This document shows, piece after piece, positions 1-33,749 of a stretch of 33,749 bases of DNA. How positions within the stretch are numbered: position 1 is the first letter of the stretch; each line of letters begins with the position of its first letter. Location of the stretch: positions 1-33,749 of the forward strand of contig JAFAZI010000059.1 of NCBI GenBank assembly GCA_019239875.1, read 5' to 3'. Under the pieces are notes generated by a model. The model was not told where the DNA came from, did no database searches, and was given only the letters and a program-made list of their open reading frames with translations. The position numbers were made by a program, and so were the translations under genes. The stretch comes from Frankiaceae bacterium (lineage in GTDB: Bacteria; Actinomycetota; Actinomycetes; JAFAQI01).

Positions 1-1325
1 AAAGCCACAACGTCTTCACCGAGCACCTTGTGCTCGACACCGACGACGACCGCCTCCCGTACGTCGGGATGTTGGTAGAGCACAGCTTCGATGTCGGCGG
101 AGTAGACGTTGAGCCCACCGCGGATGATCACGTCCTTCGCGCGCCCGACGATGTAGAGGAAGCCGTCGGCGTCGAACTTGCCGAGGTCTCCGGTTCGCAG
201 CCACCCGTCAGGGTTGAAGATTCCTTCGGCCTCGGGTGGCGCGTTGTAGTACTCACGCATCCGGCCCGCGGGCTTCACCTGGATGTTGCCGATCTCGTCG
301 GTCCCCACCGCGTGGCCCTCGTCGTCGAGGATCCGGACCTCCGCCGGCGGCACCGCCTTGCCCACCGAGCCGGGCCGGTTGACGAGCTCGCCCTTCGGCA
401 TCATGAAGTACGCCGTGCCGGCCTCGGTCATGGAGTAGGAGTTGGTGACCAGCGCTTCCGGCACCAGCTGGGCGAACCTGACCAGCGTCGACGGCGCGAT
501 CGGCGCCGAGCCGATCGACACGATCTCGTACGACGACCAGTCGGTCGTGAAGGTCGCAGGCTCTGCCAGCAGCAGCTCCACCATGGCCGGTACCAGGAAA
601 CAGGCTCGTGGTTTCTCGGTCTCGGTGAGCCGCAGCCACTCCTTGGCGTCGAACTTGGGCTGGTAGAGAGTCGACATGCCCATGCGCATGGGTTGGTACA
701 CGAACGTGAGCCCCGAGAACGTGAACAACGGACTTGCGTGGATCCACGGTCGGCCCGACCACTCCGGCTTGGCAGTCAGGAACAGCGCCGAGTTGGTATG
801 ACGGACGGCGACACCCTTCGGTGCGCTCGTCGTGCCAGAGGTGTACAGGATCTCGGCGAGATCGTCGTCGTCGCGCGGCACCTGGAGGTCGCTGTCATCC
901 GCATCGTACAGCTCGTCCAACCCAGTGTCGCCGGACGCGGACGACACGACGACGGCCGAGGCGGCCGTCTCATCTGCGAGGAGATCGACGAGGTCCTCGC
1001 TGACGATCACCACCGCCGGGTCGCAGTGGCTGAGGATCGTCCGCACCTGTGCCGCCGACTGCCGGATGTTCACCGGTACGGCGACACCTCCCGCCTTGTG
1101 AATCGCGGCGTAGGCGCACACAAACGTCAGGCCGTCGCGGGGGTGAAGCACCATTGCGACCCGGTCGCCTGGCTGCACGCCGCGCGCGACCAGGCCGCGC
1201 GCGACCTGCGAGGAGGTCGAGTGCCACCGCCCGAGGGTGAGGGCGCCGACACCGGCGACCTCGAAGCCGGTCTGGTCGGGAAAGTGATCGGCAGCCCAGC
1301 GGAGCTGGTCCGGGATCAGGGTCAC
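1..1325 (-). CDS. Acyl-CoA synthetase (FadD-like, AMP-binding), C-terminus cut by window edge
   Basis: This is an adenylate-forming enzyme that activates a carboxylic acid to its acyl-CoA with ATP. Reading leftward from GTG at 1325, about 441 residues lie in the window. The phosphate-binding motif YTSGTTSAPKG is near residues 161-171, and a GRAKDVIIRGG..VYS..IE motif typical of the hinge to the C-terminal domain is near residue 397. The family is usually about 500-550 residues, so the small C-terminal domain with its catalytic lysine lies outside the window. The start GTG overlaps the stop of the upstream SDR gene (GTGA), which indicates translational coupling. The neighbours (SDR, hydrolase, MaoC hydratases) suggest beta-oxidation of a lipid or sterol-like acid; the substrate is an inference. 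Confidence 0.9.
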   Translation of the reverse strand, partial: MTLIPDQLRWAADHFPDQTGFEVAGVGALTLGRWHSTSSQVARGLVARGVQPGDRVAMVLHPRDGLTFVCAYAAIHKAGGVAVPVNIRQSAAQVRTILSHCDPAVVIVSEDLVDLLADETAASAVVVSSASGDTGLDELYDADDSDLQVPRDDDDLAEILYTSGTTSAPKGVAVRHTNSALFLTAKPEWSGRPWIHASPLFTFSGLTFVYQPMRMGMSTLYQPKFDAKEWLRLTETEKPRACFLVPAMVELLLAEPATFTTDWSSYEIVSIGSAPIAPSTLVRFAQLVPEALVTNSYSMTEAGTAYFMMPKGELVNRPGSVGKAVPPAEVRILDDEGHAVGTDEIGNIQVKPAGRMREYYNAPPEAEGIFNPDGWLRTGDLGKFDADGFLYIVGRAKDVIIRGGLNVYSADIEAVLYQHPDVREAVVVGVEHKVLGEDVVA

Positions 1326-2239
1326 GAAGTGGACTCCAGCAGGAACGGCGGCAGACCTGACGGGTGGTTCTTGAACAGCTCGCCCTGGGCCTCGATCAGA
1401 CCGTCGACGGTCCACGCCTTGTCGCCGGCGTTCACCACCCCGCCGAGCGTCCAGATCTTGCAGACCTGCACCTCCGCACCCCACACGATGAACACCTGCC
1501 CGGTGACATCCTGCGCGGCGGGCGAGGCGAGCCAGCCGATGACGGGGGCGACGTTCTCGGCGGCGAACGCGTCGAACTTGCCTTCCTCCTGCTTGCCGAA
1601 CTCGCCGAACGTCTGCTCGGTCATCCGGGTGCGGGCACGCGGCGCGATCGCATTGGCGGTCACGCCGATCTTGGCGAGCTCGCGCGCCGTGACGATCGTC
1701 AGCGCGACGATGCCGGACTTGGCGGCGGCGTAGTTCGCTTGGCCGGCGTTGCCGAACAGGCCAGACTCACTGGACGTGTTGATGATCCGGCCGTAGACCT
1801 CGTCGCCGGCTTTCGCCTTCGCCCGCCAGTACTTGCCGGCGAAGTGGGTCATCGCGAAGTGCCCTTTGAGGTGCACGTCGATGACCGAGTCCCAGTCGGA
1901 CTCGTCCATGTTGTAGCTCATCTTGTCGCGCAGGATCCCGGCGTTGTTCACGACGATGTCGAGGCCGCCGTAGGTGTCGATCGCCTGCTGCACGAGTCCC
2001 TCGGCAGCCTTCCAGTTCGAGCAGCTGTCGTAGTTCGCCACCGCGGCTCCGCCAGCTGCCTCGATCTTCTCGACGACCTGCTGCGCGGGCCGGTCGTCCG
2101 AGCCCTGCCCGTCCCACTCACCGCCGAGGTCGTTGACCACGACCTGCGCGCCTTCGGATGCGAGGAGCAGCGCATGCTGTTCGCCGAGGCCGCGTCCGGC
2201 ACCTGTGACGATCGCGACCTTGCCGTCGAGCAGACCCAT
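1322..2239 (-). CDS. SDR family 3-hydroxyacyl-CoA / 17-beta-hydroxysteroid dehydrogenase-like (Hsd4A type)
   Basis: A 305-residue short-chain dehydrogenase that uses NAD(P) to oxidise a hydroxyl group. The cofactor motif TGAGRGLG is at 12-19 and NNAG at 98-101. The catalytic residues are Ser157, Tyr170 and Lys174 (YAAAK). The long insertion after the second strand and the overall layout resemble the dehydrogenase domain of peroxisomal multifunctional enzyme 2 and mycobacterial Hsd4A, which oxidise (R)-3-hydroxyacyl-CoA or 17-beta-hydroxysteroids. Its ATG shares one base with the stop of the upstream hydrolase, and its own stop overlaps the FadD start. With the two MaoC hydratases opposite, it would complete a hydration-oxidation step. 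Family assignment is firm; the sterol link is inferred. Confidence 0.88.
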   Translation of the reverse strand: MGLLDGKVAIVTGAGRGLGEQHALLLASEGAQVVVNDLGGEWDGQGSDDRPAQQVVEKIEAAGGAAVANYDSCSNWKAAEGLVQQAIDTYGGLDIVVNNAGILRDKMSYNMDESDWDSVIDVHLKGHFAMTHFAGKYWRAKAKAGDEVYGRIINTSSESGLFGNAGQANYAAAKSGIVALTIVTARELAKIGVTANAIAPRARTRMTEQTFGEFGKQEEGKFDAFAAENVAPVIGWLASPAAQDVTGQVFIVWGAEVQVCKIWTLGGVVNAGDKAWTVDGLIEAQGELFKNHPSGLPPFLLESTS

Positions 2240-3159
2240 CAGTTGTTCCCTTCGATCTCATTGAGGAAGCCGCGGATCAAGCTCACCGTCGACTCTGGGT
2301 TGTCACCGGCGGCGAGGTGTCCAGCATTGTGGACCTCGACCAACCGGCCGTTCGGAAGCAGCGCGGCGACCTCCTCGGCGCCGTCGCTGGAAAGGACGTC
2401 GCTCTTCTGGCCGCGGAGCACCAAGACCGGCACCGTAATCTTCGCCGCGTCGTCGCCGAGTCCTGCGAGGATGTCGTCCTCCCACTTGACCTCTTTGATC
2501 CGCTCGGCGCTGACGGCACCAAGATTGTGCTTCCACGTCCACCGGCCGTCCGGGCGCTGCCGAAGGTTGCGGCGCAGCCGTTCGGGATCTGCTTTGGGGC
2601 GATCCGGGTTGAACTCGGCGACGGCTTCGGCCGCCTCCGCCAGCGAGCCGAACGACTCGTGCTTGCCCATGAACTCGACGATGCGGCGTACTCCCGCCTC
2701 CTCCAGCCGATGACCGACATCGATCAAGGCGATCGCGTTGACCTTCGCGGGGTCGGCGGCAGCGAGGGTGAGGGAGAGGATGCCGCCGAGGGACGCTCCG
2801 ATGAACGACGCGTGTTCGATGCCGAACTCTGCCAGCAGCCCGGGGAGGGTGGCGGCCAGGGTCTGGCGACTGAAGTCTCGCGGGTCGTGGGACAGCGCCT
2901 CGGACTCGCCGTGGCCAGGCAGGTCCGGCGCGATCACATGGTGGGTGGAGCGGAGCTCGCGGCCGATCTCCTCGAACATGTACGCCGTCTGACCGCCGCC
3001 GTGGAGTGCGATCACGGCGGGGGCGCCGGCGGCACCCCACTCGAGGTAATGGACCTGTCGATCGTCGATCACGACGAAGCCGCTGCGGCCGGCAGCCGGC
3101 ACATCGTGGCGCTCAGGACCATGCACCTCGTATGTGACGTCTGTGTCAGACTCGGTCAT
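2239..3159 (-). CDS. Alpha/beta hydrolase
   Basis: A 306-residue alpha/beta-hydrolase fold enzyme. The oxyanion-hole motif HGGG is at 53-56, the nucleophile elbow GASLGG places the serine at 123, a probable acid lies in the QKSDVLS segment, and the base is the histidine of NAGHLAAGD near the C-terminus. I chose the ATG at 3159 because a longer reading would run into the MaoC leader on the opposite strand. It is the first gene of the leftward operon with SDR and FadD. A candidate TetR operator (3135-3148) lies just inside the coding sequence. Possible roles are an esterase, a thioesterase or a C-C bond hydrolase; no substrate can be named. Confidence 0.88.
   Translation of the reverse strand: MTESDTDVTYEVHGPERHDVPAAGRSGFVVIDDRQVHYLEWGAAGAPAVIALHGGGQTAYMFEEIGRELRSTHHVIAPDLPGHGESEALSHDPRDFSRQTLAATLPGLLAEFGIEHASFIGASLGGILSLTLAAADPAKVNAIALIDVGHRLEEAGVRRIVEFMGKHESFGSLAEAAEAVAEFNPDRPKADPERLRRNLRQRPDGRWTWKHNLGAVSAERIKEVKWEDDILAGLGDDAAKITVPVLVLRGQKSDVLSSDGAEEVAALLPNGRLVEVHNAGHLAAGDNPESTVSLIRGFLNEIEGNN
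3135..3148. promoter_or_regulatory. Candidate TetR-type operator (weaker copy)
   Basis: TGACGTCTGTGTCA matches the TGACAYNNGTGTCA pattern of the other sites with one mismatch. It is inside the first codons of the hydrolase and about 60 bp upstream of the divergent MaoC start, so it could serve both promoters. It is weaker evidence than the perfect palindrome at 13790. Confidence 0.4.
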
Positions 3160-3208
3160 GCGCCCATTCTGGCGCAACGACCTCAGTGATCCACAAGGAG
3201 CATCCCCA

Positions 3209-3643
3209 GTGGCTGACAGCACGGTCTACTTCGACGACGTCTCGGTCGGCGACGCCGCCCCGTCGAAGTCCTACACCCTGACCCGGACCGACCTGGTGAA
3301 GTACGCCGGGGCCTCCGGGGACTTCAACCCGATGCATCACGACGACGTCCAGGCCACCGCCGCAGGTCTGCCCAGCGTCTTCGGTCACGGCATGTACTCC
3401 GCCGGCCTCGTGGCGACCGCGCTGACCGACTACGTCGGCCTCGGGAGTCTGACCCGCTACAAGGTCCGGTTCGCGAAGCAGACCTGGCCGGGCGACGTCC
3501 TGACCACCGCCGTCACCGTCACGGGAACGCGCGAGGAGGACGGGAAGCACCTCGTCGACCTCGACTGCCAGCTCACCAATCAGGACGGCGTCGCGGTCGT
3601 TGTCGGTGAGGCGACCGCTGCCCTCCCGGTGCGTGCGTCATGA
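3209..3643 (+). CDS. MaoC-type (R)-specific enoyl-CoA hydratase, catalytic half
   Basis: A 144-residue single hot-dog-fold protein. It contains the hydratase-2 motif with Asp38 and His43 (GDFNPMHHD), the catalytic pair that adds water to a trans-2-enoyl-CoA. The GTG at 3209 is chosen because AAGGAG lies 8 bases upstream; a longer reading from 3134 would overlap the divergent hydrolase. It overlaps the next gene by ATGA, and that gene encodes a hot-dog protein lacking the motif. The two probably form a heteromer like mycobacterial HadAB or ChsH1-ChsH2. The context favours catabolism of a CoA-activated side chain over fatty acid synthesis, but both remain possible. Confidence 0.87.
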   Translation: MADSTVYFDDVSVGDAAPSKSYTLTRTDLVKYAGASGDFNPMHHDDVQATAAGLPSVFGHGMYSAGLVATALTDYVGLGSLTRYKVRFAKQTWPGDVLTTAVTVTGTREEDGKHLVDLDCQLTNQDGVAVVVGEATAALPVRAS

Positions 3644-4134
3644 GCGATTTCGACGCGAGCAAGTTCATCGGGACGGAGCTGCCGGGCGCCGTCGTCACGA
3701 TCGAACGCGGCCCGCTCGCGGTCTTCGCGGAAGCGGTCAAGGACTCCAATCCCGCCTACCAGTCAGCGGAAGCGGCGAAGGAAGCCGGTTTCGCCGCACC
3801 GCCGATCCCGCCCACGTTTCCTTTCGCCATGGGCAACTTCGGCCGGTTTCGGGAGCAGCAGCCGGACGGCTGGGACGCGCTCGGACCGATGGCGGAGATC
3901 TTCGGTGCGCTGATGAGCACCGGCGGCCTGATCCTGCACGGCGAGCAGGAGTTCCTGTACTTCGGGCCGGTGGTCGCGGGCGACGTGCTCACCATGACCG
4001 GACGGATCAGTGACATCTACACGAAGGTGAGCGGCGAGAAGACGATGACCTTCGTCGTCAGCGAGCAGGACTACACCAACCAGCGGGGCGAGCTCGTCCT
4101 CAGGCAGGTGTCGACGATCCTGCACCGCGTCTGA
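3640..4134 (+). CDS. MaoC-like dehydratase N-terminal-domain protein, non-catalytic partner
   Basis: A 164-residue hot-dog-fold protein of the MaoC dehydratase N-terminal type (HadA-like). At the position where the partner has its Asp/His pair this protein reads KDSNPAYQ, so the catalytic His is absent. In paired systems this subunit shapes the acyl-binding tunnel. It is translationally coupled to the upstream MaoC gene by a 4-base overlap. Its last 35 bases overlap the 3' end of the convergent TetR gene. The protein is most likely the structural and substrate-binding subunit of the heteromeric hydratase. Confidence 0.87.
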   Translation: MSDFDASKFIGTELPGAVVTIERGPLAVFAEAVKDSNPAYQSAEAAKEAGFAAPPIPPTFPFAMGNFGRFREQQPDGWDALGPMAEIFGALMSTGGLILHGEQEFLYFGPVVAGDVLTMTGRISDIYTKVSGEKTMTFVVSEQDYTNQRGELVLRQVSTILHRV

Positions 4135-4798
4135 TCCGAGCCCGCCGGACGGCCGGCGACGGCTTCGACGGCATGAAGAACCCCTCGAAGACCGCGCGGG
4201 TCAGGACGTCGATCGCGGCGTCGTGGTCGAAGTCGATCTGGTGGGACTGCTGGAAGTAGTTGAACCGCTCGAGCATCGACAGGCACGCCACGCCTTCGAT
4301 CTCCGCTGACGTGGCACCGACCTTCCGGGCTTCGTCGATCCGTCGGCTCAGTGCGCCCGACAGCGCCATGAGTGATGCCTGGGCGCGCTGGCCGAGGTCG
4401 CGCGAGGCGAACTCTCGATCCGTCCAGGCGCGGATGACTGTGCCATGCGCGGCGTAGATGTCGACGAAGTCGGCGACCCACGTTCGTAGGGCGTTCCGCC
4501 CGACCTCGTCCGGGGTGATCGGCCCGAGGCTCGCGCCAAGCATCTCCATCTGTGCCATCGCGTCGTACGCGAGTGCCGTGAAGAGGTCTTCCTTGTTGGC
4601 GAAGTACAGGTAGAACGTGCCGTGGGAGGTCTTCGCGGTCTTGACGATGTCATCCACCCGCGCCGCGTGGAAGCCCTGCGACTCGAACACGGTGCGCCCG
4701 GCATCGAGCAGTCGCTGCATCGTCTTGCGACCCTGCGGCCGCAGTGCCCGCTCCTGGGCCGGCGCGCCGCCGAGCGCGGTTGCGGGCTGGCTCGGCAT
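4100..4798 (-). CDS. TetR family transcriptional regulator
   Basis: A 232-residue TetR-type repressor. The helix-turn-helix lies at about residues 37-77 (FHAARVDDIVKTAKTSHGTF followed by YLYFANKEDLF), and the rest is a helical ligand-binding domain. It is convergent with the MaoC pair and sits between the hydrolase/MaoC divergon and the divergent secreted genes, both of which carry TGACAYNNGTGTCA-like sites. It is therefore one of two local candidates for the regulator of those sites; the other is the TetR at 13935. An acyl-CoA or related intermediate would be a natural inducer, but that is inference. Confidence 0.9.
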   Translation of the reverse strand: MPSQPATALGGAPAQERALRPQGRKTMQRLLDAGRTVFESQGFHAARVDDIVKTAKTSHGTFYLYFANKEDLFTALAYDAMAQMEMLGASLGPITPDEVGRNALRTWVADFVDIYAAHGTVIRAWTDREFASRDLGQRAQASLMALSGALSRRIDEARKVGATSAEIEGVACLSMLERFNYFQQSHQIDFDHDAAIDVLTRAVFEGFFMPSKPSPAVRRARIRRGAGSSTPA

Positions 4799-4827
4799 GG
4801 CGTTGAGCGTAAAGGGTGCCCCCTATG

Positions 4828-6027
4828 TCAGCAGTTGGTGGGTTTGACCGACAGCTGGCCGCTCTTGTTGGTCAGCGGCGAGGCTGGGGCTTTGACGTCG
4901 CCGCCACCAGCGGTGACGCCGCAGGTGCCGGCGTAGAGGGCCGGCAGCGGGTACATCGGAGCCGCCGGGGAGCCGTTCGCGTCCGGGTCCTCGTAGATCT
5001 GGATACCCGGCTCGAGGTCCACGTGCTTCGCCTCTTCGCGCCAGTAGTCGTTCTCGGTCTTGTGCGACTTGTCGCGGCAGCTCTTCTCGCCCTTCTTCGA
5101 CGCGCCGGTGCAGTCGTACGGGTCGAAGGTCTTGCCGGAGTAGTCATAGGCGTCGCGGCGCTTCTTGCCGGTCTTCCCGCCGCCCTTGTACGCCGTTGTC
5201 CGCTTGGAGACCGAGGCGAAGCAGATGCCGTCGGCGCAGGCGCCGAATCCTGCGGACACGACCGGGATCGGGTTGGTCGCCAGCTTGTGCACCTTGCCGT
5301 GCTCCACACCGGCCAGCGTCCGCGGCAGCCAGGTCGCGACCTTCGTCGGGTGCCAGTTCACGACGATCGCACCGCCGTCGGATGGCCCGTTCTGCTCGTG
5401 CTTGGTGCCGTGCTTGCCGTCCGGCTCGTCGTGCTCGCCGGAGTCCAGGCCGTCGTCGGCGCCGAAATACACGGTGGTACCGGTCGGGTCCGGCGCGACC
5501 GCGACGTTCTTGCCGACCTTGACCTTATGGCGCAGGCCGGGCGCGCCGGCCGGGAGGCTCCACTTCGTCGGGTCGAGCTTGCACGCGCCACCCGTCGCAA
5601 GGGCGAGGGGGTAGACCAGGATGTCGAACGTGCCGCACTGGTCCTCGGGAATCGGCTGCCACTTGGTGTCACCGTGCAACGACACGGCGGTACCGGTTGC
5701 GCCCTTTCGGGTGTGCGCCGAGCCGTCGGGACTGACCGTCAGATCGACGGCGTGCACGTTCTCGCCCTCCCTGGTGGTCCGGGTGCCGGTGACCAGATAG
5801 GTGTGACCGCTGTGGTCCTTCACGACGACCTGCATGTCGTGGCAATGGGCGGGTTGAGCCTTGTGTTCCTTGTTCCACGAGTCGTCACCGTGGTGGCAGC
5901 CCTGGTTGCGTGACGTGTAGCCGCCGCCGCTGATCGCGAACGCCGCGCCCGCACTTGCCACCGCCACCGTCACGCCTGCCATGCCTGCGATGACGGTCGA
6001 CGTCCGTCGTGTGCTCTGGGACGACAC
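4828..6027 (-). CDS. Secreted Cys/His-rich protein of unknown function
   Basis: A 399-residue exported protein that I do not recognise. Residues 1-32 form a signal peptide (basic start, hydrophobic core, AGAAFA before a likely cleavage site). The mature part begins with a Cys/His cluster (CHHGDD, then AHCHDM), contains about ten cysteines that could form disulfides, and has charged, lysine-rich linkers. The GTG start is supported by GGAGG seven bases upstream. It is transcribed divergently from the beta-propeller gene at 6110 across an 82-bp gap that holds a TetR-type operator, so the two are probably co-regulated. A role in extracellular substrate or metal binding is possible but unproven. 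Confidence 0.85.
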   Translation of the reverse strand: MSSQSTRRTSTVIAGMAGVTVAVASAGAAFAISGGGYTSRNQGCHHGDDSWNKEHKAQPAHCHDMQVVVKDHSGHTYLVTGTRTTREGENVHAVDLTVSPDGSAHTRKGATGTAVSLHGDTKWQPIPEDQCGTFDILVYPLALATGGACKLDPTKWSLPAGAPGLRHKVKVGKNVAVAPDPTGTTVYFGADDGLDSGEHDEPDGKHGTKHEQNGPSDGGAIVVNWHPTKVATWLPRTLAGVEHGKVHKLATNPIPVVSAGFGACADGICFASVSKRTTAYKGGGKTGKKRRDAYDYSGKTFDPYDCTGASKKGEKSCRDKSHKTENDYWREEAKHVDLEPGIQIYEDPDANGSPAAPMYPLPALYAGTCGVTAGGGDVKAPASPLTNKSGQLSVKPTNC

Positions 6028-6070
6028 GGCGCAACCTCCCTATCGGTGATCGAAATGTTCTGAAAAACTA

Positions 6071-6084
6071 TGACATGCGTGTCA
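6071..6084. promoter_or_regulatory. TetR-type operator in divergent promoter
   Basis: TGACATGCGTGTCA is a near-perfect inverted repeat (one asymmetric position) in the 82-bp gap between the two divergent secreted-protein genes. It is nearly the same sequence as the perfect palindrome at 13790, including the GG that follows. Confidence 0.65.
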
Positions 6085-6109
6085 GGAAAAAGCAGCGGAG
6101 GTTGAGCCA

Positions 6110-7756
6110 GTGCGGCGTGTGATGGCCGTTCTCGCGGTTGCCACGGTCATCCCCCTGACACTCGTGTCACCGTCGGCCGCCGCTCACCACGCCCGCTGTC
6201 ACGGTGGTGCGAACTGGCGGATGTACGGCTACGACGTACGACATTCGTTCGACGTCCGCCCCGGCTGCTCCTCCATCACGACCTCGAACGTCGCGACGCT
6301 TGCGCCGGCCTGGTTCTTCCACACGAAGGACTCGATCACCGCGTCGGTTGCCGTGTCGCACCGGACGGCGTACGTCGGGTCGTGGGACGGCACGTTCTAT
6401 GCGATCAACGCGAAGACCGGCAAGCTCCGGTGGAGCTTCCACATCAAGCCGCACGCCGCGAACGCCTTCGGCCGGATCGTGTCGACCGCCTGGGTGGGAC
6501 ACGCCGGTCGCGGCAGACATCGCCGGCGAGTGGTGCTGTTCGGCGGGAGCTCCAACGTCTGGGCCCTCAATGCCACGAACGGTCGCAAGCTCGCCACCAT
6601 CAACCTCGACCCGCGGACCAAGGCCGATCGACGCGGCGCCGGCGATCGAGTGGTCGAGGTCGAGTCCTCGCCCGCGGTCCTTCCGGCTCGGCATGGTCGC
6701 CGGCACATCTTCATCGGGATGGACATCCACGACGACTCCAAGCTCGGCCGGACCGGTCTCGTCGCGCTGACGCTGCGCCGGCACCACGGCTGGCAACTGC
6801 GTCCGAGGTGGAAGTACGACGTCGAGACAGACCGGGTCTACCGCGGCCGGCCAGGTCTCACGCACGGCTCGGGCCACGGCGTCGGGTGTGGCGGAATCTG
6901 GTCGTCACCCGCGATCGATCCGGCCCACCATGTCGTCGTGTTCGGCACGGCGAACTGTGACAACCCGGCGCAGGCCTACCGCCGTCATCTGAACTACTCC
7001 GAGGAACTCGTCGCCCTGCGCACCCGAACCGGCAAGCGGCGGTGGTCGTTCCGGCCGGCGGCAAGCCTTCCCAAGGCGCAGCGGATCCCGGAGGCCGAGC
7101 GCGATGCGGACTTCGGCGCGTCGGCGAACGTCTTCCGGCTGGCGGGCCGGGCGGTCGTCGGCGACGGCAGCAAGAGCGCGAAGTACTACGTTCGCCGGGA
7201 GCGGGACGGGCGAAAGGTGTCGACCGCCGATGCCGGGACCGATGGCTATGCGCAGAACGGCTTTGCGGTCGGTGGGTTCATCGGCAGCAGCGCGATCACC
7301 AGAGGTCGGGACAAGGCAGTGATCGGCGGCACCGCGATCCCGCTTCCGCGGGGCGTCACGGATGTCTCGAAGGCACTCTGGGACGTTCGGTCGATGAACC
7401 CGCGGACCGGAAAGCTCAACTGGGTCTACCAGCTCGGTGCGCCGACGTACGGTGCCACCTCGGTGGTGAACGGCGTCTCGTTCACGACACTCACCGTGCA
7501 GTCGGACGTGGTGGCGCTCAACGCCAAGACCGGGGCGCCGCTGGCCGTCCTGCCAGTGCTCGGGCCGCCGTCGTCGACCGCCGTCGTCGCAGGTGACTCG
7601 CTGTACGTCGGGACCGGCACGCGGGAGACGGACCTGGAGTACAAAGCGGTGAGCGACCAGCTCGAGAACGCCCTCAAGGACACGATCGGCGAGTCACCCC
7701 TGTCGCCCGTCTCCGGTGTGCAGGCATATCGCCTCGCCGCCCACCTCGGCAAGTAG
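6110..7756 (+). CDS. Secreted PQQ-like beta-propeller repeat protein
   Basis: A 548-residue exported protein. A signal peptide covers about residues 1-25 (ending near PSAAAHH). The body contains repeated tryptophan-docking type blades, recognisable as AINAKTGKLRWSF, ALNATNGRKLATI, ALRTRTGKRRWSF, SMNPRTGKLNWVY and ALNAKTGAPLAVL. This is the PQQ-dependent dehydrogenase or BamB-like propeller fold; the layout resembles polyvinyl-alcohol dehydrogenase-like proteins. I did not establish PQQ or calcium ligands, so it may be a true quinoprotein or a structural propeller. The GTG start has GGAGG eight bases upstream. The divergent neighbour and shared operator suggest co-expression with the secreted protein at 4828. 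Confidence 0.85.
   Translation: MRRVMAVLAVATVIPLTLVSPSAAAHHARCHGGANWRMYGYDVRHSFDVRPGCSSITTSNVATLAPAWFFHTKDSITASVAVSHRTAYVGSWDGTFYAINAKTGKLRWSFHIKPHAANAFGRIVSTAWVGHAGRGRHRRRVVLFGGSSNVWALNATNGRKLATINLDPRTKADRRGAGDRVVEVESSPAVLPARHGRRHIFIGMDIHDDSKLGRTGLVALTLRRHHGWQLRPRWKYDVETDRVYRGRPGLTHGSGHGVGCGGIWSSPAIDPAHHVVVFGTANCDNPAQAYRRHLNYSEELVALRTRTGKRRWSFRPAASLPKAQRIPEAERDADFGASANVFRLAGRAVVGDGSKSAKYYVRRERDGRKVSTADAGTDGYAQNGFAVGGFIGSSAITRGRDKAVIGGTAIPLPRGVTDVSKALWDVRSMNPRTGKLNWVYQLGAPTYGATSVVNGVSFTTLTVQSDVVALNAKTGAPLAVLPVLGPPSSTAVVAGDSLYVGTGTRETDLEYKAVSDQLENALKDTIGESPLSPVSGVQAYRLAAHLGK
6156..6169. promoter_or_regulatory. Second TetR-type site inside the signal-peptide codons
   Basis: TGACACTCGTGTCA has perfect TGACAC/GTGTCA half-sites with the same 2-bp centre spacing as the other sites. 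It lies within codons of the propeller protein's signal peptide, 85 bp from the intergenic site, close to eight helical turns. It could be an auxiliary operator for cooperative or looped repression. Confidence 0.5.
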
Positions 7757-7785
7757 TTCCAGGCACCCCGCGCCGCTGGCGGTGT

Positions 7786-8375
7786 GGCTCGATCGCCGAG
7801 GCGCGCGAAGCGGGCGCTGGGCGGCGTCTCGACGGCCCATTCCGCCCGGCTCGGCGTCCGCATGGCCCATCGGTGCGCGGCTAGGGGTGCGCGTGGCCCA
7901 TCGGCGCGGGGCTCGGGGTGCGCATGGCCCATCGGTGTCACTCGATCGCCGAGCCGCGCGAAGCGGGCGCTTGGCGGCGTCTCGACGGCCCATTCCGCCC
8001 GGCTCGGCGTGCGCATGGCCCATCGGTGCGCGACTACGGGTGCGCGTGGCCCATCGGTGCGCGACTACGGTGCGCGTGGCCCATCGGTGTGGCTCGATCG
8101 CCGAGCCGCGCGAAGCGGGCGCTTGGCGACCCCTCCACGGCCCATTCCGCCCGGCTCGGCGTGCGCATGGCCCATCGGTGCGCGGCTAGGGGTGCGCGTG
8201 GCCCATCGGTGCGCGGCTAGGGGTGCGCATGGCCCATCGGTGTACGGCTGCGGGTGTGCATGGCCCATCGGTGTACGACTACGGTGCGCGTGGCCCATCG
8301 GTGTGGCTCGATCGCCGAGCCGCGCGAAGCGGGCGCTTGGCGACCCCTCCACGGCCCATTCCGCCCGGCTCGGCG
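7786..8375. repeat. Nested tandem repeat array filling a convergent intergenic spacer
   Basis: Two repeat units alternate. A long unit of about 75 bp begins near 7786, 7939, 8091 and 8305 with (G/C)(G/A)CTCGATCGCCGAG; in copies 2-4 it continues with CCGCGCGAAGCGGGCGCTTGG. A short unit of 30-31 bp is marked by GGCCCATCGG, which occurs 11 times between 7863 and 8290. The order is L-SSS-L-SSS-L-SSSSS-L. The spacing between the first three long units is 152-153 bp, and the last is about 62 bp longer because of two extra short units. The array starts 29 bp after the propeller stop and ends at the VOC stop. Unit lengths are not multiples of three, so it is not a coding repeat. The long unit can fold into a GC-rich hairpin around GAA. 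Confidence 0.9.
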
Positions 8376-8810
8376 TCAGCCGGTCTGTTTCCAATCGAAG
8401 TGCTGCACCTCGATGGTGAGGGGCAGCAGGAAGTTCACGTAGAACGAAGACAGCTCGAGTACGCCGAAGTCCTCGACCTCGTTGTCCTTGACGAGCACCC
8501 GCTCATCGCGGCCTTCCCAGGCGCGGGCCCGCTCGAGCATTCCCGCGAGCTCCTGCCGGTCGGCCACGGCCATCCCGTAGTGATCCATGAAGGTCGTCTG
8601 CATGGGGTGCTCGTCGGCCTCGAGGAACACGAACTGCCCGAACTCATACGCCATGAGAACGAGCCGTTGCCGATCGACCGTCATCGTCGGCATCTCCTGC
8701 CAGCCGAAGACGTCGCCGTAGAACTCGAGGATCGCCGCGCGGCCAGCCTCGTCGAGCAGGTCGGCGGGAACCGTCATCGCAACATGGTTGAACCGGGGCT
8801 TGTCGGTCAT
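8376..8810 (-). CDS. VOC (glyoxalase/dioxygenase) superfamily protein
   Basis: A 144-residue protein with the vicinal-oxygen-chelate layout: an opening FNHVAMTVP strand, an FYGDVFGWQEM helix-strand and a second half beginning HYGMAVADRQEL. Members bind a divalent metal and act as lyases, isomerases, dioxygenases or resistance proteins. The opening histidine (FNHVA) and the later acidic residues could be ligands, but I cannot assign a reaction. The start overlaps the stop of the upstream alcohol dehydrogenase (ATGA), so it is the last gene of the leftward dehydrogenase operon. Its stop codon abuts the intergenic repeat array. Confidence 0.85.
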   Translation of the reverse strand: MTDKPRFNHVAMTVPADLLDEAGRAAILEFYGDVFGWQEMPTMTVDRQRLVLMAYEFGQFVFLEADEHPMQTTFMDHYGMAVADRQELAGMLERARAWEGRDERVLVKDNEVEDFGVLELSSFYVNFLLPLTIEVQHFDWKQTG

Positions 8811-9853
8811 GGCCGCACCAGCGCTTTCGTCGAGAGTTCACCGGATGACAGGCGTTTCATGGTCTGCAGCAGGTCGTCGAGGCCCGTGTCCTCTCGAGCT
8901 GCCAGCCGCTCGATCGGAAGGGTCCCGGTTGCGAGCAGGTCCAGGGCGGCGGCGATCCCGTCATCGTCGTAGCAGTACCCGCCGGTCACCACGAGCTCGT
9001 TCAGCAGGATTCGCAGCGGGTTCAGCGTCACTGCCATCGCGCTGGTGCCGAGCAGGACGAGCCGGCCGGTCGGTCGGAGGAGGTCGAGGCCGCCACTGAT
9101 CGCTTCGGCGCGACCGGATGTCTCCACGCAGACGTCGAACCCGTCCGGCAGACACTCCGTCGGCATCGCAGGTGCCGCAGGGAGCCCATCCGGTGCGACC
9201 GCAGCCGTGGCGCCGACCGCCAGCGCTTGCCGGCGCCGGCCTTCGGCTGGCTCCGAGACGACGATGTGCCCGACGCCGCGCGCGGCGAGCGCCGCCACCA
9301 CCAGCAGGCCGAGTGGCCCACCACCGGTGACGAGGACTCGGATCGCGGACGGCTCGGGCGGAAGGTCGGCAAGGGTGAGTCCGTGCAGCGCGACGGCCAA
9401 CGGCTCGGCAAGCGCGGCGGTCCGGGCCGGCATGCCGGGTGGCACCCGATGAAGTGCCGCCGCCCGCGCGAGGTGCAGCTCCGCGAAGGCGCCGCGATGC
9501 GGGTAGTCACCGTGGCGGAGGGGATCGGTCACGCACAGCGATCGGTGGCCGCTCGTGCACCACTCGCACTCACCGCACGTCGACGGTCCGCCGACGACGA
9601 GGTCGCCCGTCGTGACGGCGTCGACGCCCGGGCCGACCGCGACCACCGTGCCCGACCACTCGTGGCCGGGAACAGTGCCGACCGGCGCCCAGCCCTCGAG
9701 CACTGCGTGCAGATCGGTCCCGCAGATGCCGCAGTACTCGATCCGGACGAGCGCTTCGCCCCGGGCCGGCGGAGGGATCTCGAGGTCCTCGATGGACAGG
9801 ACGCCCGGACCCCCGATCACTGCGGCCCGCGTCCGGGCGATGTCCGTCGTCAT
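8807..9853 (-). CDS. Zinc-dependent alcohol dehydrogenase (MDR family)
   Basis: A 348-residue medium-chain dehydrogenase. Catalytic zinc ligands are in YCGICGTDLH and GHEWSG. A structural zinc lobe is present as CGECEWCTSGHRSLC (four cysteines), and the Rossmann motif is VTGGGPLGLL. It oxidises an alcohol or polyol with NAD(P). The ATG at 9853 is chosen because it overlaps the stop of the preceding dehydrogenase (ATGA); a longer open frame upstream runs through that gene and is spurious. It lies in one operon with the GMC dehydrogenase, a second MDR enzyme and the VOC protein, consistent with serial oxidation of an alcohol substrate. Confidence 0.9.
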   Translation of the reverse strand: MTTDIARTRAAVIGGPGVLSIEDLEIPPPARGEALVRIEYCGICGTDLHAVLEGWAPVGTVPGHEWSGTVVAVGPGVDAVTTGDLVVGGPSTCGECEWCTSGHRSLCVTDPLRHGDYPHRGAFAELHLARAAALHRVPPGMPARTAALAEPLAVALHGLTLADLPPEPSAIRVLVTGGGPLGLLVVAALAARGVGHIVVSEPAEGRRRQALAVGATAAVAPDGLPAAPAMPTECLPDGFDVCVETSGRAEAISGGLDLLRPTGRLVLLGTSAMAVTLNPLRILLNELVVTGGYCYDDDGIAAALDLLATGTLPIERLAAREDTGLDDLLQTMKRLSSGELSTKALVRP

Positions 9854-11109
9854 CTGTGGTCGAACGCGACCTTGATGCTCCCGCTGGTCTCCTGCCGCGC
9901 GATCGTCTCGAACGCGGAGTGCCAGTCGTCCAGGCCGAAGCGATGCGTGAGCATGTGGCGGACGTCGATCGTGCCGCTCGCTGCCCAGTCCAGGTAGTGC
10001 GAGATCGCGTGCTGCCGGATGCCGCCGACCTCCTCGACGCCGAACGCGTTCGACCCGATGAGGGACAGCTCCTTGAAGTACCACGGGCTCCACTCGAACC
10101 GGGTCGGCTGGCTCACGCCGGTGATGACGAGTTTGCCCCGCGCCCGGAGGACTCTGACCGACACCTCGAGCGTCTCCGCCGTACCGACCGTGTCGTAGAC
10201 GACATCGACACCCTTGGGGAAGGCCATCGGCAACCCGTCCCACGGCACGTGCACCGTCGCCTCGGTCCACTCGCCGAGCGCGTGAATCAGATCGACGGTC
10301 GGTTCGCTGGCAAAGACCTTCGCGCCGTGAACGGCCGCCGCTTCGCCTTGATGGGGGAACCGGACAATCGCAGCGATCTCCACGTCGGGATGGAGCTTCT
10401 CGAGAATTGCGCAGGTCGAGAGGCCGAGGGCACCGATGCCGTAGACCGCGACCTTGCCGCCGGGCGGCGGCGGGTTGCGAAGCACCGAGTGGAGGGCGAC
10501 GGAGAACGGGTCAGCGAGAACGGCCGTCTCGTCGTCGACCTCGTCCGGGCACGGGATCGCCATCGAGGTGTGAGCGGGCACGAGCTCGGCGAACCCGCCG
10601 GTCGCGGTCTCCGAGTTGCCGGTGTGGATGCCGGGCGCCAGATGGCCCTCGGTGAAGTGATGGCAGAGGTTGAACTCGCCTGCCTTGCACGCCGGGCACA
10701 GCGGCGAGATCCCTCGCGGGCCGCAGGACAGCCACGGGTTGAGCACGACCCGCTCCCCGACCCGCCGGCCGGAGTCGGCGCCTGCCTCCACGATCTCGCC
10801 GACCACTTCGTGTCCGAGCACCTGCGGGAAGCTGATCAGCGCCGTCATCGGCGAGTCGCCGTCGCCTTCGAGGAACACCTGCTTGGAGTCGGACCCGCAG
10901 ATGCCGCACAGCGCCGCCTTGATGACCACCCAGTCGTCCGCCGGAAGGACCGGATCCGGGATGTCGCGGAGCGCCATCATCGGCATCGACGCGAATCGTT
11001 TCAGCGCCTCCGGCGCGTCGTCGGCCAGGTAGGGCCAGGGATCGGCCTTCACGCCGTAGATCAAGCCACGCAACTCAGCGGTCCTCTCCGGAGTCGTTGT
11101 CGCCATCAT
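9850..11109 (-). CDS. Zinc-binding alcohol dehydrogenase (MDR family), larger form
   Basis: A 419-residue medium-chain dehydrogenase with an N-terminal extension of about 45 residues before the GroES-like domain. Catalytic zinc ligands are in ALCGICGSDS and GHEVVGE. The structural lobe is expanded (SCGPRGISPLCPACKAGEF followed by a further Cys), and the Rossmann motif is VYGIGALGLS. It overlaps the end of the upstream GMC gene by 35 bases and the start of the next dehydrogenase by four. ATG codons at 11109 and 11106 are both possible starts. Having two different MDR enzymes in one operon suggests two alcohol or aldehyde oxidation steps. Confidence 0.88.
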   Translation of the reverse strand: MMATTTPERTAELRGLIYGVKADPWPYLADDAPEALKRFASMPMMALRDIPDPVLPADDWVVIKAALCGICGSDSKQVFLEGDGDSPMTALISFPQVLGHEVVGEIVEAGADSGRRVGERVVLNPWLSCGPRGISPLCPACKAGEFNLCHHFTEGHLAPGIHTGNSETATGGFAELVPAHTSMAIPCPDEVDDETAVLADPFSVALHSVLRNPPPPGGKVAVYGIGALGLSTCAILEKLHPDVEIAAIVRFPHQGEAAAVHGAKVFASEPTVDLIHALGEWTEATVHVPWDGLPMAFPKGVDVVYDTVGTAETLEVSVRVLRARGKLVITGVSQPTRFEWSPWYFKELSLIGSNAFGVEEVGGIRQHAISHYLDWAASGTIDVRHMLTHRFGLDDWHSAFETIARQETSGSIKVAFDHR

Positions 11110-12979
11110 GTCGGGCGAGGCGTGCTGCCGCGAGCCCGGCCGTGAGGGTCGCCGTCGCGATCAACGGCAAGGTCGGGTCGCTGCCCGTGCTCGGGAGCGG
11201 GCCGCGATCGCCGCTGTGGCCCGAGTGGCCGTGGTGGTGGGCGTGGTTCTGGCCCACATGCTTGTGCCCGTCACCGAATAGCTTCGTGGCATTACGCAGT
11301 GCCGTTGCCATGATCGTCAGCGTCGGGTTCTGGGCACCGCTGCTGGGGAACACCGAGCCGTCCGCCACGAACACGTTCTCCATGCCGTGCACCATCCCGG
11401 TGCCGTCGGTGACGGAGGTCTTGGGGTTGTGACCCATCCGCATCCCGCCCATCACGTGCGCGCCATGGGGGATCGCCGTACCGGTCAGCCCGTCGCTGAC
11501 CGACTCGGGCACCGCAGCCGCCATGCTCGCGCCCGCGGCCTTGAGGATCGCGGTCATGTGCGGGATGAAGAACTCGATGGCGGCCTGCTCGTGCGCACCC
11601 ATCGAGTACGTGATGCGAGGGACCGGTACGCCGCGGAAGTCCTTCACCTTCGGGTCGAGGTCGACGCGGTTGGTGGCATATGGCAGGTCCTCGCCGACGT
11701 GGCTGATGCCGGCGAGCCGGTCCCGCAGGATGCTGGCCCGCATCAGAGTCTTGAAGTTGGTGCCGAACGGCTTGCCGAAGTTGAGCGGATCGAAGGCTCG
11801 AAGGATGCCGAGGATGTAGGTGTAGATGTTGCCCTCGGCGATCGGCTCCTGGCTGCCGCCGAGCTCCATGATCCCGCCGCGGATGTATGGCAGGCCCATC
11901 GATTTCGCGAAGGCTCGGGAGCCGGGGAAGTCGGGATCGGCGAAGTCCTCGCAGCACTGTGTGGTCGAGCGCCCGCGGTAGGCATGCATCCGTTGGTCGA
12001 GGAAGATGCCGAACCCGTCCATGAAGTTGTGGAACATCAGGTCGCGCCCGATGCGGTCATGCGGGTCCGGGAAGTTTGACAGGTGAGCGAGCCGCGAGGT
12101 CTCGATCGCCGATGCGGCGAGTACGAGGAGCTTCGCACTCGAGTGGCCATGCTTGCCGTGCTTGTCGATCCAGTGCACGCCCGTGGCTCGTTTGCCGTTG
12201 TGCACGACCCGGTCGACGATCGTCTCGTCGCGGATCTCGACCCGGCCGGTGTTGACCGCATGCCGCATGACGGCGAGCGCGCCGATGCGCGCGCCGATCG
12301 GACACCCGTAGCTGCTGCACTGCCCGCAGTTGTTGCACGGTGGCCGGCCGTCGTGGACCCGCGAGTTGATCGCCATCGGGAAGGCGTAGGGATGCAGGCC
12401 GAGTGCGGTGCAGCCGCCGGCCACGGTCGTCGATGCGAGTTGCTGCGGCCCTGGTGGCATGACGAAGCCGCGCTCGCCAGGCGCGTGCTTCAGCACGGGT
12501 GAGTGCGGGATGGCCGACTGCGCGCCGGCCACCCCCATCAGCCGTTCGATGGTCTTGTAGTGCGGCGCGATATCGGCGTACTCGAAGGGCCAGTCCTCGA
12601 CGTCCGTGTCCGGATAGGGGCCGAGCATGGACTTCTTCTTGAAGTCGATGTCCCAGAACCGTGGGGTCTTGGCGTCCCAGTGCACGGTGCCACCGCCTAC
12701 GCATGACGACAGCGGGTTGACCTCGCCGACCTCCTCTTGGGCGCCCGCTGCGGCTCGGAAGGTGCGCGGCTCGGAGAGCGGGTCCGGGATCTCGAACTTG
12801 CGGCTGGCCTTGAGCTCGTCACTGGAGAACGTGGTGCGGATCGGTCCGGGCTTCTCGTAGCCGTGGATGTACTTCGGCCCCTTCTCGAAGATGAGGACGT
12901 CCCAGCCGTTGTGGGTCAGCACCATGCTCGCGACGGCTGCCCCCGCGCCGCTCCCGACCACGATCGCGCGGTCAGCCAT
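11075..12979 (-). CDS. GMC oxidoreductase (gluconate 2-dehydrogenase-like large subunit) with LPSTG-type C-terminal anchor
   Basis: A 634-residue FAD enzyme of the glucose-methanol-choline family. The FAD motif GSGAGAAV begins at residue 9, with Glu32 for the adenosine ribose. A cysteine cluster C215-x2-C218-x2-C221-x4-C226 resembles the possible Fe-S segment of membrane dehydrogenases of this family. The catalytic His/Asn region reads HVMGGMRMG ... GAQNPTLTIMA. After it come a His-rich stretch (HAHHHGHSGHS), LPSTG at about 595-599, a hydrophobic segment and an Arg-containing tail. It has no N-terminal signal. Its start overlaps the Tat-signalled small subunit gene by eight bases, suggesting export as a folded complex. 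The substrate is unknown. Confidence 0.9.
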   Translation of the reverse strand: MADRAIVVGSGAGAAVASMVLTHNGWDVLIFEKGPKYIHGYEKPGPIRTTFSSDELKASRKFEIPDPLSEPRTFRAAAGAQEEVGEVNPLSSCVGGGTVHWDAKTPRFWDIDFKKKSMLGPYPDTDVEDWPFEYADIAPHYKTIERLMGVAGAQSAIPHSPVLKHAPGERGFVMPPGPQQLASTTVAGGCTALGLHPYAFPMAINSRVHDGRPPCNNCGQCSSYGCPIGARIGALAVMRHAVNTGRVEIRDETIVDRVVHNGKRATGVHWIDKHGKHGHSSAKLLVLAASAIETSRLAHLSNFPDPHDRIGRDLMFHNFMDGFGIFLDQRMHAYRGRSTTQCCEDFADPDFPGSRAFAKSMGLPYIRGGIMELGGSQEPIAEGNIYTYILGILRAFDPLNFGKPFGTNFKTLMRASILRDRLAGISHVGEDLPYATNRVDLDPKVKDFRGVPVPRITYSMGAHEQAAIEFFIPHMTAILKAAGASMAAAVPESVSDGLTGTAIPHGAHVMGGMRMGHNPKTSVTDGTGMVHGMENVFVADGSVFPSSGAQNPTLTIMATALRNATKLFGDGHKHVGQNHAHHHGHSGHSGDRGPLPSTGSDPTLPLIATATLTAGLAAARLARHDGDNDSGEDR

Positions 12980-13763
12980 GGTGGCGGGCCTTCCGCATCG
13001 CGTTGCCGCCGATCAGAGGGAACAGGTTGAGCACGGCGTCCACCACGCCATTCGCGAGAAGGACGTCGGGGCCGTCTGAGTCCTCGACCTGCTTGGGGGA
13101 GAAGCCGCGCGGCTGCACGTCACCTGGCCAGCCGATCGACTTCCAGCCGACCTGGTGGCGGTTGCCGCCGTACTCCGGAACCGAGTACATGCCCTCGATC
13201 GTGTGGCCGAAGATCAGCGAACGCTCGTCGTCCAGCTTCGTGAGAATGCTGTCCTGTTCGGAGTGCGACGCCGCAGCAAAGTTCTTGCCGCTCGCCGCCG
13301 CGTCGAGCTTCTTGATCGCGGCGGCGTACTGACGCTTCAAGTCGTGCGTGCGCGCGCGCCAGGCCTCGAGCTGCCGCGGTGCGAGCGGGACGAAGTGCTT
13401 CATGTGGTCCGCGTCGCCGCCGTGTCGATCGCTCCACGGACCACCGGCGAAGATTTTCGGCGGGTCGTGGTCGAAGGCGGCGAGCATCGTGTCGATGTAG
13501 CGGACGACATCCGCCTCGGTTGCGCCGGGTGAGTCGTACAGCTTCTCCACCGGGTCGTCGTCCGGTCCGGGTACCAGGCGGGCGCAGGCGGCCTTGATGA
13601 CGGCCGCCTGGTGCTTGGAGAAGTGCTGGTAACCCTTGCCGGCCGCCGCGCGCGCTTGGCTCTCGGACAGCACCGCGGGGGCGAGCGTGGCGAGGGGGAG
13701 CAGTCCCATCGCGGTGACCACTGCGCGCCGGCTGGGCGTCGCGCGGCCTGCTTCGTCGTTCAC
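12972..13763 (-). CDS. Tat-exported dehydrogenase small subunit (gluconate 2-dehydrogenase subunit 3-like)
   Basis: A 263-residue partner of the GMC flavoprotein. The N-terminus carries a twin-arginine signal: SRRAVV at residues 11-16, then a hydrophobic core and an ARA site. The mature part resembles the gamma subunit of gluconate 2-dehydrogenase, which in the known family carries the Tat signal for the catalytic subunit. I prefer the GTG at 13763 because AAAGGA lies five bases upstream; a GTG at 13781 would add six residues and is also possible. A perfect palindromic operator is immediately upstream (13790-13807), so this is the first gene of the dehydrogenase operon. Confidence 0.85.
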   Translation of the reverse strand: MNDEAGRATPSRRAVVTAMGLLPLATLAPAVLSESQARAAAGKGYQHFSKHQAAVIKAACARLVPGPDDDPVEKLYDSPGATEADVVRYIDTMLAAFDHDPPKIFAGGPWSDRHGGDADHMKHFVPLAPRQLEAWRARTHDLKRQYAAAIKKLDAAASGKNFAAASHSEQDSILTKLDDERSLIFGHTIEGMYSVPEYGGNRHQVGWKSIGWPGDVQPRGFSPKQVEDSDGPDVLLANGVVDAVLNLFPLIGGNAMRKARHHG

Positions 13764-13789
13764 CGCGATCCTTTCGCTCACAAGTTCTA

Positions 13790-13807
13790 CCTGACACGCG
13801 TGTCAGG
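13790..13807. promoter_or_regulatory. Perfect 18-bp palindromic operator
   Basis: CCTGACACGCGTGTCAGG is its own reverse complement. It lies 9 bp upstream of the outer possible start of the dehydrogenase operon and about 130 bp from the divergent TetR gene. Its core TGACACGCGTGTCA is the best member of the set also seen at 3135, 6071 and 6156. This size and symmetry are typical of TetR-family operators. Confidence 0.75.
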
Positions 13808-13899
13808 CTTGGGACGCGTTCGCGATCGTACGGCGTGCGGCTCGCAGCGTCGATGATGGTCGATCCGCAGACCCGTCGCCGTCGAAATTGCGAACGCGG

Positions 13900-13928
13900 T
13901 TGACTTGGACATGGAGCGTTGTCAAAAT
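13900..13928 (+). promoter_or_regulatory. Probable housekeeping promoter of the TetR-MpaB pair
   Basis: TTGACT (13900-13905) and CAAAAT (13923-13928) are separated by 17 bases. A transcript starting about seven bases later would begin at the ATG at 13935, suggesting leaderless translation. TTGAC and GTCAA also form an inverted repeat over the promoter (13900-13904 / 13920-13925 region), a possible autoregulatory site. Confidence 0.5.
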
Positions 13929-13934
13929 CGTCGG

Positions 13935-14561
13935 ATGCGTCACGCCCCGACCCGTCCCTGGCGCGGGATGAGTGCGGGGGACCGACAGTCACTTCGCCGG
14001 GAACGCCTGATCGACGCCGGGCTCGACGTCATCGGCACGGTTGGCTGGGCCAACACGACGGTCCGAGACGTCTGTCGGGGCGCAGGGCTCACCGAGCGTT
14101 ACTTCTACGAGAGCTTCCCCGACCGTGACGCGCTGCTCCCAGCCGTCTTCCAGCACGTGGCCGACCGCTGCACCGCCGCGGTCCTGGCGGCCTTCATGGC
14201 GGCGCCGGACGGAGTGCGCAGCAAGGCGCACGCGCCGATCGCCGCGGCCCTGCACCTCATCACGAGTGACCGACGGCTCGGCCGGGTGCTGTTCCAGGAA
14301 GGCGGCCACCCGCAGCTTCAGACGCTCCGTGATGATCTGGCATTCGCCAGCGCCGCGCTTCTCGTCGACGTGGCAACGGCGTACTTCGGCAGTGCGGGGA
14401 GGATCGATCGGGACCGCGCGACCTTGTCCGCCTTGTCGGTGGTCGGCGCGCAGACCCAGCTGGCGACGGCGTACCTCGCCGGTCGGCTCGACACCACGGT
14501 CGACGAGCTCGTCGACCACCTGGTCGATCTGCACATCGCCGCACTGGAGCTGGCGCGATGA
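13935..14561 (+). CDS. TetR family transcriptional regulator
   Basis: A 208-residue TetR-type protein. The helix-turn-helix (GWANTTVRDVCRGAGLTERY followed by FYESFPDRDALL) lies at about residues 36-67. The ATG at 13935 is chosen because a good promoter ends just before it; earlier TTG or ATG codons would lie inside that promoter, and an ATG at 13968 is the next alternative. It is coupled to the following MpaB-family gene (ATGA) and divergent from the dehydrogenase operon whose leader carries the perfect palindrome. That geometry makes it a strong second candidate for the palindrome-binding repressor. Confidence 0.87.
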   Translation: MRHAPTRPWRGMSAGDRQSLRRERLIDAGLDVIGTVGWANTTVRDVCRGAGLTERYFYESFPDRDALLPAVFQHVADRCTAAVLAAFMAAPDGVRSKAHAPIAAALHLITSDRRLGRVLFQEGGHPQLQTLRDDLAFASAALLVDVATAYFGSAGRIDRDRATLSALSVVGAQTQLATAYLAGRLDTTVDELVDHLVDLHIAALELAR

Positions 14562-15373
14562 CTCGCCCCGACTTTGATCCGGGTGACTACGTGTACGGCG
14601 CGGCCCTCGTCGGCGCCGCTGCCAACGTCATCATGCAGCTCGGGTTGCCGCCGGTCGGCCGTGGCGTCTACGAGAGCCCGGTCGAGTCCGGGCGCGCGGA
14701 CCGGCACCCGATCAAGCGCGGCCGCACGACCCTGTCCTACCTGGCGGTCGCCATGCTCGGCACCGAGGAGGAGCGCGCCAGCTTCCGTCGCGCGGTCAAC
14801 CGGTCACACGCACAGGTGCGGTCCACGCCGGACAGCCCGGTCCCTTACAACGCGTTCGATCCGCAGCTCCAGCTCTGGGTCGCCGCTTGCCTCTACCGCG
14901 GCTTCCTCGACGTGATCGACGCCATGCAGCTCGACATCGACGTGGTGGGCGACGAGCGCTTCTATCAATACGCGGCTCGGCTCGGGACGACGCTGCAGGT
15001 GAAACCGGAGATGTGGCCGGCGGACGTCGCGGCGTTCTGGGCCTACTGGGACCGCACAGCGGCCGAGATCACGTACGACGACGACACGCGGGGCTATCTG
15101 CACCGGCTGGCAAGCTTCGCCGCGATGCCGCGCCCGATCTCCTCGACGGTCGGGCGACTGCAGCTGTTCCTCACGCGCGGGATGCTGCCGCCCGCGTTTC
15201 GTGACGCGATGGGCTACACGTGGGACGAGCGCGACCAGGCACGGTTCGACCGCATCATGCGGCAGGCTGGTTGGATCTCGCAGCGGCTGCCCGGGGTGCT
15301 GCGTCGGTTCCCGCTGAATCTGTGCTTGTGGGATGTTCGGCGGCGGCTCAACAGTGGTCATTCGCTGGTGTAG
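14558..15373 (+). CDS. MpaB-family oxygenase-like protein (DUF2236)
   Basis: A 271-residue protein of the DUF2236/MpaB family, related to the latex-clearing protein Lcp, a b-type haem oxygenase that cleaves isoprenoid double bonds. The diagnostic features are the early segment AAANVIMQLGLPPVGRGVYE, the HPIKRGRTTLSYL segment that follows it, and conserved R and H residues in the helical body. There is no signal peptide, unlike secreted Lcp, so it is likely cytoplasmic. It overlaps the upstream TetR gene by four bases and probably is controlled by it. Whether it binds haem and oxidises a lipid cannot be decided from sequence alone. Confidence 0.82.
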   Translation: MTRPDFDPGDYVYGAALVGAAANVIMQLGLPPVGRGVYESPVESGRADRHPIKRGRTTLSYLAVAMLGTEEERASFRRAVNRSHAQVRSTPDSPVPYNAFDPQLQLWVAACLYRGFLDVIDAMQLDIDVVGDERFYQYAARLGTTLQVKPEMWPADVAAFWAYWDRTAAEITYDDDTRGYLHRLASFAAMPRPISSTVGRLQLFLTRGMLPPAFRDAMGYTWDERDQARFDRIMRQAGWISQRLPGVLRRFPLNLCLWDVRRRLNSGHSLV

Positions 15374-15388
15374 CCCAGCTGGGTGGCG

Positions 15389-15406
15389 AAACCGGACAAA
15401 CCGGAC
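15389..15406. repeat. Perfect 9-bp tandem duplication upstream of the sigF promoter
   Basis: AAACCGGAC is repeated twice without a gap, ending 15 bases before the -35 element of the sigma-factor promoter. It could be a binding site for an activator or a chance short repeat. Confidence 0.6.
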
Positions 15407-15421
15407 AACGCACCACACCCA

Positions 15422-15448
15422 GGTTTCTTACTGATCTTCGTGCGGTAC
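15422..15448 (+). promoter_or_regulatory. SigF/SigB-type promoter of the sigma factor gene
   Basis: GGTTT at 15422-15426 and CGGTAC at 15443-15448 with a 16-base spacer fit the known GTTT-N14-17-GGGTA consensus of actinobacterial SigF/SigB sigma factors. Transcription would start a few bases before the ATG at 15458, so the gene is probably autoregulated and nearly leaderless. Confidence 0.6.
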
Positions 15449-15457
15449 GTAGCCGGC

Positions 15458-16243
15458 ATGTCTCCTACCCAGACGGACGTCAACACATCTGACGCGTGGC
15501 AACGCCTGAAGAACTCTCCGGACGACGATCCGTCGCGCGTAACCGCGCGCGAGGAGCTGGTGGAGGCGCATCTACCGCTGGTCCACTTCCTGGCTCGCCG
15601 CTACGAGCGTCGCGGCGAACCGCTCGACGACCTGGTGCAGGTCGGGGTGATCGGCCTGCTCAAGGCGATCGACCGATTCGACCTCGACCGCGGGGTCGCG
15701 TTCTCGACCTTCGCCACGCCCACCATCGTCGGAGAGATCAAGCGCCACTTCCGCGACAAGACATGGATGGTGCGGGTGCCGCGGCCGCTGCAGGAGCTTC
15801 GAGGCAAGCTGGTCCGCACTCGCGAGGCCTTGACCCACGACCTCGGCCGGGCGCCGACGGTCGCCGAGCTCGCCGAGGCGCTCGACCTCACGGAGGACGA
15901 GGTCCTGGAGGGTCTCGACGCGGCAAATGCCTACTCGGCGTGGAGCCTCGATGCGCCGACCCGCGACGGCGATGACTCGATGTCGGTCGCCGAAGCTCGG
16001 TTGGGCGTCGCCGAGGATGCCTATGACCTCGTGGAGAAGCGCCGGTCCGTGGCCCCGCTGCTCGACGCTCTGCCCGAGCGCGAGCGACGCATCATCTTCC
16101 TCCGGTTCTTCCGCGACATGAGCCAGGCCGAGATCGGCGAAGAGCTGGGCATCAGCCAGATGCACGTGTCGCGACTGTTGAGCCAGACCTTGCGGCGGCT
16201 GAACACCGCTGTCATGTCCGAGGTCGCGTTCAAGGCTTCCTAG
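15458..16243 (+). CDS. sigF: RNA polymerase sigma factor, SigF/SigB/SigG subfamily
   Basis: A 261-residue sigma-70 family factor of the general-stress and development type. Region 2 includes LVHFLARRYERRGEPLDDLV and AFSTFATPTIVGEIKRHFRD. Region 3 follows, and region 4 ends with an HTH (DMSQAEIGEELGISQMHVSR). The ATG at 15458 is preferred over a GTG at 15383 because a matching SigF-type promoter lies directly upstream. In this subfamily activity is normally controlled by an anti-sigma kinase and antagonist; none is encoded next to it here. Its last 14 bases overlap the convergent methyltransferase gene. Confidence 0.9.
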   Translation: MSPTQTDVNTSDAWQRLKNSPDDDPSRVTAREELVEAHLPLVHFLARRYERRGEPLDDLVQVGVIGLLKAIDRFDLDRGVAFSTFATPTIVGEIKRHFRDKTWMVRVPRPLQELRGKLVRTREALTHDLGRAPTVAELAEALDLTEDEVLEGLDAANAYSAWSLDAPTRDGDDSMSVAEARLGVAEDAYDLVEKRRSVAPLLDALPERERRIIFLRFFRDMSQAEIGEELGISQMHVSRLLSQTLRRLNTAVMSEVAFKAS

Positions 16244-17027
16244 CCACCACCGCGGTGGCGTCGAGGTCGGCGTCGGCCACCACTCGTGCCGTCAGGCCGC
16301 CGGCAAGGCACGCGGCAGCTGTTGCGTCGGCGTGCGCCGTCGACGTCTCGATCAGCAGCGCGCCACCCGCTCGTAGCCAGATCGGGGCCTGGGTAGCGAT
16401 CCGCCGCTGGATCTCGGTCCCGTCGCCGCCGCCGTCGAGCGCGATTCGCGGTTCGTGATCCCGGGCTTCGGCCGGCATGAAGTCGATCTCGGCAGAAGGC
16501 ACGTACGGCGCGTTCGCCACGATCACGTCCACCTGTCCCCGCAGTGTCGAGGGAAGGCCGCCAGTGAGATCGCCGAGGTACACGTGACCGTCGTACTCCC
16601 TGAGGTTCGCTGCTGCGCAGGCGACCGCGTTGGGGTCGATGTCGACGGCATGCAGCGAGACGCCATCGACGACGGCCGCGATTGCCATCCCGATCGCGCC
16701 CGAGCCGCAGCACAGGTCTACGACGACCGCTCCGGGATGGAGCAGCTCGATCGCGAGACGCACGAGCAGGCGCGAGCGTTGTCGAGGAACGAACACGCCG
16801 GGCGGCAGATCGATACGCAGTCCGCAGAACTTTGCGTACCCGACGACATGCTCCAGCGGCATCCCGCCGAGCCTCGCGGCGAGGAACTCCGCGAGCTGAT
16901 CCGCGGAAGTCGCGGCCGATCGCAACACTGTTGCTTCGGCTTCCGCGTAGACGCATCCGGCTGCTCGGAGCTGATCGGTGAGCGAATCCACCACGCGATG
17001 ATCCACCCAGGCGATCGGTATGGTCAT
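16230..17027 (-). CDS. Putative protein N5-glutamine methyltransferase (HemK/PrmC-like)
   Basis: A 265-residue SAM-dependent methyltransferase. The SAM-binding motif I is VVDLCCGSGAIG, followed by HAVDIDPNAV. The catalytic tetrapeptide normally NPPY reads NAPY here (VIVANAPYVPS). HemK/PrmC enzymes methylate the Gln of the GGQ motif in release factors; this shorter NAPY group is annotated as putative and its target is uncertain. It is convergent with sigF with a 14-base overlap and divergent from the aldolase gene. A second canonical PrmC is expected elsewhere in the genome. Confidence 0.85.
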   Translation of the reverse strand: MTIPIAWVDHRVVDSLTDQLRAAGCVYAEAEATVLRSAATSADQLAEFLAARLGGMPLEHVVGYAKFCGLRIDLPPGVFVPRQRSRLLVRLAIELLHPGAVVVDLCCGSGAIGMAIAAVVDGVSLHAVDIDPNAVACAAANLREYDGHVYLGDLTGGLPSTLRGQVDVIVANAPYVPSAEIDFMPAEARDHEPRIALDGGGDGTEIQRRIATQAPIWLRAGGALLIETSTAHADATAAACLAGGLTARVVADADLDATAVVARKP

Positions 17028-17056
17028 CTGACAAACACCAAGGGCGGGAATCTCAC

Positions 17057-17719
17057 ATGATGTTGGAAAGCGAGCGCGAGCAGCTTGCTGCTGCGTCGCA
17101 TCGGGTTGCCGAGAGCGGCCTGGTAATCGGGACGGCGGGCAACTTGTCGATCCGGGCCGGGGACCATGTCGTCGTCACGCCGACCGGCGGCGTGCTTGCC
17201 GAGCTGACCCCCGAGATGATGGCAGTCGTCGATCTCACCGGAGATGTCGTGGAAGCGGACCTCGCGCCGACGTCGGAGACCGAGCTGCACACATTGATCT
17301 ATCGCAGCACCGGCGCGAAGGCGGTGGCGCACGCGCACGGACTCGCATCCACCGCCGTCGCCTGCACGCATGACGAGCTGCCGGCGATCCACTACAGCCA
17401 GCTGATGCTCGGGGGCGCGGTCCGCACCGCTCCCTACGCGACGTTCGGAAGCGAGGAGCTTGCGAAGGGAGTTGTCGCAGCGCTCGAGGGCAAGACCGCC
17501 GCGCTCATGGCGAACCACGGGTCGGTGGCCTACGGACACAACATCACCGCTGCGTGCGACACCCTCGAGATGCTCGAATGGTGCTGCGAGCTTTATGCGC
17601 GGGCGTTGTCGATCGGCACACCCAAGACACTCTCGGACGAGATGCTCCAGAAGGTGATCGAGGCCGCAATCGCCCGAAACTACGGCTCCACGCAGAGCGC
17701 GAAGAAAGACAACGCCTGA
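17057..17719 (+). CDS. Class II aldolase (fuculose-phosphate aldolase family)
   Basis: A 220-residue zinc enzyme of the class II aldolase/adducin family. The substrate loop is GTAGNLS (25-31). The probable zinc ligands are His92, His94 and His154 (AHAHG and NHG), and the catalytic acid is Glu74 (PTSETELH). Members cleave sugar phosphates such as fuculose-1-phosphate or ribulose-phosphate-type substrates to an aldehyde and a ketone phosphate. A second ATG at 17060 could be the true start. No sugar kinase or isomerase is nearby, so the substrate is open. Confidence 0.88.
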   Translation: MMLESEREQLAAASHRVAESGLVIGTAGNLSIRAGDHVVVTPTGGVLAELTPEMMAVVDLTGDVVEADLAPTSETELHTLIYRSTGAKAVAHAHGLASTAVACTHDELPAIHYSQLMLGGAVRTAPYATFGSEELAKGVVAALEGKTAALMANHGSVAYGHNITAACDTLEMLEWCCELYARALSIGTPKTLSDEMLQKVIEAAIARNYGSTQSAKKDNA

Positions 17720-18397
17720 TCAGCTGGTCCAGGAGTGCGATGCCTCGAGGATCAGAAGTCCGGTCAGAACTGCGACACCCGTCGTCAGCACGATCAGGGT
17801 CAGACGGCTGGCTAGACCCGGCGCGCTCGAGCCGGCGCTGGGTGTAGGCGGAACGCTCAGCCGCAGTGCCGGGACGAAGCGGCCGAGCAGGTGCAGCCCG
17901 GTGGTGACCGCCCACGCGATGAAGGCGGCTTGATGCAGCGTGATGGCGTCGACGCGAAATCCGAGGACTGTGAACAACGTCGAATGGGCAGCGTTCCCGA
18001 GGGCGATGAGCGACAGGCCGGTGCCCACGACGGCCAGCGCCCCGATGACCACCATTGGTCCGAGGATGCGGAGCAGCGCCGGCGGCGGACCGGCCCGGAC
18101 GTAGTGATCGGACCGCAGGTAGTACCGCGCCATGCGCCAGCCCGTGGTCGCCGTCTTGACCAAGATCACCGGCACCAGAAAGGCGCCCACGAAGATGTGC
18201 ACGCCGAGCAGGCTGCTCATCGAGATGAGCGTCATGAGCTCGACAAGGAAGAGCGTCAGCAGGATGAGACCCAGCCAGGCCGTCAGGTTGGCGTTGCCGG
18301 CGGGACCGCCGGTGTTCGGAAGGACCGGATCGTCCCGATGCTCTCGGCCCAGCGCCGTCGCGACAGTCTCACCGATCACGTCGGGCACGGTCGGCAT
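17720..18397 (-). CDS. Multi-pass membrane protein, likely haem-b-type electron carrier
   Basis: A 225-residue integral membrane protein with about five hydrophobic segments. Histidines occur within or at the ends of helices (LLGVHIFVG, GNAAHSTLF, ITLHQAAF, TGLHLLGRF), the pattern expected for a b-type cytochrome such as the b561 or ferric-reductase-like fold. The ATG at 18397 is two bases after the stop of the DoxX-Rieske gene, so it is the second gene of that operon and a plausible redox partner. An LPNTGG string near residue 26 is before the first helix and is not a sortase signal. The haem assignment is inference. Confidence 0.75.
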   Translation of the reverse strand: MPTVPDVIGETVATALGREHRDDPVLPNTGGPAGNANLTAWLGLILLTLFLVELMTLISMSSLLGVHIFVGAFLVPVILVKTATTGWRMARYYLRSDHYVRAGPPPALLRILGPMVVIGALAVVGTGLSLIALGNAAHSTLFTVLGFRVDAITLHQAAFIAWAVTTGLHLLGRFVPALRLSVPPTPSAGSSAPGLASRLTLIVLTTGVAVLTGLLILEASHSWTS

Positions 18398-18399
18398 CG

Positions 18400-19500
18400 T
18401 CAATCGACCCGAATCTCGTTGTTCACGACGTGTACGGCGATCCGACGCAACGGCGCCGGGGGTGGGCCGCCGAGCACGCGCCCGCTGCCAGCATCGAACC
18501 TGCCGCCATGACACGGGCATCGGAACTCTTGCGACGACGAGTCAAATCCGACCGAGCACCCGGCGTGGGTGCACACGGCAGAGAACGCGACGAAACCTGA
18601 CTGGGGTGAATGCACGAGCCACGCCGGTTCACCAGTCGCCGGGTCGTTGAAGCGGGCGGCCTGACCGGAGGACACCCGGCTGGCCTTGCCGATGGCGACA
18701 CCCGCCGTCCGACTCGACGATCCGCCGTGGTGGTGGTGCGCGCGTGTCGAGCCAGCGCTCGACGGCGAGGCGGTCAGGCTCGGTTGCGCCGGCCCTCGCA
18801 ACGACGGTTCCGCGGTTGTGGACCTCGTGCCACCAACGGCCCGGCCGACGACGGCCGTCAGGGCGCCCGCCGCACCGGCGGCAAGGGCAACCAGGCCGGC
18901 GGCGCGGGCGCCGAGCACGAGCGTGCGCCGCGCGATCAGTTCGGATTCGACGCCGCTCGCTCTCGACCGTGGACCGGTTGGCACCTGCTGTGCCCGAAGC
19001 CGGATCCAGGCGTCAAGACTCAGCACGCCTCCGGCACCGCAGCCGATGAAAACGGTCCAGGCGAAGACGAAGACGATGTCCGAACCGTAGAAGTACGGCG
19101 TGGTGGACCAGCTGACAGTCAGGAAGAAGGTCAGCGACAGTAGTGCGCCGCCGACGGCGGCGAGGCGGGTCCACAGGCCGACGAGCACTCCGACGCCGAC
19201 GGCCAGTTCACCGAATGCGATCAGCAGCCCCACGAGAGTTGGCGCGTGCAGCGACAGGCGCAGCAACGGACCGATCGGACTGGTGGACTCGAGCGCCTTC
19301 ATCTGCCCGACGACCGAGGCAGGGCTCGAGGCGTCGAGATAGTTGGGGTTCGCCAGCTTCTGAAGCGATGCGTAGATGAACGTGACAGCCAGGAACAGGC
19401 GTAGCGGCAAGATTCGCCAGCCCGTCTGATCGAAGCGCTTGGCTTCCCAGGCGGGCCCGAGGAGCCATGGGCGGTTCATCGAGTCCATAGTGTGCGTCAC
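18400..19500 (-). CDS. DoxX-Rieske fusion membrane protein
   Basis: A 366-residue fusion. The N-terminal half is a four-helix DoxX/DoxD-like membrane domain, known from thiosulfate:quinone oxidoreductase. A Ser/Ala-rich linker with a His run (AHHHHGG) leads to a C-terminal Rieske domain. The [2Fe-2S] motifs are CTHAGC at 310-315 and CPCHGG at 328-333. It probably passes electrons between a quinone pool and the haem-like membrane protein encoded two bases downstream. The GTG at 19500 is used; an ATG five codons in is possible. The donor substrate is not evident. Confidence 0.88.
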   Translation of the reverse strand: MTHTMDSMNRPWLLGPAWEAKRFDQTGWRILPLRLFLAVTFIYASLQKLANPNYLDASSPASVVGQMKALESTSPIGPLLRLSLHAPTLVGLLIAFGELAVGVGVLVGLWTRLAAVGGALLSLTFFLTVSWSTTPYFYGSDIVFVFAWTVFIGCGAGGVLSLDAWIRLRAQQVPTGPRSRASGVESELIARRTLVLGARAAGLVALAAGAAGALTAVVGRAVGGTRSTTAEPSLRGPAQPSLTASPSSAGSTRAHHHHGGSSSRTAGVAIGKASRVSSGQAARFNDPATGEPAWLVHSPQSGFVAFSAVCTHAGCSVGFDSSSQEFRCPCHGGRFDAGSGRVLGGPPPAPLRRIAVHVVNNEIRVD

Positions 19501-19571
19501 GTTCCTGAGAAAGCGTTCAGTTCAGATTGTCGGTCGGAAACTGCCCGTTGATCCTGAGGCAGGATGACCTC

Positions 19572-20405
19572 GTGACACTCGACGACGCGATGGACGCCGT
19601 GTACGGAGTCGCGCCCGGCGAGTTCGTCGAGGTTCGCAATCGACTCAGCGCCGAGGCGGTGCGCGACGGCGACGAGACCCTGGCCAAGCAGATCAAGGCA
19701 CTCAAGAAGCCGACTGCCCCCGCGGCGTTGCTCAACCTCCTCGCGCGGCGGCGCGGCGCTTCGGTGAAGGACTACGCCGACCTGGGTGCGAAGCTGCGCG
19801 ACGCCCAGTCCGGCGGCGCCGGCGGCGACCTTCGAGAGCTGATGCGCAAACGCCAGGCGCTTGCCACAGAGCTGCTCGCGTCGGTGTCCGACCTGGCCAC
19901 GGAGATCGGCGTCGGCGCAGGCCCCGGTGTGATGCGGGAGCTGCAGGGTGTCCTGCTGCTGGCGGCCGCAGACGAGGGCGTGGCCGGGGCGCTGATCAAT
20001 GGCCGCCTCGCCGCGCCGCCGACCGTCGGCGCTGTCGAGATGCAAGCCCCGGCGGCGCCCACGAAGCCGTCGGCGCCGGCGAGGTCGAGGGCACCTCGAT
20101 CTGCTCCCGCAGCTGAGCCGGCGCCGCGCCGCCCGACCGCGGCAGAGAGCAAGCGCCGGCGAGAGTCGGAGCGGCGAGTGGAGAAGGCGGAGGCCGAGGT
20201 GGCGAAGCGCCAGGCCCAGCTGCGGCGAGCCAGGGACGAGGCCGAGCACTTCGCCCGGCGCATCACCCAGCTGCAACACGAGCTCGACGGGCTCGAAACC
20301 GCGCGGCACAAGGCCGAGCACTTGGTCACCGCTGCCGAGACCGCGCTCGACCACGCGAAACAGGCAGTCGAGGAGGCGACGGCGATCGCTAACCTCGAGC
20401 CATGA
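19572..20405 (+). CDS. Conserved actinobacterial coiled-coil protein
   Basis: A 277-residue soluble protein of a family common in actinobacteria but without assigned function. The N-terminal helical domain opens with DDAMDAVYGVAPGEFVEVRN and contains the typical QIKALKKPTAPAALLN segment. A Pro/Ala-rich linker lies in the middle, and the C-terminal 100 residues form a long charged coiled coil (ERRVEKAEAEVAKRQAQL and onward). The GTG at 19572 is preferred because AGGA lies upstream and the family starts here; the frame is open to 19527. It overlaps the next gene by ATGA. Confidence 0.82.
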   Translation: MTLDDAMDAVYGVAPGEFVEVRNRLSAEAVRDGDETLAKQIKALKKPTAPAALLNLLARRRGASVKDYADLGAKLRDAQSGGAGGDLRELMRKRQALATELLASVSDLATEIGVGAGPGVMRELQGVLLLAAADEGVAGALINGRLAAPPTVGAVEMQAPAAPTKPSAPARSRAPRSAPAAEPAPRRPTAAESKRRRESERRVEKAEAEVAKRQAQLRRARDEAEHFARRITQLQHELDGLETARHKAEHLVTAAETALDHAKQAVEEATAIANLEP

Positions 20406-20860
20406 GCGCCCGGGAGACCGACGTCGTACGCCGATTCTGGGCGGCGCTGTATGCCCGCGACTGGGATCTGATCGCGTCCTTCTTCGGCCCGGACTCGGTG
20501 TACTGGGATGTGCCGGTGGGTCCGGCGGCGGCCGGCCGGGGGCCGGCCGACATCGTCACGCGGCTGAAACTCGGCTTGGAGGGGCTGTCCGGTTACGAGC
20601 ACTACGAAGGCCCGATCGTCGCTCAGGACGGGGTCGTCATCACCGAGCATCGCGAGGTCTGGCACTGGCCGACCGGCGAGACGGCGTCGTTGCCGTTTGT
20701 CAGCGTGATGACGGTGGAAGGTGACCTCATCATGGTGTGGAAGGACTACTGGGACTACAACACGTTGTGGAACGCGGCGCCCCCGTCATGGCACCAGCGC
20801 CTTGAAAGCGATGACCTCGCATGGGTGTACGACGCGACGAATGACGGTCTGGCGCCGTGA
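20402..20860 (+). CDS. SnoaL-like / limonene-epoxide-hydrolase-type protein
   Basis: A 152-residue cone-shaped NTF2-like fold protein. Features are VVRRFWAALYARDWDLIASF at the start, a YWDVPVG strand and WKDYWDY near the end, as in limonene-1,2-epoxide hydrolase. The family's Arg-x-Asp pair appears as TEHREVW, so Arg may be His and Asp may be Glu; epoxide hydrolysis is therefore uncertain. The start overlaps the coiled-coil gene by four bases, and the stop overlaps the phosphoesterase start (GTGA). A SnoaL-like binding or cyclase role is equally possible. Confidence 0.78.
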   Translation: MSARETDVVRRFWAALYARDWDLIASFFGPDSVYWDVPVGPAAAGRGPADIVTRLKLGLEGLSGYEHYEGPIVAQDGVVITEHREVWHWPTGETASLPFVSVMTVEGDLIMVWKDYWDYNTLWNAAPPSWHQRLESDDLAWVYDATNDGLAP

Positions 20861-22092
20861 CCGCGGTTCTCAAAAGGATCTGCCTCACCGGCGTCGCCCT
20901 CGCGGCCGTCGGCGGCGCGTCGCTTCCGGTCGCGGCGTCCGTCCCGCCGTTGTTCGCTCAAGCGCCGCGTCGTCACGCCCAGCACGTCGGCCACGTCTGG
21001 ACGATCATGCTGGAGAACAAGGAGTTCTCGCAGACGTTTCACACGGGTCGTCAGGCTGCGCCGTACCTCACCAAGCGGCTGCGCGCCAAGGGCAAGCTGA
21101 TCGTCCACTACTTCGGCACCGGGCACTACAGCCTCGACAACTACCTCGCAATGATCAGCGGTCAGGGACCGAACTCCTCAACTCAGCGCGACTGCGACAC
21201 ACCGTCCGTGCTCGGCGGCCGAAAACACAAGTGGCGTCTCGATCACGACGGGCAAGCGATCGACCGGAGTGGGGCCAAGGTGATCGGCTGCACGTATCCG
21301 ATGCGGGTCCGAACGCTGGCAGATCAGTTAAGTGCTCACCACGTCTCCTGGCGCGGCTACATGGAGAACATGGATGCGACGCCCGGCAAGCGGGCGAGAT
21401 GCAGCAATCCCTACGCCTCCGGGCCCGCCACCCCGAGCCGCCACGAGTCGTTCCCGGACTACCAGGACAAGCACAACCCGTTCGGCTACTTCCACTCGAT
21501 CATCGACCGCCCGCGGTACTGCAAGAGTCACGTCGTGCCGATGGGCCACTTCGCCAAGCGTGGGTTCGTCGGCCCGCTTCGGCACGATCTGCGTCACGTC
21601 GCAACGACGCCGCGATTTTCCTACCTCACTCCTGACCAGTGCCACGATGGGCATGACAGCTGTCCGAGCAACGGCAACGTGCCGCTCGCGGGAGCCGACC
21701 ACTTCCTCCGAGCGGTGGTTCCGTTGATCAGGGCGTCGCCGGCCTACAAACGTGACGGCTTGATCGTGATCACGTTCGACGAGGGGACGACCGACCGCGT
21801 CTGCTGTGGTGAGAAGAAGGCGCCGAACCTGCCACCGAGCCACAACAACGGTTTCCCGATCCCGGGTTCGGTCGCCGATGGCGGCGGCATGGTCGGTGCC
21901 TTGTTCTTGTCACCATTGGTCAGGCCAGGAACGGTCGACCGCCGGCATCGGTTCAACCACTACTCCTACCTGCGCAGCATGGAGGACCTGTTCGGAATCC
22001 GGCACGGTGGGACCGACGGCAAGGGACATCTCGGCTACGCCGCCCGGCGCGGGCTGCTGACCTTCCAGAAGGCGGGTGTCTTTCCGGGCTGA
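20857..22092 (+). CDS. Secreted phosphoesterase (acid phosphatase / phospholipase C family)
   Basis: A 411-residue exported enzyme of the phosphoesterase family that includes bacterial phospholipase C and acid phosphatase AcpA. A signal peptide covers about the first 27 residues (ending near PVAAS). The metal and nucleophile region reads TIMLENKEFSQTF, then FGTGHYSLDNYLAMISGQGP, and later ITFDEG, all typical of the family. It hydrolyses phosphate esters, possibly phospholipids, outside the membrane. The GTG start overlaps the preceding gene's stop. Its 3' end is one base from the convergent SRPBCC gene. Confidence 0.88.
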   Translation: MTAVLKRICLTGVALAAVGGASLPVAASVPPLFAQAPRRHAQHVGHVWTIMLENKEFSQTFHTGRQAAPYLTKRLRAKGKLIVHYFGTGHYSLDNYLAMISGQGPNSSTQRDCDTPSVLGGRKHKWRLDHDGQAIDRSGAKVIGCTYPMRVRTLADQLSAHHVSWRGYMENMDATPGKRARCSNPYASGPATPSRHESFPDYQDKHNPFGYFHSIIDRPRYCKSHVVPMGHFAKRGFVGPLRHDLRHVATTPRFSYLTPDQCHDGHDSCPSNGNVPLAGADHFLRAVVPLIRASPAYKRDGLIVITFDEGTTDRVCCGEKKAPNLPPSHNNGFPIPGSVADGGGMVGALFLSPLVRPGTVDRRHRFNHYSYLRSMEDLFGIRHGGTDGKGHLGYAARRGLLTFQKAGVFPG

Positions 22093-22093
22093 G

Positions 22094-22555
22094 TCAGGAC
22101 GCCTCGGCGACAGCCTTGACACGCTCGAGGGTGCGAAGCATGTCCCGCTGGTTCCGACGTTCCCGCAGGAAGCCGCCGACCGGGCGCCACAGCTTGGTGA
22201 AGAGATTGTCACCGAGGTCGAAGGACTCGGTGACGTCGGTGCCTCCGTCGGCGGTGCCACGGAACTCGTAACGCCAGACGTTCACCTTGCGGCCACCCAT
22301 GACGACAGCGAACTCGAACACCTCGCCGGCCTTGCATTCAGTGATCTCGCAGGTGGTCCAGTAGAGGACCGGCCACTTCTCGTTCCGCTTGACGTGGCCG
22401 CGGTACTTCACGCCGACGGCCGGACCCGTTGCGCCGTCGAGCCACTCGGCTTCGACGACCTCAGGGCTGTACTCGCCCATCTTGGTGATGTCGCTGACCA
22501 GGCCCCAGACCTTTTCCGGCGGCGCATCGATGTGGAGGCTCACGGCTGCACGCAT
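22094..22555 (-). CDS. SRPBCC family (START/polyketide-cyclase-like) protein
   Basis: A 153-residue helix-grip protein. The start (AAVSLHIDAPPEKVWGLVSD) and the C-terminal amphipathic helix are typical of the polyketide cyclase/dehydrase family, which binds hydrophobic ligands in a central cavity. It lies 25 bp downstream of the P450 gene on the same strand, so it may belong to the ferredoxin-P450 unit and handle the same hydrophobic compound. No enzymatic residues can be assigned. Confidence 0.83.
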   Translation of the reverse strand: MRAAVSLHIDAPPEKVWGLVSDITKMGEYSPEVVEAEWLDGATGPAVGVKYRGHVKRNEKWPVLYWTTCEITECKAGEVFEFAVVMGGRKVNVWRYEFRGTADGGTDVTESFDLGDNLFTKLWRPVGGFLRERRNQRDMLRTLERVKAVAEAS

Positions 22556-22580
22556 GGCGCCGACTTTACGATGCCGCCGG

Positions 22581-23855
22581 TCAGCCGATGCGCATCGGGA
22601 TGGTGCGCGGGCCTCGTACCTGCCCCTTGGACCAGACGACCGCCGCCGGGTCAGCCAGCGAGAACGCGGGGATCCGCTCCAGCCAGACCTCGAGCGCCAC
22701 CCGCAGCTCCATGCGTGCCAGGTGCGAGCCGAGACAACGGTGGATGCCGAGGCCGAATGCCGCGTGTCGATTCACCTCACGATCGATCACGACCTCATCG
22801 GCTCGCTCGAACTGATCGGGGTCACGGTTGGCGGCCGGGAAGGACAGCAGGATCCAGTCCTCGGCCTTCATGTCGACGCCGTTCCACTCCATGTCGTCGC
22901 GCACGAGGCGCGCCATCGTGACCGGGGCGTAGGCGCGCAGGAATTCCTCGGTGGCCGTCGGGAGGAGCGAGCGATCAGTCACGATGCGCTCGAGGTCCTT
23001 CGGGGTCTTCGCGAGGTGCCACAGCGACGCGCCGATCGCACTCCAGGTCGTGTCGATGCCGGCGATGAGCAACAACGCCATCGTTCCGGTGACGTGGAAG
23101 GCGTTCAGCTTCTCGCCCTCGAGCTCACAGTTGAGCAGGTACGACGTGAGGTCGTCGCGCGGATTCTCGATGTGGTCGTGGACCTGTGCGACCAAGTACT
23201 CGTAGAGCTGGCCCATGTTCGCGATCCGCTGCTCCGGCGGGAGGTTGATGCCTTCCAGCGCGTTCTCGACGAACACCCGGAACTCGTCGGCATCCTCGGG
23301 TGGGAACCCCAGCATGTCGCCGATTACCCGCATCGGGATGTGCTGGGCGTACTCCACCGCGGCGTCCACGGTGTCGCGGCCGTCGAAGGCGTCGATCAGC
23401 TCGTGGCAGTAGGCGCGCGTGGCGGGCTCGAGCTTGAGGATCTCGGACTTGGTGAACGGCGGGAGCAGCAGCTTGCGCGCCGGGTGGTGGAACGGCGGGT
23501 CGGAGGAGATCGGCGGTGTGACACCCATGGGCGCCGCGTCAAGTGGCGGGCGGAAGTTGCCCATGACCACGGTGCGGGAGGTGAACCGTTCTGTGTCGTG
23601 TGCGATCGCCGCGATGTCGTCGTACCGGAGTGGTAGCCACGCACCACCAAAACGTTCGGTCCGCGCGATCGGGCAACGCGTGCGGAGGCCCGCCTGGATC
23701 TCGTACATGTCGTTCGCCCATTCGGGCTCGACATGAGAGAAGTCAGTCGCCCAGTCCGAGACCGGCCCTTCGACGACGGGATTGCGGACGGCTCCAAGCC
23801 GGCGTTCGGCGAACTGCTCGTTGAGCTCCAGGGAGAATCGTTCGTCGCTGGCCAC
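22581..23855 (-). CDS. Cytochrome P450
   Basis: A 424-residue class I bacterial P450. The I-helix oxygen-activation motif is AGIDTTW, the K-helix ExxR is in TEEFLRAYAP, and the haem loop FGLGIHRCLG places the haem thiolate Cys at about 374. It hydroxylates a C-H bond of a hydrophobic substrate using electrons from a ferredoxin. The ferredoxin gene ends two bases before the P450 start, so the pair is one operon. The general layout resembles P450s from sterol and terpene catabolic loci, but the subfamily and substrate cannot be fixed. Confidence 0.92.
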   Translation of the reverse strand: MASDERFSLELNEQFAERRLGAVRNPVVEGPVSDWATDFSHVEPEWANDMYEIQAGLRTRCPIARTERFGGAWLPLRYDDIAAIAHDTERFTSRTVVMGNFRPPLDAAPMGVTPPISSDPPFHHPARKLLLPPFTKSEILKLEPATRAYCHELIDAFDGRDTVDAAVEYAQHIPMRVIGDMLGFPPEDADEFRVFVENALEGINLPPEQRIANMGQLYEYLVAQVHDHIENPRDDLTSYLLNCELEGEKLNAFHVTGTMALLLIAGIDTTWSAIGASLWHLAKTPKDLERIVTDRSLLPTATEEFLRAYAPVTMARLVRDDMEWNGVDMKAEDWILLSFPAANRDPDQFERADEVVIDREVNRHAAFGLGIHRCLGSHLARMELRVALEVWLERIPAFSLADPAAVVWSKGQVRGPRTIPMRIG

Positions 23856-23857
23856 GG

Positions 23858-24052
23858 TCAGGCTTCGATCGTGATGGCGTGTTCGGGACAGTTCGCCTCG
23901 GCGAGCTGCGCGTTCGGCTCGGACCCGGCCGGCACCTCGCCGCCGCCTCGGACCTGCCCGTAGCCCTCGTCGTCCTCGTCGAAAAGGTCAGGAGCGAGGT
24001 CGTAGCAACGACCGTGACCCTGGCAACGCGACATGTCGATGCTGACCTTCAC
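23858..24052 (-). CDS. [3Fe-4S]-type ferredoxin, P450 partner
   Basis: A 64-residue ferredoxin. Cluster ligands are C-x2-H-x2-C (CQGHGRC) and the distal Cys of NCPEHAI. The His in place of the second Cys predicts a [3Fe-4S] cluster, as in other actinobacterial P450 redox partners. The GTG start has a strong AAGGAGG nine bases upstream. It is immediately upstream of the P450, and no ferredoxin reductase is encoded nearby. Confidence 0.92.
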   Translation of the reverse strand: MKVSIDMSRCQGHGRCYDLAPDLFDEDDEGYGQVRGGGEVPAGSEPNAQLAEANCPEHAITIEA

Positions 24053-24107
24053 GACAGCTGGCCTCCTTCGTCCGGGCTCCCACGATGGTGCCGGATGACC
24101 AGATTGT

Positions 24108-25175
24108 CTAGAACGTCAGTTGGGAGCTCTCCACGCGGTCGGCGTCACCACGGCTCTGCCTGGGGATCTGGGACGTCACGGCGACCCGGATCGCGTCGCG
24201 CGTCTGGTACATCGAGGCGTCGGCGTCCGCAATGAGCTGAGCGAGCGAGCGGTCGTCGTCCGGGCCAAGCGAGGTGTGGCCGACCGACAGTGAGACCCCG
24301 ATGCGGATCGCGTTGGCCTGGATGCGAGTGCAAAGCGCGTTGGCGTCCGCCGCATCGATCGCGAAGACCACCAGCTCGTCGCCGCCCCACCGGCCGACGA
24401 CATCGATGTCCCGCACGCTTTCGCGCAGCGCGGTCGCGGCGCTTCGGATCAGCTCGTCGCCGGCCTCGTGGCCGTGGCTGTCGTTCATCGACTTCAAGGC
24501 GTCGATGTCGACGAAGATCATGTGAGCGGTGCCACCGTGACGGCGCAGGTGGCTCCGCAACAAGGTGGCGGACTCGAGGAAGCCACGGCGGTTCAGCACG
24601 CCCGTCAGCTCATCGGTCACCGAGATCCGGCGGATCTCGGCGGTCCGCTCGCTGACGATCTGCTCGAGGTGCTCGACGCTTCGCGCATGGACTAGCGCGA
24701 CGGCGGTCGTGTCAGCGAGGGCCTGCAGGATGTGGACCTCTTCCTCGGTGGCCTCGTGCTCCTCGGACCAGTAGTTGCCGATCGCGCCGATGGGGTCGGC
24801 GGAGCGGATCGGCACCATGCAGAGGCTCTTCACGAACGTGGGCCGGTATGCGTCGTGCGGGATCCGGTCGTCGACGTAGATGTCGGGGATCACCACCGAC
24901 TGGGCGTTGAGCATCGCCCACCCCGAGATGCAGGTCTGGAGCGGAAAGCGCTGCCCCTTCCACAGCGGAGCGATCGCGTCCTCATCGGCGTAGAAGCACT
25001 TGTCGCCGTCACGCAGTACGAAGGTTGCGCCGTCAGCGCCGGTCAGCTCGCGTGCCGCGTGCCGGACAATCCTCTGCACGCTGGCGACGTCGCGCGCCAA
25101 GGACAGGTCCTGAACGACGCTGACGAGCCCGTGGACACCGGAGCCGCGGGACGCGCTGGGACTGCCCGTCGTCAT
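24108..25175 (-). CDS. GAF-GGDEF diguanylate cyclase
   Basis: A 355-residue signalling enzyme that would make cyclic di-GMP. Residues about 20-160 form a GAF sensor domain. A short helix (HLEQIVSERTAEIRRISVTD) links it to the cyclase. The active site is GGDEL at 264-268, and an RDID inhibitory I-site at 255-258 sits exactly five residues before it, so product inhibition is expected. The start ATG is preceded by GAGGGG. There is no EAL domain. The ligand of the GAF domain is unknown. Confidence 0.9.
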   Translation of the reverse strand: MTTGSPSASRGSGVHGLVSVVQDLSLARDVASVQRIVRHAARELTGADGATFVLRDGDKCFYADEDAIAPLWKGQRFPLQTCISGWAMLNAQSVVIPDIYVDDRIPHDAYRPTFVKSLCMVPIRSADPIGAIGNYWSEEHEATEEEVHILQALADTTAVALVHARSVEHLEQIVSERTAEIRRISVTDELTGVLNRRGFLESATLLRSHLRRHGGTAHMIFVDIDALKSMNDSHGHEAGDELIRSAATALRESVRDIDVVGRWGGDELVVFAIDAADANALCTRIQANAIRIGVSLSVGHTSLGPDDDRSLAQLIADADASMYQTRDAIRVAVTSQIPRQSRGDADRVESSQLTF

Positions 25176-25265
25176 GTCTGCCCCTCACGACAACGGTCGA
25201 CCGATCTCGAACGACCAAGATCGACCATGCCCGTCCCGTCGACGTTTGTCGAGGGCTCCTTGAGC

Positions 25266-25285
25266 GTCTCGAGGAAATCCGAGAC
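25266..25285. terminator. Possible hairpin in the 250-bp gap
   Basis: GTCTCG and CGAGAC pair across an 8-base loop. It lies downstream of the SRPBCC gene at 25427 and upstream of the diguanylate cyclase on the same strand. There is no clear T-run, so it may be a weak terminator or a leader structure. I see nothing else definite in 25176-25426. Confidence 0.3.
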
Positions 25286-25426
25286 CCAAAGCGCCACAAC
25301 GGTTTTCAGTCCGACAACTCCGGCAAATCACCTTCACTTGGAAGCTCATCACTGGAGGCAGATGTAGCCGGCGGTGTGGCTAGAGCCACCCGAGTCAACA
25401 GGTAGGAACGCACCGATCGGTCCTGA

Positions 25427-25921
25427 TCAGGGTGCTTGGTTTCGCAACCGTTCGCTCAGCCCACGCGCCATCAGGCCAATGCTGGCGCGGTCGAGCAGGT
25501 CTCCGAGCGAGCGAGCAACCACACCACCCTTGTCCAGTCGGAACCTCGAGTGCAACAAACAGCTGTCGTTGCCAAGCGACGTCAGCAGTAGCGCCCACGT
25601 GTAGCGACGCCGACCCCACGTGGCTCGATAGACGAGTGCATGTGGTGGTTCGAGAACAGCCACGGCGAGATGGGCTGGGCCGTAGTCGGGGACGACATCG
25701 CCCACTGCGAGACGCAGATCGGGGTCGATCGTGCGGAGGCCACGGAAACGACTGGGTAAACGGCGCTCAACTCGTTCGGGGAGGTACCAACCACCGCGGT
25801 CTTTGCCGAGCTGCTGGATCCAGGGCCAGACCTCGTCCACGCGCCCATGCAGTTGGTGCTGTCGATCCATCACGACGTTGGCTTCTGGCAACAGATCGTC
25901 GCCCGGAAAGGTCGCATCCAC
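25427..25921 (-). CDS. SRPBCC-family-like protein
   Basis: A 164-residue protein with the shape of a helix-grip (polyketide cyclase-like) domain: VDEVWPWIQQLGKDRGGWY near the start, a GDVVPDYGP strand, paired VAVLEPPHALVYRA strands, and a C-terminal helix rich in Arg and Leu (GLMARGLSERLRN). Related proteins are common in actinobacteria and without known function. It is the first gene of the lower-GC right-hand region. It is not near the first SRPBCC protein in sequence. Confidence 0.75.
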   Translation of the reverse strand: MDATFPGDDLLPEANVVMDRQHQLHGRVDEVWPWIQQLGKDRGGWYLPERVERRLPSRFRGLRTIDPDLRLAVGDVVPDYGPAHLAVAVLEPPHALVYRATWGRRRYTWALLLTSLGNDSCLLHSRFRLDKGGVVARSLGDLLDRASIGLMARGLSERLRNQAP

Positions 25922-25966
25922 TCAGGCATCTTGCCGCGCGCCGCTCGGCGACGGCAGTTCCCGTCG

Positions 25967-26119
25967 CTACAGATCGTCCCGGACACTCGCGACGTCAGTT
26001 ACTTCTTCGACCAAGGTGGTTCTGTGATCGACGAATCCCAGCCATCTGGCTAGATGAGGCACGGCAAGGATCAACCAGCCGACACTCACAAACCCAGCCA
26101 TCAACAAGACCAGAGTCAC
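25967..26119 (-). CDS. Very small membrane protein (50 aa)
   Basis: A GTG at 26119 overlaps the stop of the upstream membrane-protein gene (GTGA), so translation could be coupled. The product begins with a strong hydrophobic helix (VTLVLLMAGFVSVGWLILAV) and ends in a charged tail. There is no independent ribosome binding site. Function unknown. Confidence 0.45.
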   Translation of the reverse strand: MTLVLLMAGFVSVGWLILAVPHLARWLGFVDHRTTLVEEVTDVASVRDDL

Positions 26120-26361
26120 GACGTTGAGACGCCGCAACAGTCGGATCGGTTCGCCTGCGGTAAGAGCGGCATCTCCGTCTCGACCTGACCCGCCGTTCTC
26201 GGCGCAATCGCGACGATGGCGAGCAGCGCCAGCGGTCCGAGCAGAAATCCGAGCACAGACCAACTCCGCGCACTCCGGCCCTTGTTGCGCGCGGCCGCGC
26301 CACACACGACTCCGAAGACAAGCGCCAGCATGACGAACTCGAGCCAACCAAGGTTGCCCAC
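26116..26361 (-). CDS. Small two-helix membrane protein
   Basis: An 81-residue protein with two hydrophobic segments (LEFVMLALVFGVVCGAAA and WSVLGFLLGPLALLAIVAIA) around a short positive loop (RNKGRSARS). The pattern is that of widespread small membrane proteins sometimes annotated as superinfection-immunity-like; no function is implied. The start is GTG with only a weak upstream purine stretch. It is coupled to the 50-residue gene that follows. Confidence 0.65.
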   Translation of the reverse strand: MGNLGWLEFVMLALVFGVVCGAAARNKGRSARSWSVLGFLLGPLALLAIVAIAPRTAGQVETEMPLLPQANRSDCCGVSTS

Positions 26362-26432
26362 ATTCGGAGGTTACTCGTGACCGCGCCGCGCGGAGCGGCA
26401 TCTCGACGACGCTCCGGCAAGACGCGCGCCGA

Positions 26433-26948
26433 CTACCGACCGGTCGGCCTCGCGATCAGATCGACGAGGAGTCGTCTGGTCGTCATGACAACTCGACCGC
26501 GTAATGGACGGTGCCTTGTAGTGGCTCCAACCGACAGGTTGTAAATGGTGCCGCCTCGTAATCCGGTCACGGTGAACGACGCGCTGCGCGTGTCGAGTTG
26601 CACCGACCGGGCGAGAGGTCGTTCGGCCGGCTGGAGAGCTGTAGTCCGCGGCTTCAAGGAGGGTCCAATCACGAAGCTCCCGCGGTCGCTCGTCCGGTAG
26701 TCGAAGCTCAAGGTGATCGTGGCCGTGTAGGACGTCCCCGGCGGCAGCTGGAACGAGACGGGATGCGGACCGCTGAGGCCGCAGGAGTCACCGCTGCAAG
26801 TAATGCCAGGGCCAATCTTGTAGAAGACCTTGACCTCCGCGGTGCGCTTGAGCGCGGGGGTATGCGTATGATTCGCCGCTACCGCGATACCGCCCGCCAG
26901 CGTCATGGTCTGTGCCGCAATGACAAGCGCTACTGCCGACTTCCGCAT
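26433..26948 (-). CDS. Secreted protein of unknown function
   Basis: A 171-residue exported protein. The first 27 residues (MRKSAVALVIAAQTMTLAGG then IAVAANH) form a clear signal peptide, which fixes the ATG at 26948. The body is beta-rich, with a conspicuous CSGDSCG segment that could form a disulfide loop and a fibronectin-like ending (SFTVTGLRGGTIYNLSV). It may be a small extracellular beta-sandwich domain. No neighbour suggests its role. About 220 bp upstream (26949-27170) hold no gene I can support. Confidence 0.7.
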   Translation of the reverse strand: MRKSAVALVIAAQTMTLAGGIAVAANHTHTPALKRTAEVKVFYKIGPGITCSGDSCGLSGPHPVSFQLPPGTSYTATITLSFDYRTSDRGSFVIGPSLKPRTTALQPAERPLARSVQLDTRSASFTVTGLRGGTIYNLSVGATTRHRPLRGRVVMTTRRLLVDLIARPTGR

Positions 26949-27170
26949 CGTGGCCCCGTCCATAGCCCGCTTAGTCGGGCATCTTCGCACTGACCCGGTG
27001 CTGTCCGCATGGCAGCGACCGCACGGTGGCGACGGGGACACAGAACCGGAGCCGATCGGCGAATCTCAGCGGTACGAGAGCGTCGGAAAGGGCTGCTCGG
27101 CAGCGGCACTTCAGATCCGCCCAACGTTGGGCGCGCTATCGCCCTTCGAGCCATCGCACTCGTCTGTTGT

Positions 27171-27473
27171 CTACGGCAGCAGGTTGCGATCAAGAAGCAG
27201 GCTCGCGTACCAAAGGGTGACACCGCACGTCCACGCCGCCAGGGCACCGATCAGGCATCCGAGGACTCCCTTCGTTCTTCCGAGAAGACCTGCAATGACA
27301 ACTGCCGCGAGGTCCGCTTCGAGGAGCCGAGTGAACTCCTTGCGCGACGACCAGATGTGAGTCTCGATCCAGCGATGTATTAGGAATTCACTAAAGAACG
27401 TCGCGGCAAATCCGAACGCTATCCAGGCCCACACAACCGTGGAGTGCTTGTCCTCGCGACCCATGGCCGGCAT
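27171..27473 (-). CDS. Small membrane protein
   Basis: A 100-residue protein with hydrophobic helices at VVWAWIAFGFAATFFSEFLI, LEADLAAVVIAGLLG and GCLIGALAAWTCGVTLWYAS. ATG codons at 27473 and 27464 are both possible starts; the longer open frame reads into unrelated sequence. Function unknown. Confidence 0.6.
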   Translation of the reverse strand: MPAMGREDKHSTVVWAWIAFGFAATFFSEFLIHRWIETHIWSSRKEFTRLLEADLAAVVIAGLLGRTKGVLGCLIGALAAWTCGVTLWYASLLLDRNLLP

Positions 27474-27599
27474 GGCACCAGTGTGGCCATACTCGGGCGA
27501 CGTGCAACTTCGAAGCCGTCGCCGCGCCGCACTTCGCGTTGGTCCCATCGATGCTGCTGTCGCTGGACACCCGTCCGGTTCGGGATCACACTCGCCACT

Positions 27600-27761
27600 G
27601 TGTGCGCCGTGATCGTCGTCGTGCTCCTAGCGGTCACCTTGTCCTCCCTGGTCACGGCCGACCGGCACCGCCGGCGCATGCGAGAGCTTCAGCCGGAAGA
27701 GCAGCAGGAGAGTCTCGACCAGATCGTTGCCCGAACTTCTTGGATGCGTTGGGGGAACTAA
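27600..27761 (+). CDS. Possible very small membrane protein (53 aa)
   Basis: From a GTG at 27600 the frame encodes one hydrophobic helix (VIVVVLLAVTLSSLVTA) followed by a charged cytoplasmic-looking tail (ADRHRRRMRELQPEEQQESL). The residue pattern looks protein-like, but there is no clear ribosome binding site and the start is a guess. Confidence 0.35.
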   Translation: MCAVIVVVLLAVTLSSLVTADRHRRRMRELQPEEQQESLDQIVARTSWMRWGN

Positions 27762-27870
27762 CGGCACATACGAAGCGAATTTAGGTCGGCGGCGACGCGC
27801 TGTGAGTGCTCCAACAGGGCTTGCGCCTAGGGGGTCTGCCACGCTGGGTTGCGTGATCGAGGGCTCGGCG

Positions 27871-28743
27871 GTGGATGCCGGCGCGACGCGTTTGCGTTGG
27901 GATCGTCATCCGTTTGATCTCGCTTCCCAAGCGTGGATGATGCTGACCAGTCGGCCTCTGTCTGCAGACCGTTACCCGTGGCTATTGGGTCCTTCCGCTG
28001 GGGACCGAGCGGTCGGTCACGGATGGGTGGATCAGGAGGCGGCTGCGATCGGCGGCCGGACGCGTACCGGGCCGGACCTGGGGGTCTTGCCGGACTTCAC
28101 GGCGCTGGCGAGTTCGACCTTCAACCCGGCTCTCGTGCATCCCTTGATCGTGGACTTCTACGAACACACGAGTCGCTGGCAACTGGACCTGTGGTCCGAG
28201 TGGTGCCCGTTTGCGTGGCCATTTGGTTGGCTGCTGACAGCGATGTGGAGTCATCGGCTGCAGCAGTTGAGCCTTCCAATGCGGCCTCTCGATGTCTCCT
28301 GGGGGATGGACAGCGAAGTCGTCCACCTTCACGGGCCTGATGACCGGGTACTCGGTGCTGCGTGGCTGCGCACCATGCGCAAGACGGGCCTAACCACCTA
28401 CAGCGGCCTGTACGGCATCGCGCAGTTACCGAACACCGGCGAGCCCAGCGTCCGTGTTGTGTTCCCGCTGCCGCGCGGTTGCCTCAGCGTCTTCCTGCGC
28501 CCGAGCGTGGACGACAAAGGCGCACTGCACCTGCACTCGCCAATCGCGCAGTTCGGAGATGACGGCGCCTACCTAGTGCTCAACCGCGGTCAGGGAAAGA
28601 TCAACGCGCGCCGCATCCCAATAGCAGAGCACTTCCATCTATACGCAGACGCCGAAGGACACGTCAGAACAGATCACTTCGTGCGGCTGTGGAACATCCC
28701 CACCATCCGGCTTCATTACCGGCTGCGCCTAATCGCGTCATGA
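27871..28743 (+). CDS. Conserved-looking hypothetical protein, about 290 aa
   Basis: A 290-residue soluble protein that I do not recognise. It has an N-terminal Trp/Pro-rich part (RYPWLLG, then SEWCPFAWPFGWLL), a middle strand pattern with HLHGPDDRVLG, and a segment TMRKTGLTTYSGLYGIAQLP that leads into a further beta-rich part ending in IRLHYRLRLIAS. GTG at 27871 is preferred because GAGGG lies seven bases upstream; GTG at 27853 is an alternative. It is the longest gene in the right-hand accessory region. Confidence 0.7.
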   Translation: MDAGATRLRWDRHPFDLASQAWMMLTSRPLSADRYPWLLGPSAGDRAVGHGWVDQEAAAIGGRTRTGPDLGVLPDFTALASSTFNPALVHPLIVDFYEHTSRWQLDLWSEWCPFAWPFGWLLTAMWSHRLQQLSLPMRPLDVSWGMDSEVVHLHGPDDRVLGAAWLRTMRKTGLTTYSGLYGIAQLPNTGEPSVRVVFPLPRGCLSVFLRPSVDDKGALHLHSPIAQFGDDGAYLVLNRGQGKINARRIPIAEHFHLYADAEGHVRTDHFVRLWNIPTIRLHYRLRLIAS

Positions 28744-28747
28744 GCGG

Positions 28748-28763
28748 CAGTGCGCCAGATCAG
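28748..28763. terminator. Possible bidirectional hairpin between convergent genes
   Basis: On the minus strand GCGCC-TGATCT-GGCGC forms a five-pair stem in the 48-bp gap between the stops of the convergent genes ending at 28743 and 28792. The position fits a shared terminator, but the stem is short and lacks a T-run. The exact edges are approximate. Confidence 0.3.
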
Positions 28764-28791
28764 GCGCTTCTCATCCGCGCAGCTGGGGACG

Positions 28792-29229
28792 CTATTGGTT
28801 GTTGAAAGACGGCGCGACGCGGGCATGGACGAGGTGACGATCACCGAGCGGTGCGGGCAATAAGACGAACCGTTGACGGGACGATGCACACAGTTCACCG
28901 GTGCTACGAAGAATCACCGCGCGGATCAGCACATCAGTACGCCCCTCGCGGATCTGTACACGTGATGGGGCGTCACACTCGTTGCCGTAACTGATCACGA
29001 GGACGCAGCCGCCCTCGCGGATCCTTTCCAACTTCCACGGAACCGAGTGCTGCTGTTTGGTAAGAGGCTCGAAGTCCCTGCCTGGTCGGGTGGGCGGCGC
29101 TTGCGACGGCGCTTCGGTTGCATGCGAGGCGCACGAGTGTGACTGCACCGTTGAGGTCTTGTCGACCGCCGGGGAGCACCCTCCGACCGCCAGACAGAGT
29201 GCCGCCCCAGCTACCCACATTCGATGCAT
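28792..29229 (-). CDS. Predicted lipoprotein
   Basis: A 145-residue exported protein. The N-terminus MHRMWVAGAALCLAVGGC is a lipoprotein signal ending at a lipobox (AVGGC), which supports ATG 29229 over the longer open frame. A low-complexity linker (SQAPPTRPG) is followed by a small folded part with two further Cys (EGGCVLVISYGNECD). Function unknown. It is one of three lipoproteins in the accessory region. Confidence 0.7.
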   Translation of the reverse strand: MHRMWVAGAALCLAVGGCSPAVDKTSTVQSHSCASHATEAPSQAPPTRPGRDFEPLTKQQHSVPWKLERIREGGCVLVISYGNECDAPSRVQIREGRTDVLIRAVILRSTGELCASSRQRFVLLPAPLGDRHLVHARVAPSFNNQ

Positions 29230-29328
29230 CCGCCCATGGTCCCCATCGACCTGGTGAGCTGCCAAACGCGGAGCTGGAGGGGTCAGGCAACCGCGCGAGA
29301 ACGCCAGACAGCCGTAGGCAAGCGGCGC

Positions 29329-29691
29329 TTAGCGTTCGACCGGGGGCTCCCGATGGGCACGTTGCCACTTGCGTGCTGCCAGCAAGTAGCCGACGACAAC
29401 CGCAACCGCACCTGTGCACAGTGCCGCTCGCTCTACCCCCACGGTGTTCAGGAAACCGACCGTAAGAACGCTGCCGGCGAAGCCACTGAACGCCGGGCCA
29501 TACAGGTACCAGAGCGGCCGCGGCGCTGTGTAACGACTCGCCTCCGAGTCTGGAACGACGCGGTCATCCAGCCGTCGCAACCAAGAGCCAATGCTCTCTG
29601 CAGAACCGTAACGCCGCACGCCGCCACAGTCAGCCAAGAACGGCACCTCTAGTCGGCTGGGTGCCGACCTCGTCGGGCGGTTGATAGGCAC
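29329..29691 (-). CDS. Small membrane protein, tandem paralogue B
   Basis: A 120-residue protein. Its core IGSWLRRLDDRVVP, later PLWYLYGP and a C-terminal helix ending WQRAHR align with the product of the adjacent gene at 29692. It has two hydrophobic segments after YGP. The GTG start directly follows the TAG stop of the upstream paralogue, so translation is probably coupled. The first 30 residues are extra relative to the paralogue. Function unknown. Confidence 0.62.
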   Translation of the reverse strand: MPINRPTRSAPSRLEVPFLADCGGVRRYGSAESIGSWLRRLDDRVVPDSEASRYTAPRPLWYLYGPAFSGFAGSVLTVGFLNTVGVERAALCTGAVAVVVGYLLAARKWQRAHREPPVER

Positions 29692-29982
29692 CTAATCTCG
29701 GACCTGAGGGCGCGAGAAGGTCAACCGATGCTTGCGCCGCCACCGCCATTCCACCATCGAGAAGACCCCAAGAATCCAGACGATGCCGATCACCATGAGG
29801 GCTTCCGGTAAACCGTGCAGGTGCTTGACGGCGTAATAGAGACCGAAGCCAGCAGGCGGACCTAAGAATGGCCCGTACGCCATCCAAGCCGGGACCCGCG
29901 TGTCGAACTTGCCCGCCCAAGGATTCGGGAAGACCCGCTCGTCAAGCGCCTTGAGGCACTCACCGATCGACACACACAGCAC
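29692..29982 (-). CDS. Small membrane protein, tandem paralogue A
   Basis: A 96-residue protein with IGECLKALDERVFP, PAWMAYGP and a C-terminal helix ending RRKHR, matching the neighbouring 29329 gene in order and spacing. Two hydrophobic segments follow YGP (LGPPAGFGLYYAV and LMVIGIVWILGVF). The GTG at 29982 is used; GTG at 29973 is possible. It is the upstream member of a duplicated pair. Confidence 0.62.
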   Translation of the reverse strand: MLCVSIGECLKALDERVFPNPWAGKFDTRVPAWMAYGPFLGPPAGFGLYYAVKHLHGLPEALMVIGIVWILGVFSMVEWRWRRKHRLTFSRPQVRD

Positions 29983-30036
29983 TGTATGCGGACCAAATCA
30001 CCACGTCTGGCAGTCGTCAAATTGCGGACGCAGCTG

Positions 30037-30096
30037 AGCGGCACCTATAGTCTGCCGCCTGCGGCGGACGGCGGTGCCGCGTAGAAGAACGAAGCC
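30037..30096. repeat. CACCTATAGTCTG stem-loop element, copy 1
   Basis: GCGGCACC (30038-30045) pairs with GGTGCCGC (30073-30080), and inner GCCGC pairs with GCGGC (30054-30065). The unpaired TATAGTCT and a right tail related to CGTCGCAGAACGGC are shared with copies 2 and 3. It lies in the gene-free stretch 29983-30334 (352 bp); the rest of that stretch (30097-30334) shows no supportable gene. Confidence 0.8.
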
Positions 30097-30334
30097 TTCG
30101 CGTCGCTCCTCGGTTGGGTTGAGCAGACCGCACTCGGTGTCAAGGTTGCGGCACGAAGTGTCGATGTCTGGGCACCAAGACAAATACCGCGTTCGGGAAT
30201 TGCTGCACAGTGAGCCCTGAGAGACGTCTGGCAGAAGGGGACGATGCACGGCCGGGCGCGGAGCCGCACTGAACAGGTGCCGCGAACTCGATCGCCACAT
30301 CCCGTCAACGCGACACAAGAGGCAGGTCCTGAGG

Positions 30335-30715
30335 ATGGCACTCCAAGACAAGTTGGCAAAGAAGGCTGCCCGCGTTCTGAATCCCGGTGAGTCCATCCAG
30401 GCGATCGTCGCGGTGCAGAACTTCCACCCCGCCGTTCAGCTACTCGGCTTCCTCTGGGTTTACCTATTCGGTGGTCGGTACAACTTGATCGTCGCTACGG
30501 ATCAGCGAATTGCGATTCTCCAGACGAAGCTCACGACTTATCGCCATCCGACGGGGGTCGCCGCCTCGCTACCGAGAACGACGACCTTGGGTCCCGTAGG
30601 CGGTCCGCCGGCGTCGATCGAGCTGAATGGCAAGCGGTTCTACCTCATCGCCGGCACGAAGAAGTACGTCGCGATCGCGGATCAGCACCGACCGGCAGCG
30701 CTCGCCGGAAACTAA
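30335..30715 (+). CDS. Small protein of unknown function with one membrane segment
   Basis: A 126-residue protein. It opens with a basic helix (LQDKLAKKAARVLNPGESIQ), has a hydrophobic patch LLGFLWVYLFGGRYN, then VATDQRIAILQT and a KRFYLIAGTKKY strand. The pattern resembles bacterial PH-like proteins in which a hairpin carries VTDRRI; this is a weak analogy. GAGG lies directly before the ATG. Its stop is followed at once by copy 2 of the stem-loop element. Confidence 0.65.
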   Translation: MALQDKLAKKAARVLNPGESIQAIVAVQNFHPAVQLLGFLWVYLFGGRYNLIVATDQRIAILQTKLTTYRHPTGVAASLPRTTTLGPVGGPPASIELNGKRFYLIAGTKKYVAIADQHRPAALAGN

Positions 30716-30772
30716 CGGCTCACCTATAGTCTGCGCGCTGGCGCGCGGGCTAGGTGCCCGTCGCAGAACGGC
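30714..30772. repeat. CACCTATAGTCTG stem-loop element, copy 2
   Basis: AACGGC at 30714-30719 and 30767-30772 are direct repeats around a hairpin: CACC/GGTG outer stem, unpaired TATAGTCT, and GCGCGC-TG-GCGCGC inner stem. It separates the convergent stops at 30715 and 30791. Confidence 0.88.
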
Positions 30773-30790
30773 TTCTAGTTCGGGGTGTGA

Positions 30791-31369
30791 TCACCCCGGT
30801 GGAGCATGGCGGACGGGCTTCACGTGACCGCCCACCAGTCGAAAGATGACCCGCACGGGATTTAGCGTCGCGCAACAAAGCGGGTCCTGCTTCGCGTATC
30901 GGGGATACACGATCGAGACCTCACGACCGCCGCTCCACGAAATCTCCGGATAGAGGTGGCAGCCGCCGCTGTCGCGTCCCACGTAGCGTCCATGGGAGAT
31001 AAACAGGACATTGGCGCATCGCAATCCGTTTGCAAGGTTCTGAGGTCTTGCGACGAGGACTGGACGCATCCCGGCCCAGTAGCCTTTGGCCTTTCGAAGC
31101 TCTATCGGGGACGTCTCGTATCCCTTGGCATGAATGAGTTTCAGCATCCGCCCTTGTGCTGGGTTCAGCTTCGGGGTGGGCGATGGTGATGGATTCTCCG
31201 TCGCGCTAGTCGTTGGTGTAGGACCTGGTGATTCGTTAGCCGTGTTCGACGAACATGAGACCGTCGATCCGAACAAAAGGCCGCACAGCAGAAGGATCCC
31301 GACGCGCCTAGAGCGCGAGGTGGCTACGAAGGCAGGAAGGATGTAGGTCCGAACCCCGAGAACTCTCAC
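30791..31369 (-). CDS. LppP/LprE-like lipoprotein
   Basis: A 192-residue exported lipoprotein. A basic stretch (SRSRR) and hydrophobic core (VGILLLCGLLFGS) lead to a lipobox TVSC, then a Ser/Thr/Pro linker (PTPTTSATENPSPSPTP). The folded part has the layout of the actinobacterial LppP/LprE family: a GY start, MRPVLVARPQ, LFISHGRYVG, a VSIVYPRYAKQDPLCC segment and a final VRVIFRLVGGHV. The GTG at 31369 gives a rather long n-region and is the best available start codon. The family's function is not known; it is anchored outside the membrane. Confidence 0.65.
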   Translation of the reverse strand: MRVLGVRTYILPAFVATSRSRRVGILLLCGLLFGSTVSCSSNTANESPGPTPTTSATENPSPSPTPKLNPAQGRMLKLIHAKGYETSPIELRKAKGYWAGMRPVLVARPQNLANGLRCANVLFISHGRYVGRDSGGCHLYPEISWSGGREVSIVYPRYAKQDPLCCATLNPVRVIFRLVGGHVKPVRHAPPG

Positions 31370-31481
31370 ACCCGCCAGACGATTCAGCACGCTGCGAGGT
31401 TGGCACAGCCGTTCGGTAGCGCCGGATAGGGCGCTCGGGAACGGCACTCCTTCAATAACACGGCGCGTTATCGTTCGGTCG

Positions 31482-31709
31482 GTGACGAACGAGCCCGAGG
31501 ACCTGTTCGATACTCCCGAGGAGGCCGCGCTGAGTGGATGGGCCGAGACACCCTCCGCACAAGCCAAAGTCGTCGAGGTCGACATCCATGGCGATCGTGC
31601 CACGGTGATTATCGAGGTCGCCGCGTCGCGGTCTGACATGAAACGAGAGCGGAACTACTGCCACCGCTCACCAGACGGCCGGTGGATGCTCGGGCACTCC
31701 GAGGGATAG
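31482..31709 (+). CDS. Small hypothetical protein (75 aa), NTF2-like fragment shape
   Basis: A 75-residue acidic protein starting at GTG 31482. The order (helix EEAALSGWAETP, strand AKVVEVDIHGDRATVIIEV, strand RERNYCHRSPDGRWMLGHSEG) is that of small actinobacterial proteins with a SnoaL/NTF2-like half fold; this is a weak resemblance. It is divergent from the LppP-like gene with a 112-bp gap. Its stop overlaps the first bases of stem-loop copy 3. Confidence 0.6.
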   Translation: MTNEPEDLFDTPEEAALSGWAETPSAQAKVVEVDIHGDRATVIIEVAASRSDMKRERNYCHRSPDGRWMLGHSEG

Positions 31710-31767
31710 CGGCCCACCTATAGTCTGCGCGCCTGCGCGCGGGCTCAGGTGCCCGTCGCAGAACGGC
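31708..31767. repeat. CACCTATAGTCTG stem-loop element, copy 3
   Basis: This copy is nearly identical to copy 2 over about 58 bp, with AGCGGC at the left and AACGGC at 31762-31767. The outer stem is CACC/GGTG and the inner stem is GCGCGC-CT-GCGCGC. It separates the convergent stops at 31709 and 31780. Confidence 0.88.
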
Positions 31768-31779
31768 CCCTATTCGCCG

Positions 31780-32421
31780 TTACCTCCCGAGCGCGGCGCC
31801 CTTCCTCACCGCCGTTCCCACGATGCGATGAACGATACGGCTCGACGCAACGCCGCGGCTCGATCCGTCGACAGTCAGCCACAGCATCCCGCGCGGCACC
31901 GGAGCGAGGACTGTCCAGACCTTCCGACGTGGCTCGGCGCCTGATGGGTTCGCCGACGTGACGACCGTCAACTGACCCGGCGGTAGGGAGTAGCTGCTGG
32001 CGACGACTCCGCCTGTCAGATGGCGCAGGCGCTCCCTCCGAGCAGAAGGAACGTCTTCGCACCCGGTTAGGACCAGGGCGCGGTATTCGCGAACAACCCT
32101 GAGTGCAGTTGCGGACGCGAACGGGATGAACGTCTCCTCGATCGACGCCGCGGTCTTACCGCTGGGCTGGTCCAGACCGATCGACTGCCGATGGTCCGGC
32201 GGAAACGTCGGCCAGATTCGGCTAATACACCCCTCGTCCAGATGCTGACCACCGGCGATCAGCATCCACTCGCCCGCGGGTCCGAGGTCGGCTGGCGTCA
32301 GCAAACCTGCTTGCTCTGTCACGGGCGGAGCCTTCACGGCCGAGCCTTGCGACGTGCAGGCGCAGGCCATCCCACTCAGGCCGAACATGGCCGCAGCGAT
32401 GCGCCATTTAGCCCTCAACAC
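31780..32421 (-). CDS. Predicted exported lipoprotein or membrane-anchored protein
   Basis: A 213-residue protein. GTG 32421 is supported by AGGGGG six bases upstream and by the export signal that follows (LRAKWRIAAAMFGLSGMACAC). The lipobox is imperfect (GMAC or CAC), so it may be a lipoprotein or have an uncleaved anchor. The mature part begins after a short linker and reads LLTPADLGPAGEWMLI, then a Cys (EGCISRIWP), a helix with VVREYRALVLTGCEDV, and paired strands to the end, similar to PknH-like or sensor-type extracellular domains of actinobacteria. Function unknown. Confidence 0.65.
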   Translation of the reverse strand: MLRAKWRIAAAMFGLSGMACACTSQGSAVKAPPVTEQAGLLTPADLGPAGEWMLIAGGQHLDEGCISRIWPTFPPDHRQSIGLDQPSGKTAASIEETFIPFASATALRVVREYRALVLTGCEDVPSARRERLRHLTGGVVASSYSLPPGQLTVVTSANPSGAEPRRKVWTVLAPVPRGMLWLTVDGSSRGVASSRIVHRIVGTAVRKGAALGR

Positions 32422-32548
32422 CGCCAACCCCCTGGGGACACTTGTCTCATCGCAATGAACGGCATCCCACGGGCGCAGATTGAGCGGCCCCTTCGGATCA
32501 CTTCGAACGGGCTCGCTAACGATCGGCACCGAAGGCTCGGGTGCCGGG

Positions 32549-32600
32549 AACGGCATCACCTATAGTCTGCGCGGCTTCGATCGCGTGAAGCGCACAAGGC
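32549..32600. repeat. CACCTATAGTCTG element, copy 4 (left half only)
   Basis: AACGGC (32549-32554) and CACCTATAGTCTGCGCG are kept, but the right side diverges and lacks GGTG. An alternative inner stem uses CTTC/GAAG with GCGC/GCGC. The CTATAG of the core supplies the stop codon of the minus-strand frame at 32560. Confidence 0.65.
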
Positions 32601-32809
32601 GCGCCAAGAACCATGCGATCAGGACCAGCACGATTCCCGCGACACATCCCCAGAAGGCGCCGAGCGTGATGGCGTCGCCGTCATGACGTTCGATGCAATG
32701 ACCGCCCGCCGCGGTAGCACATCTGGGTCGTCACAAGAGATGCGCCCAGGACTCCAGTCCCGACGACCACGATCACCGCCAGCAATCCCCGGCGGAAACT
32801 CCGCGTCAC
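32560..32809 (-). pseudogene. Small two-helix membrane protein with an apparent +1 frameshift
   Basis: From GTG 32809 one frame encodes a helix (RRGLLAVIVVVGTGVLGASL) and ends at TGA 32681-32683. The next frame, entered by skipping one base near 32700-32720 (a GGCGGGCGG run), encodes a loop with HDGDAITLGAFWG and a second helix (VAGIVLVLIAWFLARLV) followed by RFTRSKPRRL, then a TAG stop inside stem-loop copy 4. The two parts together make a normal small membrane protein with loop cysteines, while the second part has no start of its own. It could be a mutation, a sequencing error or programmed shifting. Confidence 0.45.
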
Positions 32810-32864
32810 TCGGTCGAGGGTAGGTAGTGCGCTCGAGGACGCCAGACACGCGCCGCGAGCGACA

Positions 32865-32885
32865 CTTCCCGGGCGGCGCCGGAAG
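32865..32885 (-). terminator. GC-rich hairpin after the 64-aa membrane gene
   Basis: CTTCC and GGAAG arms with GGC-rich interior form a stem-loop just downstream of the stop at 32893. There is no T-run, as is common in high-GC actinobacteria, so its activity is uncertain. Confidence 0.4.
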
Positions 32886-32892
32886 CTGCGTG

Positions 32893-33087
32893 TCAGTTCG
32901 CCTCGGACGAGTCGTCGGGAGCGTAGGTGCGGCGAAGTAGCAACCTCGAAAGGAAGTAACCGCCGATCAGCCCGCCAGGGATCGCGAGCGTCCACTGAGG
33001 TATCCCGATGATGACCGCGATCAGACCACCCAGGAATGCCCCGAGGCACAGTGCGGCGAACGGGATGTATCCGGCGATGAGACGCAT
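32893..33087 (-). CDS. Small two-helix membrane protein (64 aa)
   Basis: A 64-residue protein with two hydrophobic segments (IPFAALCLGAFLGGLIAVII and WTLAIPGGLIGGYFLSRLLL) and a charged C-terminus (RRTYAPDDSSEAN). The ATG at 33087 has no strong ribosome binding site. Function unknown; it resembles in size and shape the other membrane peptides of this region. Confidence 0.6.
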   Translation of the reverse strand: MRLIAGYIPFAALCLGAFLGGLIAVIIGIPQWTLAIPGGLIGGYFLSRLLLRRTYAPDDSSEAN

Positions 33088-33177
33088 GAGATCAGTCTGA
33101 CGGGATCCAACACCGCGCGGCGGCTAAGCAGGCGCACGAGCGCACCTACACGACGGGCCGTTCGCCGAGATGACGGC

Positions 33178-33369
33178 TCAGGAGAAGTACACCGACCGCG
33201 CAATCCATATCAACCACGCAAGGGCTGCGGACCACACGAGTATGCGTCCACACGACCAGAGAGTGTTGTATGACCTCGATCCGGAACGACCCGTCGTCCA
33301 GTCATACCCACGCGGCTTCGGCCCGTACAGGTACACCCACTCGGCGATGAACTCCAGCAACCACCCCAC
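33178..33369 (-). CDS. Possible small membrane protein (63 aa)
   Basis: From GTG 33369 the frame encodes an aromatic-rich start (WLLEFIAEWVYLYGPKPRG), a polar middle and a C-terminal hydrophobic helix (ILVWSAALAWLIWIARSVYF). The composition looks protein-like, but the start has no clear ribosome binding site. Confidence 0.45.
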   Translation of the reverse strand: MGWLLEFIAEWVYLYGPKPRGYDWTTGRSGSRSYNTLWSCGRILVWSAALAWLIWIARSVYFS

Positions 33370-33457
33370 GAAGCAATTTCGGCAATCTCAGCGCGGATCT
33401 TGACGCGCGTTGCGAACTGGGAACGTATGCGGCGCGAGCGGCACCCATGCCGCGGTT

Positions 33458-33721
33458 CTATGGCGCATCCGTTTGGTGATACGGCCGCAGGTCCTCGGGG
33501 GCGATACCCCATTCCTCTAGCACTGACTCGACTTGTTCGACAGTCGCCACGTCGCTCCTAGCGCGCGTGATCATTCCCTGGTCGTAGTCGTTGGTGTCCA
33601 GCCACGCGGCGTCGTACTCCACACGCTGCACGAGGAATCCAGTCGCCCTGTCGATATGTCCGGTGGAACGTGCTGCGCTCAGGCTGTCTCGCATGATCAA
33701 GTGGCCACCGAGAGGTCGCAC
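33458..33721 (-). CDS. Hypothetical protein, possibly extending past the window
   Basis: An 87-residue frame from GTG 33721. The frame stays open to the window end and reads a strand-like GFIIV just before the GTG, so the true start may lie beyond the edge. The C-terminal part is acidic and helical (ARSDVATVEQVESVLEEWGI). Function unknown. Confidence 0.55.
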   Translation of the reverse strand: MRPLGGHLIMRDSLSAARSTGHIDRATGFLVQRVEYDAAWLDTNDYDQGMITRARSDVATVEQVESVLEEWGIAPEDLRPYHQTDAP

Positions 33722-33749
33722 GATGATGAACCCGCGCCGCCCGGGACTC

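Follow-up and report, generated by a model that had tools for sequence, protein, structure and literature searches.

Stem-loop elements of a Frankiaceae bacterium as probable cassette-end sites of an integron-like array associated with a Xer-like tyrosine recombinase

The window, i.e., the whole analyzed stretch of 33,749 nucleotides on contig C51 of a Frankiaceae bacterium, harbors exactly four perfect matches to the motif CACCTATAGTCTG on the plus strand (positions 30042, 30721, 31715 and 32557) and a further copy with two mismatches at 29644. In shuffled sequence, the mean copy number was 0.19 and five copies were never reached, so that the core described for four copies in the original prediction was recovered far above chance. 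The stems claimed for copies 1 to 3 are likewise real. In copy 1, the outer stem is formed by GCGGCACC/GGTGCCGC and the inner one by GCCGC/GCGGC, and copies 2 and 3 both feature CACC(T)/(A)GGTG as outer and GCGCGC/GCGCGC as inner stem. For the plus strand, DNA folding yielded −17.3, −12.4 and −12.4 kcal/mol for copies 1, 2 and 3, the other strand being slightly less stable; copy 4 is devoid of a stem (−5.4 kcal/mol). Copies 2 and 3 belong to a near-identical sub-family of 53–70 bp, for which four other members were found elsewhere in the genome. Copies 2 and 3 therefore do not represent independent covariation events, and the apparent covariation is partly due to common descent.

The element as described earlier is only a part of a site and was read from the opposite strand; the site runs on to a predicted cut of the form G^NT[A/C]. 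In array direction, i.e., on the strand opposite to CACCTATAGTCTG, sites are directional and follow the pattern ...GCAGACTATAGGTG(NN)CCG^NT[A/C]. In total, 19 sites, 18 originating from the window's genome and one from a family relative, were aligned on CCG alone. At the second position after CCG, every one of the 19 carries T (background 0.216; members of the same sub-family do not count as independent), and at the third position 18 of them carry A or C, while the canonical attC motif GTTRRRY occurs at the cut of none of the 19. An inner hairpin with at least five of six pairs was detected in 11/19 sites vs 2.5 expected, or in about 6/14 when the sub-family is counted once. The signature of constant bases and compensating stems originally proposed is only partly general: its constant part is the core box adjoining the predicted cut, and the stem occurs more often than expected but not in every site. 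The outer stem was rejected as a general feature, pairing of the core box being the same upstream and downstream. For copies 1 to 3, the plus strand corresponds to the bottom strand of the cassettes and folds slightly better, as for attC (weak evidence); the substrate may be either a duplex (dif-like) or a folded single strand (attC-like).

The window sites and cassettes described in the following are located on the minus strand. Copy 1 (30039..30077) is a putative cassette-end site (attC analogue), CGGCACCGCCGTCCGCCGCAGGCGGCAGACTATAGGTGCCG^CTC, combining the exact core, the cut rule (predicted cut 30038/30039) and the full hairpin on the plus strand. Copies 2 (30716..30772; cut 30715/30716, GAGCCG^TTA) and 3 (31710..31767; cut 31709/31710, GGGCCG^CTA) are the putative cassette-end sites of the near-identical sub-family, and copy 4 (32551..32575; cut 32550/32551, GATGCCG^TTC) consists of a core without long stem. 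A fifth, diverged site, CCGACTAGAGGTGCCG^TTC, with its inverted partner GGTCGGCACCC upstream, was found at 29641..29690, and a short site, TGCCGTTCCCGAGCGCCCTATCCGGCG^CTA, at 31420..31449, is of identical type to one at L014:7343. The cassette between copies 1 and 2 (30039..30715) contains an ORF (30335-30715, plus strand) that opposes the array direction. It is followed by a cassette with a gene of the LppP/LprE lipoprotein type (PF14041; 30716..31419), and the cassette between copies 3 and 4 (31710..32550) is associated with an ORF within 31780-32559 without Pfam match.

Within the 4.1-Mb genome, an assembly of 206 contigs, the core is concentrated on contig C25 and the window contig, and single copies are present on C19 and C200. 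Contig C25 encodes a tyrosine recombinase of 300 amino acids (L014:2388-3290) located between arrays: both core matches to its left lie on the minus strand and all nine to its right on the plus strand, vs 2.6 matches expected overall. A broader site pattern, composed after sites had been seen, is distributed by direction as 23:7 right of the recombinase, 2:6 left of it and 15:4 in the window. Furthermore, the inverted repeat CGCCGGTTAGGTCCG/CGGACCTAACCGGCG encloses the recombinase gene, i.e., an outward-facing core is present on each side. Based on automatic gene calls, 6/11, 6/9 and 4/5 sites of three arrays are located no more than 90 bp after a stop codon on the same strand, compared with 11–15% of random positions. 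Counting against an array, some ORFs run opposite to its direction, and the sites are diverse, with some junctions showing no recognizable core. The window copies are located on C51 and the integrase on the separate contig C25; judged from orientation, it is plausible that both contigs are joined as one array. Diverged sites were also observed near the single C19 and C200 copies, namely at L015:7052 (minus, CAGACTATAGGGAGCCG^CTC) and L016:10842 (plus, GGCGGCAGACTATGAGTTCCG^TTA), and suggest small arrays without a nearby integrase.

The C25 recombinase possesses the residue set of tyrosine recombinases (R151, H240, R243, H266 and Y275) and is composed of a core-binding and a catalytic domain (PF02899/PF13495 and PF00589); an arm-binding domain was not found. 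It best resembles XerD and XerC (116 and 111 bits), without reaching the equivalog cut-offs of about 330, and scores 61 bits against the IntI model TIGR02249, which has a cut-off of 265. Judged by sequence alone, the IntI-specific additional domain (I2) near patch III is absent: Xer profiles align along the enzyme's length with no large insertion, the IntI-model match covers mainly the C-terminal part, and 92 residues separate arginine I from arginine II. The related enzymes of a second actinomycete genome, G288, and of the Frankiales MAG locus L036 behave alike in profile searches. An AlphaFold model of the L036 integrase was of too low quality (pLDDT 61) for verifying this absence. None of the proteins encoded in G000, G288 or the L036 genome passed the IntI model, the best reaching 80 bits. 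A true integron, in which an IntI-type enzyme encoded here or elsewhere acts on unusually diverged attC sites, would account for the layout, for the single gene per cassette and for inverted partner boxes in some sites (in G288, TGCCG-TTCG/CGAA-CCGGCA). The low IntI-model scores across these three genomes, the missing GTTRRRY motif and the missing insertion nevertheless render it very unlikely. The suggestion that the element is a site for an integron recombinase came close: the sites are directional junctions between cassettes, with a tyrosine recombinase linked to them. This enzyme resembles Xer proteins and stays far under the IntI cut-off.

Two cassettes are common to C25 and the window. 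They are 89–90% identical, and their homology stops at the predicted cut or close to it. Cassette 1 (28745..29301; lipoprotein-like ORF 28792-29265; start GGCG^TTC) is 90% identical to L014:4144-4679. The match starts at G^TT in both copies, but the 3' ends lie in different sites, a point against the array reading, the limit at 28745 being read as a degenerate site, CACTGCCG^CTC. Cassette 2 (33141..33438), extending from GTGCCG^CTCG to TAGGTGCG^, is 89.5% identical to its C25 counterpart (L014:1180-1485 region), and the resemblance of the two copies spans G^CTC to TAGGTGC(C)G^ without continuing beyond. Such shared cassettes, whose edges coincide with the cut or lie close to it, indicate that the sites are the edges of units that were moved or duplicated. 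Cassette mobility is thus suggested indirectly, through two cassettes in two contexts. A circular cassette was not found, and a search for synteny around an empty site returned none, relatives sharing just one flanking gene.

These shared units also bear on the two other readings originally considered, a structured RNA and a site of REP-associated transposases. REP systems link a Y1/HUH transposase to palindromes. Here, the linked enzyme is a tyrosine recombinase and the sites follow genes head-to-tail, which does not fit a REP-transposase site. Among the array proteins scanned with Pfam, none matched a Y1/HUH transposase. A structured RNA is not supported, as Rfam matches at gathering thresholds were lacking and the sites represent boundaries of shared cassettes. 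More generally, a dispersed palindromic element (REP/MITE-like or a terminator-like RNA hairpin) copied between intergenic regions is extremely improbable: the units are partly palindromic and often directly follow genes, but the sites are directional and concentrated at few loci, the stem is not universal, an Rfam family is absent, and what the loci have in common are gene cassettes bounded by sites.

It is therefore proposed that the stem-loops are, with good probability, attC analogues, i.e., recombination sites located at cassette ends in an integron-like array, and that the C25 recombinase, lacking the integron insertion, probably recombines them. In a typical cassette, a short gene would precede a site that ends in ...CTATAGGTG(NN)CCG, and strand exchange is predicted between the final G of CCG and the NT[A/C] opening the next cassette. 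The two outward-facing cores flanking the integrase, CCTAACCGGCG^CTA and ^TTC, would act as attI analogues; with two such cores, cassettes could be added on either side, resulting in two arrays of opposite polarity. We infer catalysis by the C25 enzyme, a circular intermediate and ongoing activity. As to its origin and nature, the system may tentatively be regarded as Xer-derived cassette capture, either independent of IntI or preceding the gain of I2, with partly palindromic sites used without an I2 helix and a two-sided integrase module whose arrays grow both ways.

The same layout was observed in other genomes. At locus L036, where the integrase is 63% identical, nine core matches were found vs 0.56 expected. 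The eight on the right share one direction, and the single match on the left is oriented oppositely; all eight inspected sites obey ^(C/T)T[A/C]. The clearest array is that of G288 (integrase 54% identical), in which GCGCAGATGTGCCG^(A/T)TC follows the stops of successive small ORFs in one direction and an opposite site lies beyond the integrase. A SUKH protein and a sigma factor are encoded among its cassettes, most of which have no Pfam match. Both layouts use cores of their own. A second G288 contig carries another array (L131, G288:C49:2001-22000) with sites at 9353, 10125, 12836, 16652 (−) and 17531 (+); it is located away from the integrase on C34, and a weak tyrosine-recombinase match of a different kind is present at C49:8536-9336. 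In G366, a sister species of G288, GAAGTGCCGATCGC occurs at positions 286, 4922 and 5250 of contig C162 (L129), all on the plus strand, and may represent a further array with a distinct core.

On both sides of the integrase, homology within the pairs G023/G017 (71%) and G092/G044 (70–73%) breaks off near a core and gives way to unlike DNA, the 3' side in G044 running into the contig end. The integrase module itself thus seems to be bounded by outward-facing sites. Counting against the proposed explanation, the flanks of integrase relatives of about 45% identity from other families contained no comparable cassette-site array. Two related integrases, in G056 and G039 (46% and 44% identical), lie near tandem arrays of 34-bp units with 17.2 and 18.6 copies (L043:14813-15396 and 9740-9807; L044:12817-13451 and 12017-12151). 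These units combine a TGCCG core with a hairpin whose stem differs yet pairs (GCGCG/CGCGC vs GGGCG/CGCCC), and could represent units without a gene or arrays of integrase-binding sites.

Among 395 genomes of the class, the core 13-mer was detected beyond its own genome once each in the family members G002 and G010, two further matches resembling chance occurrences. The G002 copy looks like a real site; that of G010 is cut by the contig end. At the G002 site (L058:4650-4737), the core reads CAGACTATAGGTGCCG^ATC and the inner stem, CCGCC/GGCGG, is compensated; no integrase close to the C25 enzyme was found in this genome at E ≤ 1e-20. A core search of plasmids gave no match, and the six matches in viral contigs, five of them in one viral sequence, lie in unrelated contexts.

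For pdif modules on Acinetobacter plasmids, action of XerC/XerD on dif-like modules has been proposed. Accordingly, host XerC/XerD might act on dif-like sites also here, the C25 recombinase being a bystander or itself a cassette. The host does possess a XerD (C157) and a probable XerC (C141) of its own, and some G288 and L036 sites show inverted arms around a short center. This explanation is nonetheless unlikely, as array direction flips at the C25 integrase, with matching outward cores on both sides, and as a related integrase is found at the corresponding position of L036 and G288, the site cores varying by genome, which is expected of a co-evolving dedicated enzyme. As with Xer/dif systems and pdif modules, XerC/XerD represent the closest enzyme family and some sites have inverted arms; in contrast to them, the enzyme is separate from the host XerD, and the sites are directional, many per array and vary by genome together with a dedicated integrase.

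The proposed array with a dedicated recombinase would work like an integron and, by IntI and attC tests, is not a member of this class. Shared with integrons are a tyrosine recombinase that neighbors an array of small units with one, mostly unknown, gene each, directional sites where genes end, a crossover beside a G followed by a T-rich start, and arrays without nearby integrase (C19, C200 and G288:C49) resembling CALIN. The unidirectional array of genes with 3' sites was found, the exceptions being reversed ORFs and junctions without clear core, and the matching outward cores next to the integrase are predicted attI analogues. In contrast to integrons, the enzyme is Xer-like, lacks the IntI insertion and scores far below the IntI model, the sites are often shorter and devoid of a GTTRRRY core, some genes are reversed, and outward sites flank the integrase on both sides, with arrays in both directions.

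The additional domain of IntI has been called defining (PMC9668308). IntI is thought to descend from a Y-recombinase-like ancestor that gained the I2 helix and switched from double- to single-strand recombination, intermediates lacking (PMC7790495). Simple tyrosine recombinases of mobile elements (PMC8138268) share with the C25 enzyme a core-binding and a catalytic domain without a detected arm-binding domain. Among the groups named there, cassette shuffling is linked to an integron-like subgroup that carries an insertion in the catalytic domain, whereas the C25 enzyme, by its sequence, has none. Actinobacteria were reported to be without complete integrons (PMC9024848), and Actinobacteriota are listed among the integron-bearing phyla in a review (PMC8618304). 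Among the open-access titles and abstracts retrieved, none presents a non-IntI cassette platform for the phylum, subscription papers and preprints being outside this coverage.

A cassette array linked to a Xer-like enzyme without I2 would allow the switch from double- to single-strand recombination to be tested in a natural setting. Moreover, actinobacteria would possess their own capture platform, one that searches relying on IntI and GTTRRRY-type attC sites would probably overlook. Since most of the examined cassette genes have no Pfam match, the arrays may hold unknown functions.

Elsewhere in the window, overlapping direct repeats with a period of approximately 152 bp were observed inside a coding region (7780-8380), and similar sequence is present at L013:7150-7231.
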